A stretch of DNA of 64,000 nucleotides from Thermosediminibacter litoriperuensis (GTDB lineage Bacteria > Bacillota > Thermosediminibacteria > Thermosediminibacterales > Thermosediminibacteraceae): contig NZ_VNHO01000006.1 of NCBI RefSeq assembly GCF_008124715.1, forward strand, positions 1 to 64,000, given 5' to 3'. Positions 1-64,000 of the stretch are shown in pieces. A model generated the notes under the pieces. That model was not told where the DNA came from and did not search any database. It saw only the letters and a program-made list of their open reading frames with translations. Made by a program: the position numbers and the translations under genes. How positions within the stretch are numbered: position 1 is the stretch's first letter; each line of letters starts with the position of its first letter.

Positions 1-325
<325 letters not shown>

Positions 326-337
326 GAAAAAAAAGGC

Positions 338-1777
338 CTATTCCTTCAAAAGACCCTGATAATAAGCTTTAACCCCGGATAATATGGCTGTAGCCGCCTT
401 TTCCCTGAATTCGCGCTCCGAAAGTAGCCTCTCTTCCTCGGGGTTGCTCAAGCAAGCTACGTTTACCACGGTGCAGGGGCTGTTGGTCTCCCTCAGGATA
501 TAAAGGTCGGCTTCCTTCACGCCGTGGTCCGCCAGGTTCAGAGCGGATATCAGCTCCCTATGGACGCAGAGCGAAAGCCTCCTGCCGTTTTCGTCCCCGG
601 GAAAATAAAATATCTCCGTCCCTCCCATGCTTTCGTCGCTGTAAAAGTTCTGGTGGATGCTCACGGTGATGTCGGCCCTGCTCTCGTTGATTATCTTCAC
701 CCTTTCGGGGAGACTTTTGTATTCGTTTTTGTCCCTGGTCATGACCACCCTCGCCCCTTCCTGAACAAGCATTGCCTCTAGGGCTCGAGCTATTTCCAGG
801 TTCACGTAGCCCTCTGAGAGCCCCATAGGTCCGCAGTGGTTGGCTTCTCCTCCCCGGCCGGGGTCGACGGCCACCACCTTGCCGGCAAGGGGTTTTGCTA
901 CGGTAGGTTTTTCTACCTCTGACAGCTCCACGCCCGTGAAGTAGAACTTCAGTATCTCGTCAAGGGGGAATCCCAGTAAGGCCATTCCCCTGGCGCCGTA
1001 CTGGCACATCCCCAATCCGTGGCCGGCTCCCATCACCTCAAAGGTAATACTGGAGACTTTCCAGCTGCAACGGGTGGAAGGCAGATCCAGCAGTTTTTTC
1101 ACGTCGGCGCCGTCGAACACCATATCGCCTATCCTCACCCTTTTGACCCTGCCGGAAGGGGTACTCTGGACTTTATCCACCAGGCCGGGCACTTCCCTTT
1201 TATCGAAGTAATTTTCGTCTAAATTGATACCCAGCCGCTTTTTAAGCTGTCTTATGGAGAAGGTCCTGGTAACCCGCCAGTAGGGGGAGTCCTTGCAGTA
1301 ATTGCATTCCACCCGCCTGAGGTAGCTTACCCTGTTGCCCCATACGTTTTCGGAATCCTCGGTGTACCCGCCGCACGCGCGGTGGTATACCGCCTCTATG
1401 GGGTTGTCGTTATAGGTGAGTATTATCCCGGAAGTATCCTCCACCGCCTTTTTAATCTTTTGCATGTACTCCTCGAATCTGGCCCCCCAGAGCTTCCTGC
1501 GGTCATCTTCGTCGAGAAATCCCTGGCAGTGCAGGGGGTCGCTGCACAGGTCGTAATCCGGATATCTGCGGCATCCGGTACCGTCAAAAGCCCTCATCCT
1601 CCGCACGGCTATGGTCCTGGCGCATACAGCCTGGGCCTTGAGAGCTTCCGGAGGAAACTCCGCCGGCATGGCGTAGGATACGGCGCCCGCCACGTATTCT
1701 TCCATTTCGAGCACCAGATCCCTTTTTTTCTCCACGTCAAATATCCTAACTTTAAGTCCATCGCATCCATCTGTCAT
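338..1777 (-). CDS. SpoIID/LytB domain fused to an N-acetylmuramoyl-L-alanine amidase domain, both with altered active sites
   Basis: Residues 8-285 match the SpoIID/LytB fold (EEYVAGAV, EALKAQAVCART, the YHRACGG and CNYC cysteine/histidine cluster, GAGHGLGMCQYGARGMA). Residues 299-477 match Amidase_3 (VVAVDPGRGG, SIHQNFYS, CLSNPEEE). In B. subtilis SpoIID, a glutamate before Met-Pro is the lytic-transglycosylase residue; here position 36 is Ala (YAMPAEF). In the amidase half, the first zinc-binding His of DPGHGG is Arg308 and the catalytic Glu before the C-terminal SN motif is Asn439; Glu322 and His375 remain. There is no signal peptide, and the ATG at 1777 follows a GGTGATGAT ribosome binding site 17 bases after yabG. 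I infer a non-enzymatic, possibly scaffolding or spore-coat role; loss of activity is not proven. SpoIID and amidases normally occur as separate secreted proteins. Confidence 0.8.
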   Translation of the reverse strand: MTDGCDGLKVRIFDVEKKRDLVLEMEEYVAGAVSYAMPAEFPPEALKAQAVCARTIAVRRMRAFDGTGCRRYPDYDLCSDPLHCQGFLDEDDRRKLWGARFEEYMQKIKKAVEDTSGIILTYNDNPIEAVYHRACGGYTEDSENVWGNRVSYLRRVECNYCKDSPYWRVTRTFSIRQLKKRLGINLDENYFDKREVPGLVDKVQSTPSGRVKRVRIGDMVFDGADVKKLLDLPSTRCSWKVSSITFEVMGAGHGLGMCQYGARGMALLGFPLDEILKFYFTGVELSEVEKPTVAKPLAGKVVAVDPGRGGEANHCGPMGLSEGYVNLEIARALEAMLVQEGARVVMTRDKNEYKSLPERVKIINESRADITVSIHQNFYSDESMGGTEIFYFPGDENGRRLSLCVHRELISALNLADHGVKEADLYILRETNSPCTVVNVACLSNPEEERLLSEREFREKAATAILSGVKAYYQGLLKE

Positions 1778-1794
1778 ATCATCACCATCCCGGA

Positions 1795-2652
1795 TTAATC
1801 GTAGGGAGAGCGCGGCAGCCCCTCCCGCAGCTTGCCCCGGGTTCCAATACCGCCTATACCCTTTATACCGGTTATAGTGGCCTCTATCACATCTCTGGCA
1901 GAAACTACTTTATCGAACGGTGTAAAGGCCACTTTTTCTATTACAAATACCGGGTCCAGAGCGTGAATGAAAACCCGGTGGGGTGAACTGGCGAAATTTG
2001 CGCCGGCTTTTATTAGAGCCTCATAGTGGGACTGGCAGGCGCCGGCGAATATAACCAGGTCATCCAGGGAGGGCTCGTATTTTCTGACTTCCCTGACCGC
2101 TTCTATGAAAAACTTGGAATTTCTGTAGGCGTCCACGTTGTTGAAGTCCCTACGGTTTTTTAAAAGGCCGTCGTGTCCGGTTATCACCAGGATATCGGGA
2201 TTGTACTCCATGACGAGCTGCCTTATCTTCCTGGGCTGATCCTTCTCGGCCAGCTTCACACCGTGGGCCTCGATCCCCAGCTGCCTGTAAGTGGTCAGAC
2301 ATAGCTCCAGGTACTCTTCATCGCCGTCTACATGGAGGACCCTTCCGGGAATATAAAAAAAGCCGTTTTCCTCGGAATTTCCCCGCTTCATCCTGTTTAT
2401 CTCCACTTCCCTGCGGTAAAAAATCCTCTCCATACACTCGTTGTATTTTCTTATATATTCCTTTTTGTACTCGCGTATTTCCGAAGCAGAAGGAAGTACC
2501 AGGTCATCCAGCGGGGCATCGGCAATTACTCTCACGTTTATGCCTCTCAGCAATGCGATACCTTCGTTATCCCTTATCTCCATCACCTTGAAATATATAT
2601 CCTTGCCGTAAGATATCCGGGCCACCACATCTCCGACTTTTACCCTGGCCAT
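1795..2652 (-). CDS. yabG: Sporulation-specific peptidase YabG
   Basis: YabG is a cysteine-type protease made in the mother cell that trims spore coat proteins so that they can be cross-linked. The 285-residue product is close to the usual length and shows the family features: an N-terminal MARVKVGDVVARISYGKD segment, a central LVITGHDG motif, and a conserved FAGACQSHYEALIKAGANFASSP-type region (read in shorter pieces) that contains the candidate catalytic Cys and His. I placed the start at the ATG at 2652 because it follows GAGGAGAGG at the right distance; an open frame continues upstream without a ribosome binding site. The gene lies near ksgA/rsmA as in B. subtilis and precedes the SpoIID-like fusion, probably in one transcript. 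Confidence 0.93.
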   Translation of the reverse strand: MARVKVGDVVARISYGKDIYFKVMEIRDNEGIALLRGINVRVIADAPLDDLVLPSASEIREYKKEYIRKYNECMERIFYRREVEINRMKRGNSEENGFFYIPGRVLHVDGDEEYLELCLTTYRQLGIEAHGVKLAEKDQPRKIRQLVMEYNPDILVITGHDGLLKNRRDFNNVDAYRNSKFFIEAVREVRKYEPSLDDLVIFAGACQSHYEALIKAGANFASSPHRVFIHALDPVFVIEKVAFTPFDKVVSARDVIEATITGIKGIGGIGTRGKLREGLPRSPYD

Positions 2653-2753
2653 TTGGCACCTCTCCTCACTCAAGCCGCATGAAATCTTTAAGTGTTTAAT
2701 ACATAATATGTTAGCAGAAATGGGTGTGTTAACAACATAAAGGGGTGAAAAAA

Positions 2754-3572
2754 TTGAACATGGCTGTAGTTCCCGCAAAGAACGAGCAGGGCAGGATAGG
2801 CAAGGTACTGAATCTCCTCAGCGAAACCGCTGTGGACCGGATAGTCGTGGTACTGAACGGCAGCAGGGATGGAACGCTGAAAGAGATCCGGACCCAAAAA
2901 CTCTCGAAGGTAGATGTCCTGAGATTCAGGGAACCGCTGGGGTACGACATCCCCAGGGCCGTAGGAGTTTTTTACGCCCTGAAACAGGGAGCTGAATGCG
3001 TAATTTTCGTCGACGGCGACATGACCGGCAACCTGCTGCCGGCGGTGAACAGGCTCGTCGACGCCGTTGTCAGCGAAAAAGTAGACCTGGCCATGACAGA
3101 GTGCCAGTCAGATATGATCTCGGACAATAAGCTGGCCAGAGAGCTCTATTTATTCCGTAAGCTCTTTAATGAACACCTGGGGATATACCAGAGGGTGGGG
3201 GTCGCAATCCCCTCCCACGGACCCTGTGCGGTTTCCAGAAGGCTCATGATAAGCGCAGACATACGGGATTTTGCCGTTCCCCCCGTTATCCTGGCCTTTG
3301 CGGTAAAACATCATTTGTGCGTGGAAGCCCCCGTCGCGATGCACAGCAGAGAACTGGGTTCAAAAATGCGGGGGTTTTCACACGCAAAAAAAATCGCCGA
3401 GACCATCATCGGCGACATTATCGAGGCTCTGGCTTTTTTCGAAGGCAAGCCCCGGAAGCGTATTTTCCTTCAGAAAGAATATCAGGGCTATAATCCCCGG
3501 CGGCGCTTCGACCTGCTGGAAAGATTCATAGCCCTTTACGGCAGAAATCCTGATCGCAGCCCTTCTACTTAG
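2754..3572 (+). CDS. Family 2-like glycosyltransferase
   Basis: The protein has a GT-A type nucleotide-sugar binding fold: MAVVPAKNEQGRIGKVLNLL at the N-terminus, VVLNGSRDGTLK, and the metal-binding VDGDM near residue 95. It has no clear membrane segment, so it is probably cytosolic. Donor and acceptor are unknown; the best parallel is with dolichyl-phosphate or glucosyl-3-phosphoglycerate-like transferases, but I cannot choose. The TTG at 2754 is preferred over the GTG at 2745, because AAAGGGGTGA (which includes that GTG) sits at ribosome-binding distance, as it does for ssb in this window. The gene is divergent from yabG and overlaps the end of the convergent ykuK-like gene by 8 bases. Confidence 0.75.
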   Translation: MNMAVVPAKNEQGRIGKVLNLLSETAVDRIVVVLNGSRDGTLKEIRTQKLSKVDVLRFREPLGYDIPRAVGVFYALKQGAECVIFVDGDMTGNLLPAVNRLVDAVVSEKVDLAMTECQSDMISDNKLARELYLFRKLFNEHLGIYQRVGVAIPSHGPCAVSRRLMISADIRDFAVPPVILAFAVKHHLCVEAPVAMHSRELGSKMRGFSHAKKIAETIIGDIIEALAFFEGKPRKRIFLQKEYQGYNPRRRFDLLERFIALYGRNPDRSPST

Positions 3573-4035
3573 TGTATTTATCCGCAACCTTGGTGGCGCC
3601 GAAGGCCTGAGGCTTTATTTTCACCTTGTAACCGCTGCTCATGACCCACCCCACCACCTCGCGGATCAGTTCCTTCGTATCTCCTTTCTGACCTATATCC
3701 ACGTGGATTTCCACGTCCATGTTGCGGTAGCTGGTCTTTGACAGTTCCTCCTTCAGCAAATTCACCGCTTCCAGGGAGAGGGACGTCTCGGTATATACCT
3801 TATGCCGCAGGCTCTTCACCTGGGACATAAACTTCCGCCGGTAATAATACCGGGCGCCCTTCCCCACCCGGTGTACTATAATAGCCGTCACGAAGCATAC
3901 GTTGTCCCGGGCCTGAGAATCAGTGCCGATAATGAGCTTGTAAGGGGCATTAGGCTCCTCTTCCATAAAGGCAATGATGTCCTTTACTACTTCAGTAATG
4001 GGAATCCTTCCTTTTGTAGGGCTGATAAAGTACAT
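3565..4035 (-). CDS. YkuK-family RNase H-like protein (DUF458)
   Basis: The 156-residue product starts MYFISPTKGRIPITEVV and continues with YKLIIGTDSQ, the ribonuclease H-like core beta strand carrying an acidic residue, then a long YYYRRKFM segment and a C-terminal VHVDIG-type strand (EIHVDIGQKG). This is the pattern of the B. subtilis YkuK family, whose members are annotated as RNase H-like but whose function is unknown. I chose the ATG at 4035 because family members begin just before the N/SPTKG motif; an upstream extension to 4095 would read through a tandem repeat. The ribosome binding site (GGACGGG) is weak. It is transcribed toward, and overlaps, the glycosyltransferase gene. Confidence 0.8.
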   Translation of the reverse strand: MYFISPTKGRIPITEVVKDIIAFMEEEPNAPYKLIIGTDSQARDNVCFVTAIIVHRVGKGARYYYRRKFMSQVKSLRHKVYTETSLSLEAVNLLKEELSKTSYRNMDVEIHVDIGQKGDTKELIREVVGWVMSSGYKVKIKPQAFGATKVADKYTK

Positions 4036-4059
4036 CTCAATCCCGTCCTTAACTCTATA

Positions 4060-4087
4060 TATATGTACAAAAGTATATGTACAAAAG
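4060..4087. repeat. Perfect tandem 14-base repeat upstream of the ykuK-like gene
   Basis: TATATGTACAAAAG occurs twice back to back (4060-4073 and 4074-4087). It lies 25 bases upstream of the ykuK-like start and 56 bases downstream of the stop of rsmA. On the minus strand each copy reads CTTTTGTACATATA, containing the palindrome TGTACA and a -10-like TACATA. It could be an operator or overlapping promoter elements; it could equally be a chance duplication. Confidence 0.7.
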
Positions 4088-4142
4088 CCCCCCACCTTAT
4101 ATATTATATGCTGCCTGAAGCCCCTCGCTGTACACAGTCAGA

Positions 4143-4985
4143 TCAGTCTTCCAGGTTTTTTGATATTTCCCGCGCTAAAGCTGCAAACTCCTGGATGGTC
4201 AGCGTTTCAGCCCGGCGGGTGCCGTCGATTCCCGCCCTCCCGAGGGCTTCTTCCACATCACCGGGGGAGAGCCCCAGCCGGCTAATGAGAGAGTTCCGGA
4301 CGGTCTTTCGCCTTTCGCCGAAGGCAGCCTCCACAACCCTGAAAAACAGCCTTTCGTCTTTAAGGGGTACCACGGGGCCGTCCTTCAGCACCAGCCTTAC
4401 CACCGCCGAATCCACCTTCGGGGGCGGCAGGAAGGCCGACCTTCCCACATGGCATATCAGGTCCACGCCGGCGTAAAGCTGCGCAGCTATGGAGAGTATG
4501 CCGTAGTCCTTACTGCCCGGCGCCGCTGCCAACCGCTGAGCCACTTCCTTCTGTACCATAATAACCGCCATTTTGATCAAATGGCGGTTATTTATTATTT
4601 TCATTATGACCGGACTGGTTATATAATAGGGGAGATTGGCCACGACCTTGAACTCACCCTCGAAGTACTCCCGCCTCAGCTGATCCATATCTAATTTTAG
4701 CACATCTTCCCGCAATAAACAAATATTTTTATAACTTTTTGTCAATTTTTCGAGCACCGGGATAAGATTCGGATCTTTTTCCACGGCTACCACTTTTTTC
4801 GCCCGCCGGCAAAGTTCAAGGGTAAGCACCCCGAGGCCCGGCCCTATCTCCAGGACTTCGTCGCTCTCCTGCAGCCGGGCGGCTTCCAGCATCTTATTTA
4901 AAGGAGCCTCGTCCACAAGGAAGTGCTGGCCCAGGCGTTTGCTGGGCCTTATGCCGAACTCCCTCATTATAGCCCTGGTGTTCAA
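4143..4985 (-). CDS. rsmA: 16S rRNA (adenine1518-N6/adenine1519-N6)-dimethyltransferase RsmA (KsgA)
   Basis: RsmA transfers four methyl groups from S-adenosylmethionine to two adjacent adenines near the 3' end of 16S rRNA during small-subunit assembly. The 280-residue product has the family N-terminus (RPSKRLGQHFLVDE), the SAM-binding VLEIGPGLGVLTLEL, the VEKDPN acidic loop, and the catalytic NLPY motif (VVANLPYYITSP). The C-terminal domain ends at the usual place. The start is the TTG at 4985, which overlaps the stop of the upstream radical SAM gene by 4 bases (GGGG is 7 bases upstream), so translation is probably coupled. The order tatD-x-rsmA-yabG matches B. subtilis except that rnmV is missing. 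Confidence 0.96.
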   Translation of the reverse strand: MNTRAIMREFGIRPSKRLGQHFLVDEAPLNKMLEAARLQESDEVLEIGPGLGVLTLELCRRAKKVVAVEKDPNLIPVLEKLTKSYKNICLLREDVLKLDMDQLRREYFEGEFKVVANLPYYITSPVIMKIINNRHLIKMAVIMVQKEVAQRLAAAPGSKDYGILSIAAQLYAGVDLICHVGRSAFLPPPKVDSAVVRLVLKDGPVVPLKDERLFFRVVEAAFGERRKTVRNSLISRLGLSPGDVEEALGRAGIDGTRRAETLTIQEFAALAREISKNLED

Positions 4986-5593
4986 TTCTTTTCCCCGTCC
5001 TCATCCTCGTAATGCCTCACCCTGAAATCCACACCGAGTTCTTCGGCTATCCTCCGGCATTTTTCCACATCGATCCCCGGCACGTCCACCACCGTCAGTA
5101 TCACCCTGGGGACGTAGTTCTTGCATTTCCTGGCAAATTCCAGCACGGAGTAATAGGCATCCTCTCCGTAATCCGAATTGCACAGTTCCTGGTACTTTTC
5201 GGCGTTTTCCGCATTGAGACTTATGGAAACCACATCGACTAGCCCCTTGAACTGCGGGGTAATATCCTCGCCGTATATTAGGTTGCCCAGGCCGTTAGTA
5301 TTTATCCTTACCGGCACGTTTGGATAATTTCTTTTGAGGTAACGGGCCACGTCGATGACCACCTGCAGCCGCATGAGCGGTTCTCCGTAACCGCAGAATA
5401 CCACTTCCCTGTACCCGCTCGGGTCCCCTATAGCTTCGATAATCTCCTTCGTTGTAGGTTCCTTCTCCAGCCACAGGTTGTACCCTTCGATCGCGTCGCC
5501 AAACTGCCTTATGCAGAAGGAGCACCTGTTGGGGCACCGGTTGGTGATGTTAAGGTACAGGGAATCTCCTATCGGATAAGCTATCATATCCAT
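4982..5593 (-). CDS. TatD-associated radical SAM protein
   Basis: A short (about 203-residue) radical SAM enzyme. Near the N-terminus is NITNRCPNRCSFC, giving the CxxxCxxC cluster ligands for the 4Fe-4S centre, followed by a GYGEP motif (VVFCGYGEPLMRL) for SAM binding and INTNGLG. It matches a family that is found next to TatD nucleases; its substrate is unknown. No SPASM or other C-terminal cluster domain is present. Several ATGs are possible (5605, 5593, 5587); I favour 5593, just after GGACGGTGTA. It sits between tatD and rsmA, where B. subtilis has yabE and rnmV, and its end overlaps rsmA. Confidence 0.85.
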   Translation of the reverse strand: MDMIAYPIGDSLYLNITNRCPNRCSFCIRQFGDAIEGYNLWLEKEPTTKEIIEAIGDPSGYREVVFCGYGEPLMRLQVVIDVARYLKRNYPNVPVRINTNGLGNLIYGEDITPQFKGLVDVVSISLNAENAEKYQELCNSDYGEDAYYSVLEFARKCKNYVPRVILTVVDVPGIDVEKCRRIAEELGVDFRVRHYEDEDGEKN

Positions 5594-5709
5594 TACACCG
5601 TCCATTAAGTATGATTTTGATGCAACGCTGTTATTTTAACACAAACGCGTGAAATTGAAAATACGCCGGGGTAGTTTCTCCCCTGCAAAGGAGATTATAC
5701 CGTTAGAAA

Positions 5710-6474
5710 TTATTTAAAATCAATATTGAAAAGGCTTACCGCATTACGGTGCGTGATTTCTACCACTTCTTCCACCGGGACCCCCCAAATTTCGGCCAGG
5801 GCTGCGGCTATATACGGCAACCGGGTGGGATCGTTCCTCCTGCCCCGGAAGGGTTCCGGCGAGAGGTAGGGGCAGTCGGTCTCCAGCAGAATCCTGTCGC
5901 GGGGAAGGCCGGCCGCCACCTCTCTCGTCCTCGCGGCGTTTTTGAAGGTCAGGATACCGCCGAAAGAGAAATAAAACCCGAGCGCCAGGAGCTCCGCCGC
6001 CGTTTCCGGGCTACCGGAATAACAGTGCATGAGACCCTTTCGCACAGCCGATTTTTTCAAAATTTCCAGGGTGTCGCCATGGGCCTCCCGGCTGTGTACA
6101 ACCACCGGGAGGCCCAGTTCCCGGGCCAGGGAAAGCTGTTCCTCGAAAACCTTTTTCTGCACATCCCTGGGCGAAAAATTGTAATGGTAATCCAGGCCGA
6201 TTTCCCCGACGGCTACCACCTTCGGGTCCCGGGCCATCTCCCGCAGGGCCTCCAGGTAACCGGCGGGAACCCCGGAAGCTTCGTGAGGGTGAATGCCCAC
6301 ACAGGCGTATACGAATTCGTATTCCCGGGCGAGCCGCAGGGATAAGCGGCTGCTCTCCAGGTCCGAGCCGGAATTTATGACCGTAATGCCCCGGCTCTTT
6401 ATTTCTTCCAGCAGTTGGTCCCTGTCACCGTCAAAAGCCTCATCGTCCAGGTGGGCGTGAACGTCGACCAGCAT
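5710..6474 (-). CDS. tatD: TatD-family metal-dependent hydrolase (DNase)
   Basis: TatD proteins are TIM-barrel metal-dependent phosphoesterases with 3'-5' exonuclease activity on DNA or RNA. The 254-residue product has every landmark: the metal-binding VHAHLDDEAF at residue 5, VGEIGLDYH (the Glu ligand), VVVHSREA, and the C-terminal LLETDCPYLSPEPFRG. The ATG at 6474 follows AAGGGGTGATATA. It starts 11 bases after the metG stop, so it is likely co-transcribed with metG under the Met T-box, as in B. subtilis (metS-yabD). Confidence 0.95.
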   Translation of the reverse strand: MLVDVHAHLDDEAFDGDRDQLLEEIKSRGITVINSGSDLESSRLSLRLAREYEFVYACVGIHPHEASGVPAGYLEALREMARDPKVVAVGEIGLDYHYNFSPRDVQKKVFEEQLSLARELGLPVVVHSREAHGDTLEILKKSAVRKGLMHCYSGSPETAAELLALGFYFSFGGILTFKNAARTREVAAGLPRDRILLETDCPYLSPEPFRGRRNDPTRLPYIAAALAEIWGVPVEEVVEITHRNAVSLFNIDFK

Positions 6475-6485
6475 TATATCACCCC

Positions 6486-8728
<2,243 letters not shown>

Positions 8729-8734
8729 CATTAT

Positions 8735-8763
8735 ATAATAGCACGGCCGGAATATATTGTCAA
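8735..8763 (-). promoter_or_regulatory. Sigma-A-type promoter for the metG T-box transcript
   Basis: On the minus strand: -35 TTGACA (8758-8763), spacer of exactly 17 bases, -10 TATTAT (8735-8740). It overlaps the end of the herA-like gene (stop at 8766) and lies just upstream of the T-box leader, with a predicted start near 8728. Confidence 0.9.
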
Positions 8764-8765
8764 GT

Positions 8766-10598
8766 TCAGGAGTGGTACATGGCCCCGAAGGGGGTGTCAG
8801 TCTTTTTAAGCCTGCCGCTCTTCACCAGGTTATCCAGGCTTTCCTTCAGGGTCTTTACCTCCAGTTTTACGTCCGGCGCACCGGTATTTAGGGCCTGGAT
8901 CACTTTCAACAGGTTTGTCTCGTATACGGGAAGATGCGGCTCCAGAAGTCCGAAAAGCTTTTCTTCGGCACTCACCCTGTAACGCTTTATCTCGTCAAAG
9001 GGGTTCAGGGTGTGCGGGCTTCTGGTATACGGGTACCTCACCCTTATCGCCACAGTCCTACCGAAAAGCGGCGAGGAAACAAAGGCGTCGCCGGACGGCA
9101 GGTAGGGAAGCCGCCGCGCCTCTTCGGCGCCTATATCGGTCTCTTCTGTGATGGTGGCGATGTCGTGGCCCCTCACCGTCCTGAAGATTATTTTCGTGTT
9201 TAGCTGGGCGGTCACCGTCTCGTCCAGCAGCGTCGGCCTCTGGGTGGCCAGCACAAGAAAAACTCCGTATTTCCTGCCCTCCTGCGCAATCTCTGTTATC
9301 ACGCCCTTGCTGGCGGCATCCCTTCCCTTGGGGGCGAAATTGTGGGCCTCATCGGTGGCTATTACAAAGGGCGGGAAGTAATCGGCCGTGCTCTGTCCCC
9401 TGAGCTCGCCGTCCTTGTAATCGCGCCTCGCCCTGTAGAGGTTGGAAAGGAGGTACGTGGAGAACACCTGCAGCAGCCATATGGGACCCTGAATAACCGC
9501 CAGCTTGCCCGACAGCAGGGCCTCTTTCACCGGCTTTATGTCGTAATTGAATATGCCCGAAGCGTGGAGCCGCCTTAGCCTCCAGGCTATGCCCTGCACC
9601 GACACCAGCGGTATGTTGGGGTATTCCTCTATGAGCTCCTTCATTTTTTTATATCTTTCCCTCTCCGCCGGCTCCATATCCTGCTGCAGCATCTTATCTA
9701 TCCTGATCCGCCCTAGTTCCAGCGCCTCGGCCAGCAGTTCCAGGCGTGAGGAAAAGCTCACGTAGGTGTCGCCTCTGCGGTGCAGGATCTCCACAGCGCT
9801 GCTCATGGCCTCGGTCAGCGGCTTCACGGCAGACAGAAGATCCAGAAGGTCCCTTTTCCCTAGGGCCAGGAATTCCACGCCGATATCTTCGCCGATCTGA
9901 AATTTTCTGAAGGCCCCGGTAAAATCGGGCGCACCCTCCAGTCCCTCCTCTATGTCAGAAAAATCCATCTCGTAATGGGGGTCCAGTATTATCGAGGGGA
10001 TTTCCTTCACCATGAGCTCTTCCATTATGACCCGGAGTCCGTAGGATTTACCCGAACCGGACCCGCCGAAAATGCCGATGTGCGGGTATTGCTGGAAGGA
10101 CTTCAGATCCAGCAGGAAGGGCACGTTCCTGGTCCTGTACCTCTCCCCTCTGGAGTAGACGTAAAAAAGGCCTTTCAGACTTTCGTCCATGGAAGCAGCC
10201 GTTTCCTCGGTGTTTTTTATCTCCCCCAGGGCAAGTCCACCTTCCCTGTCGGACCTGACCAGAAAATCCCTGACCTCCGAAAAATCCGGGAGATGTGCTT
10301 TCGCCCCGGTAGTCACCGGGAAGCTGGCCTCGGTCATCAGCTTTACCCTGGCTATATTGATCTCGTCCTCGCTGATGGAGTATCCCAGGCGCTCCAGGGA
10401 CTCCAGCACCCGGGCGTCGATAAAATCGTGGTTTATGGAAAGGGGTATGAAGCGGTTGTAAGAATTCGCCTCCACCACCTCGCCTATGAGCGGACCCTGG
10501 TAGGGGTCGTCTATCACCAGTATCTCGTTTATCCGAAACTTTCTCTCCTTCGCAGCCACAAAAATCTCCTGAGGAGTAGTGAGACCCACCACCTGCAT
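8766..10598 (-). CDS. herA: HerA-like ATP-driven DNA translocase/helicase
   Basis: HerA is a hexameric FtsK/HerA-family motor that works with the nuclease NurA at DNA double-strand ends. The 610-residue protein has an N-terminal HAS-barrel-like region (residues 1-100), then the ATPase: Walker A GGSGSGKS at about residues 178-185, Walker B FVIATDEAHNFAP, and a VLATQRPTLLDETV sensor region with a nearby arginine-rich stretch. I start at the ATG at 10598 (AAGGAG upstream) and not at the longer frame. nurA lies 100 bases upstream on the same strand, as in archaea and some thermophilic bacteria. Bacterial HerA-like ATPases also occur in defence systems, but the NurA partner supports DNA-end processing. 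Confidence 0.88.
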   Translation of the reverse strand: MQVVGLTTPQEIFVAAKERKFRINEILVIDDPYQGPLIGEVVEANSYNRFIPLSINHDFIDARVLESLERLGYSISEDEINIARVKLMTEASFPVTTGAKAHLPDFSEVRDFLVRSDREGGLALGEIKNTEETAASMDESLKGLFYVYSRGERYRTRNVPFLLDLKSFQQYPHIGIFGGSGSGKSYGLRVIMEELMVKEIPSIILDPHYEMDFSDIEEGLEGAPDFTGAFRKFQIGEDIGVEFLALGKRDLLDLLSAVKPLTEAMSSAVEILHRRGDTYVSFSSRLELLAEALELGRIRIDKMLQQDMEPAERERYKKMKELIEEYPNIPLVSVQGIAWRLRRLHASGIFNYDIKPVKEALLSGKLAVIQGPIWLLQVFSTYLLSNLYRARRDYKDGELRGQSTADYFPPFVIATDEAHNFAPKGRDAASKGVITEIAQEGRKYGVFLVLATQRPTLLDETVTAQLNTKIIFRTVRGHDIATITEETDIGAEEARRLPYLPSGDAFVSSPLFGRTVAIRVRYPYTRSPHTLNPFDEIKRYRVSAEEKLFGLLEPHLPVYETNLLKVIQALNTGAPDVKLEVKTLKESLDNLVKSGRLKKTDTPFGAMYHS

Positions 10599-10698
10599 TT
10601 CGGCTTCTCCTTTCACTATAGTTTCAAAAGCGGGCCGGGAACGACGGGGCCGCCCCGGCGCAAAAGGCAAGCAGGCCTTGTCGTTTGAAGCCCGATAC

Positions 10699-11655
10699 CT
10701 ACGGGCTGCGTTTCGCGCGCTTGGGCGCCAGGAATTCGGCGTAGTCGGCCCCCAGGTAAGTCTTTAAAAGCCCTTCTATGGTCGCATCGGATATCTTCAC
10801 CTTTTTGTCTATAAGGTCCAGCCACAAGGGAATTCCCCTGCCGGATTCAGGGGTGAGGGTATATATCAGGTTTTCCACGAGCCCCAGGTACTCGTACTGT
10901 TCCTCCAGCAGGTCGATGCCGATAGGCTTGGGATCACCCGAGGTGCGCATAAATATGGTGCGGAATCCCTCCTTAAAGCAGCCCGGCGCCACTTCCAGCC
11001 CCTCGCCCACGTCCAGCACGCCGAAGAGCAGCTCCCAGTCGCAGGCGCCGGTCACGGCCTCGGGCAGGACGCCCTTCAGCGCCGAGCTTATAACCCGCGT
11101 GGAGATACCTTCCACCACACCGGCCAGCAGGGTACCCGAATCCAGCGCCGCTTCTTTAAGCTTTTCCCAGAGGTGTTTTGCCTCTATTTTCAACCTTACC
11201 AGCGAACCGTCGATGAGCAGCACCGCAGGGCTGAATTTTTCTACAGCCGACAGCGCCGCCCGGGCTTCCAGCCCCGCCAGGCTGGTTTTCACCAGCTCCT
11301 GGTAGCCGGCCTCGTCCACCGCTTCCTCAAAGAGCAGCGGGCAGATCACGTGCTGAAAATATATTTCCTCTTCCGCCACCGTACTTTTAGCCATAGCCTG
11401 CTGGAGAGTTATTACGTACGGGAAAATCCCACCGGTACTGTTGGTAGAACCGTCCACGCCGGCAACGCCGCCCTTTTTCATTACTCGCTCGAGCTCAATT
11501 TTAGACATTTTCCGACTTTTTATGAACCTTCCCATGCCGCTCTCGACTATATATGCCCTCATGCCGGCCCTGTCCGGCCTCTGTTCGAGCCTTTTTCTCA
11601 CGGCCCCGGCCGCCTGCCGGAATTCGTTTTTCAAGCCTTCGTTCAACTCCTGCAA
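10699..11655 (-). CDS. nurA: NurA-domain nuclease (DNA-end resection partner of HerA)
   Basis: NurA is a dimeric, manganese-dependent nuclease with an RNase H-like fold that degrades 5' strands together with HerA. The 318-residue product shows the expected acidic motifs: GVDGS (Asp68), LLIDGSL (Asp149) and, near the C-terminus, PLWLDLIDKKV. The start is a TTG at 11655 preceded by GGGAGTGATTAGGT. The gene is divergent from abrB and precedes herA on the same strand. In B. subtilis, abrB and metS are adjacent, so the nurA-herA pair looks like an insertion at this point. Confidence 0.85.
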   Translation of the reverse strand: MQELNEGLKNEFRQAAGAVRKRLEQRPDRAGMRAYIVESGMGRFIKSRKMSKIELERVMKKGGVAGVDGSTNSTGGIFPYVITLQQAMAKSTVAEEEIYFQHVICPLLFEEAVDEAGYQELVKTSLAGLEARAALSAVEKFSPAVLLIDGSLVRLKIEAKHLWEKLKEAALDSGTLLAGVVEGISTRVISSALKGVLPEAVTGACDWELLFGVLDVGEGLEVAPGCFKEGFRTIFMRTSGDPKPIGIDLLEEQYEYLGLVENLIYTLTPESGRGIPLWLDLIDKKVKISDATIEGLLKTYLGADYAEFLAPKRAKRSP

Positions 11656-11708
11656 ACCTAATCACTCCCGTGGGATGTTAAAAAAATGTTATCAATTTTT
11701 ATACAATG

Positions 11709-11737
11709 TTGACTTTTATTGGTAGTTTTGGTATGAT
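11709..11737 (+). promoter_or_regulatory. Promoter for abrB
   Basis: -35 TTGACT (11709-11714), 17-base spacer, -10 TATGAT (11732-11737). It lies about 50 bases upstream of the abrB start in the divergent nurA-abrB gap. Confidence 0.85.
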
Positions 11738-11787
11738 TTTCAGAGGGGGTAAATGTCGAAAAAAGTAAAAAGGGGGCAAAAAACTAG

Positions 11788-12039
11788 ATGAAATCAACGG
11801 GGGTTGTCAGAAAAGTTGATGAATTGGGCCGGGTCGTTATCCCCATAGAGCTCAGGCGCACCCTGGACATCAGCGAAAAGGACGCCCTTGAAATCTATGT
11901 GGATACCGATAAGATTATTCTGAAGAAATACCAGCCCGGATGCATATTCTGCGGAAGCGCGGAGAATATCATTGTCTTTAAGGGAAAGAATATTTGCCAA
12001 AAGTGCGCAGGCCAAATCGAACAAGCGAAAAAAAATTAA
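11788..12039 (+). CDS. abrB: AbrB-family transition-state regulator
   Basis: A small (83-residue) DNA-binding protein of the AbrB/SpoVT swapped-hairpin family. The N-terminus MKSTGVVRKVDELGRVVIP is diagnostic of this fold and the rest of the domain (ELRRTLDISEKDALEIY) is intact. The C-terminal half holds CIFCG and CQKC cysteine pairs, a putative metal-binding knuckle seen in many clostridial homologues. In B. subtilis AbrB represses stationary-phase genes; the target set here is unknown. The ATG follows AAAGGGGGCA. A terminator follows directly. Confidence 0.92.
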   Translation: MKSTGVVRKVDELGRVVIPIELRRTLDISEKDALEIYVDTDKIILKKYQPGCIFCGSAENIIVFKGKNICQKCAGQIEQAKKN

Positions 12040-12070
12040 AGAAGAGACTCCTGTCTCTTCTCTTTTTTAT
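12040..12070 (+). terminator. Rho-independent terminator of abrB
   Basis: The stem AGAAGAGAC/GTCTCTTCT with loop TCCT (12040-12061) is followed by CTTTTTTATTTTT. It lies right after the abrB stop codon. Confidence 0.9.
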
Positions 12071-12109
12071 TTTTAGCCAAGACTATAGTACATTAAATTT
12101 GGAGAATTG

Positions 12110-12940
12110 TCAAGAATTTCCGCAACTTCCGCCCTCCATCATCTCCCTGGAACGGCGGGCGGCGCTGTTCACCGCCTGTATTATGCAATTGGTAAAGCCC
12201 ATCCTCTCCAGGGTTTCTATACCCGCCATCGTCGTACCTCCCGGCGACGTAACCTTTTTCCTAAGGCAGACGGGGTGTTCTCCCGTCTCCTTTACCATCT
12301 TGGCGGCCCCAAAGACCGTCTGAACCGCAAGCTCATACGAAATCTCCCGGGGGAGACCCTCCTTCATGCCGGCTTCGGTGAGGGCTTCCATCATCAGGTA
12401 TACATAGGCGGGCCCGCTGCCGGAAAGGGCGGTAACCGCATCCAGCCATTTTTCGTCCACTTTTATGACCTGGCCCACCGAGGAAAAAATCCTGAAGGCC
12501 TTTTCCAGGTCATCCCGTCCCGCATGACGCCCGGCGGCGATAGCAGTGGCCGACTCCTTCACCTGACACGACGTGTTTGGCATGGCTCTGATCACCCTAA
12601 TCCGCTTCCCGGCAAATTCCTCAATCCGGGATGTGGTGATGCCGGCGGCCACCGAAATTATGGTGTGCTGCTGTGTCAGAAAATCTCTTATCTTCAGCAT
12701 GATGCCTTTTACATCCCCGGGTTTTACGGCGATAACCAGCGTGCCGCATTCTCCAACCAGCCTACCGTAGTCTCTAGTAGTATTTACACCGTAGGTTTTT
12801 TCAAAAAATTTCAGGCGGTCATCGTTTTTCCTGTTTATAACGAAGATATCCTCCGGCGCAAGCACCGAAGCGCTTAATATCCCCTTCAAAAGGGCTTCTG
12901 CCATAGAACCTGCTCCAAAAAATCCCAGCCTGTTCTGCAT
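12110..12940 (-). CDS. proC: Pyrroline-5-carboxylate reductase
   Basis: ProC catalyses the last step of proline synthesis, NAD(P)H-dependent reduction of pyrroline-5-carboxylate. The 276-residue protein begins MQNRLGFFGAGSMAEALLKG, the dinucleotide-binding loop, and has the C-terminal signature SGSGPAYVYLMMEALTEAG. The ATG at 12940 is preceded by GGGGAGGTGATACC on the minus strand. A proline T-box leader precedes it, so expression should respond to the charging of tRNA-Pro. It sits between rsmI and abrB, which are neighbours in B. subtilis. Confidence 0.97.
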   Translation of the reverse strand: MQNRLGFFGAGSMAEALLKGILSASVLAPEDIFVINRKNDDRLKFFEKTYGVNTTRDYGRLVGECGTLVIAVKPGDVKGIMLKIRDFLTQQHTIISVAAGITTSRIEEFAGKRIRVIRAMPNTSCQVKESATAIAAGRHAGRDDLEKAFRIFSSVGQVIKVDEKWLDAVTALSGSGPAYVYLMMEALTEAGMKEGLPREISYELAVQTVFGAAKMVKETGEHPVCLRKKVTSPGGTTMAGIETLERMGFTNCIIQAVNSAARRSREMMEGGSCGNS

Positions 12941-12974
12941 AAGGTATCACCTCCCCATATTCCCCGCATAAAAC

Positions 12975-13255
12975 AAAAAACCCTTCACCACAAAAAGGGC
13001 GAAAGGTTTTATTCCGCGGTACCACCTTTATTGGCCGCTCGGCCCGCTCGTTCCGGTACGCCCCGGGTTTATGATCCGGGGTTATACCTTCCCTTTTAAC
13101 GGTAGGATTACCGGTTAGGCTCATCGCCTCCAGCTCCGGGACGGGTTCGGAAAATCCTGCGCAGGAAGCCTTTCAGCCTGTGGACTTCCCTCTCTTTCCG
13201 CCGGGATTTTACCTACTTTTTCCCTTCAACGCCTTCTTCGGATTTATAAATATAC
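12975..13255 (-). promoter_or_regulatory. T-box riboswitch, proline-specific, upstream of proC
   Basis: On the minus strand the leader contains AAGGTGGTACCGCGGAA (T-box, about 13012-13028) and ends in a terminator: CCCTTTTTGTGGTGAAGGG plus TTTTTTG around 12976-12998. The upstream stem contains CCGAAC-CCG-TCC, with the same GAAC preceding the specifier as in the metG leader; the candidate specifier CCG (13142-13144) codes for proline. An AGGCGATGAG segment further down is part of the conserved core. The specifier was assigned by eye. It fits the downstream proC gene. Confidence 0.93.
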
Positions 13256-13262
13256 GATAATT

Positions 13263-13290
13263 ATTATACCTTATTCTCAGCCAAAGTCAA
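13263..13290 (-). promoter_or_regulatory. Promoter for the proC T-box transcript
   Basis: On the minus strand: -35 TTGACT (13285-13290), 16-base spacer, -10 TATAAT (13263-13268). The T-box leader starts just downstream. Confidence 0.85.
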
Positions 13291-13405
13291 CATCGGCGGC
13301 TTTTCAATTTTTACAATAAGTCACGCACGGGCTAGAAAATAAATATGCTATGATCAAGCTGGGGCCGCTGCAAATCAGCGCAGGCCTTGGGCCGGCGCCC
13401 TGACA

Positions 13406-14281
13406 TCACTCTTTTTCGCTTTCTACCAGCAGCTTATACGCTTCCCTTCTCGAAACCCCCAGTTCTTTCGCAGCTGTCTTCATGGCCTTTTTTTTATCCA
13501 TTCCCTGGTTCATGTAAGTCCTTATCCTGTCTAAAAGCAGTCGCCTTGATTCTTCATCCTCGAGATCAATACCGCCCGTTTCGGGTTTCTCCCCCCTGAA
13601 TCCCTCCAGCACCAGCACAATTTCGCCCCTGGGAGGCTCACTCCGGTACCTCATTACAGCCTCTTCCACCGAACCCCGGAAAAATTCCTCGTGAACCTTG
13701 GTCATCTCCCTGGCAACGGTTATTCTCCTGTTCCCCAGGATCTCCCGGATGTCCGAAAGGCTCTTTAAAAGCCGGTGGGGCGCTTCATAAAATACGATGG
13801 TTCTTTCCTCATCTTTGAGCTCCGCCAGCCTTTTTCGCCTCTCGCTGGATTTTTGAGGAAGAAAACCCTCGAAAACGAATTTGCCGGTGCTCAACCCTGA
13901 CGCGGCGACGGCGCATATCACCGCCGACGGCCCCGGCAGCGGCACGACCCTGATCCCGGCTTCCACCGCCTTTTTTACCAGGTCTTCCCCCGGGTCGGAG
14001 ATTCCGGGCGTGCCCGCATCCGAAACCAGAGCTACGCTTTTGCCCTCCAGAAGGTCCCTCACGATCTCCTCGCCTTTTTCAGCCCTGTTGTGTTCCCGGT
14101 AGCTGGTGAGCGGCGTCTTTATGCCGTAATGGTTTAAAAGCTTTCTGGTAACCCTCGTATCCTCGGCGGCGATGTAATCGACTTCCTTTAAAACCCTCAA
14201 AACCCTCAGGGTTATGTCTTCCAGGTTTCCTATGGGCGTCGGACAAAGGTAAAGAATCCCGGGCTCTTTTTTTTCAGCCAT
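13406..14281 (-). CDS. rsmI: 16S rRNA (cytidine1402-2'-O)-methyltransferase RsmI
   Basis: RsmI uses S-adenosylmethionine to 2'-O-methylate C1402 in the ribosomal decoding centre. The 291-residue product begins with ILYLCPTPIGNLEDITLRVL, a diagnostic RsmI/tetrapyrrole-methylase fold start, and has VALVSDAGTPGISDPGE and VPLPGPSAVICAVAASG, the SAM-binding loops. The C-terminal extension ends in a helix-turn-helix-like tail (KAMKTAAKELGVSRREAYKL). The ATG at 14281 follows GAGAGGGATG. The gap downstream (13291-13405) holds the proC promoter edge and no gene. Confidence 0.96.
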   Translation of the reverse strand: MAEKKEPGILYLCPTPIGNLEDITLRVLRVLKEVDYIAAEDTRVTRKLLNHYGIKTPLTSYREHNRAEKGEEIVRDLLEGKSVALVSDAGTPGISDPGEDLVKKAVEAGIRVVPLPGPSAVICAVAASGLSTGKFVFEGFLPQKSSERRKRLAELKDEERTIVFYEAPHRLLKSLSDIREILGNRRITVAREMTKVHEEFFRGSVEEAVMRYRSEPPRGEIVLVLEGFRGEKPETGGIDLEDEESRRLLLDRIRTYMNQGMDKKKAMKTAAKELGVSRREAYKLLVESEKE

Positions 14282-14466
14282 GGCCGAACATCCCTCTCTT
14301 TATACGGCAGGTAGAAGTGTATTCGTAATCCGATAAAATAATTATAATATTTTTCCCGGACAAATAAAATGGGTCGGTTCCCGCGAAGAAAGCGCACGAG
14401 GATTTTGCCAATTGTCAAGCCGGGGGTATTGAAAGAGAAGCGGAGCCCTACAGCCTGCTTCTTGTT

Positions 14467-14488
14467 TGTGGATAAATCTGTGGAAACT
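14467..14488 (+). promoter_or_regulatory. DnaA-box-like pair upstream of the GNAT gene promoter
   Basis: TGTGGATAA at 14467-14475 is a perfect match to the DnaA box (complement TTATCCACA), and TGTGGAAAC at 14480-14488 is a relaxed match. They lie 12-33 bases upstream of the -35 element of the GNAT gene promoter and about 19 kb from oriC. The role is inferred from sequence only. Confidence 0.45.
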
Positions 14489-14499
14489 GTGTACATCTC

Positions 14500-14528
14500 T
14501 TTACAATTGCGCACCAAACGGGTATAAT
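14500..14528 (+). promoter_or_regulatory. Promoter for the GNAT acetyltransferase gene
   Basis: -35 TTTACA (14500-14505), 17-base spacer, -10 TATAAT (14523-14528), about 50 bases upstream of the ATG. The rest of the 14282-14466 gap has no convincing gene. Confidence 0.85.
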
Positions 14529-14578
14529 GTTGGAAATTTGCATATTTTGCAAAGGTTATGTATAAGGAGGGGGCCAAA

Positions 14579-15124
14579 ATGTTCACCGGTGAAAAGGTGA
14601 GGTTGAGAGCTTATCGAAAGGAGGACCTGGATAAGGCGCTCCAATTTATTAACGACCCGGAAGTACGGCGTTTCCTTGCTCCCGGCATTCCGTTCCCTAT
14701 GACAGTAGCCGATGAAGAGAAATTTCTGTCAAAGCAGAGCGCCTTCAACACCGATGCCTATTCGTTTGCCATAGAAACCCTGGAAGGAGAGTACATTGGC
14801 GGCTGCGGCATAAATAATATCGACTGGAAGAACAGCGTTGCGGTCGTAGGAATTTTTATCGGCAATAAAGACTACTGGGGAAAGGGATACGGCACCGACG
14901 CCATGCGGGTCCTTTTGCGATTCATCTTCGAGCAGATGAACATAAATAAAGTCAAACTCTTCGTCTACGACTTCAACAAGAGGGCCATCCGGTGCTACGA
15001 AAAATGCGGGTTCAAAGTGGAGGGAGTGCTGCGGCAGGAGATATACCGGGACGGCGAGTATCACGACCAGCTGGTCATGGGAATTCTGCGCAGCGAGTGG
15101 TTCGGCGCCGAAAATAGGAGGTAA
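14579..15124 (+). CDS. GNAT-family N-acetyltransferase (RimJ/RimL-like)
   Basis: The 181-residue protein transfers an acetyl group from acetyl-CoA to an amine of unknown identity. It begins MFTGEKVRLRAYRKEDLDKAL and has the GNAT acetyl-CoA binding loop (KDYWGKGYGTDAMRVLLRF), followed by NINKVKLFVYDFNKRAIRCYEKCGF, a typical RimJ/RimL or spermidine-acetyltransferase-like ending. The ATG at 14579 follows AAGGAGGGGGCCAAA. It stands alone with its own promoter, and a TPP riboswitch begins 160 bases downstream. A specific substrate cannot be given. Confidence 0.85.
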   Translation: MFTGEKVRLRAYRKEDLDKALQFINDPEVRRFLAPGIPFPMTVADEEKFLSKQSAFNTDAYSFAIETLEGEYIGGCGINNIDWKNSVAVVGIFIGNKDYWGKGYGTDAMRVLLRFIFEQMNINKVKLFVYDFNKRAIRCYEKCGFKVEGVLRQEIYRDGEYHDQLVMGILRSEWFGAENRR

Positions 15125-15282
15125 TTTACTGGAAAATTTCAGCTTATGAGGTATTGGCTTCGACCGCACCCCCGCTCTGGGCGTTTTAAAAATTTTCTGA
15201 TGTAAAATTAAAAGGAAAAGGTTATTTTCCGTAGAATATATAATATAATTATTAATAATATTACCCAAAACCATATAAATTC

Positions 15283-15375
15283 CTGCTGGGGGAGCTTCGG
15301 CTGAGAGGAAACCCGGGGCTTCGGGTTTCGACCCCTTGGACCTGACCAGGGTAATGCCTGCGTAGGGAAGCAGTC
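15283..15375 (+). promoter_or_regulatory. TPP (thiamine pyrophosphate) riboswitch upstream of thiD-thiE
   Basis: The conserved thi-box elements are present in order: GGGGGAGC, GGCTGAGAGG (pyrimidine-binding arm), ACCC, then CCTTGGACCTGACCAGGGTAATGCC-type (in shorter pieces TTGGACCTGA, GGGTAATGCC) and GCGTAGGGAAGCAGT closing helix P1 with CTGCTGGG. Binding of TPP would favour the terminator at 15416-15445 and shut off thiD-thiE. Confidence 0.97.
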
Positions 15376-15415
15376 CGGTAGCAATGCCCCGATTCCGGGG
15401 CACGAATCGAACTTA

Positions 15416-15445
15416 GCCCACCTACTCGGGTGGGTTAATTTATTT
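15416..15445 (+). terminator. Regulated terminator of the TPP riboswitch
   Basis: The stem CCCACC/GGTGGG (about 15417-15434) is followed by TTAATTTATTTT and then by the thiD ribosome binding site. A second hairpin (GCCCCGATTCCGGGGC, 15386-15401) sits between it and the aptamer and may act as the alternative structure. Confidence 0.75.
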
Positions 15446-15461
15446 TGAGGAGGATAAGATT

Positions 15462-16265
15462 ATGAGACTCGCCCTTACGATCGCCGGCTCCGATTCCGGA
15501 GGGGGAGCCGGAATTCAGGCCGACCTCAAGACTTTCAGCGCCCACGGAGTATTCGGGATGAGCGTCATAACCTCCGTCACCGCCCAGAACACAAAAGCGG
15601 TGATCGGAGTTGAGGACGTCTCTCCGGAAATGGTTTACCTGCAGATAAAGGCCGTGTTCGAGGACCTGCCGCCCGATGCGGTGAAGATAGGCATGGTATC
15701 CTCGGAGAGCATAATAAGGTCCGTTGCGAGAGGCCTTGATGAATTCGGTCCGGAAAAAGTGGTGCTGGACCCGGTCATGATCTCGAAAAGCGGGCACGCC
15801 CTCTTGAAGCCCAACGCCGTTGAGGCCCTGAAAAAGGAACTGCTTCCCAGGTGCCTTGTAGTCACCCCCAACATACCCGAGGCGGAGGCCCTGAGCGGAA
15901 TGAGCATAAAGGGCGTCGAGGATATGAAGAGGGCCGCCGAAAGGATTATGTCCTACGGCTGCCGGGCGGTGGTCGTTAAGGGGGGCCACCTGGAAGGAGA
16001 CGCCCTGGACGTATTTTTCAACGGCCGGGAATTTCGAGAGCTCAAGTCTGAAAAGATCTGCACGAGAAACACCCACGGCACCGGTTGCACCTTTTCCTCG
16101 GCGGTAGCCGCGAACCTGGCTCTGGGCTATGACCTTTTTACATCGGTCAGGCTCGCAAAGGAGTATATCACTGTGGCAATAAAAAATTCCCTGAATATAG
16201 GCGGGGGGGTGGGGCCCGTCCACCACTTTTACGAGCTATACCGCAGGTCGGGATTGAACGTATAG
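15462..16265 (+). CDS. thiD: Hydroxymethylpyrimidine/phosphomethylpyrimidine kinase ThiD
   Basis: ThiD phosphorylates hydroxymethylpyrimidine twice to give HMP-PP for thiamine synthesis. The 267-residue product starts MRLALTIAGSDSGGGAGIQ, the ribokinase-family substrate loop, and has the C-terminal catalytic THGTGCTFSSAVA segment. The ATG follows GAGGAGGATAAGATT. It is under the TPP riboswitch and is followed 19 bases later by thiE. The genes for making HMP and the thiazole are not in this window, so the pair could serve salvage or complete a split pathway. Confidence 0.97.
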   Translation: MRLALTIAGSDSGGGAGIQADLKTFSAHGVFGMSVITSVTAQNTKAVIGVEDVSPEMVYLQIKAVFEDLPPDAVKIGMVSSESIIRSVARGLDEFGPEKVVLDPVMISKSGHALLKPNAVEALKKELLPRCLVVTPNIPEAEALSGMSIKGVEDMKRAAERIMSYGCRAVVVKGGHLEGDALDVFFNGREFRELKSEKICTRNTHGTGCTFSSAVAANLALGYDLFTSVRLAKEYITVAIKNSLNIGGGVGPVHHFYELYRRSGLNV

Positions 16266-16284
16266 GGGAAGGGAGGTGACAGCA

Positions 16285-16914
16285 TTGAAACCGGACTTTA
16301 CCCTTTATGCCGTAACCGACAGGTCATACCTTAACGGCAGGGACCTGGTCGAAGCCGTGGAAGAAGCCATAAAGGCCGGAATAACGGTGCTGCAGCTGAG
16401 GGAAAAGAACGCGCCGGGGAGGGAGTTTTACGAGCTGGCCCTCCGGCTCAGGGAGCTGACCAGAGTTTACGGTATCCCCTTTATTATTAACGACCGGGTG
16501 GACATAGCCCTGGCGGTGGATGCCGACGGCGTCCACGTGGGCCAGGAAGACATCCCGGCGGATGTGGCAAGAAAAATCATAGGACCCGGCAAAATCCTGG
16601 GCGTCTCGGCCAGCACCGTGGAAGAAGCCATCAGGGCCGAACAAGACGGAGCCGATTATCTGGGAGCCGGCGCCGTATTTCCTTCCCCCACCAAGCCCTC
16701 TTCCGAAGCAATCGGCCTGGAAGGCCTGAAAAAAATCAAAAACGCGGTTAAAATTCCTGTAGTTGCCATAGGAGGCATCACCGGGGACAACGCCAAAGAG
16801 GTTACGGCAACCGGAGTCGACGGCATCTGCTGCATTTCAGCGGTATTTTGCGGCGACATAACCGAAAACGTCATTGCATTGAGGCGGACGATATCCGCAT
16901 CAAAGAAATCTTAA
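16285..16914 (+). CDS. thiE: Thiamine phosphate synthase ThiE
   Basis: ThiE joins HMP-PP with hydroxyethylthiazole phosphate to make thiamine phosphate. The 209-residue TIM barrel shows LYAVTDR, VLQLREKN, NDRVDIALAVDADGVHVGQED and VVAIGGI, all typical. The start is the TTG at 16285, because GGGAGGTGA (containing an in-frame GTG at 16276) is the ribosome binding site. It is the last gene of the TPP-controlled operon; the next gene is convergent. Confidence 0.96.
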   Translation: MKPDFTLYAVTDRSYLNGRDLVEAVEEAIKAGITVLQLREKNAPGREFYELALRLRELTRVYGIPFIINDRVDIALAVDADGVHVGQEDIPADVARKIIGPGKILGVSASTVEEAIRAEQDGADYLGAGAVFPSPTKPSSEAIGLEGLKKIKNAVKIPVVAIGGITGDNAKEVTATGVDGICCISAVFCGDITENVIALRRTISASKKS

Positions 16915-16919
16915 CGGAG

Positions 16920-17780
16920 TCATTTTTTGTAGGGAAGTTTCAAAAGTTCCGGGACGGTCACGAACCGGTAGCCTTCCTTTTTCAGCGTCACGATGACATC
17001 CTCCAGAGCGGCCACGGACCCGGCGAGGTTCTCTTCTTTGCTACCGGCGGAATGTTGCAGTATTATGCTGCCTTCTCTGACGTTTTCCAGGATGTTGGCC
17101 CGAACCTGTTCGGCGGTCAGGCTCTTCCAGTCCAGGGAATCCACGTTCCAGGCGACAATCTTATAGTTTAACTTCTCTATCTCTTTTACCCTCGCCTCAT
17201 CGATGGATCCATAGGGAGAGCGGAAGAGGGCGGGGCGATAGCCGGCAAGCTTGCTCAACACCTCTTCCGCCTTCATTATTTCCTGAACCATGGCCTTATT
17301 GTCCATTTTCATTATATTGGGGTGACTCCAGGTATGGTTGCCCACTACGTGCCCCTCGCGCACCATTCTTTTGACCACGCCGGGAAAAAGTTCAGCCCTT
17401 TTGCCTATCAGGAAAAATGTGGCCTTTACGTTATGTTGTTTTAAAACATCCAGGATTTGCGGGGTATAGACCGAATCCGGACCGTCATCGAAAGTCAGGG
17501 CTACCAACCTGACATTTCTGGGACCTTCCCGGTAAAACAATTTCGGAAACCGGGAACTCAGATCATCGATCTTGCGCTGGGGAAAACCACGGTTATCCCG
17601 CTCCGAACCTCCGGCCAGTTCAAAGTGTTCCGTTATCTCGTCAGGAGAACGGGAGGGATATGTAGGCGGTCGAAATCCCAGCCTGTTGGGGACAAACCGG
17701 AGTTCATAATCGTTGATATGCGCCCATAAGAGCAGGATACCGGCTGTTAACAAAATTCCGGCGACCAGCAGCCTTCTCAT
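16920..17780 (-). CDS. Polysaccharide deacetylase (NodB-domain, PdaB/PgdA-like)
   Basis: The N-terminus has an uncleaved-looking signal or membrane anchor (LLVAGILLTAGILLLWAHI, residues 4-22) with an extracytoplasmic catalytic domain. The NodB motifs are all present: TFDDGP (metal-binding Asp), HTWSH (two metal His), RSPYGS, and ILQHSAG with the catalytic His. It should remove N-acetyl groups from peptidoglycan or another glycan. In spore formers such enzymes often act in cortex or cell-wall modification, but which one cannot be told. It is convergent with thiE and followed upstream by a divergent hslO. Confidence 0.88.
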   Translation of the reverse strand: MRRLLVAGILLTAGILLLWAHINDYELRFVPNRLGFRPPTYPSRSPDEITEHFELAGGSERDNRGFPQRKIDDLSSRFPKLFYREGPRNVRLVALTFDDGPDSVYTPQILDVLKQHNVKATFFLIGKRAELFPGVVKRMVREGHVVGNHTWSHPNIMKMDNKAMVQEIMKAEEVLSKLAGYRPALFRSPYGSIDEARVKEIEKLNYKIVAWNVDSLDWKSLTAEQVRANILENVREGSIILQHSAGSKEENLAGSVAALEDVIVTLKKEGYRFVTVPELLKLPYKK

Positions 17781-17948
17781 TTTCCCACCTCAAATATAGA
17801 GTGACCATAAATTCCCGGTCTTATTACATCTTACATGCCGGAATCTGAAGCCGCCCGCCCGTTTGATGGTGTGTGACTGAAGCCGTGGCGAAAATATGAT
17901 ATAATACTATAAATGCAATGCGATGTGAACAGAAGGAGGCAGCGCATT

Positions 17949-18836
17949 TTGACGGAAATGAAAGACTACATGGTCAGGGCTATCGACGAGGATGCCGGAA
18001 TTCTGGCTTTTGCCGCCCGCACTACAGAGATGGTGGAGAAGGCCAGGACTACCCACGGCTGTTCTCCTACAGCCACGGCAGCCCTGGGCCGGCTGCTCAC
18101 AGCGGCGGCTATGATGGGTTCCATGCTCAAGGACGAAGGGGATACAGTAACCCTAAGGGTGGACGGCGGCGGCCCGGCCGGAACTCTTCTTGCCTTTTCG
18201 GATTTCAGGGGGAACGTGAAGGGATACATGGGTAACCCCTCGGCCGACCTGCCCCTTAACGAAAAGGGCAAGCTGGACGTGAGCGGTATAGTTGGCCGGG
18301 AAGGTACGCTTACGGTAATAAAGGACCTGGGGCTGAAGGAGCCTTACGTAGGACAGGTCCCCCTGGTTTCCGGCGAAATCGCCGAAGACATCACCTATTA
18401 TTTTGCCAGATCCGAGCAGGTGCCTTCGGCGGTCAGCCTGGGCGTACTTGTAGACAGGGACCAAAGGGTTAAGGCGGCGGGGGGATTTATCATACAGCTT
18501 CTGCCGGGCTCCACGGAAGAAACCGCAGTTTTCATCGAGGAAAAAATTAAAGGCATTAAGCCGGTCACCGAACTCCTGGATGAAAAAAATTCTCCGGAGG
18601 ACCTGATAAACCTGATACTCCCCGGCTTCAAGCTGAAATTCCTGGCCAGGCAGCCTGTAAGTTACCGCTGCTCCTGTTCCCGGGAAAGGCTGGAGAGTGT
18701 GCTTTTAAACCTGGGTCGGGGAGAGGTGGAGGAAATCCTCAAAGCCCAGCAGCGGATAGAGCTGGTGTGCCAGTACTGCCGAGAAAGGTACGAATTCACC
18801 GGCGAAGATGTGAGGCGGATCTTTGATAACGCTTAA
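17949..18836 (+). CDS. hslO: Redox-regulated chaperone Hsp33
   Basis: Hsp33 is a cytosolic holdase switched on when oxidation releases its zinc. The 295-residue product shows the typical start (MKDYMVRAIDEDAGILAFAA), a RVDGGGPAGTLLAFSD region and the C-terminal zinc cysteines CSCS and CQYC. A TTG at 17949 is chosen because AGGAGG lies 8 bases before it; the ATG at 17958 is the alternative. A -10-like TATAAT lies at about 17900 but its -35 is poor. It stands alone; a terminator follows. Confidence 0.96.
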   Translation: MTEMKDYMVRAIDEDAGILAFAARTTEMVEKARTTHGCSPTATAALGRLLTAAAMMGSMLKDEGDTVTLRVDGGGPAGTLLAFSDFRGNVKGYMGNPSADLPLNEKGKLDVSGIVGREGTLTVIKDLGLKEPYVGQVPLVSGEIAEDITYYFARSEQVPSAVSLGVLVDRDQRVKAAGGFIIQLLPGSTEETAVFIEEKIKGIKPVTELLDEKNSPEDLINLILPGFKLKFLARQPVSYRCSCSRERLESVLLNLGRGEVEEILKAQQRIELVCQYCRERYEFTGEDVRRIFDNA

Positions 18837-18857
18837 AACCCGGTTCTTAAAAAAATA

Positions 18858-18896
18858 GAGGCTGTCCTTAAATTTTCAGGACAGCCTTTTAAATTT
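18858..18896 (+). terminator. Rho-independent terminator of hslO (possibly shared with dapA)
   Basis: The stem AGGCTGTCCT/AGGACAGCCT with a short AT-rich loop ends in TTTTAAATTT, between the convergent hslO and dapA genes. Confidence 0.85.
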
Positions 18897-18909
18897 CGCC
18901 GCAAAATAG

Positions 18910-19785
18910 TTACACCAGTCCCAGCGCCTGCAGGGTTTCCTTCAAAGCCTGTTTAGTCTTTTCATCGGCCGGGGTAAGCGGCGGCCGCAGTCCCCCAACT
19001 TTAACACCGATCATGTTCAGGGCTTCCTTCACCGGGATGGGGTTCGTGACTATGAAAAGCACCCGGAAGAGGTCGAAAAGCTTCAGGTGGATTTCACGGG
19101 CCTTATTCACATCGCCCTTTTCGAAGGATTCGATCATCTCTTTTATTTCCCGGCCTACGATGTGGGAGGCGACGCTGACTATGCCTTTGGCCCCGAGGGC
19201 GAGCATCGGCAGCGTGAGGCTGTCGTCGCCGCTGTATACGTCCAAGTCCGGCGCCAGAATCCTGGTCTTGCTGGTCTTATCCAGGTTGCCGCCCGCATCC
19301 TTCACCGCCGCGACATTTTTCACTTTGGACAGTCTCATTAAAGTCTCGGGCTCGATGGTGACCGCAGTCCTGCCGGGGACGTTGTACAGCATGACCGGTA
19401 TGTCAACAGCCTCGGCTATCATCTTGAAGTGCTGATAGAGCCCCTCCTGGGTTGGTTTATTGTAGTAGGGACTCACCAGCAACAGGCCGTCGACCCCTAT
19501 TTCCTGGGCCTTCAGCGAAAGCTCGATGCTGTGGCGGGTATTGTACGAACCCGTGCCGGCGATTATCTTCGCCCTGCCCCGGGCCACTTCCTTCGCCAGC
19601 TTGTAGAGGGTGAGTTTTTCTTCATCGGAAAGGGTTGGAGATTCTCCCGTGGTGCCGGTAACTACCAGGGCGTCGCTGCCGTTATTTATGAGGTAATCCA
19701 CCAGGTTCTCGAAAGCGGCGTAGTCCACGTTTAAATCCCCGTCAAAAGGGGTCACCATGGCGGTTATGACTCGGCCGAAGTCCAT
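18910..19785 (-). CDS. dapA: 4-hydroxy-tetrahydrodipicolinate synthase DapA
   Basis: DapA condenses pyruvate with aspartate semialdehyde in the lysine and dipicolinate pathway. The 291-residue TIM barrel shows VTGTTGESPTLS, the LYNVPGRTA tyrosine, the Schiff-base lysine in AAVKDAGGNLDK, and a final GGLRPPLTP. The ATG at 19785 follows AAGGAGGAATTTTTT. A TATAAT-like box lies about 50 bases upstream but no clear -35. It is not grouped with other dap genes here. Its product would also feed the dipicolinate made during sporulation. Confidence 0.96.
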   Translation of the reverse strand: MDFGRVITAMVTPFDGDLNVDYAAFENLVDYLINNGSDALVVTGTTGESPTLSDEEKLTLYKLAKEVARGRAKIIAGTGSYNTRHSIELSLKAQEIGVDGLLLVSPYYNKPTQEGLYQHFKMIAEAVDIPVMLYNVPGRTAVTIEPETLMRLSKVKNVAAVKDAGGNLDKTSKTRILAPDLDVYSGDDSLTLPMLALGAKGIVSVASHIVGREIKEMIESFEKGDVNKAREIHLKLFDLFRVLFIVTNPIPVKEALNMIGVKVGGLRPPLTPADEKTKQALKETLQALGLV

Positions 19786-19894
19786 AAAAAATTCCTCCTT
19801 CTGTCAGTTTTAAAAAAACCGTATCCGTACTATTATATTTCGCCCGGGTGCCGGGCGTGAACGGTCCAATATAAAAAAACGGGGCTTATCACCC

Positions 19895-20596
19895 CTACCT
19901 GTCGTCCCTGTTGTAAAGCCCGAATAAGGCGATCAGCCTTAAAAGCTGCAGAATGGCCATAAGGGTGGCAGCTACGTAGGTGAGTGCCGCGGCGCTCAGG
20001 ACGCTGCGAACGGGCCCCACCTCGTCCGGAGTGATAAATCCCGCACCTTCCAGGGCTGCCACTGCCCTGCTGCTGGCGTTGTATTCAACGGGTAATGTTA
20101 TCAGCTGAAAGATAACCGCGGCGCTGAAGAACAGTATACCCAGCGTCGCTAGGAATTCGGAGCTTAAAAGCAGCCCTATGAAGAATAGAGGAAAGGCCAT
20201 CTGAGACCCGATGCCCGCCAGAGGCACTATGGTATTTCTGAAAGCCAGCGGCACATAGCCGACGTCGTGCTGGATGGCGTGGCCGCATTCATGGGCCGCA
20301 ACACCCAGGGCCGCCAGCGACCTGCCGTTATAAACCTCCGGCGAGAGCCTCAATACTTTGCGGCGCGGATCGTAATAGTCCGACAGCCTGCCCCCGGTCA
20401 TCTCTACCGATACGTCGTATATACCGTTCCTCCTCAGGATCTCCCTGGCCACTTCTGAACCGGTCAGTCCTATCCTGGCCGGGACCCGGAGGTACCTTTC
20501 AAAGGTGGTGCTTACCTTGGCTTGGGCGTAAAATGCCAGCACCAGCGCCGGTAACAATATAATCCACGTCGGATCGTAAAACCAGAAGGGAAACAT
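19895..20596 (-). CDS. Membrane zinc metallopeptidase (YugP family)
   Basis: The 233-residue membrane protein has an N-terminal hydrophobic segment (about residues 8-27), a soluble part ending in the zinc motif HECGHAIQH at about residue 102, and hydrophobic stretches in the second half (about 126-180 and 206-226). These match the DUF2248/YugP family of putative membrane zinc proteases; substrates are unknown. The ATG at 20596 follows CAGGAGGTGCGGAT. It lies between dapA and ricT on the same strand, with a gap of about 80 bases on the ricT side. Confidence 0.88.
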   Translation of the reverse strand: MFPFWFYDPTWIILLPALVLAFYAQAKVSTTFERYLRVPARIGLTGSEVAREILRRNGIYDVSVEMTGGRLSDYYDPRRKVLRLSPEVYNGRSLAALGVAAHECGHAIQHDVGYVPLAFRNTIVPLAGIGSQMAFPLFFIGLLLSSEFLATLGILFFSAAVIFQLITLPVEYNASSRAVAALEGAGFITPDEVGPVRSVLSAAALTYVAATLMAILQLLRLIALFGLYNRDDR

Positions 20597-20678
20597 ATCC
20601 GCACCTCCTGACGGAAAATATACCCTATCCGGGTATTATGCCTATCTATAAATATAATAAACCGTAAGTCTATACCGG

Positions 20679-21512
20679 TCAAGACCCTTTCGGCTCCACT
20701 TCCTCCACCGGAAACTCCTTATTTTCGCCGGTCTCCACTAGGCGAACCGTCACCGTACCTTTGCCCTTGTTCACAGAAACCACCGTACCCTCCCCATAGG
20801 GGGTGATTACTGCGGAATCCACCTCGGGCATTCCGCCGGCCTCCCTGCAGGATTCGCAGCACTTGGCGGCTTCACAGTAGCCGTCGTACTCGAACCTAAG
20901 ACAGCACATGAGCCTGCCGCAGAGCCCCGAAATCTTGCCGGGATTCAGGGACAGGTTCTGCTGTTTGGCCATCTTTATGGAAACGGGATCGAATTCCCCC
21001 AGAAAAGCATGGCAGCATACGACCCTCCCACAGGGGCCCAAGCCGCCCACCATCTTGGCCTCGTCCCTCACTCCTATCTGGCGAAGCTCTATTCGGGTGC
21101 GGAATATGCCGGCCAGGTCTTTCACCAGTTCCCTGAAATCCACCCTGCCGTCGGCCGTAAAGTAAAAGATCAGCTTGGACCTGTCGAAAGTGTACTCCAC
21201 GTCCACCAGCTTCATGTCGAGGCCGTGCTCTTCTATTTTCTTCACAGCTATATCCGCCGCTTCCCTGGCCTTGACCCGGTTTTCCTCGGCCACCAGTTCG
21301 TCCTCCGGAGTAGCCTTCCGGATGACATCCTTGAGGGGGGCTATCACGTCCTCTTCTCTTACATCTTTGGGGCCTATAACCACTTCGCCGTATTCGACAC
21401 CCCTGGCTGTCTCGACTATGACCCTGTCCCCCACCGAGAGTTCTAAGGTACCGGGGTTGAAATAATATATCTTGCCCGCTTTTTTGAACCTTACCCCTAC
21501 AACTTTGACCAT
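20679..21512 (-). CDS. ricT: PSP1-domain protein RicT (YaaT)
   Basis: RicT is part of the RicA-RicF-RicT complex that acts with RNase Y in mRNA processing and in Spo0A/competence timing; the complex holds 4Fe-4S clusters. The 277-residue product is the usual length and has the PSP1 domain (MVKVVGVRFKKAGKIYYF at the start; GGLGPCGRVVCCHAF; CGRLMCCLRFEYDGYCEAAKCC, a cysteine-rich segment). It starts 2 bases after holB on the same strand with GGAGGTGATATAGC, as in B. subtilis (holB-yaaT). Confidence 0.95.
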   Translation of the reverse strand: MVKVVGVRFKKAGKIYYFNPGTLELSVGDRVIVETARGVEYGEVVIGPKDVREEDVIAPLKDVIRKATPEDELVAEENRVKAREAADIAVKKIEEHGLDMKLVDVEYTFDRSKLIFYFTADGRVDFRELVKDLAGIFRTRIELRQIGVRDEAKMVGGLGPCGRVVCCHAFLGEFDPVSIKMAKQQNLSLNPGKISGLCGRLMCCLRFEYDGYCEAAKCCESCREAGGMPEVDSAVITPYGEGTVVSVNKGKGTVTVRLVETGENKEFPVEEVEPKGS

Positions 21513-21513
21513 G

Positions 21514-22320
21514 CTATATCACCTCCTGCTCCTGGAGCCTGAGGAGCAAATTAAACCACACCAGATTCGCATTTCCCCTGGATTTTACTGCCTCTATCTG
21601 CGAGTATAGGGACTCGATGGCGGCTACCAGGGCCCGGGGTGAGAAATTATCCGCTTGCTCCTTTAGTCTGTTCAAAAATTCCCGGTTTTTTAAAGAAGCC
21701 CTACTTTTAGTCTTAATCACCAAAAGATCTCTATACACGCCCGCCATAAATTCCATCAGAACATCGGGCTCTATCTCCGTTCCGGCCAGTTTCTGCACGT
21801 AAAAGGGTATTTTAGAAAGATCCGGGCGGGAAAAAATTATATCCATCAGAGTCTCCTTTACGTCACCGGGAATTGCCATTTCGCTTTCGTCCAATTTCGA
21901 ATAATCCAAAATCTGACACCGGGAGACCACTGTTGGAAGCAGGTTCTTCACGTTCTGCGTAAGGAGCAGGAAAATGCCGGCTGCGGGAGGGTCTTCCAGG
22001 GTCTTTAACAGCGTATTCTGGGCGTCTTGCGTCATCCTGCCCGCCTCGTGGATCACGTAAACCTTTCTCCTCCCTTCGATGGGAGGCTGTGACGCGCTCA
22101 AAATCAAATTCCTAACTTTCTCGATTTTTATCGACGACCCATCGGGAAATACGTGAAAAAGGTCCGGGTGGCTTCCCTCCCTTATGCGGCGGCAGCAGTC
22201 GCAGAAGCCGCAGGGGGGGCCGTAATCATTGCAGTTGGCGGACTGAGCCAGCTCCACAGCTCTTTTGGCCGTTTCCTCTTCAGATCCGATGAGAATATAA
22301 GCGTGAAAAATTTTACGCAT
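21514..22320 (-). CDS. holB: DNA polymerase III delta' subunit
   Basis: The delta' subunit belongs to the clamp-loader. The 268-residue product has the zinc module (CNDYGPPCGFCDCC), a recognisable HEAGRMTQDAQNTLLKTLEDPP segment and TVVSRCQI. The P-loop region is degenerate (ILIGSEEETAKRA), which fits delta' proteins that do not hydrolyse ATP, so this is normal for the subunit rather than damage. The ATG at 22320 overlaps the stop of yaaR (ATGCGTAA), suggesting coupled translation. The order tmk-yaaQ-yaaR-holB-yaaT matches B. subtilis. Confidence 0.95.
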   Translation of the reverse strand: MRKIFHAYILIGSEEETAKRAVELAQSANCNDYGPPCGFCDCCRRIREGSHPDLFHVFPDGSSIKIEKVRNLILSASQPPIEGRRKVYVIHEAGRMTQDAQNTLLKTLEDPPAAGIFLLLTQNVKNLLPTVVSRCQILDYSKLDESEMAIPGDVKETLMDIIFSRPDLSKIPFYVQKLAGTEIEPDVLMEFMAGVYRDLLVIKTKSRASLKNREFLNRLKEQADNFSPRALVAAIESLYSQIEAVKSRGNANLVWFNLLLRLQEQEVI

Positions 22321-22759
22321 ACAGGTCAAGGAGCAGCCCTCTTATCTCGTCGACTATCGCCAGGACCCTCACCGCATCGGCGCTCTCCGAAAGGACGAGT
22401 TCGGTGAGTTCCAACAGCTTCCGGTCCACTATTCGGACAGCGGTCAGCACCGTCTGGCGGCCGTAGCGGTTGAAAAACCTCTCTTCTTTCAGGTCAAGCC
22501 CTGATTCCACGCACTGCCTGAGGAACCTGGCCAGCATTTCCCTGTATTTTTTCAGGTCGGCGAGGCTCATGGTTTTGACAAGACGCCTCCCCTGCTCCTC
22601 GATGGACGCCAGCATTCCCTCCAGCTGCTCCCTTATACACACCTCCCGGGCGCTTTTCAAAAGCTCTTGAAACCGGCTTCCACCCGAGGCCGCCCTATGG
22701 GGTACGTACCCGGATGCCGCCAATACTTCTTCGGAAGATAAACCCCGCACCCTTATCAT
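22313..22759 (-). CDS. yaaR: YaaR family protein (DUF327)
   Basis: A 148-residue, mostly helical protein with FQELLKSAREVCIREQL, GRRLVKTMSLADLKKYREMLARF and a C-terminal VLAIVDEIRGLLLDLY, as in the conserved YaaR family encoded with holB in Firmicutes. Its function is unknown. It overlaps both darA (by 4 bases) and holB (by 8 bases) and so is translated in a tight operon. Confidence 0.88.
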   Translation of the reverse strand: MIRVRGLSSEEVLAASGYVPHRAASGGSRFQELLKSAREVCIREQLEGMLASIEEQGRRLVKTMSLADLKKYREMLARFLRQCVESGLDLKEERFFNRYGRQTVLTAVRIVDRKLLELTELVLSESADAVRVLAIVDEIRGLLLDLYA

Positions 22760-23079
22760 ATCTTTTCAAACCTCTCCACATTCATGACAAACACGGTGGC
22801 ACCGCCCACGGTTACTTCTATGGGATATGGAATCATAGTCTCTCCCGGCGCCGCCGGGAAAGGAGTGACCACCTGTTTCCTGGGGCGGCAGATCCTTTCG
22901 ATTATCTTTATCACATCTTTCAGCCTTTCCTCTTCCACGCCGATCATGAGCGTGGTGTTGCCCCGCTTCAGAAAGCCGCCCGTGCTGGCCAGCCTGGTGA
23001 CACCGATGTTGTTCCTGGTGAGTTCTTCCACCAGCTTCGCCGAGTCGATATCCTGGACCACAGCCATTATCATCTTCAC
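22756..23079 (-). CDS. darA: Cyclic-di-AMP-binding PII-like protein DarA (YaaQ/PstA)
   Basis: DarA is a trimeric PII-like receptor that binds c-di-AMP at subunit interfaces. The 107-residue product starts MKMIMAVVQDIDSAKLVEEL after a GTG start (GAGGAG 9 bases upstream), followed by GVTRLASTGGFLKRGNTTLMIGV, the ligand-binding loop, and a long insertion containing RPRKQVV and PIEVTVGGATVFVM. A longer frame begins at 23100 without a ribosome binding site. It precedes yaaR in the operon. The window also holds gdpP, which degrades the ligand. Confidence 0.93.
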   Translation of the reverse strand: MKMIMAVVQDIDSAKLVEELTRNNIGVTRLASTGGFLKRGNTTLMIGVEEERLKDVIKIIERICRPRKQVVTPFPAAPGETMIPYPIEVTVGGATVFVMNVERFEKI

Positions 23080-23125
23080 AGGGCACCGCTCCTCACACAA
23101 TAATTTTTATAAAATGCTCAATTAT

Positions 23126-23761
23126 TTACTCCACCACGCCTGCCTTTTCCAGTTCGGCCACAATCTGCCTGAAAACCTCGTCGGCCGGCTGGGAGGCGTC
23201 GATAATTCTGATTCTGTCGGGAAACATTTCCCTAACCTTCATGTAACCTTCCCTGACCTTCTGATGGAATTCCAGGGCCTCGCTCTCCAGCCTGTCCTTA
23301 CGCCCTCCGGTGAGCCGCCCCAGGGACACGGTGGGATCTACATCCAGCAATATCGTAAGGTCGGGCCAGCAGCTGCCGATTACCCATTTGTTGAGCTGCA
23401 GTATGCGGTTGATACCGATACCCCTGGCCCAGCCCTGGTACGCCAGGCTGGAGTCCACAAACCGGTCGCAAACCACGGTGAACCCTTCTTTAAGCGCCGG
23501 AATCACCATCCGTTCCAGAAGCTGGGCCCTGCAGGCAGCATATATAAGGGCTTCGGCCGTGTGAACCGGGCTTCCTTCAGGGTCCAGCAGCACCTTCCGC
23601 AGCTGCTCTCCCAGGGCAGTTCCCCCCGGCTCCCGGGTGGAAATCACCCTTTTACCCCGGGATTTCAGATACTGGGCTATTTTTTCGGCCTGGGTCGTCT
23701 TGCCCGCCCCGTCGGGGCCTTCGATGGTTATGAACTTGCCTTTTTTTAGATTCCTAGCCAT
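23126..23761 (-). CDS. tmk: Thymidylate kinase
   Basis: Tmk phosphorylates dTMP to dTDP. The 211-residue protein has the P-loop GPDGAGKTTQ at about residue 15, the TREPGGT dTMP-binding motif, DRFVDSSLAYQG and a LID region with RLTGGRKDR. The ATG follows GGTGGTGAAAA and overlaps the end of the decarboxylase-like gene by 8 bases, so these two are probably one operon with yaaQRS-type genes downstream. Confidence 0.97.
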   Translation of the reverse strand: MARNLKKGKFITIEGPDGAGKTTQAEKIAQYLKSRGKRVISTREPGGTALGEQLRKVLLDPEGSPVHTAEALIYAACRAQLLERMVIPALKEGFTVVCDRFVDSSLAYQGWARGIGINRILQLNKWVIGSCWPDLTILLDVDPTVSLGRLTGGRKDRLESEALEFHQKVREGYMKVREMFPDRIRIIDASQPADEVFRQIVAELEKAGVVE

Positions 23762-25193
23762 TTTTCACCACCGTTATACAACCGTTTTTTATTCCTTGGC
23801 AGTATCCTCCTGCCCTCAGTATTTCCCGGATTACTTCAACATGCTGTTTTTCCACTATCTCTCCCGGGCACAGCAGGGGCACCCCTGGAGGATAAGGGAT
23901 CACCGAATCCCTTATTATCCTGCCCGGGGCCGCATCCAGGTGTACCCTTTCTGCCGGCGAAAAAAAGGCTTCACCGGGATCCAGGGCCCTTGCGGGCAGA
24001 TCAGCGGGAAAGCAAACCGGCTTTAATTTTTTCTTCCGGGCTGGAAATCTCTTTAAAGCCCTGACGAGCTTTGCCACATCGTCCCAGGTGTTTCCCCCGG
24101 TCAACAGGAAATATACGTTGGAAAAATCAGCGTATTCAGCGTATATGTTGAACCTTTCCCTCAGCACCTTTTCCACGAAAAAGCCGGTGTACCCGGCCGG
24201 CGAAACGTTGACCATCAGGCGGGAAAGGTCAACGTCGTAAACGCCTCCCCGCCCCCTGGCCTCCCGGCCCACGCAGTAAAAATGCGTTTTTTGGTTTATG
24301 AGTTTTCTCGCCCTCTCGGCGAGCTCCAGGCCCTTTTCCACCCACCACCTGCCCCGGGTTTCCATGACGGCCCTGGCCGCGTCCAGGGAGGCCATCAGGA
24401 TGTAAGAGGGGCTGGTGCTCGTCAAGAGCGAAAGATACGACCGCAGCCGCTCCCGGTCGAGGCCCCGGCCTTTCAAGTGGAGCCAGGCGCTCTGGGTAAG
24501 GGAGCACAGCATTTTATGGGGGCTCTGCACCCACGCATCCACCTCGAACTCCCCCGCCGAGGAAGGGAGCCTTTTACTGAAGGCCAGGTGGGCCCCGTGG
24601 GCCTCATCCACCAGCACCTTCATGCCGCGGGCTTTGGCTTTCGACAAAATTCCGGAAAGGTTCGGGCAGAACCCCTGATAAGTCGGGTTTGTGATGAAAA
24701 CCGCTTTGGCATCCGGGTGCTGCTCCAGAGCCTTCCTCCATTCCGAAAGGGGCACGCCGGTGGCAACGCCGAGTTCCCCGTCCACCTGGGGCTTCAGGTA
24801 AACGGGTTTTGCACCGGTGAGGATTACACCCATTAAGGCCGCTTTATGGCTGTTGCGGGGAAGCAGCACTTCGCCGCCCTTTTCCAGGGCTGCTCCGAGC
24901 ATAGCCATCACACCCGAAGTGGAGCCGTTCACCAGAAAGAAGGACCTGTCGGCTCCGTAAAGTTCCGCAAGCAGCCTCTGGGCTTCTTCAATGGCGCCTT
25001 GCGGGTCGTGCCAGTTGTCCAGGCCCGGGATTTCCGTCATATCCCACCGGAAAAGGTTTTTCTCCATTATTACCCTCAAACGTTGGGGGAGACCCTTTCC
25101 GCCTTTATGGCCGGGCATGTGAAACCTGACCGGACCCTTGCCGGAATACGCAATCAATTTTTCGACCAGCGGCATCGACACTTTTTTCTTCAT
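23754..25193 (-). CDS. Orn/Lys/Arg decarboxylase-family PLP enzyme (YaaO-like)
   Basis: A fold-type I PLP enzyme of 479 residues with the family start (VRFHMPGHKGGKG), NGSTSGVMA, the PLP-contacting DEAHGAH and the PLP-binding lysine in SPHKMLCSLTQSAWL. It matches the Orn/Lys/Arg decarboxylase group in which YaaO sits at this same position in B. subtilis. Lysine or arginine is the likely substrate, but motifs alone do not decide. A TTTAAA-N17-TATTAT promoter-like pair lies upstream; the ribosome binding site GGGAATATCT is weak. The enzyme would give cadaverine or agmatine. Confidence 0.88.
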   Translation of the reverse strand: MKKKVSMPLVEKLIAYSGKGPVRFHMPGHKGGKGLPQRLRVIMEKNLFRWDMTEIPGLDNWHDPQGAIEEAQRLLAELYGADRSFFLVNGSTSGVMAMLGAALEKGGEVLLPRNSHKAALMGVILTGAKPVYLKPQVDGELGVATGVPLSEWRKALEQHPDAKAVFITNPTYQGFCPNLSGILSKAKARGMKVLVDEAHGAHLAFSKRLPSSAGEFEVDAWVQSPHKMLCSLTQSAWLHLKGRGLDRERLRSYLSLLTSTSPSYILMASLDAARAVMETRGRWWVEKGLELAERARKLINQKTHFYCVGREARGRGGVYDVDLSRLMVNVSPAGYTGFFVEKVLRERFNIYAEYADFSNVYFLLTGGNTWDDVAKLVRALKRFPARKKKLKPVCFPADLPARALDPGEAFFSPAERVHLDAAPGRIIRDSVIPYPPGVPLLCPGEIVEKQHVEVIREILRAGGYCQGIKNGCITVVKNG

Positions 25194-25272
25194 AGATATT
25201 CCCTTTTTTTAGAATATAATACCATAAATTACGCAGCCTTTAAACGGGAAAGACTAAATAAAGGTGATAACA

Positions 25273-25521
25273 ATGGAATTCCAGTACAACTGTCCCCTTT
25301 GCAACGGCCTCATTTCCGTCCGGGAGCCATGCCCCGAGTGCGGCTGCTTAATGGAGGATTGGGGGAGGATTCAGGACTACCAGGATCCCTACCACCCCTA
25401 CCTGGATATGAATACCACCGCTCCTGGTGAACAGCGCGAAAGGAAGTGCGTTCACCTCTTCAAGTGCCCGCAGTGCGGGTACGATACCAGGCTGGTGGTA
25501 AACCAGATCCTGGCCCCTTAA
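25273..25521 (+). CDS. Small zinc-ribbon protein of unknown function
   Basis: An 82-residue protein with two pairs of zinc-ribbon cysteines near each end: CPLC and CPEC in residues about 7-24, and CPQC near the C-terminus together with an upstream Cys in RKCVHLFKC. This could make one or two zinc knuckles. I do not recognise a family. The ATG at 25273 is preferred to the GTG at 25264 because AAGGTGAT precedes it. The gene is divergent from the decarboxylase gene and overlaps the end of gyrA by 4 bases on the opposite strand. No other clear function. Confidence 0.6.
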
Positions 25522-27950
25522 TCTTTCTCGCTCTCCCGGATGACGGCCACCGCCGAAACTTGATCCCCTTCTTCCAGCTTCATCAGGGTCACGCCGCGGG
25601 TGTTGCGGCTCATGCTGGATATGCCCGAAACTTCCAGCCTTATCATCATTCCGGAAGCGGTGCACAGGATGATTTCATCGCCTTCTGACACCACCCTCAG
25701 TCCTACCAGTTTGCCTGTCGTATCGTTGACCCTCTGGGTGATTATCCCCCTTCCGCCCCGGGACTGAAGCCTGTACTCCTCGAGAGGGGTGCGCTTACCG
25801 AATCCCTTTTCGGTTATGACCAGCACGTCACGGCCCGCGGAGGTTACATCCATCGAAGCCACTTCGTCGCCCTCCCCCAAGGTCACGGCCTTGACGCCGC
25901 GGGCGGTGCGGCCCGTGGGGGCGACGTCTTCCACGGAAAACCTTATGCTCATTCCGTGGGACGTGCCAAGGATCAGCTCGTCCTTTACGCCCACCAGCTT
26001 TACTCCTATGAGCTCGTCGCCGGGGGTCAGGGTTATAGCTATTATACCCGTTTTGCGGGAGCTCTCGTATTCCGAGAGCAGAGTCTTCTTCACCAGACCC
26101 CTGCGGGTTACCATCACCAGATACCCGGCCTCCCTGAAGTCCTTAATCGGTATGACCGCATTCACCTTTTCATGGGGCTTTAAGGGCAGCAGGTTTATAA
26201 TGGCCGTGCCCTTGGCCGTGCGCCCGGCTTCGGGGATTTCGTGGGCTTTAAGCTTATAGACGTTGCCCTTATTGGTGAAGAACAGCACCACATGGTGGGT
26301 GGTGGCAACCAATATCCGCTCTACGAAATCCTCCTCCCTGGTGGTGATGCCGTTCACGCCTTTGCCGCCCCGCTTCTGGCTTCTGTAAGAGGAAAGGGGC
26401 ATGCGCTTGACGTAGCCCATGTGGGTCATGGTTATTACCACGTCTTCTTCGGGTATCAGGTCTTGTTCGTCGAAATCCTGGACTTCAGCGACTATTTTGG
26501 TCCTGCGTTCGTCGCCGAAGCGCTCCTTTATCTTTAAAAGCTCCTCCTTTATTATAGCGAATACCAGTTTCTCGTCGCCCAGCACCTTTTTGTAATAATC
26601 GATCCTTTGCAAAAGCTCCCTGTACTCGTCCTCGATCTTCTGGCGTTCCAGGGCGGTGAGCCTCTGCAGCCTCATATCCAGGATGACCTGGGCCTGTTTT
26701 TCCGTCAGTCCGAACCTTTTCATGAGCCCTTCCCTGGCCGTGGGTCCGTCTTTGGACTTTCTGATCAGAGCTATTACTTCGTCCAGGTGGCTGAGGGCGA
26801 TCCTCAGACCCTCCAGTATGTGGACCCTTTCTTCCGCCCGGGCCAGTTCGTATTTCGTCCTTCTGACCACCACTTCTCGCTGGTGCCTCAGGTAATGGTA
26901 TATCATGTCCCTGAGGGTCAGCACCTGGGGTTTGTTGTCCACCAGGGCCAGCATTATAGCGCCGAAGGTTACCTGCATCTGGGTGTGTTTGTACAGCTGG
27001 TTCAGGATTACGCGAGCATTGGCGTCCCTCTTCAGCTCTATGACGATCCTGAGACCGTTGCGATCGCTCTCGTCCCGGAGGTCGGAAATGCCGTCCAGGT
27101 GCTTATCGCGCACGAGTTCGGCGATTTTCTCTATGAGGCGGGCTTTATTGACCATGTATGGAATTTCCGTCACATGTATGCGCTGCCTGCCGCCTTCCAT
27201 GGGTTCTATTGCAGCTTTGGCCCTGACTATTATCGAGCCGCGGCCGGTTGAGTACATCTCCCTGATGCCTTCCCTGCCCAGGATGAGACCTCCCGTGGGA
27301 AAGTCCGGCCCTTTTATGGCGGCCATCAACTCCAGGGAGGTAACATCCGGGTTTTCTATCATCATGACCACCCCGTCGATTACCTCCGAGAGGTTGTGGG
27401 GCGGGATGTTGGTAGCCATACCCACCGCTATGCCCGAAGACCCGTTTACCAGCAGGTTCGGGAAGCGGGACGGCAGCACCACCGGCTCCTTCATGGTGTC
27501 GTCGAAGTTGGGCGCAAAGTCCACGGTTTCTTTGTCTATATCGGAAAGCATCTCCAGGGCTATCCTGGAGAGCCTGGCCTCGGTGTACCTCATAGCAGCC
27601 GGGGGATCTCCGTCGATGGAGCCGAAATTGCCATGGCCGTCGATAAGGGGGTAGCGGATGGAAAAATCCTGGGCCAGCCTCACCATGGCCTCGTATATGG
27701 CCGCGTCGCCGTGGGGATGGTACTTACCCATGACGTCGCCGACGATGGTGGCTGACTTGCGGTGAGGCCTGTCCGGAGTGAGGTTGAGCTCGCTCATGGC
27801 GTAAAGGATCCTGCGGTGGATGGGCTTGAGGCCGTCCCTCACGTCCGGCAGAGCCCTGCCGACTATTACGCTCATGGCGTAGTCTATATAGGATTTTTTC
27901 ATCTCGTCTTCTATGGTTACCGGCACTACCTTGCCGCCTAATTCTGACAT
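25518..27950 (-). CDS. gyrA: DNA gyrase subunit A
   Basis: GyrA is the DNA-breaking/rejoining and wrapping subunit of gyrase, which adds negative supercoils. The 810-residue protein carries the breakage-reunion domain with the catalytic Tyr in [11 protein letters not shown], the [16 protein letters not shown] quinolone-region segment, and a C-terminal beta-pinwheel with a GyrA box ([10 protein letters not shown]). The ATG follows CGGAGGTTTTGTAA. It follows gyrB by 14 bases. The normal Gram-positive order recF-remB-gyrB-gyrA is kept. Confidence 0.99.
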
Positions 27951-27964
27951 TTACAAAACCTCCG

Positions 27965-30149
<2,185 letters not shown>

Positions 30150-30620
30150 GGGATTCACCTCTTTTTATCTTGAATTCCAGATCCTTCATCATGAGCTCCG
30201 CAAACTTCTGCCTGAGCTTTTCATCTTTGATGTCCGAAGTAATATTATAAACCATTTGTTTCTTTTTGTCAGGGATTTCTACTTCAATATCCTCCTGGCC
30301 GTCCTCTTTACCGCCTTCAGGCTCCCCATCTACCCGGCAAACCTGAAACCTGATGTCCTTTACCAGCGGAGGGGAAAACCGCGAATTAATCTTGTTTATT
30401 ATATCCGATTTAAAAAATAAGAGCTGGTGAGCCCATATGGGACTTGCCACGCCTATAAAAAGCGTATCGCCTCTAAAAAAAACGGGTTTTGAAATTCTGG
30501 CTATCTTTTCCCCCACCATTTCCTCGTAATGCACAAAGACCATGGCTTGCCTTAACCTGCGTTCCAGCTCGGTTTTTTTAAGGGTTTTTAATAGTATATT
30601 TCTAATTTTTTCCATAAAAA

Positions 30621-31733
30621 TCACCCCACAGTGCCGGCCCGAATCCTGTACACCCTGCCTTTTTTTAGAATATCCCCCGGGATCGCCGACAAGTCGGCGG
30701 TAGTAACGAACACCTGACAGGGTTCTTCCCCTTCCAGGATCCACCTCCTTCTGTTCACGTCCAGTTCCGACAGGGCGTCGTCCAGGAGAAGGATGGGATA
30801 AACGCCTGTGGCCTCAAAAAAGATCCGGCGTTCAGCGAACTTCAAGCTCAGGCTCAAAGTCCTCTGCTGTCCCTGGGAACCGAAGTATCTCAAATCCCTT
30901 CCTCCCAGCAGGAACTGTAAGTCATCCCTGTGCGGGCCCACCTGGGTATAACCGCTCTCCAGATCCCGCGGCAGGGATTCCCTTAGGGCTGCAAGAAACA
31001 CTTCGCGGAGGGATTCGGCGGGCACATCGGCCAAAACCATGCTGCCGGCGTACCTTATATCGATCTCCCTTTCCTCCCTGGAAAAATAAAGGTAATATTT
31101 CCTAACCAGAGGAAAGAGTTTTTCTGTAAAGGCCGCTCTAGTTCTGAGTATTGCGGCGCCCAACGACGAGAGCTGCTCGTCCCAGGCGTCCAGCGCCGTA
31201 ATGAGGGTCCTGTTCCTCCTGAGATCCTTCAGCAGCCTGTTCCTCTGAAAAAGTGCGCGGCTGTATTCGCTGAGATACCGGCCGTATTGGGGTTTTAACC
31301 GTGCGATGATGAGGTCCAGAAACCTCCTTCTCTCGGAGGGTCTCCCCTTAACCAGGGTCAGGTCATCGGGGGAAAAAAACACTGCGTGGATCTGCCAGTA
31401 AAGCTCCGACAGCCGGTGCCTTTCAACACCGCATTCCCTGACCTTCTTCCTGTCACCTGCTTTCAGCAGCAATTCCCTGTCGACGGGGCCGGAGGAGGTG
31501 TAAAAAACTCCCTTTAAGTAGGCCTTCGTTTTGTCCCACGCGATTAGGTCCTGCTCCCTCGTGGTTCGAACCGGCCTCAGGTTGCAAAGGAAATGTATGG
31601 CCTCCAAAAGGTTGGTCTTGCCCTGGGCGTTGTCCCCGTAAAATACGTTCAGACCCCCTGAGAACTCTACCTCTGCTTCCCGGAAGTTGCGAAAATCGAA
31701 AAGCCGTATTTTAGTAAGGTGCAAATCATTCAC
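30621..31733 (-). CDS. recF: DNA replication and repair protein RecF
   Basis: RecF is an SMC-like ATPase that helps load RecA at single-stranded gaps and stalled forks. The 370-residue product has an N-terminal Walker A GDNAQGKTNLLEAI at about residue 34, a QQRTLSLSLKFAE signature and LLLDDALSELD (Walker B). It starts at the GTG at 31733, overlapping the yaaA stop by 8 bases. It is followed by the DUF721 gene. Confidence 0.97.
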   Translation of the reverse strand: MNDLHLTKIRLFDFRNFREAEVEFSGGLNVFYGDNAQGKTNLLEAIHFLCNLRPVRTTREQDLIAWDKTKAYLKGVFYTSSGPVDRELLLKAGDRKKVRECGVERHRLSELYWQIHAVFFSPDDLTLVKGRPSERRRFLDLIIARLKPQYGRYLSEYSRALFQRNRLLKDLRRNRTLITALDAWDEQLSSLGAAILRTRAAFTEKLFPLVRKYYLYFSREEREIDIRYAGSMVLADVPAESLREVFLAALRESLPRDLESGYTQVGPHRDDLQFLLGGRDLRYFGSQGQQRTLSLSLKFAERRIFFEATGVYPILLLDDALSELDVNRRRWILEGEEPCQVFVTTADLSAIPGDILKKGRVYRIRAGTVG

Positions 31734-31944
31734 TCCCGCCCTTTACCACAAAGGTCTGTCCCCGAAACTCCACCGTATCCCCGGGAAACAGTTTTCTGGA
31801 CCTCCTGGTCTCCACCTGGCCGTTGACCTTTACGAGGCCCTGCCTTATCATTATTTTGGCCTCGCCCCCGGTGAAAACCGCTCCCGCCCATTTCAAAAAC
31901 TGGTCCAGGTTTATGGACTCCGTTTTTATAAAGACTTCCCTCAA
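31726..31944 (-). CDS. yaaA: S4-domain RNA-binding protein YaaA
   Basis: A 72-residue protein that is almost entirely an S4 RNA-binding domain: LDQFLKWAGAVFTGGEAK, GLVKVNGQVETRRSRKLF, GDTVEFRG. YaaA of B. subtilis, at the same place between dnaN and recF, has been linked to ribosome assembly. The start overlaps the dnaN stop by 4 bases and its stop overlaps recF, so it is translated within the dnaN-recF operon. Confidence 0.93.
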   Translation of the reverse strand: MREVFIKTESINLDQFLKWAGAVFTGGEAKIMIRQGLVKVNGQVETRRSRKLFPGDTVEFRGQTFVVKGGSE

Positions 31945-33053
31945 TAATCCTCACTCCTCAGCCTAACGGGCAGGATAAAGTTTATATGGTTTTCCGAATT
32001 CCGCGGCCTTATCACACAGGGACCCACTTCGCCGGCAAATTTAAGCTCTATCTCGGGCTTTTCCACGGACCTGAGGGCTTCTATAAAGAAACGGGCGTTG
32101 AAGGCAACCACCAGCTCGTCACCGCTGGTCTCGCATTGCACCTTCTCGTAAACACTGCCCATCTCGGTCTCGGCGCTGACTTCCATACGGTTATTGCCTA
32201 TTCTAAATTTGACCAGGTTGTTCTTATTCCCCTCCCTGGCCACAATAAAGGCGCGCTCTATGCTGGAAAGCAGTGCATCGGTTTTGGTAACCGCGGTGAT
32301 CCTGGGCTCCACCTGGACCACCTGTTCGTAATCTATGAATTTGCCCTCCAGCACGCGGGTGGCCATCACCAGGTTTTCCGTGCAGAAGACCACACGGTTT
32401 CTTCCGGTATGTATCTCAAAAGACTCTTCCCCGGCGTCCGAAAGGGCCCTGGTCAATTCAACGAGCGCTCTGCCCGGGACTATAACGCTGAAATCGGGCA
32501 CTTCCGCCTCCTCCCACCGCCAGGCTATTCTGAAGCCGTCCAAGGCTACCACATGGAACCTGCCGTTTCTTGCTTCTAAAAGTTCACCGGTGAGCACCGG
32601 CCTAGAGATCGAGTCCTCAGCCCTGGCGAAGATGGTCTGCTTTACCATATTCTTAAATGTCTCTTTGGGAAATTTAAGTATGGGCTTGGTCTCCGGCGGG
32701 ACTACTTCCGGAAAATCTCCGGCTTCAAGCACCGGCATGTTGAGGCGGAAATCTCCGGCTTCCACCGTGATCTGCCCCTCCTTCCGCCTGAACATTACCG
32801 GCCCCTGAGGCAGTTTCCTGGCGATGTCGGTGAAAACTTTTGTGGATATTACCGCGTCGCCTTCTTCCATAATTTGCGCAGGCAACCTGTATTCTATACC
32901 CATCTCCAGGTCCGTTGCCGAAAGCTCCAGACTACTGCCGTAAGCCGAGAATTTGATTCCTGATAGGATGGGCATGGTGGTCTTACTCGCGATAAACCTC
33001 TCGGCTGCCGAAATGCCCGACAAGAGTTGGTCCTTTTCTATAGAAAACTGCAT
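31941..33053 (-). CDS. dnaN: DNA polymerase III beta sliding clamp
   Basis: DnaN is the ring-shaped clamp that tethers the polymerase to DNA. The 370-residue product starts MQFSIEKDQLLSGISAAERFI and ends with INFILPVRLRSEDY, which contains the typical C-terminal NFILPVR segment. It lies 252 bases downstream of dnaA, separated by the origin, as in most Firmicutes. Confidence 0.98.
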   Translation of the reverse strand: MQFSIEKDQLLSGISAAERFIASKTTMPILSGIKFSAYGSSLELSATDLEMGIEYRLPAQIMEEGDAVISTKVFTDIARKLPQGPVMFRRKEGQITVEAGDFRLNMPVLEAGDFPEVVPPETKPILKFPKETFKNMVKQTIFARAEDSISRPVLTGELLEARNGRFHVVALDGFRIAWRWEEAEVPDFSVIVPGRALVELTRALSDAGEESFEIHTGRNRVVFCTENLVMATRVLEGKFIDYEQVVQVEPRITAVTKTDALLSSIERAFIVAREGNKNNLVKFRIGNNRMEVSAETEMGSVYEKVQCETSGDELVVAFNARFFIEALRSVEKPEIELKFAGEVGPCVIRPRNSENHINFILPVRLRSEDY

Positions 33054-33305
33054 AATTATACCCCCAAAGATAAAAATTGAATCTGTTGCCAGTGGGTATT
33101 TAACATTAGCAGTAGTAGTAGTACCACCTGTGGATATGTGGATAAATTGTGTGAATAACTTAAACCAAGGTTTTTCTCATGTGGATAACCTGTGAAAAAT
33201 GTAAATAATGTTGTCCACTTATTACACAAAATTAAAGAAAAAGCCAAAGTTATCCACATATATCAACAGGATATCAATAAATTATCAATAAGTTTTTCCA
33301 CACGG
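33054..33305. other. oriC: Chromosomal replication origin (oriC) with DnaA boxes and a DnaA-trio-like repeat
   Basis: Between dnaA and dnaN there are three perfect DnaA boxes: TGTGGATAA at 33137-33145 and 33180-33188, and TTATCCACA at 33250-33258. Weaker matches occur at 33129-33137, 33150-33158, 33211-33219 and 33294-33302. On the minus strand a pair of boxes (33129-33145) is followed by a GC-rich GGTGG (33124-33128) and by TACTACTACTACTGCTAA (33106-33123), then by AT-rich sequence toward dnaN. This order (boxes, GC spacer, TAC/TAG repeat, AT-rich unwinding element) matches the B. subtilis basal unwinding system. Gene orientation switches direction at this locus, which supports its being the origin. 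Confidence 0.93.
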
Positions 33306-34655
33306 TCAGCTCTGAAGAATTTTTTTCTTCAGGTTTTCGATAAGAGACGAAAGCTGGGCGTCTCTTTGAATATCCCTGGATATCTTCTCACAGGCGTGTA
33401 TTACAGTGGTATGGTCGCGCCCGCCGAATTCTTCCCCGATCTTCGGCAGCGAGTAGTCGGTGAGTTCCCGGCAAAGGTACATGGCCACCTGACGGGCAAA
33501 GGCCAGTTCCTTAGTGCGCTTTTTGGACTTAAAGTCTTCAATTTTTACGGAGAAATGACCGCCCACTACCTGAAGTATATCCATCACGGTGACAGTCTTG
33601 GGCTTGTTATTGGGGAGTATATCCTTCAATACGTGCTCTGCCAGGTTCAGGTCGATGGGTTTATTGGTAAGGGACGAAAAGGCCACTATCCTGATGAGGG
33701 CGCCTTCCAGTTCCCGGATGTTCGTCTCTATCTTTGTGGCGATGAAGTTAATTACGTCGTCGGGCACAGTAAGGTTTTCCATCATCGCCTTTTTCCTAAG
33801 AATTGCGATCCGCGTCTCGAAGTCCGGTGGCTGAATGTCAGTGATGAGTCCCCATTCGAAGCGGGACCTGAGGCGTTCTTCAAGGGTTGGAATTTCCTTT
33901 GGGGGGCGGTCGCTGGATATGATTATCTGCTTGTTGGCTTCATACAGGGCGTTGAAGGTATGGAAGAACTCCTCCTGGGTGCGCTCCTTCCCCGCGATGA
34001 ACTGAATGTCGTCGATCAGGAGCACGTCGATGTTCCTGTATTTATTCCTGAATTCCACGTTCTTATCGTCGCGGATGGAGTTAATCAACTCATTGGTGAA
34101 CTTTTCAGAAGATACGTACACTACTTTGCACGACGGGTTGTGTTGTAGTATGTAGTGACCTATGGCGTGCATCAGGTGGGTCTTGCCGAGCCCCACACCC
34201 CCGTATATAAAAAAGGGATTATAGGCCTTGGCCGGGGCCTGAGCGACGGCCAAGGAGGCGGCGTGGGCGAAGCGGTTGCTATTGCCTACGACGAAGGTGT
34301 CGAAAGTGTACTTGGAATTCAGCGTACTCTGACTTTCCTCCGCAATAGGCCTGATGTCTTTTTCAGCCGTATCTGCGGTCGAAGCCTGCTCGGTACAGGC
34401 GAGGGTGTCAATTTGAAAGAAAATACTGACACTACGGTTCAGAATTGAACCCAGTATGTCCTTCAAAAGGTTGGCGTATCTCTTCTCCAGTATACCTTTT
34501 AAAAACTCGTTGGGAACCTCGACGATAGCGATGTCGTCTTCAATGCTCACCAGTTTAGTAGGTTTTAAAAAGGTGTTGAAGGAAACATCGTTGTTGAGTT
34601 CACTGCCCAGTGTCTTCAGTACCTGCTGCCAGAGGTCGGGAAGATTATGGGTCAT
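33306..34655 (-). CDS. dnaA: Chromosomal replication initiator DnaA
   Basis: DnaA binds DnaA boxes in oriC and, as an ATP-bound filament, melts DNA and loads the helicase. The 449-residue protein has an N-terminal domain ([16 protein letters not shown]), a short linker, the AAA+ core with [15 protein letters not shown] (Walker A) and [11 protein letters not shown] (Walker B), and a C-terminal DNA-binding domain with [15 protein letters not shown]. The ATG at 34655 is preceded by GAGGAGGTTTTTCT. Seven sites in the downstream origin could also let it regulate itself. Confidence 0.99.
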
Positions 34656-34702
34656 AGAAAAACCTCCTCAAAAGAAAAAAAAGAAAGTGACTGGCTAATA
34701 AC

Positions 34703-34731
34703 ATGATAGCAAAATACAGCAGCACATTCAA
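34703..34731 (-). promoter_or_regulatory. Promoter for dnaA
   Basis: On the minus strand: -35 TTGAAT (34726-34731), 17-base spacer, -10 TATCAT (34703-34708), about 48 bases upstream of the dnaA ATG. No DnaA box is seen in this gap, so autoregulation at this promoter is not evident. Confidence 0.75.
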
Positions 34732-34747
34732 TAAGAAACATATTTTC

Positions 34748-34777
34748 TTGACAATTATTAATATTATAGGCTATAAT
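34748..34777 (+). promoter_or_regulatory. Promoter for the rpmH operon
   Basis: -35 TTGACA (34748-34753), 18-base spacer, -10 TATAAT (34772-34777). It faces away from the dnaA promoter and lies 35 bases upstream of the rpmH start. Confidence 0.85.
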
Positions 34778-34810
34778 CTATATAGTTTTCAGTCCCGAGG
34801 GGGTGAAACG

Positions 34811-34945
34811 TTGAAACAGACATACCAGCCGAGAAGAAGATACAGGAAAAAAGTACACGGTTTCAGAAAGAGAATGAGAACAAAGAGCGGGAGAAATATA
34901 ATAAAAAGAAGAAGACTAAAGGGTAGAAAGAGGTTAACTGCATAG
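34811..34945 (+). CDS. rpmH: Large-subunit ribosomal protein L34
   Basis: A 44-residue, highly basic protein starting [18 protein letters not shown] and ending [10 protein letters not shown]; this is L34. The TTG at 34811 follows GAGGGGGTGAAACG. A small GGCCGC/GCGGCC hairpin (34946-34970) lies between it and rnpA and could modulate transcription or processing. rpmH-rnpA-yidD-yidC-khpB-mnmE is the conserved order. Confidence 0.97.
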
Positions 34946-35002
34946 GGCCGCAGCGTATAAAAAAGCGGCCTTATTCCAGATTTTTCGGAGGGCAATTGCA
35001 GG

Positions 35003-35353
35003 TTGAAAAAGTGCTTTAGATTAACAAAAAATTTTGAATTTATGCGTGTGTATAGAAAGGGAAGGCGATCAGGATGCCCTCTTTTTAGCATGTACGCCAA
35101 AGAAAACGATTTGGGGTACTCGAGGCTGGGAGTGTCAGTCAGTAAGAAAATAGGAAACAGCGTAGTGAGAAACAGGGTCAAGCGGCGGATAAGAGAAGCT
35201 TTCAGGACCAGTATTGAAAACATAAAGAAAGGTTACGACGTAGTGGTGTCGGTAAGGGAAGGTGCGAGGGACGCTGACTTTAACGAGATAAAAAGAAATC
35301 TAATACACCTTTTGAAAAAATTGAACCTCTGGGCTGGGAATAATTGTGATTAA
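35003..35353 (+). CDS. rnpA: Ribonuclease P protein component
   Basis: RnpA is the protein subunit of RNase P, which removes 5' leaders from tRNA precursors. The 116-residue product has the signature [12 protein letters not shown] (RNR motif) and a [15 protein letters not shown] segment. It starts with a TTG at 35003; GGAGGG lies 10 bases upstream. Its end overlaps yidD by 8 bases. Confidence 0.96.
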
Positions 35354-35555
35354 AAAGGTACTCATTGCTATGATAATATTTTACCAGAAGGTAATATCGC
35401 CGCTAAAGCCGAGGACATGCAGGTTTTACCCCACCTGTTCGGAATACGCAAGGCTATCAATTGAAAAATACGGGGTCTTCCGCGGAGGAATCAAGGCTAT
35501 AAGGAGGATATTAAAATGCCATCCCTTCAACCCGGGTGGCTACGATCCGGTGTAA
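35346..35555 (+). CDS. yidD: Membrane protein insertion efficiency factor YidD
   Basis: A 69-residue YidD with the conserved cysteines and motifs: [43 protein letters not shown] (given in pieces). The N-terminal amphipathic part probably rests on the membrane, near YidC. It starts with GTG at 35346 inside the end of rnpA. Confidence 0.95.
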
Positions 35556-35646
35556 CTTCTAAAACCAGGCGGAAGAACGCCGCGTATAAATAAAAAAGAA
35601 AAAATCGTAAATAATATTGTATGCAAATTAGAGGGGGAGCGCTTGA

Positions 35647-36276
35647 ATGGCTTTTTTAGAGAGTCTTATGAAGCAAATGCTGGATTATATATTCCTATAT
35701 ACAAAAAGCTACGGTATTGCCATAATTGTTTTGACAGCATTAATAAAGCTGGTTTTACTGCCTTTCAGCTTTCAACAGTTTCGATCAATGAAGAAGATGC
35801 AGGAGATAGCGCCGCTGCAGAAAAAACTCCAGGAGAAATACAAGAACGACAAGGAAAAACTCAATAGAGAATTGATGAAGCTCTACCAGGAAAACAAAGT
35901 GAACCCCATGGGAGGTTGCCTTCCGCTGCTAATACAATTCCCGTTTATAATAGCTCTCTTCAGGCTGCTACAGAACTTCAACTTCGGTCAAGCGGGCTTC
36001 CTATGGATAGCCGACCTGGGCGCCCCCGACAGGACCTTTATCCTACCTCTGCTGGCTGCGGTAACCACTTACGTGTCGTCAAAAATAGGAATGCCTCAAA
36101 ATTCCGATAACCAGCAGAATACTATGAACCTGGTGATGACAGGTTTTATAGGATGGATGGCCGCCAAGTTTCCGTCGGGATTGGCACTGTACTGGGTAGT
36201 CAGCAATCTGCTGCAGATATTACAACAGGTGTTAATAATGCGCTCCCCAGCCTCTGTCAAGGAGGAAGCAAAGTAG
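35647..36276 (+). CDS. yidC: YidC/Oxa1-family membrane protein insertase
   Basis: YidC inserts membrane proteins with or without SecYEG. The 209-residue product is the short Gram-positive form; residues 11-35, 90-110, 125-145 and 160-200 are hydrophobic. The first loop has the positively charged groove residue in LLPFSFQQFRSMKK. No lipobox is present, so it lacks the lipoprotein signal that Bacillus YidC1/SpoIIIJ has. Possible role in sporulation (SpoIIIJ-like) is not decided by sequence. The ATG follows GAGGGGGAGCGCTTGA. Confidence 0.93.
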   Translation: MAFLESLMKQMLDYIFLYTKSYGIAIIVLTALIKLVLLPFSFQQFRSMKKMQEIAPLQKKLQEKYKNDKEKLNRELMKLYQENKVNPMGGCLPLLIQFPFIIALFRLLQNFNFGQAGFLWIADLGAPDRTFILPLLAAVTTYVSSKIGMPQNSDNQQNTMNLVMTGFIGWMAAKFPSGLALYWVVSNLLQILQQVLIMRSPASVKEEAK

Positions 36277-36277
36277 T

Positions 36278-36910
36278 ATGAAAACCGTGGAAAAGCAGGG
36301 AAAGACGGTAGAAGAAGCCCTGGAACTGGCGTTAAAGGAACTGAAAGCCAAGAAAGACGAAGTAGAGGTGGAAGTGCTGGAGGAGGGCAGCAGGGGGTTG
36401 TTCGGGCTGCTCTCCAAGATGGCGAGGGTTAGGGTGACCTTAAAGAAAAAGCCCGAAGAAAAAGCGGTGGAATTTCTAACCGGTCTGATGAAGATCCTGA
36501 AGCTCGACCCCGTCATGAACCTGGTGCACGAAGAAGACGGCATGTGCAGGATAGAAATAAAAGGCAAAGACATGGGCATACTTATAGGAAAGCACGGGGC
36601 AACGCTGAACGCACTCCAGTATTTGACCGGCCTTGTGGCCAATAAGGACGGTGCGGGCTACAAGAGGATAATACTGGACGTGGAAGGGTACAGGGAAAAG
36701 AGGGAAAAAGCCCTGAAGGAGCTGGCTTTAAAGATAGCAAAAAGGGTTAAGGAGACTAAAAAGAGCATTGCCCTCGAGCCAATGCCGCCCAACGAGAGAA
36801 AGATTATACATAACGCCCTCCAGGGCGACGAACGGGTGAAAACCCACAGCGAGGGCGAAGAACCCTATAGGAGAGTTATTGTTTCGCTGAAATATCCTCC
36901 TGTCAAATGA
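36278..36910 (+). CDS. khpB: RNA-binding protein KhpB (Jag/SpoIIIJ-associated)
   Basis: KhpB binds RNA with KhpA and affects cell elongation and division in several Gram-positives. The 210-residue product has a Jag-N domain (KTVEKQGKTVEEALELALKEL), a KH domain (DMGILIGKHGATLNALQYL) and a C-terminal R3H domain (MPPNERKIIHNALQG). It begins one base after yidC stop. An inverted repeat covers its stop codon and the gap before mnmE. Confidence 0.95.
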   Translation: MKTVEKQGKTVEEALELALKELKAKKDEVEVEVLEEGSRGLFGLLSKMARVRVTLKKKPEEKAVEFLTGLMKILKLDPVMNLVHEEDGMCRIEIKGKDMGILIGKHGATLNALQYLTGLVANKDGAGYKRIILDVEGYREKREKALKELALKIAKRVKETKKSIALEPMPPNERKIIHNALQGDERVKTHSEGEEPYRRVIVSLKYPPVK

Positions 36911-36921
36911 CAGGAGGATAT
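36892..36921 (+). promoter_or_regulatory. Perfect 14-bp inverted repeat spanning the khpB stop, next to the mnmE ribosome binding site
   Basis: ATATCCTCCTGTCA (36892-36905), loop AA, and TGACAGGAGGATAT (36908-36921) form a perfect stem. It has no T-run downstream, so it is not an ordinary terminator. The left arm contains CCTCC, which is also complementary to the mnmE ribosome binding site GGAGGAG at about 36931-36937, so alternative pairing could hide that site. It might equally be a processing or transcript-stability element. Confidence 0.75.
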
Positions 36922-36942
36922 ATTATAGGTGGAGGAGATTTT

Positions 36943-38331
36943 ATGAATACGACCGGGGATACCATAGCAGCCATTTCAACGCCTCTGGGAGAAGGCGGTA
37001 TCGGCATAATAAGGATAAGCGGAGAAGACTCCTTCCGTATAGCCGGCGAAATATTCCGCCCCAAAAAAAATATAGATCCTTCGGAGATGAAGCCCAGGAC
37101 CATGTACCTGGGCAGTATAGTCGATCCTTCCAGCGGCGAGATAATCGATGAGGTGCTGCTGGTTAAATACAGGGCTCCCTTTACCTACACCAGGGAAAAT
37201 ATGGTTGAGATAAACTGTCACGGCGGGTTCACCGTTCAGCACCGGATCCTGGAAGTGGTGTTGAGCAGGGGCGCCCGGGTGGCAGAACCGGGAGAGTTTA
37301 CCAAGAGGGCTTTTTTAAACGGCAGGATAGACCTTTCCCAGGCCGAGGCGGTTATAGACATCATACGGGCCAAGACCGACCGGGCGCTTAAAGTGGCTGT
37401 AAACCAGTTAAAGGGAGGTCTTTCCGACAGGATTCGGGAAGTGAGGCAGAAGATCCTCCGGATTATCGCCCATATAGAGGCCGGCATAGATTTTCCGGAG
37501 GAAGATATACCGGAAGCCGATCCCGACACAATTAGAGGTGAGATTCGGGGTATCCGGGTGGAGCTGGAGGAGCTTTTGAAAAAAGCCCAGGCGGGGAAGA
37601 TAATGCGGGAAGGGTTGTCCACCGTAATCCTCGGGAGGCCCAATGTCGGTAAATCTTCGCTGCTGAATTCCCTGCTCAGGGAAAGGAGGGCTATAGTCAC
37701 CGACATTCCGGGGACCACCAGGGATATAATCGAGGAGTACCTGAACATAAACGGCATACCGGTAAGGATCGTCGATACAGCAGGGATCAGGGAGACCCGC
37801 GACGCTGTTGAGAAGATCGGCGTTGAAAGGGCTCTGGAGACGCTGAAGGATGCGGAACTGGTGCTGTTGATGTTCGACGCATCCGAGGAGTTGAAGAAAG
37901 AAGACCGCGAGATAATGGAATTGGTGAAGGATAAATTCGTAATAGTGGTAATCAACAAATCCGATCTGCCCGAGAAACTGAATGCGGATGAGGTAAAATC
38001 GGCTTTTCCTGGAAAGCCGGTGATAAGGGTATCGGCTCTACAGGAAAAAGGTATAGAGGAGCTGAAGGAAGCCATATACAGGGCGGTCACCGAGGAGATA
38101 GGTCCCGTCGATGAAGGCGTAATAGTAACAAGGGCAAGGCACAGCCAGGCTGTAAAGAACGCCGTGGAGGCGCTGGAAAGAACCGAAAGCGCGCTGTCGG
38201 CCGGAATTCCCATGGAGATGGTGGCCATGGAAGTGAGGGAAGCATGGGAGCAACTGGGCGAGATAACCGGGGATACGGTGCGGGAAGATGTAGTCAACGC
38301 CATTTTTGAAAACTTCTGCATAGGCAAATGA
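36943..38331 (+). CDS. mnmE: tRNA modification GTPase MnmE
   Basis: MnmE, with MnmG, makes 5-carboxymethylaminomethyl-uridine at the wobble position of certain tRNAs. The 462-residue protein has an N-terminal THF-binding domain ([20 protein letters not shown]), a helical domain interrupted by a G domain ([26 protein letters not shown]) and the C-terminal FCIGK. The ATG at 36943 follows GGTGGAGGAGATTTT. mnmG overlaps its end by 4 bases if the upstream ATG is used, or starts 11 bases later. Confidence 0.97.
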
Positions 38332-38342
38332 GGGTGATAAGA

Positions 38343-40226
38343 ATGGAGTACACCGCGGGATATTACGATGTGGCAGTGGTAGGAGCCGGGCACGCCGGTT
38401 GCGAAGCCGCCCTGGCTGCGGCCCGCCTGGGGTTGAGGACCGTGGTTTTTGCAATAAATTTGGACAGCATCGCACTGATGCCGTGCAATCCATCCATCGG
38501 CGGGCCGGCAAAGGGGCACCTGGTGCGCGAAATAGACGCCCTCGGCGGAGAAATGGCGAAAAATATAGATAAGACTCTAATACAGATGCGGCTCCTGAAT
38601 ACGAAAAAAGGGCCCGCTGTGAGGGCTTTGAGGGCACAGGCCGACAAAAAGGCATACCAGCTTTCCATGAAGTACACCCTGGAGAGGCAGGAAAACCTCG
38701 ATATTGTACAGGGCGAAGTGGTAAAGATCCTGGTAGAGGGCAGACGGGTGAAGGGCGTGGTCACCAGGACGGGAGGGGTGTACTATGCGCGGGCGGTAAT
38801 TTTGACGACGGGAGTGTACCTGAGAGGCAGGATAATCATAGGCGACGTGAGCTACAGCGGAGGCCCCAACGGGCTTTTTCCCGCCGCCGAGCTCTCAAAA
38901 TGCCTTGAAGCGCTGGGTTTCGAGCTGGGAAGATTCAAAACAGGCACGCCTCCCCGGGTACACAGGGATTCCATTGATTATTCGAAGATGATTGAACAAC
39001 CGGGAGACGAGGTAATTATCCCCTTCTCCTATGAAACCGAATCTATAAAAAGGCCGCAGATTTCGTGCTGGCTGACCTACACCAACGAGAAGACCCACGA
39101 GATAATCAGGAAGAACCTCTACAGGGCACCGCTTTATAAAGGAGATATAAAAGGGGTCGGCCCCAGGTACTGCCCCAGCATAGAAGTGAAAATAGTCAAC
39201 TTCCCCGAAAAGGAATCCCACCAGGTGTTCGTGGAGCCGGAGGGCGAAAAAACCTGCGAAATGTACCTGCAGGGCGTTTCAACAAGCCTGCCCGAAGACG
39301 TGCAGGTGGAGCTTTTGAGGACCATAAAGGGCTTGGAGAACGTGAAGATGATGCGGCCGGGATACGCCATCGAATACGACTACGTGATACCAACCCAGCT
39401 GAAACTGACGCTGGAGACCAAGGAAATCAAGGGCCTTTATATGGCCGGCCAGATAAACGGCACATCCGGTTACGAAGAAGCCGCAGCCCAGGGGCTGATC
39501 GCCGGCATAAACGCTGCTTTAAAGCTGAAGGAAAGGGAGCCTTTGATACTCGAAAGGTCCGACGCCTATATAGGCGTGCTGATAGACGACCTGGTGACGA
39601 AGGGCACCGACGAACCATACCGCATGCTCACATCCAGGGCGGAATACAGGCTGCTTTTAAGGCACGATAACGCCGATTTGCGGCTGACGGAAATAGGTTA
39701 CAGGATAGGGCTTATCAGCGAAGAAAGATACGAGAGATTTCTGAAAAAAAAGAATATGATCGAGGAAGAAATAGAAAGGCTGCGCTCCACGAAAATTACG
39801 CCTACCGCCGAAGTTAACAGGGCGCTGGAGGAAATAGGTTCAGCACCTCTGGCTACGCCGGCTACCCTGGAAGACCTTTTAAAGCGACCGGAGATTGATT
39901 ACACGGCGCTGAAAGCCCTGGACCCGGAAAGACCGGAACTTCCCCAGGAAGTTATAGAACAGGTGGAGATCATGACGGCGTACGACGGGTATATAAAGCG
40001 CCAGATGAAACAGGTGGAAAGTTTCAAGAAGATGGAAAACAAGCGCATCCCCCATGACTTGGATTATGATAAAATTTACGGGCTCCGGACCGAAGCAAGA
40101 GAAAAGCTGAAAAAGATACGGCCGGCTTCTATCGGTCAGGCTTCCAGGATTTCCGGCGTGAACCCCGCCGACATAACCATTCTCCTGGTGTACCTGGAAT
40201 CGGAAAAAAGAAGGCGGGAAAAATGA
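38343..40226 (+). CDS. mnmG: tRNA uridine-5-carboxymethylaminomethyl modification enzyme MnmG (GidA)
   Basis: MnmG is the FAD- and NADH-dependent partner of MnmE. The 627-residue protein starts [23 protein letters not shown] (FAD-binding loop) and has the signatures [12 protein letters not shown] and [22 protein letters not shown] prefer the ATG at 38343 to that at 38328, because GAGGGTGATAAG falls just before it. Its stop overlaps the rsmG start by 4 bases. Confidence 0.97.
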
Positions 40227-40960
40227 GCGGTAATTTTGTAGATAGACTCATGAGGCTGGCGGGGGAATGCGGGATAGAAATAGACCGGGAAAAGGCGGAA
40301 TTACTCGGGAATTTTAAAGATGAAGTGGTGGAATGGAACAACAAGATGAACCTTACAGCCCTGGTGGAAGAGGAGCAATTTATAAAAAAGCACATCATCG
40401 ACTCTCTCATGATTTTAAAAAATATAGACTTTCACCAGGGGACGAAGCTGGTAGACGTGGGCACCGGGGCCGGATTTCCGGGTATACCGGTGAAGATAAT
40501 GAGGCAGGACTTAGAAGTGCTGCTCATGGACTCCAGCAGAAAAAAAACGGAGTTTCTAAAATATGCCGTGAAAAAGCTGGGGTTAAAAAGAACAGATGTT
40601 CTGTGTGCGCGGGCGGAAGAGGCCGCAAGGAACATCGGTTACCGGGAAAAATACGACGCTGCCGTTTCCCGGGCCGTATCGGCTCTCAATACGTTAGTGG
40701 AACTATGCCTGCCCCTGGTAAAGGTAGAAGGCGTATTCGTCGCTATGAAAGGTGAAGATCCGGAACCGGAAATCGAAGAGGCCGGCGGCGCCGTAGCCGT
40801 CCTGGGCGGCAGGATAAGGGATGTGATACCATATGAGCTGCCGGGGGGTTTGCGAAGGCACCTAATTGTTGTGGAAAAAATTCAAGAGACTCCTGAGAAA
40901 TTTCCCCGGCGGCCCGGGATACCTGAAAAGAGGCCGTTGTTTATGAAAAAATTTCCATAA
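40223..40960 (+). CDS. rsmG: 16S rRNA (guanine527-N7)-methyltransferase RsmG (GidB)
   Basis: RsmG methylates G527 in 16S rRNA. The 245-residue product has the SAM-binding [16 protein letters not shown] at about residue 75, an [16 protein letters not shown] segment and [16 protein letters not shown]. It starts with an ATG overlapping the mnmG stop and has a site GGCGGGAAAA. It is followed by noc, as in B. subtilis. Confidence 0.96.
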
Positions 40961-41029
40961 AAAAGAAGGAGATTAAACGAACTACATAGAATAATAAAAT
41001 TAAAAACAAGAACGAGGCGGTGGTAATCT

Positions 41030-41833
41030 GTGTGGGGGGACAAAAGGAGTGAAGTAATCAGTATCCCGGTAGATGCCATCAAGCCCAACCCGTATCAGCC
41101 CAGGAAAAATTTCGACGACGAATCGCTGAGAGAGCTGACCGATTCGATAAAGGTATACGGAGTACTCCAGCCGATAGTGGTGAGGCGTGTAGGAAAAAAC
41201 GGGTACGAACTGATAGCCGGCGAGAGAAGGTGGAGGGCCTGCCAGAAGGCGGGTCTAAAGGAGATACCTGCGATTGTCCGCGATGCCAAAGAAACCGAGA
41301 CGGCAATTATGGCACTGATAGAGAACCTGCAGAGGGAAAATCTGAGCTTTTTGGAGGAAGCCGAAGGGTACAGGCAGTTGATGTACGAGCACGGACTCAC
41401 CCAGGAGCAGCTGGCGGAGAAGCTGGGCAAGAGCCAGTCCACCATAGCCAATAAGATCAGGCTCCTGAAGATGCCGGAAGATATTTTAAAAATTATTTCC
41501 CAGGAAAATTTGACCGAAAGGCACGCCAGGGCCCTGCTGAAGCTGCCCGATGAGAAAATGCAGAGAGATGTCCTGAAAAAGGTGATTGAAAAGGGACTGA
41601 ACGTGCGACAGACCGAGGAGCTGGTGGACAAGACCCTTGAGAGAATACAGGTGAAAGAAAATGAAACAAGGCGGAAGAAAAATTTAAAGATAGCCATAAA
41701 GGACATAAGGATTTTTGTAAATTCGGTAAAGAAGCTGGTAAACTCCATCAAGGAGACCGGGTTCAAGGCCGATTACAAAGAATTTGACAGAGGCGATTAT
41801 ATAGAAGTGGTGGTTCAGATCCCAAAAAGGTGA
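41030..41833 (+). CDS. noc: Nucleoid occlusion protein Noc (ParB family), without the usual membrane helix
   Basis: Noc binds specific DNA sites and blocks division over the chromosome. The 267-residue ParB-like protein has IPVDAIKPNPYQPRKNF, the CTP-binding GERRWRACQKAG segment and a helix-turn-helix (GLTQEQLAEKLGKSQSTIANKIRLL). The call rests mainly on its place between rsmG and parA, next to a separate parB. B. subtilis Noc has an N-terminal amphipathic helix that binds membrane; here only about 8 residues precede the ParB domain, and the frame upstream of the GTG is closed by TAA at 41024. Either it does not bind membrane, or it is a second ParB-type factor. Confidence 0.8.
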   Translation: MWGDKRSEVISIPVDAIKPNPYQPRKNFDDESLRELTDSIKVYGVLQPIVVRRVGKNGYELIAGERRWRACQKAGLKEIPAIVRDAKETETAIMALIENLQRENLSFLEEAEGYRQLMYEHGLTQEQLAEKLGKSQSTIANKIRLLKMPEDILKIISQENLTERHARALLKLPDEKMQRDVLKKVIEKGLNVRQTEELVDKTLERIQVKENETRRKKNLKIAIKDIRIFVNSVKKLVNSIKETGFKADYKEFDRGDYIEVVVQIPKR

Positions 41834-41942
41834 TGAACCATTTTTTTTATCGCTAATAGAAGGAAAAAGTGACTAAAAAAAGAAATGATAATAATATGCG
41901 CCGTAAGCTAGTGAGGTGAAAACGATTTGCGGGAGTGGTAAA

Positions 41943-42704
41943 ATGTCCAGGATAATAGCTATAGCAAATCAAAAGGGCGGGGTCGGAAAGACGACTACAG
42001 CAGTAAACCTGGGCGCATGCCTTGCAGCTCTTGGAAAGCGTGTACTGCTGGTGGATATAGACCCGCAGGGCAATACCACCAGCGGCATAGGCGTGGACAA
42101 GACCGGGGTGGGTAGATCGATATACAACGTCCTGATCAACGAGGAGAGCATAAAGGAGAACATCGTCAAGACCGGTTACGACAACCTGTACCTCCTGCCG
42201 TCCAACATACAGCTGGCGGGGGCGGAAATAGAGCTGGTGATGGCCATATCGCGAGAATACAAATTGAAATATGCCCTGGAGGAAGTAAAGGAAGAATACG
42301 ATTTCGTATTGATCGACTGCCCCCCATCCCTGGGGCTGCTTACACTAAACGCCCTAACGGCCGCCGACACGGTACTGGTGCCCATCCAGTGCGAGTACTA
42401 TGCCCTGGAAGGATTGGGGCAGTTGATGAACACCATCAGTCTGGTTAAAAAGCACCTGAACAAAGAGCTGGATGTGGAGGGCGTCCTGCTGACAATGTTT
42501 GACGCCAGGACAAACCTTTCAATACAGGTAGTGGAAGAGGTAAAAAAATTTTTTAAGGACAAAGTGTACAGGACAATAATTCCGAGAAACGTCAGGTTGA
42601 GCGAAGCTCCCAGCCACGGCAAACCGATTATAGTTTACGATTCCAGATCAAAAGGGGCCGAGGTGTATATGGAATTGGCCAGGGAGGTGTTGGGAATTGA
42701 GTAA
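41943..42704 (+). CDS. parA: Chromosome-partitioning ATPase ParA (Soj)
   Basis: ParA is a deviant Walker ATPase that works with ParB in segregation and in controlling DnaA. The 253-residue product starts MSRIIAIANQKGGVGKTTTAV (deviant Walker A), has LVDIDPQGN, and VLIDCPPSLGLLTLNAL. The ATG at 41943 matches other ParA starts; a GTG at 41916 gives 9 extra residues without good support. Its end overlaps parB by 8 bases. Confidence 0.96.
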   Translation: MSRIIAIANQKGGVGKTTTAVNLGACLAALGKRVLLVDIDPQGNTTSGIGVDKTGVGRSIYNVLINEESIKENIVKTGYDNLYLLPSNIQLAGAEIELVMAISREYKLKYALEEVKEEYDFVLIDCPPSLGLLTLNALTAADTVLVPIQCEYYALEGLGQLMNTISLVKKHLNKELDVEGVLLTMFDARTNLSIQVVEEVKKFFKDKVYRTIIPRNVRLSEAPSHGKPIIVYDSRSKGAEVYMELAREVLGIE

Positions 42705-43551
42705 AAAGGGGCTGGGAAAAGGGCTCGGGGCCCTGATACCCATGTTAGAAGAAAAGACCGGCGAAAAAAACATTCAGGAGATCAACCTGAACGAAATACG
42801 GCCCAATGAGCACCAGCCGAGGAAGGCTTTCGATGATGAAAAATTGAGTGAGCTGGCGGCTTCAATCAGGGAGCACGGCATCCTTCAACCGGTAATACTT
42901 AGAAAGGTGAAGAACGGCTATGAAATCGTGGCCGGCGAGAGGCGCTGGAGAGCGGCAAAGATGGCGGGCATCGATAAGATACCGGCAGTGGTGAAGGAAC
43001 TGACCGATGCCGAAGTAATGCAGATCGCCCTGATAGAGAACCTGCAGAGGGAGGACCTGAATCCCCTGGAAGAAGCGGCGGCATACAAAAGGCTTATGGA
43101 AGAATTCGGAATGACCCAGGAAGAGCTGGCGATGAGAATCGGCAAAAGCAGATCCCAGATAGCAAACATTGTGAGGCTCCTGAACCTGGAGCCGGAAATC
43201 CAGCGAATGATTAACGAAGGACGCCTTACAGCAGGACACGCCAGGGCACTGCTGGCCATTGAGGATCCTCGCGAAAGAATAAAAATAGCCAGGAGGATCA
43301 CGGAAGAGAATATATCTGTAAGGGAAACGGAAGAAATAGCAAAGACAGTGTCGTTAAAAACAGGCAAGAAGGTTCAAAAAGGAAGAGGAGAAGAGATAAA
43401 TCCTGCTCTTTTGCATGTGGGCGAACAACTCCAGAAGATCCTGGGTACAAAAGTTAGGGTAAAAGGAAGCGAGAGAAGGGGGAAGATCGAAATAGAATTT
43501 TACTCCGAAGACGAACTGGAGAGGATTCTGGAAATTATAATGGGTTCTTAA
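42697..43551 (+). CDS. parB: Chromosome-partitioning protein ParB (Spo0J)
   Basis: ParB binds parS, spreads as a CTP-dependent clamp, and loads SMC. The 284-residue product has the N-terminal KGLGKGLGALIP ParA-activating tail, a ParB domain with GERRWRAAKMAGIDK and IENLQREDLNPLEEA, and a helix-turn-helix. The C-terminal dimer domain ends FYSEDELERILEIIMGS. The parS site lies 22 bases after its stop. Confidence 0.97.
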   Translation: MSKKGLGKGLGALIPMLEEKTGEKNIQEINLNEIRPNEHQPRKAFDDEKLSELAASIREHGILQPVILRKVKNGYEIVAGERRWRAAKMAGIDKIPAVVKELTDAEVMQIALIENLQREDLNPLEEAAAYKRLMEEFGMTQEELAMRIGKSRSQIANIVRLLNLEPEIQRMINEGRLTAGHARALLAIEDPRERIKIARRITEENISVRETEEIAKTVSLKTGKKVQKGRGEEINPALLHVGEQLQKILGTKVRVKGSERRGKIEIEFYSEDELERILEIIMGS

Positions 43552-43572
43552 ATCTTCCTCCTAAAAGGATAA

Positions 43573-43588
43573 TGTTTCACGTGAAACT
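43573..43588. promoter_or_regulatory. parS centromere site
   Basis: TGTTTCACGTGAAACT is a match to the B. subtilis parS consensus TGTTNCACGTGAAACA with a single final-base difference and a perfect TTTCACGTGAAA palindrome. It lies in the gap between parB and the chemoreceptor-like gene, about 10 kb from oriC. I saw no second copy in the window. Confidence 0.95.
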
Positions 43589-43611
43589 TTCAAAAAAATC
43601 CTGTTTTGGGG

Positions 43612-44475
43612 GTGAGTACGATTAACTTGGGAATTGTTGGGGCGGGCAAAGGTGGTACGGCAATTCTCAAGGCGACTTATGGACTACCGGATGTGCGCAT
43701 CGCCGGGGTTGCAGACATAGACGAAAACGCTCCGGGGATAAAACTGGCTAAGGAAAAAGGAATCAGAATTTTTCGCGATTGTCTTGAGCTGTTACAAACG
43801 CCACAATTAGATTTAGTGATCGAAGCGACGGGAAATCCTAAAGTTCAGGAACTGCTTTACACTCATAAACAAGAAAAAACCGTGATCATCGACGCCTATG
43901 CTGCTCGGTTGATGATGACTATCGTCAATGCTAAGGAAGATATGGTTAAAAAACTACATGCCCAAGCGATGGAATTAGCTACTACAGCTGAGGAGTTGAG
44001 CAATACCCTAAGAGAAATCGCTGGTGCTGCCAAAGAACTGGCTGTCGGGGCTGAGGAGCTTGCCGCTCAAGGGCAGAGCTTAAACGGATCTGTCAGCAAT
44101 GCAAAGAGCCATGTACAAAAAATAGGTGACGTTCTCAGTTTTATCAAAAAAGTCGCCGTTCAGACCAACCTTTTAGGGCTGAATGCAGCTATAGAAGCAG
44201 CGCGGGCTGGAGAACAGGGGCGCGGCTTCGCCGTTGTAGCCGGTGAAGTCCGCAAATTAGCTGAGGATAGTGCGAGGGCTGTTGAGCAAATCGGAGAGAT
44301 TTTGAAAAATATCGAAAGATCGGTTGGAGAGATCATCGAGGGAATACTAGGAACCAGTCAGGTTACTGAGCGCCAAGCGGGTGTAACTCAGCAGATTGTG
44401 GGACAGATCGAGCAACTGAAACAGGTGGCGGAAAATCTCAGGAAAGTAGCAGGGCAGTTGGCTGCCCTGAGCTGA
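43612..44475 (+). CDS. Soluble methyl-accepting chemotaxis-type receptor with an N-terminal Rossmann domain
   Basis: Residues 4-100 look like a dinucleotide-binding Rossmann domain: [10 protein letters not shown] (GxGxxG loop), [10 protein letters not shown] with an acidic residue at the end of the second strand, and [15 protein letters not shown], as in dehydrogenase-like folds. Residues 130-287 are a chemoreceptor signalling domain with the conserved hairpin tip [18 protein letters not shown] and [16 protein letters not shown]. There is no membrane segment or HAMP domain. The receptor probably sits in the cytoplasm and reports a nucleotide or CoA-type ligand to CheA/CheW; no che gene is in the window. 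The start is uncertain: GTG at 43612 is used, but GGGGGTGA could also serve an ATT at 43621. Codons look AT-richer than in parB and hydG. Confidence 0.82.
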
Positions 44476-44659
44476 CGGAGATACCAGCTTGCAGCTTTTG
44501 AAAACGGAAGGCGTGGCTGCTGCTTGCCCGGCGAAAGCCCGGCCGGGACCCCGATCGGCTTTTCTAAAGGTCGCGGTGCACTTACACTTTTTTTAAAAGT
44601 TGCTTTTTGGCGTGATAAATAATATAAATAAATTGTATGATTGTAATATAATTATAAAT
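44476..44659. other. Intergenic stretch between the chemoreceptor gene and the hydG leader
   Basis: No gene is supported here. Around 44510-44560 there is a GC-rich segment (GCCCGGCGAAAGCCCGGCCGGG) that could fold into a hairpin and end the chemoreceptor transcript, but no T-run follows. A promoter-like pair TTGCTT-N17-TATAAA at about 44600-44632 could drive the hydG leader. Both are weak calls. Confidence 0.35.
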
Positions 44660-44770
44660 TGAATCGGTCCTGACGCAAGGGGTAGCCTGAGCGAAGGGAG
44701 GGAATGTGAATGAGCGGGTCTCATATACGTGCATGTAAGGCTTTTCCTCCCGGAGGAAAAGCTTTTTTGT
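44660..44770 (+). promoter_or_regulatory. Structured leader RNA candidate with intrinsic terminator upstream of hydG
   Basis: The segment contains CGGTCCTGACGCAAGGGG, GTAGCCTGAGCGAAGGGAGG, a small hairpin ATGAG-CGGGT-CTCAT (44710-44724) and then a strong terminator: GCTTTTCCTCC/GGAGGAAAAGC followed by TTTTTT (44740-44767). The upstream GGGAGGG (44696-44702) can pair with TTCCTCCC of the terminator's left arm, giving a possible antiterminator. The upstream GCCT and downstream AGGC could close a domain. I could not assign it to a known riboswitch class. It may be a riboswitch, a protein-binding leader, or just a terminator. Confidence 0.5.
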
Positions 44771-44864
44771 TAGGGCTGCTGAAGAGACATTTGTGACCCC
44801 GCCTTTTTTGCGGTAGAAAGCCGGAGATAATTAGTTACTAATTTACTAATAAGGGGAGAGGATT

Positions 44865-46295
44865 ATGATTCACACCGGTAAAAACCGGGACATGGAGGAA
44901 CTGAAGGCCGATTTCATAGACGACGAAGCGATAACCCGCGCTCTGGAGGCCGGGAAAAGGGTTTCCAGAGAGGGCATAAAGGATATCCTGAAAAAAGCCG
45001 GGGAAGCGAAAGGTCTCGACCTGGAAGATGTGGCGGCCCTTTTGCACTGCGATGATGACGAGTTGCTGGAGGAAATGTACGTCACGAGCAGGGAAATAAA
45101 AGACAGGATTTACGGCAACAGAATAGTGATCTTTGCACCCCTCTACTACAGCGATTATTGCGTAAATAACTGCCGCTACTGCGGTTACAGGAGGGATAAC
45201 AGAACCCAGCGCCGGCGACTTACAATGGAGGAAGTGAGGCGCGAAGTCGAGATCCTGGAGGATATGGGGCACAAGCGGCTGGCCCTGGAAGCCGGAGAAG
45301 ATCCGGTGAACTGCCCGATAGAATACACCCTTGAAGTGATAAGGACCGTTTACGATACCCGTTTAAAAAACGGCAGCATCCGCCGGGTGAACGTGAACAT
45401 AGCGGCCACCACGGTGGAAAATTACCGAAAATTAAAGGAGGCCGGTATAGGAACCTACATTCTCTTTCAGGAAACCTACCACAGACCCACATACAAATAC
45501 ATGCACCCGTCGGGCCCCAAGAGTGATTACGATTACCATACCACCGCTATGGACCGGGCCATGGCAGGCGGCATTGACGATGTGGGGTTGGGTGTTCTTT
45601 TCGGGCTCTACGATTACAAATACGAAGTGCTGGCGCTTCTCCAGCATGCACGGCACCTGGAAGAAAACTACGGCGTCGGCCCCCATACCATATCTTTTCC
45701 CAGGATTAGACCGGCTCTGGGCGTAAGCGTAAAGGACTTCCCGTACCTGGTATCCGACAGGGAATTCAAGAAGATAGTCGCCATAGTGCGGCTGGCGGTA
45801 CCCTATACCGGTATGATTCTGTCGACCAGGGAGCGCCCCGACTTCAGGGAAGAGGTAATCTCCGTGGGCATCTCTCAGATAAGCGCCGGGTCGTGCACCG
45901 GAGTCGGAGGGTACTACGATGAAATATCCCGTAGAAACCAGGGATCCCACGCCCAGTTCCAGGTGGAGGATCACAGGACCCCCAACGAAGTTCTGCTTTC
46001 CCTGTGCGAGCAGGGGTACCTGCCCAGCTACTGTACTGCCTGCTACCGGAGCGGACGTACCGGCGACAGGTTCATGCAGCTGGCCAAATCCGGCAATATT
46101 CACAACTGCTGCCAGCCCAATGCCATCCTCACCTTTAAAGAATTTCTGATGGACTACGCAGACCCCCAGCTTAAGGAACTGGGAGAAAAAGTTATAAAAA
46201 AGAGCCTCGAAGATATCCCCAATCCTACCGTAAAACAAAAGACCCTGGATAGGCTTGCGAGAATAGAACAGGGCGATAGAGACCTGTTCTTTTAA
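44865..46295 (+). CDS. hydG: [FeFe]-hydrogenase H-cluster maturase HydG (radical SAM tyrosine lyase)
   Basis: HydG cleaves tyrosine to supply CO and cyanide ligands for the H-cluster. The 476-residue protein has the radical SAM motif CVNNCRYC (Cys99, Cys103, Cys106), the usual HydG-type strand (ILFQETYHRPTYKYMHPSG) and a C-terminal auxiliary cluster region (CTACYR and NCCQPNA). The ATG follows AAGGGGAGAGGATT. The next gene (hydE) begins 12 bases after its stop. The length and C-terminus distinguish it from the related ThiH. Confidence 0.95.
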   Translation: MIHTGKNRDMEELKADFIDDEAITRALEAGKRVSREGIKDILKKAGEAKGLDLEDVAALLHCDDDELLEEMYVTSREIKDRIYGNRIVIFAPLYYSDYCVNNCRYCGYRRDNRTQRRRLTMEEVRREVEILEDMGHKRLALEAGEDPVNCPIEYTLEVIRTVYDTRLKNGSIRRVNVNIAATTVENYRKLKEAGIGTYILFQETYHRPTYKYMHPSGPKSDYDYHTTAMDRAMAGGIDDVGLGVLFGLYDYKYEVLALLQHARHLEENYGVGPHTISFPRIRPALGVSVKDFPYLVSDREFKKIVAIVRLAVPYTGMILSTRERPDFREEVISVGISQISAGSCTGVGGYYDEISRRNQGSHAQFQVEDHRTPNEVLLSLCEQGYLPSYCTACYRSGRTGDRFMQLAKSGNIHNCCQPNAILTFKEFLMDYADPQLKELGEKVIKKSLEDIPNPTVKQKTLDRLARIEQGDRDLFF

Positions 46296-46307
46296 AAGGT
46301 GGCTGCC

Positions 46308-47588
46308 ATGTCGGAACACATTATAGTATGCTCCACAACAAGCCACATGCTTAAGGGCGAGAAGGCGTTGAGGACGGCGGGTATACCCGTCCGCCTCATA
46401 CCTACCCCGAAAAAATACGGCCGGCTCTGCACGACCGCTATCGTCATCCCCACGGAGATGAAGCCGGCGGCCGAGGCTATACTCCAAAGGGAAAAGGTGG
46501 AATATACGGGCATCTATGAGTTCGAGCCCTTTAGGGTGGATAACCTTCTTCCCGCGGACGGAGGGGTGGGGGAGGATTTCGCCGGTCTGATTAAAAAAAT
46601 AGAATCCGGCCGGGACCTCACCCTAAAAGAGATTGAACGCCTGCTGGCTTCGGAAAACCCGCTGGAAGTGGAGGCTCTACTGGCGGCCGGGGACCGGATG
46701 AGGCAGAAGACCGTCGGTGACGTGGTGGATATAAGAGGTGCCGTGGAATTTTCCAATTACTGCAGAAAGAATTGCAACTATTGCGGCCTGCGGAGTGGAA
46801 ACACCAGTTTGCCGCGCTACCGCATGACGCCGGAAGAAATCATAAAAGTGGCCGTTGAAATGAAGCGGCTGGGTCTTTCCACAGTGATACTCCAATCCGG
46901 AGAAGACCCCTGGTACACCGGGGAAAAAATAGTCGAGATCCTCCGGGGTATCAAAAGGGAGACCGGCATGAGGATAACCCTGAGTATAGGCGAGAGGCCC
47001 AGGCGGGAGCTGGAGGCCTTCCGGGAGGCGGGGGCCAACAACTACCTCCTTAAAATAGAGTCGGCAAACCGGGAGGTCTTTGCTCTGGCTCACCCCGACG
47101 ACGATTACGACGTCCGGGTGAAAAACATTCGCGACCTGAAAGAACTGGGGTACGTCACGGGTTCCGGGTGTATAGTGGGACTGCCGGGCCAGCGGCCCGG
47201 ACACCTGGCGGAGGATATCGCCTTTTTGAAGGATATGGGTATAAACATGGTGGGGTTAGGGCCTTTTCTCCCCGCCAGAAACACGCCCTTCGAGAACATG
47301 CCGCCGGGCGACCTTTTGATGTCTCTAAAGATGGTGGCCGTGGCCCGGCTGGTGCTCAAACACGTCTTCATACCCTCGACGACCGCGATGGCCACCCTGT
47401 CGCCGGATGGGCAAAAAAGAGGACTTCTTTCGGGAGCCAACGTGATAATGGTGAACTTCACCCCGCCCCGATTCAGAAAAGCCTACGAGATATACTCAAA
47501 CAAAGCGGTCGTAACGCTGCAGTCAGCGGTGGATCTGGTAAAGAGTCTGGGAAGAAAGCTGCCGCCGTATTTAAAAGAATTTGTGTGA
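46308..47588 (+). CDS. hydE: DUF3343 (Se/S-carrier-like) domain fused to H-cluster maturase HydE
   Basis: Residues 1-75 match DUF3343, a putative selenium/sulfur-carrier family: MSEHIIVCSTTSHMLKGEKAL, GIPVRLIPTPKKY, then Cys41 where the family has its conserved cysteine. Residues 90-426 match HydE, with the radical SAM cluster CRKNCNYC (Cys152, Cys156, Cys159), STVILQSGEDPW and GLGPFLPARNTPF. HydE makes the dithiolmethylamine bridge precursor with HydG and HydF. The ATG at 46308 follows AAAGGTGGCTGCC. Typical HydE is about 350 residues; the extra N-terminal part is the fused domain. HydF is not in the window. Confidence 0.88.
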   Translation: MSEHIIVCSTTSHMLKGEKALRTAGIPVRLIPTPKKYGRLCTTAIVIPTEMKPAAEAILQREKVEYTGIYEFEPFRVDNLLPADGGVGEDFAGLIKKIESGRDLTLKEIERLLASENPLEVEALLAAGDRMRQKTVGDVVDIRGAVEFSNYCRKNCNYCGLRSGNTSLPRYRMTPEEIIKVAVEMKRLGLSTVILQSGEDPWYTGEKIVEILRGIKRETGMRITLSIGERPRRELEAFREAGANNYLLKIESANREVFALAHPDDDYDVRVKNIRDLKELGYVTGSGCIVGLPGQRPGHLAEDIAFLKDMGINMVGLGPFLPARNTPFENMPPGDLLMSLKMVAVARLVLKHVFIPSTTAMATLSPDGQKRGLLSGANVIMVNFTPPRFRKAYEIYSNKAVVTLQSAVDLVKSLGRKLPPYLKEFV

Positions 47589-47640
47589 CGCCCATGACTG
47601 TACCTTTATAGAAATCTTTTACCCTCCCGGGGCGCTGTTA

Positions 47641-47674
47641 TATCTGCGAAGGGTCTTTTCGCAGATACTTTTTT
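47641..47674 (+). terminator. Hairpin with T-run between hydE and the desulfurase gene
   Basis: TATCTGCGAA/TTCGCAGATA (47641-47667) is a clean stem followed by CTTTTTT. It is a terminator-like structure 40 bases upstream of the cysteine-desulfurase start, so that gene may be expressed by partial read-through or its own promoter. Confidence 0.75.
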
Positions 47675-47715
47675 ATGATAAAGTATTTATTGATTCCATA
47701 AAAGAGGTGCTTCCA

Positions 47716-48861
47716 ATGACCTATTTTGACAATGCGGCCACCACTTGGCCCAAACCAGAAGAAGTTTACAGAGCCGTTGAAGACACCATGAGAAATTTCG
47801 GCGGGAACCCGGGCCGCAGCGGCCATAGGATGGCTCTAGCCGCCGCCCGACTGGTGTACGAGGCGAGGGAGGCCCTGGCCGAATTTTTCAACGCGGAGAG
47901 TCCGACGAATATAGTTTTCACAATGAACGCCACCGATGCCCTCAATATAGCCATAAAGGGTGTGCTCAAGCCCGGCGACCACGTTATAACTAGTTCCATG
48001 GAGCATAATTCGGTGGCAAGGCCGATCTTCGCCCTGACAAAATCCGGGGTGGAATGGGATATCGTAAAGTGCGGCAGCGACGGCACCCTGGATCCCGACG
48101 ACGTAGCCAAGGCCATAAAGCCCAATACACGCCTTATTGCAGTGACCCACGCCTCAAACGTAACCGGAACTATCATGCCCGTAGAGGAAATCGGAAAAAT
48201 TTCCCAGGAAAAAGGCGTTATCTTTCTGGTAGACGCCGCCCAGTCGGCCGGGGTGCTGGAAATCGACGTGCAGAAGTTGAATATAGATCTTCTGGCCTTT
48301 CCGGGCCACAAGGGCTTGTATGGTCCGCAGGGGATCGGGGGGCTTTACGTCAGGGAGGGGTTGCACCTGACTCCTATCAGGCAGGGAGGCACCGGCAGTT
48401 TTTCCGAAGAACTGGAGCAGCCCGGAATTCTACCGGACAGGCTGGAGTGCGGCACTCTTAACACACCGGGAATAGCGGGTCTTGTCGCCGGTGTCGGCTT
48501 TATTAAAAAGAAGGACCTGAAAAACATCCGCTCCCACGAAGAGCAGCTGACCCGAAGATTTCTCGAAGGCCTTAAGGAAATTGACGGTGTTACCGTTTAC
48601 GGTCCCGCAGAGGCGGCCGGTCGCTGTGCTGTGGTATCCCTGAATTTAAAAGACATGGATTCGGCGGAGCTTGCCTACCTGCTGGATAGCCGGTTCGACA
48701 TCCAGGTGCGCCCGGGGCTCCATTGCAGCCCCCTAGCTCACCGGACTCTGGGCACCGAAGACCGGGGAACTGTCAGGTTCAGCTTCTCGGTATTCAACAC
48801 CGTTGAGGAGATAGACAGGGCCCTGGACGCTCTGAGAGAGGTCTCTACGGGCAGCTGGTAA
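47716..48861 (+). CDS. Cysteine desulfurase-like class V aminotransferase
   Basis: A 381-residue PLP enzyme with MTYFDNAATTWPKPEEV, DHVITSSMEHNSVARP, LVDAAQSAGVLEI and the PLP-binding lysine in LLAFPGHKGLYGPQG, plus LHCSPLAHRTLGT near the C-terminus with a cysteine in the place of the persulfide-forming residue. It resembles the EF2568-type cysteine desulfurase family, which is linked to selenium utilisation in some Firmicutes. The location just after DUF3343-hydE suggests sulfur or selenium supply to that cluster. The ATG at 47716 follows AGAGGTGCTTCCA. Confidence 0.82.
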   Translation: MTYFDNAATTWPKPEEVYRAVEDTMRNFGGNPGRSGHRMALAAARLVYEAREALAEFFNAESPTNIVFTMNATDALNIAIKGVLKPGDHVITSSMEHNSVARPIFALTKSGVEWDIVKCGSDGTLDPDDVAKAIKPNTRLIAVTHASNVTGTIMPVEEIGKISQEKGVIFLVDAAQSAGVLEIDVQKLNIDLLAFPGHKGLYGPQGIGGLYVREGLHLTPIRQGGTGSFSEELEQPGILPDRLECGTLNTPGIAGLVAGVGFIKKKDLKNIRSHEEQLTRRFLEGLKEIDGVTVYGPAEAAGRCAVVSLNLKDMDSAELAYLLDSRFDIQVRPGLHCSPLAHRTLGTEDRGTVRFSFSVFNTVEEIDRALDALREVSTGSW

Positions 48862-48888
48862 TTTTATGGATCAGGGGAGATGGCGAAA

Positions 48889-49584
48889 TTGTTGGGAACC
48901 ATCGTAAACTCCATGGCTATTATAGCAGGGGCCTTTATGGGGAACGCCCTGAAGGGCCGGTTTCCGGAAAACATCAGTTCCACTGTAATGCAGGGCCTCA
49001 GCCTGGTAATAATGCTTATCGGGCTTTCCATGGCCCTGGAGACCGAAAACCTGCTGGTCGTGACCTTAAGCATAGTTACGGGGGCGATAGCGGGAGAGGC
49101 GATGCGGATAGAAGAACGGCTCAACCGGCTGGGTAAGAACCTGGAAGAGCGTTTCGGCAGCGGTGACGGCGACTTCACCAGGGCTTTCGTCTCCGCCAGC
49201 CTCGTATACTGCGTTGGAGCCATGGCTATCATGGGAGCCATCGAGAGCGGCCTTACCGGGAATCACAGGATACTGTTCGTCAAGTCGATTCTGGACGGGG
49301 TTTCTGCGGTGGTGTTTTCGTCGAGCTTAGGGATAGGCGTGGCTTTCTCCGCCGTACCTGTTTTCCTATACCAGGGGGGTATAGCCCTGGCGGCCGGATT
49401 CATTAAATCATACCTTACCGATACCATAATAACCGAAATGACAGCCGCCGGAGGCCTGCTCATTTTCGGGATAGGTGTCAACATGCTGGAAGGCAGAGCG
49501 CGCATAAAGGTGGGAAACCTGCTGCCGGCGATTTTCACTGCCGTAGTCATTACCGTTTTCCTTTCGCGTTTTCCGATACTGTAA
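48889..49584 (+). CDS. DUF554-family membrane protein
   Basis: About 231 residues with at least six hydrophobic segments. The family start is LGTIVNSMAIIAGAFMG, followed by a turn with INRLERL-type charge (RIEERLNRLGKNLEERF), ASLVYCVGAMAIMGAIESGL and a final FTAVVITVFL. Function unknown; some members are proposed transporters. The start is chosen as the TTG at 48889, 9 bases after GGGGAG; an ATG at 48880 is the alternative but too close to that site. Confidence 0.85.
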   Translation: MLGTIVNSMAIIAGAFMGNALKGRFPENISSTVMQGLSLVIMLIGLSMALETENLLVVTLSIVTGAIAGEAMRIEERLNRLGKNLEERFGSGDGDFTRAFVSASLVYCVGAMAIMGAIESGLTGNHRILFVKSILDGVSAVVFSSSLGIGVAFSAVPVFLYQGGIALAAGFIKSYLTDTIITEMTAAGGLLIFGIGVNMLEGRARIKVGNLLPAIFTAVVITVFLSRFPIL

Positions 49585-49606
49585 AGGCTGGTTTGGAGGA
49601 ATCTAT

Positions 49607-50149
49607 ATGATCTCGGATTTCACAAAATTTCTAAACGATTTAATCGTCGTGAACCTGGACAGGGTGTTGCTTTTGGTCACCGTTATGTCGCTTTTAAGCC
49701 TCATTTTTTTCATAGTTATAAACGTCAGACTCTCGTCAATTTCCAAAAAATACGCCGCCATGATGCGGGACGTGAACGGCAAAAACCTGGAAGCCGTACT
49801 GATGGAGTACATGGATAGCGTCGCCAGGGTAACATCCGATATCTCGGAACTGAAGGACCAAGTAAAGGCCCTCGAAAAAGAGAGCCTGGCTGCGGTCCAA
49901 AAAGTACATATCAAGAGATACAACGCCTTCGACGATATGGGCGGGAACTTGAGCTTTTCCGTCGCCTTTCTAAACGGACATAACAGCGGAGTTATAATTT
50001 CCAGCATTTACGGCAGGGAAGAAAGCCGGGTATACCTGAAACCCATAGTGAACGGCAATTCTACGTATACGCTGAGCCCGGAAGAAAAAGAAGTACTGGA
50101 AAAGGCTGTTTCCGGAGGAGGATTTTTGACAGGTAACGACGAATTTTAA
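49607..50149 (+). CDS. DUF4446 family protein
   Basis: A 180-residue protein with an N-terminal membrane anchor (LLLVTVMSLLSLIFFIVI, about residues 21-38), a coiled-coil region (SDISELKDQVKALEKESL) and a conserved core with VQKVHIKRYNAFDDMGGNLSFSVAFL and YLKPI. This is the DUF4446 pattern, usually found near the parAB region in Firmicutes. Function unknown. The ATG follows GGAGGAATCTAT. Confidence 0.85.
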   Translation: MISDFTKFLNDLIVVNLDRVLLLVTVMSLLSLIFFIVINVRLSSISKKYAAMMRDVNGKNLEAVLMEYMDSVARVTSDISELKDQVKALEKESLAAVQKVHIKRYNAFDDMGGNLSFSVAFLNGHNSGVIISSIYGREESRVYLKPIVNGNSTYTLSPEEKEVLEKAVSGGGFLTGNDEF

Positions 50150-50206
50150 TAATTCAAATGCAGTGTTTGGACAAGTCCAGCAAAATAAAGGGGGAATGGG
50201 GGGCAG

Positions 50207-51121
50207 GTGAAAGGAAGAAAAAGGGAAAGATTTATCACTTTAATGATAATACCGCACTCGGAGAAGTCCACTTTTTCTATTTCAGTTCCTTTCTCTTTCA
50301 TAAAAGCTGTGAAGTACATAGCCGCCGGGACGGCAGTGGCCGTGGCGGGAGCGTCCATTTATTTTTTCGTTTCTTACAGGGAGCTTAAGGCCAGGAACGA
50401 GGAGCTGGCGGTTAAGGCTGGAAAATACGAAGCGGTACAAGCCCGGCTGGAATATTTTGAAGAAAAAACCAAGAGCATGGAGGAAAAAGTAAAAAAGCTG
50501 GAGGAACTGGATGCAAGCCTGAGGGAGATGCTTAAAAACGATCCGGAGCTGAAAGCCAAGCTGGATCAGAAGATTTCGCCGCCCTCTCAGCCTGCGGGGC
50601 TTGCCAGTAGGAGCGGCATCGACAGGGAAAGAGCCCTTGAGCAGCTTGAGGAGCTTGACAAGAAGCTGGAGGATCAGGAAAACAGCCTCGAGCAGCTGGT
50701 GGCCGCGGTAGAGGCCAGAAACAAAAGGCTGGCCTGCACCCCCTCTATATGGCCTCTGAAGGGAGAAGTAACATCCAGGTTCGGATACAGGCGTTCCCCC
50801 TTCGGCCGGAGCATAGAGTTTCACGACGGCCTTGACATAGCGGCCCCTTACGGAAGCCCTATAAAGGCCGCCGCCGATGGTAAGGTTACCTTTGCCGGAT
50901 ACATGTCCGGTTACGGCTATACGGTGGAGATAAGCCACGGTTACGGCATTAAGACCGCTTACAGTCATGTCTCCAGAATTCTGGTGAAGGCGGGACAGCA
51001 GGTCAAGAAAGGAGACATTATAGCCAGGGTGGGAAGTTCCGGCAGGAGCACAGGACCCCATCTTCACTACATGGTAAAAGTAAACGGCATCCCCAGGAAC
51101 CCTGAGGAATACTTGGATTAA
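50207..51121 (+). CDS. M23-family cell-wall metallopeptidase with membrane anchor and coiled coil
   Basis: The 304-residue protein has one membrane segment (about residues 36-55), a long coiled coil (about 58-180) and a C-terminal M23 domain with HDGLD, a lysostaphin-type GDIIARVGSSGRSTGPHLHY (zinc HxH) motif. It would cut peptide cross-links in peptidoglycan. The coiled-coil plus M23 architecture fits SpoIIQ-like or envelope-remodelling proteins. It starts with GTG at 50207 (GGGGGGCAG upstream) and is followed by a bactofilin gene 12 bases later, a common pairing. Confidence 0.88.
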   Translation: MKGRKRERFITLMIIPHSEKSTFSISVPFSFIKAVKYIAAGTAVAVAGASIYFFVSYRELKARNEELAVKAGKYEAVQARLEYFEEKTKSMEEKVKKLEELDASLREMLKNDPELKAKLDQKISPPSQPAGLASRSGIDRERALEQLEELDKKLEDQENSLEQLVAAVEARNKRLACTPSIWPLKGEVTSRFGYRRSPFGRSIEFHDGLDIAAPYGSPIKAAADGKVTFAGYMSGYGYTVEISHGYGIKTAYSHVSRILVKAGQQVKKGDIIARVGSSGRSTGPHLHYMVKVNGIPRNPEEYLD

Positions 51122-51132
51122 GGGGGGCTAGC

Positions 51133-51525
51133 ATGTTCGGCAAAAGAGGCGAAAATGTGGATATAAATACCGATCGGGTGGATACACTCCTGGGAAAGGG
51201 GACGGAATTTAAAGGCACTGTTAAGGCCAGCGGCGTGCTTCGCGTCGAAGGCAGGATTGAAGGGGAAATAGAGAGTTCCGGTGATATAATCATTGCCGAA
51301 GGCGGTGTCGTCAACGCCCAGATAAAGGCCAGGAATGCCATCGTGGCCGGGGAGATCAACGGAAACATGATCCTGATCGGGAAGCTGGAAATAAAATCTT
51401 CCGGCAAAGTGCTGGGGGATTTGAAAGTAGAGGGCATTACCATTGAGGACGGGGCGGTTTTTGAAGGCAGGTGCGAAATGAGCAGGGAAAAAAAACCAAA
51501 AACTCAAAAAACGGACCCAACGTAA
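51133..51525 (+). CDS. Bactofilin (polymer-forming cytoskeletal protein)
   Basis: The 130-residue product has a beta-helix core with repeated short strands: GKGTEFKGTVKASGVLRVEGRIEGEIE and VVNAQIKARNAIVAGEINGN (in pieces) followed by GVTIEDGAVFEGRCEM-type ending (GITIEDGAVFEGRCEM). Bactofilins polymerise without nucleotides and can scaffold cell-wall enzymes; the M23 gene directly upstream is the likely partner. Its stop codon lies in a terminator hairpin. Confidence 0.93.
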   Translation: MFGKRGENVDINTDRVDTLLGKGTEFKGTVKASGVLRVEGRIEGEIESSGDIIIAEGGVVNAQIKARNAIVAGEINGNMILIGKLEIKSSGKVLGDLKVEGITIEDGAVFEGRCEMSREKKPKTQKTDPT

Positions 51526-51543
51526 GTTGGGTTTTGCTTTGGT
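51515..51543 (+). terminator. Rho-independent terminator overlapping the bactofilin stop
   Basis: ACCCAAC/GTTGGGT (51515-51532) with loop GTAA followed by TTTGCTTT. The TAA stop lies in the loop. Confidence 0.8.
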
Positions 51544-51562
51544 TCGTAAAGGAGGTTGAATA

Positions 51563-52456
51563 TTGAAAATATTTTTTATAGTTAATCCGGTCGCCGGCAG
51601 GAAAAAAGCTCTGGCGATTTGGGAAAGTTTAAAGCCTCTCATAGATTATCCCTACGATTTCGCCCTGACGGAAGGTCCGGGCAAAGCCACCGCCATAGCA
51701 AAAGAGGCCGTGGAGGCGGGATACGACAGAATAGTGGCTGTAGGCGGCGACGGCACTGTGCGGGAAGTGGCCCGGGCCTTGTCCGGTACCGAAGCCCTGC
51801 TGGGGGTGATTCCGGCTGGCACCGGCAACGATTTTGTGAGGTCGGTGGGCATTTCCCAGAACCCTCAAAAAGCCCTGGAAACCGTCAAAAACGGCAAGGT
51901 CAGGAGCATCGACTTAATAAAAGTGGACGACAATTGTTTTATCAACGTGGCCGGCACCGGCCTTGATGCGGAAGTGGCCGATGCCGTCAATAAATACATG
52001 AGGTTTTTAAGGGGTACGCCAGCATACGTGATGGAGCTTGTCAAGGCCCTGGCGACATTTTCGCCCCGGCGGGCGGTTATCGAAATCGACGGACGGGTGC
52101 TGCACCGTAAAGTCTGGCTTGTATCTATCGGCAACGCCCGTTATTACGGCGGCGGTATGATGATATGCCCCGACGCCCTGCTCGACGACGGGCTGCTGGA
52201 CGTTTGCATAGTGAACAGCATCGGCAGGATGGAGCTTTTAAGATTCCTGCCCAGCGTGTTTACCGGGAAGCACAAAAATCATCCCGCTTACGAGGTTTTC
52301 AGGGGCAAAAAGGTAAGGGTTGAGTTCGAAAGGCCCACGAAAGTCCACGCCGACGGCGACGTGATAGGCACCACACCTGTAGAATTCTCTGTGGAACCCG
52401 GTGCTTTAAAAGTGATAACGGGAGAGTATAATTCTGCCAGCTTCCGACAAAAATAA
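51563..52456 (+). CDS. Diacylglycerol kinase-family lipid kinase (YegS/BmrU-like)
   Basis: A 297-residue kinase with the catalytic motif GGDGTVREVARAL and the phosphate-binding GTGNDFVRSVG. The start MKIFFIVNPVAGR is typical of YegS/BmrU proteins. It probably phosphorylates a lipid such as diacylglycerol; the substrate is unproven. The TTG at 51563 follows GGAGGTTGAATA. It is followed by two YkuS genes. Confidence 0.88.
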   Translation: MKIFFIVNPVAGRKKALAIWESLKPLIDYPYDFALTEGPGKATAIAKEAVEAGYDRIVAVGGDGTVREVARALSGTEALLGVIPAGTGNDFVRSVGISQNPQKALETVKNGKVRSIDLIKVDDNCFINVAGTGLDAEVADAVNKYMRFLRGTPAYVMELVKALATFSPRRAVIEIDGRVLHRKVWLVSIGNARYYGGGMMICPDALLDDGLLDVCIVNSIGRMELLRFLPSVFTGKHKNHPAYEVFRGKKVRVEFERPTKVHADGDVIGTTPVEFSVEPGALKVITGEYNSASFRQK

Positions 52457-52473
52457 ATTCGGGAGGTGGCAGG

Positions 52474-52770
52474 ATGTCCCGGGTGATAGCCCTGGAGGAT
52501 GGATTGGAGGAACTGGGCCAATACTTGAGGCAGCGGGGATTTATCACCGTACCCTGGAGCCAGGTCAGCGGTCCGGTAGACGCCGTGGTATACACCGGTA
52601 GAAAGCTCAAGGAGATAACTATGACACCTTATAACAGCTCGTCAGAAGAGCTGTCCGACGAACTAAATCCGGGGAGCCCCTTTGGGGTGCTGCTGGTAAA
52701 CGCTGAAGACAGGACCCCGGAGGAGATTTATGAGATAATAAAAAACCGGATCTACGAACATTTTATTTAA
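52474..52770 (+). CDS. YkuS/UPF0180 family protein, first of two
   Basis: A 98-residue protein resembling the UPF0180 group: GLEELGQYLRQRGF, VDAVVYTGRK, VLLVNAEDRTPEEIYEIIKNRI. It differs from the next gene in the middle, which here has MTPYNSSSEELSDELNPGS. Function unknown. The ATG follows GGGAGGTGGCAGG. It lies 17 bases downstream of the lipid kinase gene. Confidence 0.7.
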   Translation: MSRVIALEDGLEELGQYLRQRGFITVPWSQVSGPVDAVVYTGRKLKEITMTPYNSSSEELSDELNPGSPFGVLLVNAEDRTPEEIYEIIKNRIYEHFI

Positions 52771-52786
52771 CGAGAGGTGGTGCCTG

Positions 52787-53017
52787 ATGAAAAAAACCGT
52801 TGCTGTGGACGATTCTCTGACCTATGTAAAGGAACTGCTGGAGGAAAAAGGATACGCTGTAACCCGCATGGGGGATAACAGGGCCGATGCCATAGTAGTA
52901 AACGGCATCGACGCTAACTTTTCTGGTATTGAGGATACCACGTTTAACATCCCGGTGATCAACGCCGAGGGTAAAACCGCCCTCCAGGTTCTTGAGGAAC
53001 TGGAAGGTAAGTTGTGA
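52787..53017 (+). CDS. YkuS/UPF0180 family protein, second of two
   Basis: A 76-residue protein matching B. subtilis YkuS well: VAVDDSLTYVKELLEEKGY, VVNGIDANFSGIED and PVINAEGKTALQVLEEL. Function unknown. It starts 16 bases after the first copy with AGAGGTGGTGCCTG upstream. The two are likely paralogues from a local duplication or fused ancestor. Confidence 0.85.
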   Translation: MKKTVAVDDSLTYVKELLEEKGYAVTRMGDNRADAIVVNGIDANFSGIEDTTFNIPVINAEGKTALQVLEELEGKL

Positions 53018-53087
53018 TTTATGGCAGGAGCCCGGCCGTCACGCTGCAAAAATCAGGTCACTGTACCGGAATCGGATATAACTCCGC

Positions 53088-53122
53088 ACCAAAAAAAGGC
53101 TGCCCAAGGCAGCCTTTTTTAA
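53088..53122. terminator. Bidirectional terminator between ykuS and yyaC
   Basis: AAAAAAAGGCTGCC/GGCAGCCTTTTTT (around 53092-53120) has A- and T-runs on both sides. It can end both convergent transcripts. It overlaps the yyaC stop codon region. Confidence 0.9.
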
Positions 53123-53694
53123 ACGAAAAATTGTTTCATTCCCAGGGTTATGCCTTCTGAAATGGTCTCGGCCATTCTCATGACCAGGAACAGGCGGGTA
53201 TTCTGCAGTACGAAGAATTCCATAAACCCCCCCACGTTTACTATGCCGGTTATGTGCAATCTGCCCACCGGCGGCAGGTCCTTGTTGACCCCGGCGCCCG
53301 GTTTAATGGGGCCTTTCCCAATTTTTACGGTGCCTATGTTTTCCGAGCGGCCCAGGGAGGCGTCCACTGCTATTATGTAAGGTTCCCTGTAAAGGCTGTA
53401 AATTTCCTGGATCACCTTTTGGAGATTACCAGCGTGGACGGGCTCGGCCAAACACCCCAACACCCTGGCATTGGGGAAACTTTTTTCCTTCAGCCTGTTT
53501 CCCACCAGCGGGCCCAGAGAGTCCCCGGTGGAACGGTCGGTGCCTATGCATAAAAACACTACCGGCGACGGAGGATAGTAAGTTTCAGCGAGGATCTTGA
53601 CGAATCCCCGGGCGATGGTCTCTACGGCGTGGGGGCTATCTATATGAACCCTCAGACTGTAGGGCTTCAATACTTGGGGGTCCAGCAGCATGTA
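53119..53694 (-). CDS. yyaC: Spore protease-like protein YyaC (DUF1256)
   Basis: A 191-residue member of the YyaC family, related in fold to the germination protease Gpr but with unknown role. It shows VVFLCIGTDRSTGDSLGPLVG, HAGNLQKVIQEIYSLY and IIAVDASLGRSENIGTV. The ATG at 53694 follows GAGGAGGCATTAC; the frame is open upstream but has no ribosome binding site. Upstream sequence TATAAT at about 53720 could be a promoter; a sporulation sigma factor is possible but not shown. It faces the ykuS genes. Confidence 0.9.
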   Translation of the reverse strand, partial: YMLLDPQVLKPYSLRVHIDSPHAVETIARGFVKILAETYYPPSPVVFLCIGTDRSTGDSLGPLVGNRLKEKSFPNARVLGCLAEPVHAGNLQKVIQEIYSLYREPYIIAVDASLGRSENIGTVKIGKGPIKPGAGVNKDLPPVGRLHITGIVNVGGFMEFFVLQNTRLFLVMRMAETISEGITLGMKQFFV

Positions 53695-53731
53695 ATGCCT
53701 CCTCGAACCGTTTTTTAACATTATATGTAAT

Positions 53732-53760
53732 TTCACAATTGAGTATTCATATGCTAATAT
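53732..53760 (+). promoter_or_regulatory. Promoter candidate for cvpA
   Basis: -35 TTCACA (53732-53737), 17-base spacer, -10 TAATAT (53755-53760). It sits in the divergent yyaC-cvpA gap. Confidence 0.5.
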
Positions 53761-53848
53761 AAAATAAAATTATAAAAAGGGGGTAAACGGAAGGGATTTC
53801 TGGGAATAAATAGAACTTTATATCTAAGAAAGGAAGGGGGGAAGGCCC

Positions 53849-54424
53849 ATGAACTGGCTTGACATATTGCTCATAGTTCTGTTTTTAAAGAGTGCCTTTG
53901 AAGGTTTTTCCAGGGGTTTTCTGCTCTCGGCCTTTAAAATCGCAGGGGTATTGACAGCCCTTTACGTGAGCGTATTCTACAGGGATGCGGCGGTGGGGTT
54001 TATGAAGGGGAGCCTGAAGATGGAAGAGGCGCTTTCGCCGGTGTTAAACCTGACCAAGTTGCCGGGGACGGCCCAGGCTGTTGAAGCCGGCGCTACCGGC
54101 ATCAACGCGCTTCTGGAAATGGCCCTGTCGGCACTGGCCTTCCTGATAATCTTTTTGGCAGTTCAGGCATTGTTCGCCCTGGTCGGCTTTTTCCTGAGCG
54201 GGGTATTCAGGTTTTCGCAGCTTTCATTCCTGAACCGCATAATGGGTCTGAGTTTCGGGCTGCTCTCCACCTCCATATGGATTGCCCTCGTCAGCTCGGT
54301 GCTCACGCCTTTTGTCATGGCGTGGCCCGGCAGCGTTCTTGAAAGGGGTGTAAGCGGTTCCTATATCCTGCAGCACATGAAGTTTCTGGATTTTATCCTG
54401 CCCGTTGTGGTAAAATTGATATGA
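53849..54424 (+). CDS. CvpA-family membrane protein
   Basis: A 191-residue protein with four or five hydrophobic segments. The start MNWLDILLIVLFLKSAFEGFSRGFL is the typical CvpA/colicin V production protein N-terminus. Function unknown in most bacteria. The ATG follows AAGGAAGGGGGGAAGGCCC. It is followed by yedF 50 bases later. Confidence 0.88.
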   Translation: MNWLDILLIVLFLKSAFEGFSRGFLLSAFKIAGVLTALYVSVFYRDAAVGFMKGSLKMEEALSPVLNLTKLPGTAQAVEAGATGINALLEMALSALAFLIIFLAVQALFALVGFFLSGVFRFSQLSFLNRIMGLSFGLLSTSIWIALVSSVLTPFVMAWPGSVLERGVSGSYILQHMKFLDFILPVVVKLI

Positions 54425-54473
54425 AGGGCGGCCGGAGAAGGCTGTCAATTGAATATTGCTGGAGGTAATTGAC

Positions 54474-55079
54474 ATGGCTATAGAAGTGGACTGCAGGGGG
54501 AAAAAGTGCCCCGAACCCGTAATTATGACCAAAAAAGCCCTGGACTCCATCGACCGGGGCAGAGTTGTCGCCGTTGTGGACAACGAAGCGGCCCGGGAGA
54601 ATATCATCAAGTTCGCCAGGAACCAGGGATACGGTTATCTCGTAGAATCTAAAGGCGGCTACTATTACATTTCCATCGACAAGGAACCGGTAGCAGCGGG
54701 GGAAGCGGTGAAAGATGGGAGCTGCGATGCCGTACCCGCCGGCGGATCGCCCTACGTGCTCCTGGTTACGGGCGACACCCTGGGGCGGGGGGCGGAGGAG
54801 CTGGGGAAACTCCTGATGAAAAATTACTTTTACTCCCTGAAAGAAGCGCCCCGGCTGCCGGAGTGCGTCCTGTTTTTGAACAGAGGGGTTTACCTGACTA
54901 TCCAGGGGTCGGAAGTTCTGGACACCCTCAGGGAACTGGAATCCAGCGGTATGGAAGTCCTCTCCTGCGGTACATGCCTCGACTACTACGGTTTAAAGGA
55001 AAAACTGGCTGTAGGGAGCATCACCAACATGTACACTATTGCAGAGAAGATTTCCAGGTTCAGGACGATTACCATTTAA
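54474..55079 (+). CDS. yedF: Sulfurtransferase-like selenium metabolism protein YedF
   Basis: Residues 1-75 are a TusA-like domain with the persulfide-forming motif CRGKKCPEPVIMTKKAL (Cys12 is the key residue). Residues about 95-201 are a DsrE-like domain with CGTCLDYYGLKEKL. YedF proteins are associated with selenium-utilising bacteria. The DUF3343-HydE fusion and an EF2568-like desulfurase lie 6-8 kb upstream on the same strand, which supports a link. The ATG at 54474 follows GGAGGTAATTGAC. Confidence 0.93.
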   Translation: MAIEVDCRGKKCPEPVIMTKKALDSIDRGRVVAVVDNEAARENIIKFARNQGYGYLVESKGGYYYISIDKEPVAAGEAVKDGSCDAVPAGGSPYVLLVTGDTLGRGAEELGKLLMKNYFYSLKEAPRLPECVLFLNRGVYLTIQGSEVLDTLRELESSGMEVLSCGTCLDYYGLKEKLAVGSITNMYTIAEKISRFRTITI

Positions 55080-55095
55080 CAGGAGGTAGGTCCTG

Positions 55096-55947
55096 GTGGA
55101 TTACCTGCTCGTAAGGGATATGATTTACGGACTTCCTCCGGTTTACAGGTACGCTGTAAAAACCATTTTAATCCTGTTTTTGGCATCGGCGGTCATAAGG
55201 GTTGGAGCGGGGGTTATAGACCGCCTGTTCGCAGTGAAATTTAAGAAGATATCGGTGGACGAGAGCAGGATGAGGACCCTTGCGGGCCTGCTGAAGAGCA
55301 TCCTTCGCTATACTGTATATTTTATAGCCATAGTAGTATTGCTGGAGACCTTCGGCGTGAAAACCACATCAATTATAACAGCTGCAGGCATAGGGGGTCT
55401 TGCCATTGGTTTCGGCGCCCAGAGCCTTGTAAAGGACGTTATATCCGGGTTCTTTATAATCTTCGAGGACTATTTTCAGATAGGTGACTACATAGAAGCC
55501 GCGGGAGTTTCCGGCATAGTGGAGGAAATGGGCCTCAGGACCACAAAGCTGCGGGATTTTGGCGGGCAGCTCCACATAATCCCCAACGGGGAGATTACCC
55601 GAGTCACCAATCATTCGAGGGGCAACTTGAGAGCAATGGTGAACGTGAGGGTGGCCTACGAGGAGGATCTGGACAGGGTCCTGAAAGTGTTGGAAGAAGT
55701 GGCCGGTGAAATCCGGCGGAAAAGAAAGGATATCGTGGAGGGTCCCACGGTGCTCGGCGTCAGCGACCTGGGCCCAACTGAAGCGGTTATAACCATATGG
55801 GCTAAGACTCTGCCGATGCAGCAGTGGAGCGTGGAGAGGGAACTCAGGAAGGCCATAAAGGAAAGGTTCGACAGGGAGGGGATAGAGATTCCGTATCCCA
55901 AAATGGTGGTCGTCGATAAGACACGCCAGGAGGAGGCAAAAAGTTGA
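55096..55947 (+). CDS. Mechanosensitive ion channel of the MscS family (YkuT-like)
   Basis: A 283-residue protein with two or three membrane segments (about 20-40, 70-90 and 95-112), then the MscS pore helix GGLAIGFGAQSLVKDVISGFF and the beta domain with DYFQIGDYIEA. It opens under membrane tension to protect cells from osmotic shock. The GTG at 55096 follows AGGAGGTAGGTCCTG. Its stop overlaps the DUF951 start by 4 bases. Confidence 0.94.
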   Translation: MDYLLVRDMIYGLPPVYRYAVKTILILFLASAVIRVGAGVIDRLFAVKFKKISVDESRMRTLAGLLKSILRYTVYFIAIVVLLETFGVKTTSIITAAGIGGLAIGFGAQSLVKDVISGFFIIFEDYFQIGDYIEAAGVSGIVEEMGLRTTKLRDFGGQLHIIPNGEITRVTNHSRGNLRAMVNVRVAYEEDLDRVLKVLEEVAGEIRRKRKDIVEGPTVLGVSDLGPTEAVITIWAKTLPMQQWSVERELRKAIKERFDREGIEIPYPKMVVVDKTRQEEAKS

Positions 55948-56159
55948 AATTCCATATCGGTGATGTAGTCGAAATGAAGAAAAAGCACCCCTGCGGCAGT
56001 TTTCAGTGGGAAATCTGGAGGATGGGAGCCGATTTCGGCATAAAATGCCTGGGGTGCGGGCGCAAGGTCATGATACCGAGGTCTAAGTTCGAAAAAAGCG
56101 TCAGGAAGATAATAAAGTGCGTCCAGCCGGAGGACCTTGAAAAACCCTTTGATAAATGA
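55944..56159 (+). CDS. DUF951 family protein
   Basis: A 71-residue protein starting MKFHIGDVVEMKKKHPCGSF and containing a KCLGCGRKVMIPRSKFEKSV segment with CxxC cysteines and another conserved Cys earlier, so a small metal-binding domain is possible. It is the DUF951 (YyzM-like) family found next to rpsF in Firmicutes. Function unknown. The TTG start overlaps mscS. Confidence 0.9.
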   Translation: MKFHIGDVVEMKKKHPCGSFQWEIWRMGADFGIKCLGCGRKVMIPRSKFEKSVRKIIKCVQPEDLEKPFDK

Positions 56160-56165
56160 TATAAT
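56137..56165 (+). promoter_or_regulatory. Promoter for the rpsF-ssb-rpsR operon
   Basis: -35 TTGAAA (56137-56142), 17-base spacer, -10 TATAAT (56160-56165). It overlaps the end of DUF951. Confidence 0.85.
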
Positions 56166-56182
56166 ACGCAAGAAGCATCTCT

Positions 56183-56203
56183 GCTCTAGAAATGATCTAG
56201 GGC
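56183..56203 (+). promoter_or_regulatory. Leader hairpin upstream of rpsF
   Basis: GCTCTAGA-AATGA-TCTAGGGC forms an 8-bp stem with a 5-base loop (with one G-T and one G-C shift), followed by CATAGTCCGAGGAGG. The CCG near the ribosome binding site recalls the S6:S18 leader motif that binds the two proteins made from this operon, but I cannot confirm the fold. Confidence 0.4.
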
Positions 56204-56225
56204 CATAGTCCGAGGAGGTGAAAAA

Positions 56226-56513
56226 ATGAGGGAGTACGAAACCATGTACATCCTCGACCCCGAACTCGATGAAGAGGCGATCAACGGCCTGGTGGACAAG
56301 TTCAAGGCTCTCATTGAGGAAAGAGGGGGAGAGGTAAGGGAAATCGACCGGTGGGGAAAGAGAAGACTCGCCTATCCAATCAACCACCGCAAAGAGGGTT
56401 ACTACGTGGTGATGAATTTCGCTTCGGACCCTTCCGCGGCCCAGGAGATGGAGAGGGTTTTCAAGATAACCACCGGAGTGCTCAGGTACATCATTTTCCG
56501 AAAGGATAAATAA
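56226..56513 (+). CDS. rpsF: Small-subunit ribosomal protein S6
   Basis: A 95-residue S6 with [42 protein letters not shown] and [15 protein letters not shown]. It binds 16S rRNA next to S18. The ATG follows GAGGAGGTGAAAAA. The operon rpsF-ssb-rpsR is the standard order. Confidence 0.98.
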
Positions 56514-56526
56514 AGGGGTGAAAACC

Positions 56527-56958
56527 TTGAACAAGGTTATTCTAATAGGGAGGTTGACGAAAGACCCCGAACTGCGGTTCACCCCTGCCAACGGAGTGGC
56601 GGTGACCACCTTCACCCTGGCGGTGGATAGGCCCTTTTTAAACCAAAAGGGGGAGCGTGAAGCCGACTTTATACCCGTTGTGGTATGGAGGAAGCTGGCG
56701 GAAACCTGCGCCAACAACCTCAAAAAGGGCCGGCTGGTGGGCGTATCCGGGAGGCTTCAGGTGAGATCCTACGAAACGCCCGGCGGGCAGCGGCGCTGGG
56801 TTACCGAAGTGGTCGCCGATGAAGTGCAGTTTTTAGACAGACCCAGAGCGAACGAAAAGGATCCCGGTTTGGGTGCAGCCAACGAGGGAATAGAAGATAT
56901 AGACTTTGATTTCAATTTCGATGAGAGCATCTCGGAAGGCGACGATGTACCTTTTTGA
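56527..56958 (+). CDS. ssb: Single-stranded DNA-binding protein
   Basis: A 143-residue SSB with an OB fold: [49 protein letters not shown]. The acidic C-terminal tip ([18 protein letters not shown]) is the protein-interaction site typical of SSB. The TTG at 56527 is used because AAAGGGGTGAAAACC precedes it. Confidence 0.98.
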
Positions 56959-56976
56959 TGAAAAGGAGGGAAAGGG

Positions 56977-57201
56977 TTGAAAGCCAAGAAGAACAAGAAG
57001 AAAAAGGTATGCAGCTTCTGCATGGATAAGATAGATTCCATCGACTACAAGGACGTTGCAAGGCTCAGAAAGTTTATAACCGAGAGGGCCAAGATCTTGC
57101 CCCGGCGTATAACCGGTAATTGCGCAAGACACCAGAGGCAGCTCACGGTTGCCATAAAGAGGGCGCGTAACATAGCCCTGTTACCTTTCACGAGCGAGTA
57201 A
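56977..57201 (+). CDS. rpsR: Small-subunit ribosomal protein S18
   Basis: A 74-residue S18 with the [19 protein letters not shown] start, [28 protein letters not shown] signature (read in pieces) and zinc-type cysteines (CSFC, with a later Cys). It starts at TTG 56977 with AAAGGAGGGAAAGGG. Confidence 0.98.
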
Positions 57202-57226
57202 GAGAGGGGTATACCCTCTCTTTTTT
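57202..57226 (+). terminator. Rho-independent terminator after rpsR
   Basis: GAGAGGG-GTATA-CCCTCTC followed by TTTTTT, right after the rpsR stop. Confidence 0.92.
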
Positions 57227-57247
57227 GTAAAGGTGAGGAGGAAATCA

Positions 57248-58189
57248 ATGCAACGCTTCAGCACAAAAGCTGTAGTGGAAGGAGCGCTGCTATCGGCGAT
57301 AGCCATAATACTCAGCCTTTTTTCCATGTACGTACCCGCCCTGGGGCTCTTTCTCGACCTGGTGCTGCCGGTGCCCGTAATCATACTGGGTATGAGGCAC
57401 GGCCTCAAGATCAGCCTGCTTTCGGTGGCGGTTACCGGACTGGTGACCGCCATGTTCTCAGGCCCCCTTAGAGCCCTCACAGTCGTGCTGAGTTTTGGTT
57501 TGATGGGCACCGGAATGGGGTGGGCGTTGAAGAAAAATTACCCGCCATTCAGGGTTTTCGCCGTGGGCGCGGTGGCCGCCCTGGCGTCGAACGTGGCCCT
57601 TTTCCTGTTATCCCTTATGATAATGGGCATAAACCCCTTTCTCCAGGAGATAGCTGCTTACAGGGAAGGTCTTTCAGCTGCCGCGGAGATTTACAACCGC
57701 ATGGGCGTTAATCCCGAAACGGTCAAAACAGCGATCGAGATGTACGAAAAAATGCTGGATATAATGCCCCTGGTGATACCGGCGATCCTGGTACTGGCCT
57801 CGGTCACCAGCGCTTTTTTGAGCTACCAGATTTCCAGGCTGGTGCTAAAGCGCCTGGGATACGGAATAGAGGACTTTCCGCCTTTCTGGCAGTGGCGGAT
57901 GCCGGTCTACACCGTATTTTTATTCCTGCTGGGGCAGATCGCCGTAATATTGGAAGTTTACTGGCCGGCGGGTATTTTAAAGCAATTGGGGTTTAACCTG
58001 CAGATGATATTCATCTTCGCTTTTTTCGTCCAAGGATTATCCATCCTGAGCTTTTACTTGGGCAAGTACAATGTCTCAAAACCCGTCAGGGCGCTGGTCG
58101 TCCTTTTTGTGTTCACCAACCCCTTTTTTGCCCAGCTGATCCTCTTGGCCGGAATGATGGATACTTTTTTCAATTTCCGCGGGTTGTGA
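57248..58189 (+). CDS. DUF2232 family membrane protein (YybS-like)
   Basis: A 313-residue protein with about eight hydrophobic segments, starting MQRFSTKAVVEGALLSAIAIIL. The family lies upstream of gdpP in B. subtilis (yybS-yybT-rplI-dnaC), the same order as here. It resembles S-component-like membrane proteins; function unknown. The ATG follows AGGAGGAAATCA. Confidence 0.88.
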   Translation: MQRFSTKAVVEGALLSAIAIILSLFSMYVPALGLFLDLVLPVPVIILGMRHGLKISLLSVAVTGLVTAMFSGPLRALTVVLSFGLMGTGMGWALKKNYPPFRVFAVGAVAALASNVALFLLSLMIMGINPFLQEIAAYREGLSAAAEIYNRMGVNPETVKTAIEMYEKMLDIMPLVIPAILVLASVTSAFLSYQISRLVLKRLGYGIEDFPPFWQWRMPVYTVFLFLLGQIAVILEVYWPAGILKQLGFNLQMIFIFAFFVQGLSILSFYLGKYNVSKPVRALVVLFVFTNPFFAQLILLAGMMDTFFNFRGL

Positions 58190-58206
58190 TTCAGGGAGAG
58201 TAATTT

Positions 58207-59874
58207 ATGCGGCGAAATTTCTTTGACTTTATCAAAGAAAATAGCCTGCTTCTCGGTCTGATCGTCCTCCAGCTTGCGGCGACGGCCTTGACCAGCCTGA
58301 AGGCCGCTGTGGGGTTTTGTGTTCTATTTGTCCTCGTTTTGCTGTATATTTATTTACGGAATCGGGAGCGGAAAAAACCGGCCGAAGAGGCCGCAGACAG
58401 GGTGGAGCTTTTTGGATGTCCGATTGAGGCCAATCTGGTACTTATGTACATTCAGGTGGACAATTATGACGAGGTCATAGCCGCTACCCCCGAAGAAAAC
58501 CGCCCCGAGCTGATGGCCAGGATAAACAAGGTATTAACCCAGTGGGTCCAGGGGTTGGATGGGTTTATAAAGAAATTCGACGACGACAAATTTCTGGCAG
58601 CAGTCACGCTGAACAAATTTCACCAGGTGGAGGAGGACAAGTTCGGAATCCTGGAGAAAATCAAGGAGATCAGAACCGCCAGCGCCATGCCCGTCACTCT
58701 CAGTATAGGCGCGTCTTACGGGCGAAAGAGCCTGCAGGAGTTAAGCAGGATTGCCCAGGACGCTCTGGAGCTCTGCCTGGGCAGGGGCGGGGACCAGGCG
58801 GTGGTGAAGACCGAGTCAAAGACTTACTTTTACGGCGGAAGGACGAAGGAAGTGGAAAGGTACACCCGTGTAAGGGCCCGGGTGATCGCCCATGCCCTGC
58901 GGGACCTTATGGAAGAATCGGATCTGGTGCTGGTGCTGGGACATATTTTTCTGGATATGGACGCCCTGGGTGCCGGGGTGGGCATAGTAAAGGCTGCCAG
59001 GTGCCTGGGCAGGGAAAGTTTCTTCGTGCTCTCCCCGGACCAGAGCCATGCGGTGGAATCGCTCCTCAACCTGCTGCTGGAAGACGAGGAAATAAAGAAG
59101 ACCTTTATCAGCGAGAAGGCGGCCCTTAACCTTCTGACCAGGAAAACCCTCGTTGTCATCGTGGATACCCACAGACCCTCCTTCTGCTATTCCCAGGAGC
59201 TCCTTAAGAGGGCCGAGAGGGTGGTGGTGATAGACCATCACCGCCGGGGCGAAGAGTTTATCGAGAAAGCCCTGCTGGTTTACCTGGAACCCTACGCTTC
59301 GTCGACCAGCGAGATGGTCACGGAGATGCTGTCATACATTGACGAGGTGAAGCTTACTCCGCGGGAGGCCACGGCGCTTCTAGCCGGCATCTGTGTGGAC
59401 ACCAGAAATTTCGCCTTCAAAACGGGTGTCAGGACCTTCGACGCAGCCTCCTACCTGAGGAGGTCCGGCGCCGATCCCACTGTGGTGCACAGGCTCTTTC
59501 AGGAAGAACTGGGTGAATTCAACCGCAGGGCCGAAGTGGTGAGAAGGGCGCAAATCCTGCCCGGCAACATAGCTGTATCCTACTACGACTATAAGCCCGA
59601 AAATCCGCGGCTTGCCGCTGCTCACGCCGCCAACACGTTACTTGAGATAAAAGGCGTCTTTGCGGCTTTCGTACTGGTACCTATAGACGAGGGCATAGCA
59701 ATAAGCGGCAGGTCCCTTGGTGATATTAACGTCCAGAGAATTCTGGAGAAGCTGGGCGGCGGAGGTCATATGGCCGTGGCCGGAGCCCAGATTCCGAACG
59801 TTACTATGGAAGAAGCTATAAACCGATTGAAACATGCCATCGAGGAATTTATGAAAGAGGGGGATTCCAGTTGA
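58207..59874 (+). CDS. gdpP: Cyclic-di-AMP phosphodiesterase GdpP (YybT), without a PAS domain
   Basis: GdpP hydrolyses c-di-AMP to pApA. Two membrane segments lie in residues about 14-50. Then comes a degenerate GGDEF-like region (about 65-200, with [10 protein letters not shown] in the active-site position). The DHH domain has [17 protein letters not shown] and IDHHRR, and the DHHA1 domain ends with [12 protein letters not shown]. The product is 555 residues, about 100 shorter than B. subtilis GdpP, and the GGDEF region follows the membrane part directly, so the heme/redox-type PAS domain appears absent. It overlaps rplI by 4 bases. darA, a c-di-AMP receptor, is also in the window. Confidence 0.94.
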
Positions 59875-60317
59875 AGGTGATACTCCTTCAGGACGTAAAA
59901 AGCCTTGGCAAAAAGGGCGACCTGGTAAATGTCGCCGACGGTTACGCCAGGAATTTCCTTTTCCCAAAAAATTTGGCCGTAGAGGCCACTCCGGGAAACC
60001 TGGCTAAGCTGGAGCAGGAGAAAAGAGCCAGGGAAAACAAACTGGCCAGGGAAAAGCAAGAGGCCGAAGAGCTGGCCGGGAAGATCAAAAGCAGCACCGT
60101 AACATTGAAAGTCAAGGCCGGCGAACAGGGTAAGATATTCGGGTCGATTACCTCAAAGGACATAGCGGAAGCTTTAAACAAACAGCACGGGCTGGATATA
60201 GACAAAAGAAAGATCCAGCTGGATGAACCCATCAAATCTCTGGGCAGCTACGAGATTACCGTAAAGCTGCACCCGGAAGTTGAGGCGAGGCTTATCGTCA
60301 GGGTAACCGAAGGGTGA
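59871..60317 (+). CDS. rplI: Large-subunit ribosomal protein L9
   Basis: A 148-residue L9: [30 protein letters not shown]-type start (read in pieces), a long alpha-helix linker with [20 protein letters not shown], and a C-terminal RNA-binding domain ending [17 protein letters not shown]. The TTG at 59871 overlaps the gdpP stop. dnaB begins 5 bases after its stop. Confidence 0.98.
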
Positions 60318-60322
60318 TATTC

Positions 60323-61678
60323 ATGAATTTGATGCCTCCGAAGGTGCCTCCGCATAATATGGAAGCCGAACAGTCGGTTCTGGGGTCCATGCTGCTTTCC
60401 AGGGAGGCCATTTACGTGGCGTTGGAACGCCTGAAAAGTGAAGATTTTTATATCGAGGCTCACCGCAGGATATTCGAGGTCATTGCCGAGCTCCACGAGA
60501 ACAGGGAGCCCGTGGACCTTATAACCGTCACCGAAACACTGCGTAACAGGAAGATGCTGGAACAAGTGGGCGGCGTCACCTACCTTACCACCCTTACCGA
60601 GGTGGTCCCCACTCCCGCCAACATAACCCAGTACTGCAAGATCGTCGAGGAAAAAGCCTTACTGCGGCGCCTTATCGAGACCGCGTCCAAGATTCTATCG
60701 CTGGCTTACGAGCCGAAGGATGACGTGGAGGAACTGGTGGACGAGGCCGAGCGAAGGATATTCAGCATAGTTCAAAAGCGCAGGGTGGAGAACTTCCACC
60801 ATATAAAAGACGTGCTGTTATCTACCTTCGAGCGCATCGAGCAGCTCTACAATTCAAAGGGCGGAATAACCGGGGTACCCACCGGATTCCCCGACCTGGA
60901 TGCCATGACTTCCGGCCTGCAGCCCTCGGACCTCATACTGGTGGCCGCCAGGCCCAGTATGGGCAAGACCGCCTTCGCTCTGAACATAGCCCAGAACGCG
61001 GCCATAAGACACCGCATCCCTGTGGCCATTTTCAGCCTGGAAATGTCCAAGGAGCAGCTGGTGCAGAGAATGCTCTGTGCCGAGTCCAATGTGGACAGCC
61101 ACAAGCTGCGCACCGGAAGGCTTGAAGAGGACGACTGGCCCAGGCTGGCCCGGGCTATGGGCCCGCTGTCGGAAGCCCCTATATACATAGACGACACCCC
61201 GGGCATCACCTGCCTGGAGATCAGGGCCAAAGCTCGAAGGCTCAAAGCTGAAAAGGGACTGGGGCTCGTTGTGATCGACTACCTGCAGCTCATAGCAGGC
61301 AGGGGGCAGTCGGAAAACCGGCAGCAGGAGATTTCGGAGATCTCGAGGTCCTTAAAAGCTCTGGCAAGGGAGCTCAACGTCCCGGTGGTGGCGTTGTCTC
61401 AGCTTTCCAGAGCCCCGGATGTCAGGGCCGACCACCGGCCGGTGCTCAGCGACCTGCGCGAATCGGGCAGCCAGGAGCAGGACTCGGACCTGGTAGCGTT
61501 CTTATACCGCGAGGATTACTACAATCCCGACACCGACAGGAAGAATATCGCCGAAGTCATTATAGCAAAACAGAGAAACGGTCCGACGGGGAAAGTGGAA
61601 CTGGTATGGCTTTCCCAGTATACCAAGTTCGTGAGCATAGAAAAACACCGCCAGATCGATGCGGCGAAGTACGCTTAA
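60323..61678 (+). CDS. dnaB: Replicative DNA helicase DnaB (DnaC in Bacillus)
   Basis: The ring helicase that unwinds the fork. The 451-residue protein has an N-terminal domain with PPHNMEAEQSVLGSMLLS, then the RecA-like ATPase: ARPSMGKTAFALN (Walker A), VVIDYLQLI (Walker B) and RESGSQEQDSDLVAFL. The ATG follows AAGGGTGATATTC. It is close to rplI and gdpP as in B. subtilis. No intein or other insertion is seen. Confidence 0.98.
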   Translation: MNLMPPKVPPHNMEAEQSVLGSMLLSREAIYVALERLKSEDFYIEAHRRIFEVIAELHENREPVDLITVTETLRNRKMLEQVGGVTYLTTLTEVVPTPANITQYCKIVEEKALLRRLIETASKILSLAYEPKDDVEELVDEAERRIFSIVQKRRVENFHHIKDVLLSTFERIEQLYNSKGGITGVPTGFPDLDAMTSGLQPSDLILVAARPSMGKTAFALNIAQNAAIRHRIPVAIFSLEMSKEQLVQRMLCAESNVDSHKLRTGRLEEDDWPRLARAMGPLSEAPIYIDDTPGITCLEIRAKARRLKAEKGLGLVVIDYLQLIAGRGQSENRQQEISEISRSLKALARELNVPVVALSQLSRAPDVRADHRPVLSDLRESGSQEQDSDLVAFLYREDYYNPDTDRKNIAEVIIAKQRNGPTGKVELVWLSQYTKFVSIEKHRQIDAAKYA

Positions 61679-61706
61679 AATGCGGTTTCGGAAGGAGGGT
61701 CAAGCG

Positions 61707-62417
61707 GTGCCTGCACAAAGAGGTGATCGGGATACCGGGGTCGAAGAAGTATTGAAGAAGGTTTACATATTTTCCGGCCTCTCCGAAGGTGAATTAGCCA
61801 AAATCAGGGGTCTTGTAAATACAAGGCATTATAAAAAGGGCACCGTTGTCTTTTTCGAAGGAGAACCGGGCGAGGCGGTGTACTTTGTAAAGTCGGGCAA
61901 GGTAAAGGTGTACAAGTCCGACGATGAAGGCAAGGAGTATATCCTTCACATCTTTGGCGAGGGCGAGGTTTTCGCCGAGGTTGTGCTCCTGGGGGGAGGG
62001 CCGTACCCAGCCACTGCGGAAGCGGTGGAGGATACGACTGTAGGATTTATAAAAAACGAGGACCTGGAGCGCCTGATAAGCGAAACTCCGGGTCTTGCCG
62101 TGAAGATTATAAGAGTAATGGCCTCCAGACTCCGGGACTCCCAGGACAAAATAAAAGACCTGGCCTTGAAGGACACCTACGGCCGTACCGCCTGTCTGCT
62201 TCACAGGATATCCATGAATTACGGGCAGAGGACATCCCGGGGTATCGAGATAGACCTGCCGGTTACACGCCAGGAGCTGGCGGCGCTGGTGGGTACCTCC
62301 CGGGAAACGGTGACCAGGATTCTGGGCCAGATGAAAAAAGAGGGCATAATAGACATAGATAGGCAAAAGATAATAGTGATAAACGAGCAGAAACTGATGA
62401 GATGTGTAAGAGAATAA
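61707..62417 (+). CDS. Crp/Fnr-family transcriptional regulator
   Basis: A 236-residue regulator. Residues about 10-130 form a cyclic-nucleotide-type domain (FEGEPGEAVYFVKSGKVKVY, GEVFAEVVLLGGGPYPATAEA). A long helix leads to a winged helix-turn-helix (TRQELAALVGTSRETVTRILGQMKKEG). No Fnr-type cysteine cluster is seen. Its effector and targets are unknown. The GTG at 61707 follows AAGGAGGGTCAAGCG. It begins 28 bases after dnaB and is followed by a terminator. Confidence 0.9.
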   Translation: MPAQRGDRDTGVEEVLKKVYIFSGLSEGELAKIRGLVNTRHYKKGTVVFFEGEPGEAVYFVKSGKVKVYKSDDEGKEYILHIFGEGEVFAEVVLLGGGPYPATAEAVEDTTVGFIKNEDLERLISETPGLAVKIIRVMASRLRDSQDKIKDLALKDTYGRTACLLHRISMNYGQRTSRGIEIDLPVTRQELAALVGTSRETVTRILGQMKKEGIIDIDRQKIIVINEQKLMRCVRE

Positions 62418-62418
62418 C

Positions 62419-62444
62419 AGCGCGGCCTTCCGGCCGCGCTTTTG
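62419..62444 (+). terminator. Rho-independent terminator of the Crp/Fnr gene
   Basis: AGCGCGGCC/GGCCGCGCT with loop TTCC, followed by TTTTGC. It probably ends the dnaB-crp transcript. Confidence 0.9.
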
Positions 62445-62654
62445 CAATCGGAATCAAATAGGCCATAACAGGGATATAGTGCGGAATAACACGAATGTTA
62501 TGTAATATTATTACGTTAAATATTCGCTCATTAGGTTGACATTGCCGGCTTCCTCTGTTATTATAATTTAGGCTGTGAAAATTTTTAATATTCCCGGGGG
62601 ATGCGAATAATATTTTATAATGTGCGACTTCATCAACGGCAGGGTGGTGGTAAT
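62445..62654. other. AT-rich gap before the final gene
   Basis: No gene is supported. Several -10-like boxes (TTATAA near 62560, TATTTTATAAT near 62612) suggest a promoter for the downstream FAD gene, e.g. TTGACA at about 62535 with TTATAATTT about 17 bases later. No clear structured RNA was seen. Confidence 0.4.
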
Positions 62655-64000
62655 ATGCCAAGACACTACGATGTCATAATAGTCGGGGCGGGGCCTGCAG
62701 GGATTTTTACCGCCCTGGAGCTGGTGGATAAGGACAGGGACCTCGAGATACTGATCCTGGAAAAGGGTAGGGATATCGACGCAAGGCTGTGCCCTTCCAA
62801 GGAAAAAAGGATCCAATGCCTTCATTGCGAGCCCTGTTCCATAGTAAACGGGTGGGGAGGAGCCGGAGCCTTCAGCGACGGTAAGCTCACCCTGACTACG
62901 GAATTCGGGGGATGGTTGGACGAATACATCCCTAAAGAAGAAGTGGCAGAACTGATCGAATACGTGGACAGGGTGTTCCTCAGCTTCGGAGCCACCGAAA
63001 TAGTGCACGGTACCGACCAAGAAAAGGTAAAGCGACTACAGCAGAAGGCGGCTACCGCCGACCTCAGACTGATACCCGCCAGGGTTAAGCACCTGGGCAC
63101 CGAAAAGTGCTGGAATATATTAAAGGAAATGAGGAATTACCTGGGCGGAAAGGTGGACATAAAGACATCCACGCCGGTAAAGACCATTAAGGTTGATGAC
63201 GGCAGAGTTATAGGAGTTTTTACCGAGAGCGGAGAGGAATATACAGCCGATTACGTGGTGGCCGTACCCGGAAGAGAAGGGGCTGAATGGTTCGCCCGGG
63301 AAGCCCAGCGACTGGGGCTTGACATGGTGATAAATCCCGTTGACATAGGGGTGAGGGTGGAAGTCCCGGCGGTGGTCATGGAACCCCTAACCGATGTAGT
63401 TTACGAGTCAAAACTGGTCTACTACTCCAAGTCCTTTGACGACAGGGTGAGGACCTTCTGCATGAACCCCTACGGCGAAGTCGTAATAGAAAACAACAGC
63501 GGGCTCATCACCGTAAACGGCCACAGTTACGCCGACAGAAAAACTGAAAATACGAATTTTGCCCTGCTCGTGAGCAAGACCTTTACCCAGCCCTTCCGTG
63601 AACCCATCTCTTACGGCAAGTATATAGCCACCCTTGCAAACATGCTGGGAGGCGGCGTGCTGGTTCAGAGGTTGGGAGATTTTCTATCGGGCAGGCGTTC
63701 AACCCCCGAGAGGATAAAGAGGGGACTGGTGGAGCCCACACTCAAGGAGGCCACGCCGGGAGACCTCAGCCTGGTATTCCCCTACAGGCACATGGTAAGC
63801 ATCCTGGAAATGCTCCAGGCCATGGATAAACTGGCACCGGGCGTCTACTCCCACCATACCCTGCTGTACGGTGTAGAGGTGAAATTTTATTCCGCCAGGC
63901 CTGCGCTGAATTCAAGCCTGGAAACTCAGATCAGGAACCTTTTTGCTGCGGGAGATGGGGCGGGCGTTACCAGGGGACTGGCCCAGGCGTCGGTTTCCGG
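62655..64000 (+). CDS. FAD-dependent oxidoreductase/dehydrogenase, truncated by the window end
   Basis: The N-terminus MPRHYDVIIVGAGPAGIFTALEL is the FAD-binding Rossmann motif. A cysteine-rich segment follows (CLHCEPCSIVNGWGGAGAFSDGKLTL) and the visible protein has DYVVAVPGREGAEWFAREA and, near the end, NLFAAGDGAGVTRGLAQA, the second FAD motif. This is the COG2509-type dehydrogenase family, with unknown substrate. About 448 residues are visible and the frame is open to the window end. The ATG at 62655 follows GGGTGGTGGTAAT. Confidence 0.85.
   Translation, partial: MPRHYDVIIVGAGPAGIFTALELVDKDRDLEILILEKGRDIDARLCPSKEKRIQCLHCEPCSIVNGWGGAGAFSDGKLTLTTEFGGWLDEYIPKEEVAELIEYVDRVFLSFGATEIVHGTDQEKVKRLQQKAATADLRLIPARVKHLGTEKCWNILKEMRNYLGGKVDIKTSTPVKTIKVDDGRVIGVFTESGEEYTADYVVAVPGREGAEWFAREAQRLGLDMVINPVDIGVRVEVPAVVMEPLTDVVYESKLVYYSKSFDDRVRTFCMNPYGEVVIENNSGLITVNGHSYADRKTENTNFALLVSKTFTQPFREPISYGKYIATLANMLGGGVLVQRLGDFLSGRRSTPERIKRGLVEPTLKEATPGDLSLVFPYRHMVSILEMLQAMDKLAPGVYSHHTLLYGVEVKFYSARPALNSSLETQIRNLFAAGDGAGVTRGLAQASVS

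Follow-up and report, generated by a model that had tools for sequence, protein, structure and literature searches.

The fusion gene and its surroundings

The window (the whole 64,000-nucleotide stretch of Thermosediminibacter litoriperuensis DNA that was analysed) contains near its left end a minus-strand open reading frame that starts with an ATG at 1777 and stops with a TAG at 338-340. Its product joins a SpoIID/LytB domain to an Amidase_3 domain, and the gene for the sporulation protease YabG lies a short distance upstream on the same strand, itself preceded by a promoter-like element (Table 1). A sequence-only reading of the same DNA had described both the frame and the joining of the two domains; the frame is real, although its strand was absent from that account, and the fusion is confirmed by Pfam matches in both halves and by a TIGR02870 score above its cut-off. 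The CwlD equivalog model TIGR02883, on the other hand, gave only 110.2 bits against a cut-off of 221.55. Positions 1-261 of the window encode the C-terminal portion of an IS30 transposase, which sits at the contig end, 77 bp beyond the stop codon of the fusion gene.

Table 1. Features of the fusion gene and its upstream region in the window. Residue counts refer to the order-level clade (n = 19, window included).
Feature	Position	Strand	Basis and remarks
SpoIID-Amidase_3 fusion CDS	338..1777	-	479 aa, no signal peptide
SpoIID/LytB domain	residues 8-288; 914..1756	-	TIGR02870 (stage II sporulation protein D) at residues 9-287, 285.9 bits (cut-off 234.75); Pfam SpoIID at residues 23-122; fold match to 5i1t and 4rwr
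Codon 36, GCC, Ala at SpoIID catalytic Glu (C. difficile E101)	1670..1672	-	Alignment, codon check; Ala 8, Ser 11 (Ala/Ser in 19/19); Glu in active outgroups
SpoIID zinc loop, residues 72-84	1526..1564	-	Alignment, codons; Cys78, His83 and Cys84 kept, H134 equivalent is Tyr72; mutational data PMC6221140
Amidase_3 domain	residues 300-474; 356..880	-	Pfam Amidase_3 at residues 302-470, 135 bits (cut-off 27); fold match to 4rn7, 1jwq and 5emi
Codon 308, CGG, Arg at first zinc His	854..856	-	Alignment, codon check; His 9, Arg 7, Gln 2, Lys 1
Codon 322, GAG, Glu, second zinc ligand, kept	812..814	-	Alignment, codon check
Codon 375, CAC, His, third zinc ligand, kept here	653..655	-	Alignment, codon check; His 11, Gln 8 (8/19)
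Codon 439, AAC, Asn at Amidase_3 catalytic Glu	461..463	-	Alignment, codon check; Asn 17 (17/19), His 1, Phe 1
yabG, sporulation protease	1795..2652	-	17 nt upstream of fusion, same strand; TIGR02855, 381.7 bits; adjacency kept in class
Mother-cell-type promoter-like element upstream of yabG, AACAC ... CATATTATGTATTA	2697..2733	-	Conserved core; sigma class inferred

An AlphaFold2 model built from 31 aligned sequences has a mean pLDDT of 87.9 and a pTM of 0.62, with residues 140-156 weak; the domains are thus modelled well, whereas their placement relative to each other is uncertain. In VIA-align comparisons, the model matched C. difficile SpoIID (5i1t; Z 27.4, 227 residues, 3.0 A) and the amidase 4rn7 (Z about 30, 180 residues, 1.7 A), and its SpoIID half also matched the cortex-lytic enzyme SleC (9h68; Z 16.9, 159 residues, 2.7 A). 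The amidase-activator complexes 7rag (CwlD-GerS) and 7tj4 (LytH-ActH) were among the fold matches. Both hydrolase folds are therefore predicted by the model to be kept in the fusion.

Catalytic residues

The catalytic glutamate of SpoIID (E88 in B. subtilis, E101 in C. difficile) has no counterpart in the fusion protein: Ala36 lies opposite residue 101 of 5txu, a full-length chain of C. difficile SpoIID, in a pairwise alignment where query residue 22 pairs with chain residue 87 and no gap intervenes. The E101A form of C. difficile SpoIID has no activity in vitro and fails to complement in vivo, yet it keeps zinc binding and gains heat stability; zinc binding itself requires C140 and H145 (PMC6221140). 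The equivalents of C140, H145, and C146 in the fusion are Cys78, His83, and Cys84. Beside the dead SpoIID site, Ala35 is replaced by Tyr and Ser133 by Arg in the family of the window protein, and six members of the 19-sequence alignment have Asn in place of His253. With Tyr35 and Arg133 so placed, unaltered glycan binding is not to be assumed, and the ability of the SpoIID half to bind glycan may be changed or gone.

In the amidase half, the zinc triad of His, Glu, and His is incomplete, being represented by Arg308, Glu322, and His375, and the catalytic Glu expected ahead of the SN motif is matched by Asn439. In the alignment to CwlV, Arg308 falls on the His of 'DAGHG' and Asn439 on the Glu of 'LLEVGYLSN'. 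The sequence-only reading had named Ala36, Arg308, and Asn439 as replacements of catalytic residues, and in all three cases the codon and the pairing with a known protein agree with it. Its broader statement, that both active sites are lost, is exact for the two catalytic glutamates but goes too far for zinc, as those sites are lost only in part: Glu322, His375, Cys78, His83, and Cys84 all stay. Misalignment of the catalytic positions was considered and rejected on the basis of the pairwise alignments to solved structures and of intact paralogues. The same genome provides three SpoIID-type and two amidase paralogues that could be aligned, all of which keep their catalytic residues; an intact SpoIID is thus encoded apart from the fusion, and SpoIIP is encoded by two genes. 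Because these paralogues are intact and the losses are common to a whole clade of orthologues, the losses are far beyond chance.

Orthologues and the order of losses

An orthologue of the fusion is present in 24 of the 25 relatives that represent the class of the window (groups f1-f5), with 42-87% identity, although two are fragmented or truncated. Nineteen aligned sequences, including that of the window, form an order-level clade on a single branch with a support of 100/100. The sequence-only reading had suggested examining whether the three replacements are conserved in homologues: throughout the clade, position 36 is Ala or Ser and position 439 is nearly always Asn, but position 308 varies, and Arg is found there in a minority of members (Table 1). 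Glutamate losses that are clade-wide, together with zinc ligands that are variable inside the clade, fit a sequence in which the glutamates went first and the ligands later; the zinc ligands have been lost separately, several times, inside the clade.

Outgroup orthologues are more complete. All five catalytic residues are intact in two of them (L022 and L044), and losses are partial in two others (L046 and L047); since intact forms and intermediates of graded loss both exist, the sequence of losses is readable. The intact pair makes it likely that the ancestor was an active bifunctional enzyme, i.e., a two-domain peptidoglycan hydrolase combining lytic transglycosylase and amidase. L044, L046, and L047 have an additional N-terminal region, and in L044 and L047 a Cu_amine_oxidN1 domain is found ahead of the SpoIID domain.

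The same fusion also occurs in distant relatives (Maledivibacter, Anaerosalibacter, Tissierella, Alkaliphilus, and others). Degeneration in Tissierellia-type relatives is found instead on the SpoIID side, where the Glu is often Gln or the zinc loop is lacking; the amidase half has mostly kept its residues. Trees of the separate domains place all sampled fusions to one side of a branch, with SH-aLRT values of 96 for the SpoIID half and 93 for the amidase half; these trees, which have no inferred root and a limited sample of canonical proteins, are compatible with a single fusion origin.

Selective constraint

Pairwise dN/dS ranges from 0.03 to 0.13 in the SpoIID half and from 0.03 to 0.17 in the amidase half, and the reading frames are open in almost all clade orthologues. 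Positions conserved in the canonical proteins are largely retained: at least 90% of clade members share 41 of 57 in SpoIID and 14 of 22 in the amidase, and both zinc His and the catalytic Glu are among the amidase positions lost. The earlier account had allowed that this copy might simply be decaying while close relatives remained intact. Close relatives in fact have the same losses, and only distant ones are intact.

The yabG locus

In every genome of the class that has the fusion, yabG is directly upstream of it, and the adjacency already pointed out for the window is thus kept across the class. From their spacing, yabG and the fusion gene probably constitute an operon. One genome of the same order as the window, G015 (99% complete), has neither the fusion, nor yabG, nor spoIIP, whereas all other genomes of the class have both yabG and spoIIP; given these absences, G015 is probably asporogenous.

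The element upstream of yabG, CATATTATG, is a candidate mother-cell-type promoter. Its core, AACAC...CATATTATGTA(T/A)TA, is conserved across the order-level clade, most strictly in the -10 part, and is similar in the outgroups; judged by eye against the consensus, it would belong to the sigma-K or sigma-E class. In C. difficile, sigma-K controls yabG and sigma-E controls sipL (PMC3789822).

In relatives, the fusion gene is followed by veg, a NAL1/trypsin-like gene, a CAP-domain gene, and sipL. This linkage, and co-occurrence with sporulation genes, place it in the conserved sporulation locus yabG-veg-sipL. The NAL1-N/trypsin-like gene (L034:7971-8975) and the CAP-domain gene (L034:9422-10237) are conserved in the order between veg and sipL. 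The C. difficile locus runs from yabG to veg and then sipL, with no fusion-type gene described between them (PMC10681294); the order as described there also lacks the NAL1-N/trypsin-like and CAP-domain genes, both of which relatives within the order have. No veg gene was found in the assembly of the window, where sipL lies close to the beginning of a different contig; with an IS30 fragment at the contig end, the operon may be interrupted or may fall in an assembly gap.

Several Tissierellia-type loci have the fusion immediately upstream of veg, with sipL-type genes further along, and yabG is absent from 11 of the 12 Tissierellia-type genomes that have the fusion. In Maledivibacter, the fusion stands between yabG and veg, and an insertion interrupts yabG. 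In Maledivibacter halophilus (L049:1834-5822), this insertion is ~3.1 kb long and carries a large serine recombinase gene (2837-4267, plus strand) and an S-adenosylmethionine decarboxylase-like ORF. It is possibly a skin-like element excised at sporulation; no clear core repeat was found at its junctions.

Cell location

A 12-residue Kyte-Doolittle scan of the N-terminal region of the fusion peaks at a hydropathy of 0.48, compared with 2.8-3.7 for the five paralogues; the intact spoIID product reaches 3.74, and by this measure the N-terminal membrane anchor typical of SpoIID is absent from the fusion. A secreted enzyme was therefore rejected for the window protein, in line with the sequence-only description of it as cytosolic-looking. 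That description went on to propose a fused pseudo-enzyme next to yabG; purifying selection across the order and the linkage to yabG make a fused, non-secreted pseudo-enzyme in a coat-assembly locus a sound reading of the sequences. The functions that it offered, as scaffold, coat component, or glycan-binding decoy, are candidates that go beyond what the sequences establish. Missing a signal peptide, the fusion should reach peptidoglycan only after mother-cell lysis. SafA and SleL/YaaH, mother-cell proteins that also have no signal peptide, arrive at the coat-cortex region.

Proposed role

Going by its residues, the fusion is almost certainly catalytically dead, and it is very probably a mother-cell sporulation protein. 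The loss of both cutting sites throughout an order of heat-loving spore formers, in a protein that is otherwise strongly preserved, suggests a part in making or waking the spore that involves no cutting. Whether that part is binding or scaffolding at the coat or cortex is an even call, but we consider the combined picture, of a catalytically dead mother-cell sporulation protein at the coat/cortex that descended from an active two-domain hydrolase, to be somewhat probable. The fusion would be a late mother-cell product, expressed alongside YabG through sigma-K or sigma-E; without a signal peptide it would stay on the cytoplasmic side and become incorporated at the coat or the coat-cortex interface, where its two hydrolase folds would bind or scaffold partners from the coat or cortex. 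Alternatively, they would bind the cortex glycan, once accessible, or the fusion would be a client or partner of YabG. A further reading, rather unlikely, is that a double pseudo-hydrolase from the mother-cell cytosol took on a new task at the base of the order: it would recognise the glycan or peptide stems of the cortex, leave them uncut, and serve as a link between coat and cortex or as a germination sensor, with YabG controlling its maturation.

Pseudoenzymes commonly do regulatory or scaffolding work, and the fusion might instead control one of its active paralogues (SpoIID, CwlD, SpoIIP, or an enzyme that lyses cortex) by binding the partner or substrate of that paralogue, as in GerS-CwlD, ActH-LytH, or CspC/CspA-CspB. 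Active SpoIID, amidase, and SpoIIP paralogues are indeed encoded in the same genome, complexes of this type (7rag and 7tj4) are among the fold matches, and germination of C. difficile is regulated by pseudoproteases. However, the paralogues are membrane-anchored or exported whereas the fusion has no export signal, so that direct contact would require mother-cell lysis or a cytosolic partner, and we hold such regulation to be possible but improbable. Slightly more doubtful is a role as client or partner of YabG, in which the fusion would be processed by YabG during coat maturation in the way of preproSleC and CspBA in C. difficile. The 17 nt gap and the class-wide adjacency would suit such a role, as would the requirement for YabG in preproSleC processing and the match of the SpoIID half to SleC, but the fusion persists in the Tissierellia-type genomes that have no yabG, and there it does not depend on YabG; nor did reading the fusion protein by eye reveal a YabG cleavage motif of the SRQS type.

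Activity retained through unusual residues, for instance by a SpoIID that needs no Glu or by remodelling of the amidase site, is highly improbable: Glu322, His375, and the zinc loop do persist, and Asn439 is conserved rather than drifting, but the equivalent E101A change inactivates C. difficile SpoIID, and the zinc ligands have become Arg, Lys, or Gln in different lineages, as expected once catalysis ceases to matter. Simple decay of a gene on its way out of the lineage, to which the missing catalytic residues and the nearby IS30 fragment might point, was rejected as having almost no chance of being correct in view of the low dN/dS in both halves, the open frames, and identical substitutions order-wide.

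Comparison with known systems

The two domains are already known, but the open-licence literature, searched for fusions of SpoIID with an amidase, for inactive SpoIID, and for pseudoenzyme amidases of spores, gave no description of this protein or of its lineage-wide, doubly dead fusion. The analysis gives an identity to a conserved uncharacterised protein of the yabG-veg-sipL coat locus, and offers a direct target for studying the joining of coat to cortex in Clostridia that do not have most Bacillus coat proteins.

The SpoIID half resembles SpoIID of the engulfment DMP complex (TIGR02870; 5i1t, 5txu, and 4rwr) in its domain, its above-cut-off score, the Cys/His/Cys of its zinc loop, and most of the canonical conserved positions. 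It differs in its replaced Glu, its missing membrane anchor, the attached amidase, and the linkage to yabG, in a genome where intact spoIID is a separate gene. The other half has the fold, the Glu322 and His375 ligands, and the conserved glycines of CwlV, CwlC, and CwlD-type amidases (1jwq, 4rn7, and 7rag), but unlike them has Arg in place of the first zinc His and Asn in place of the catalytic Glu, and it scores below the CwlD cut-off.

One protein holds two dead wall-hydrolase folds; for pseudoenzymes, sporulation offers precedents in SpoIIQ of Bacillus and CspA/CspC of C. difficile. B. subtilis SpoIIQ, a degenerate LytM scaffold of engulfment, has lost a zinc His of LytM and binds SpoIIIAH (PMC4982068). 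The likeness is that a wall hydrolase of sporulation has lost a zinc His throughout a lineage, with clostridial orthologues that are intact; unlike the fusion, SpoIIQ has a single domain of the LytM endopeptidase fold and is a forespore membrane protein. In C. difficile, CspA and CspC are spore pseudoproteases, and the processing of preproSleC is YabG-dependent (PMC6464247). SleC and CspC/CspA are spore proteins tied to YabG, as the fusion would be, SleC sharing the SpoIID-type fold and CspA and CspC being conserved pseudoenzymes; SleC, however, is an active cortex-lytic enzyme, and the Csp proteins are subtilisin-like.
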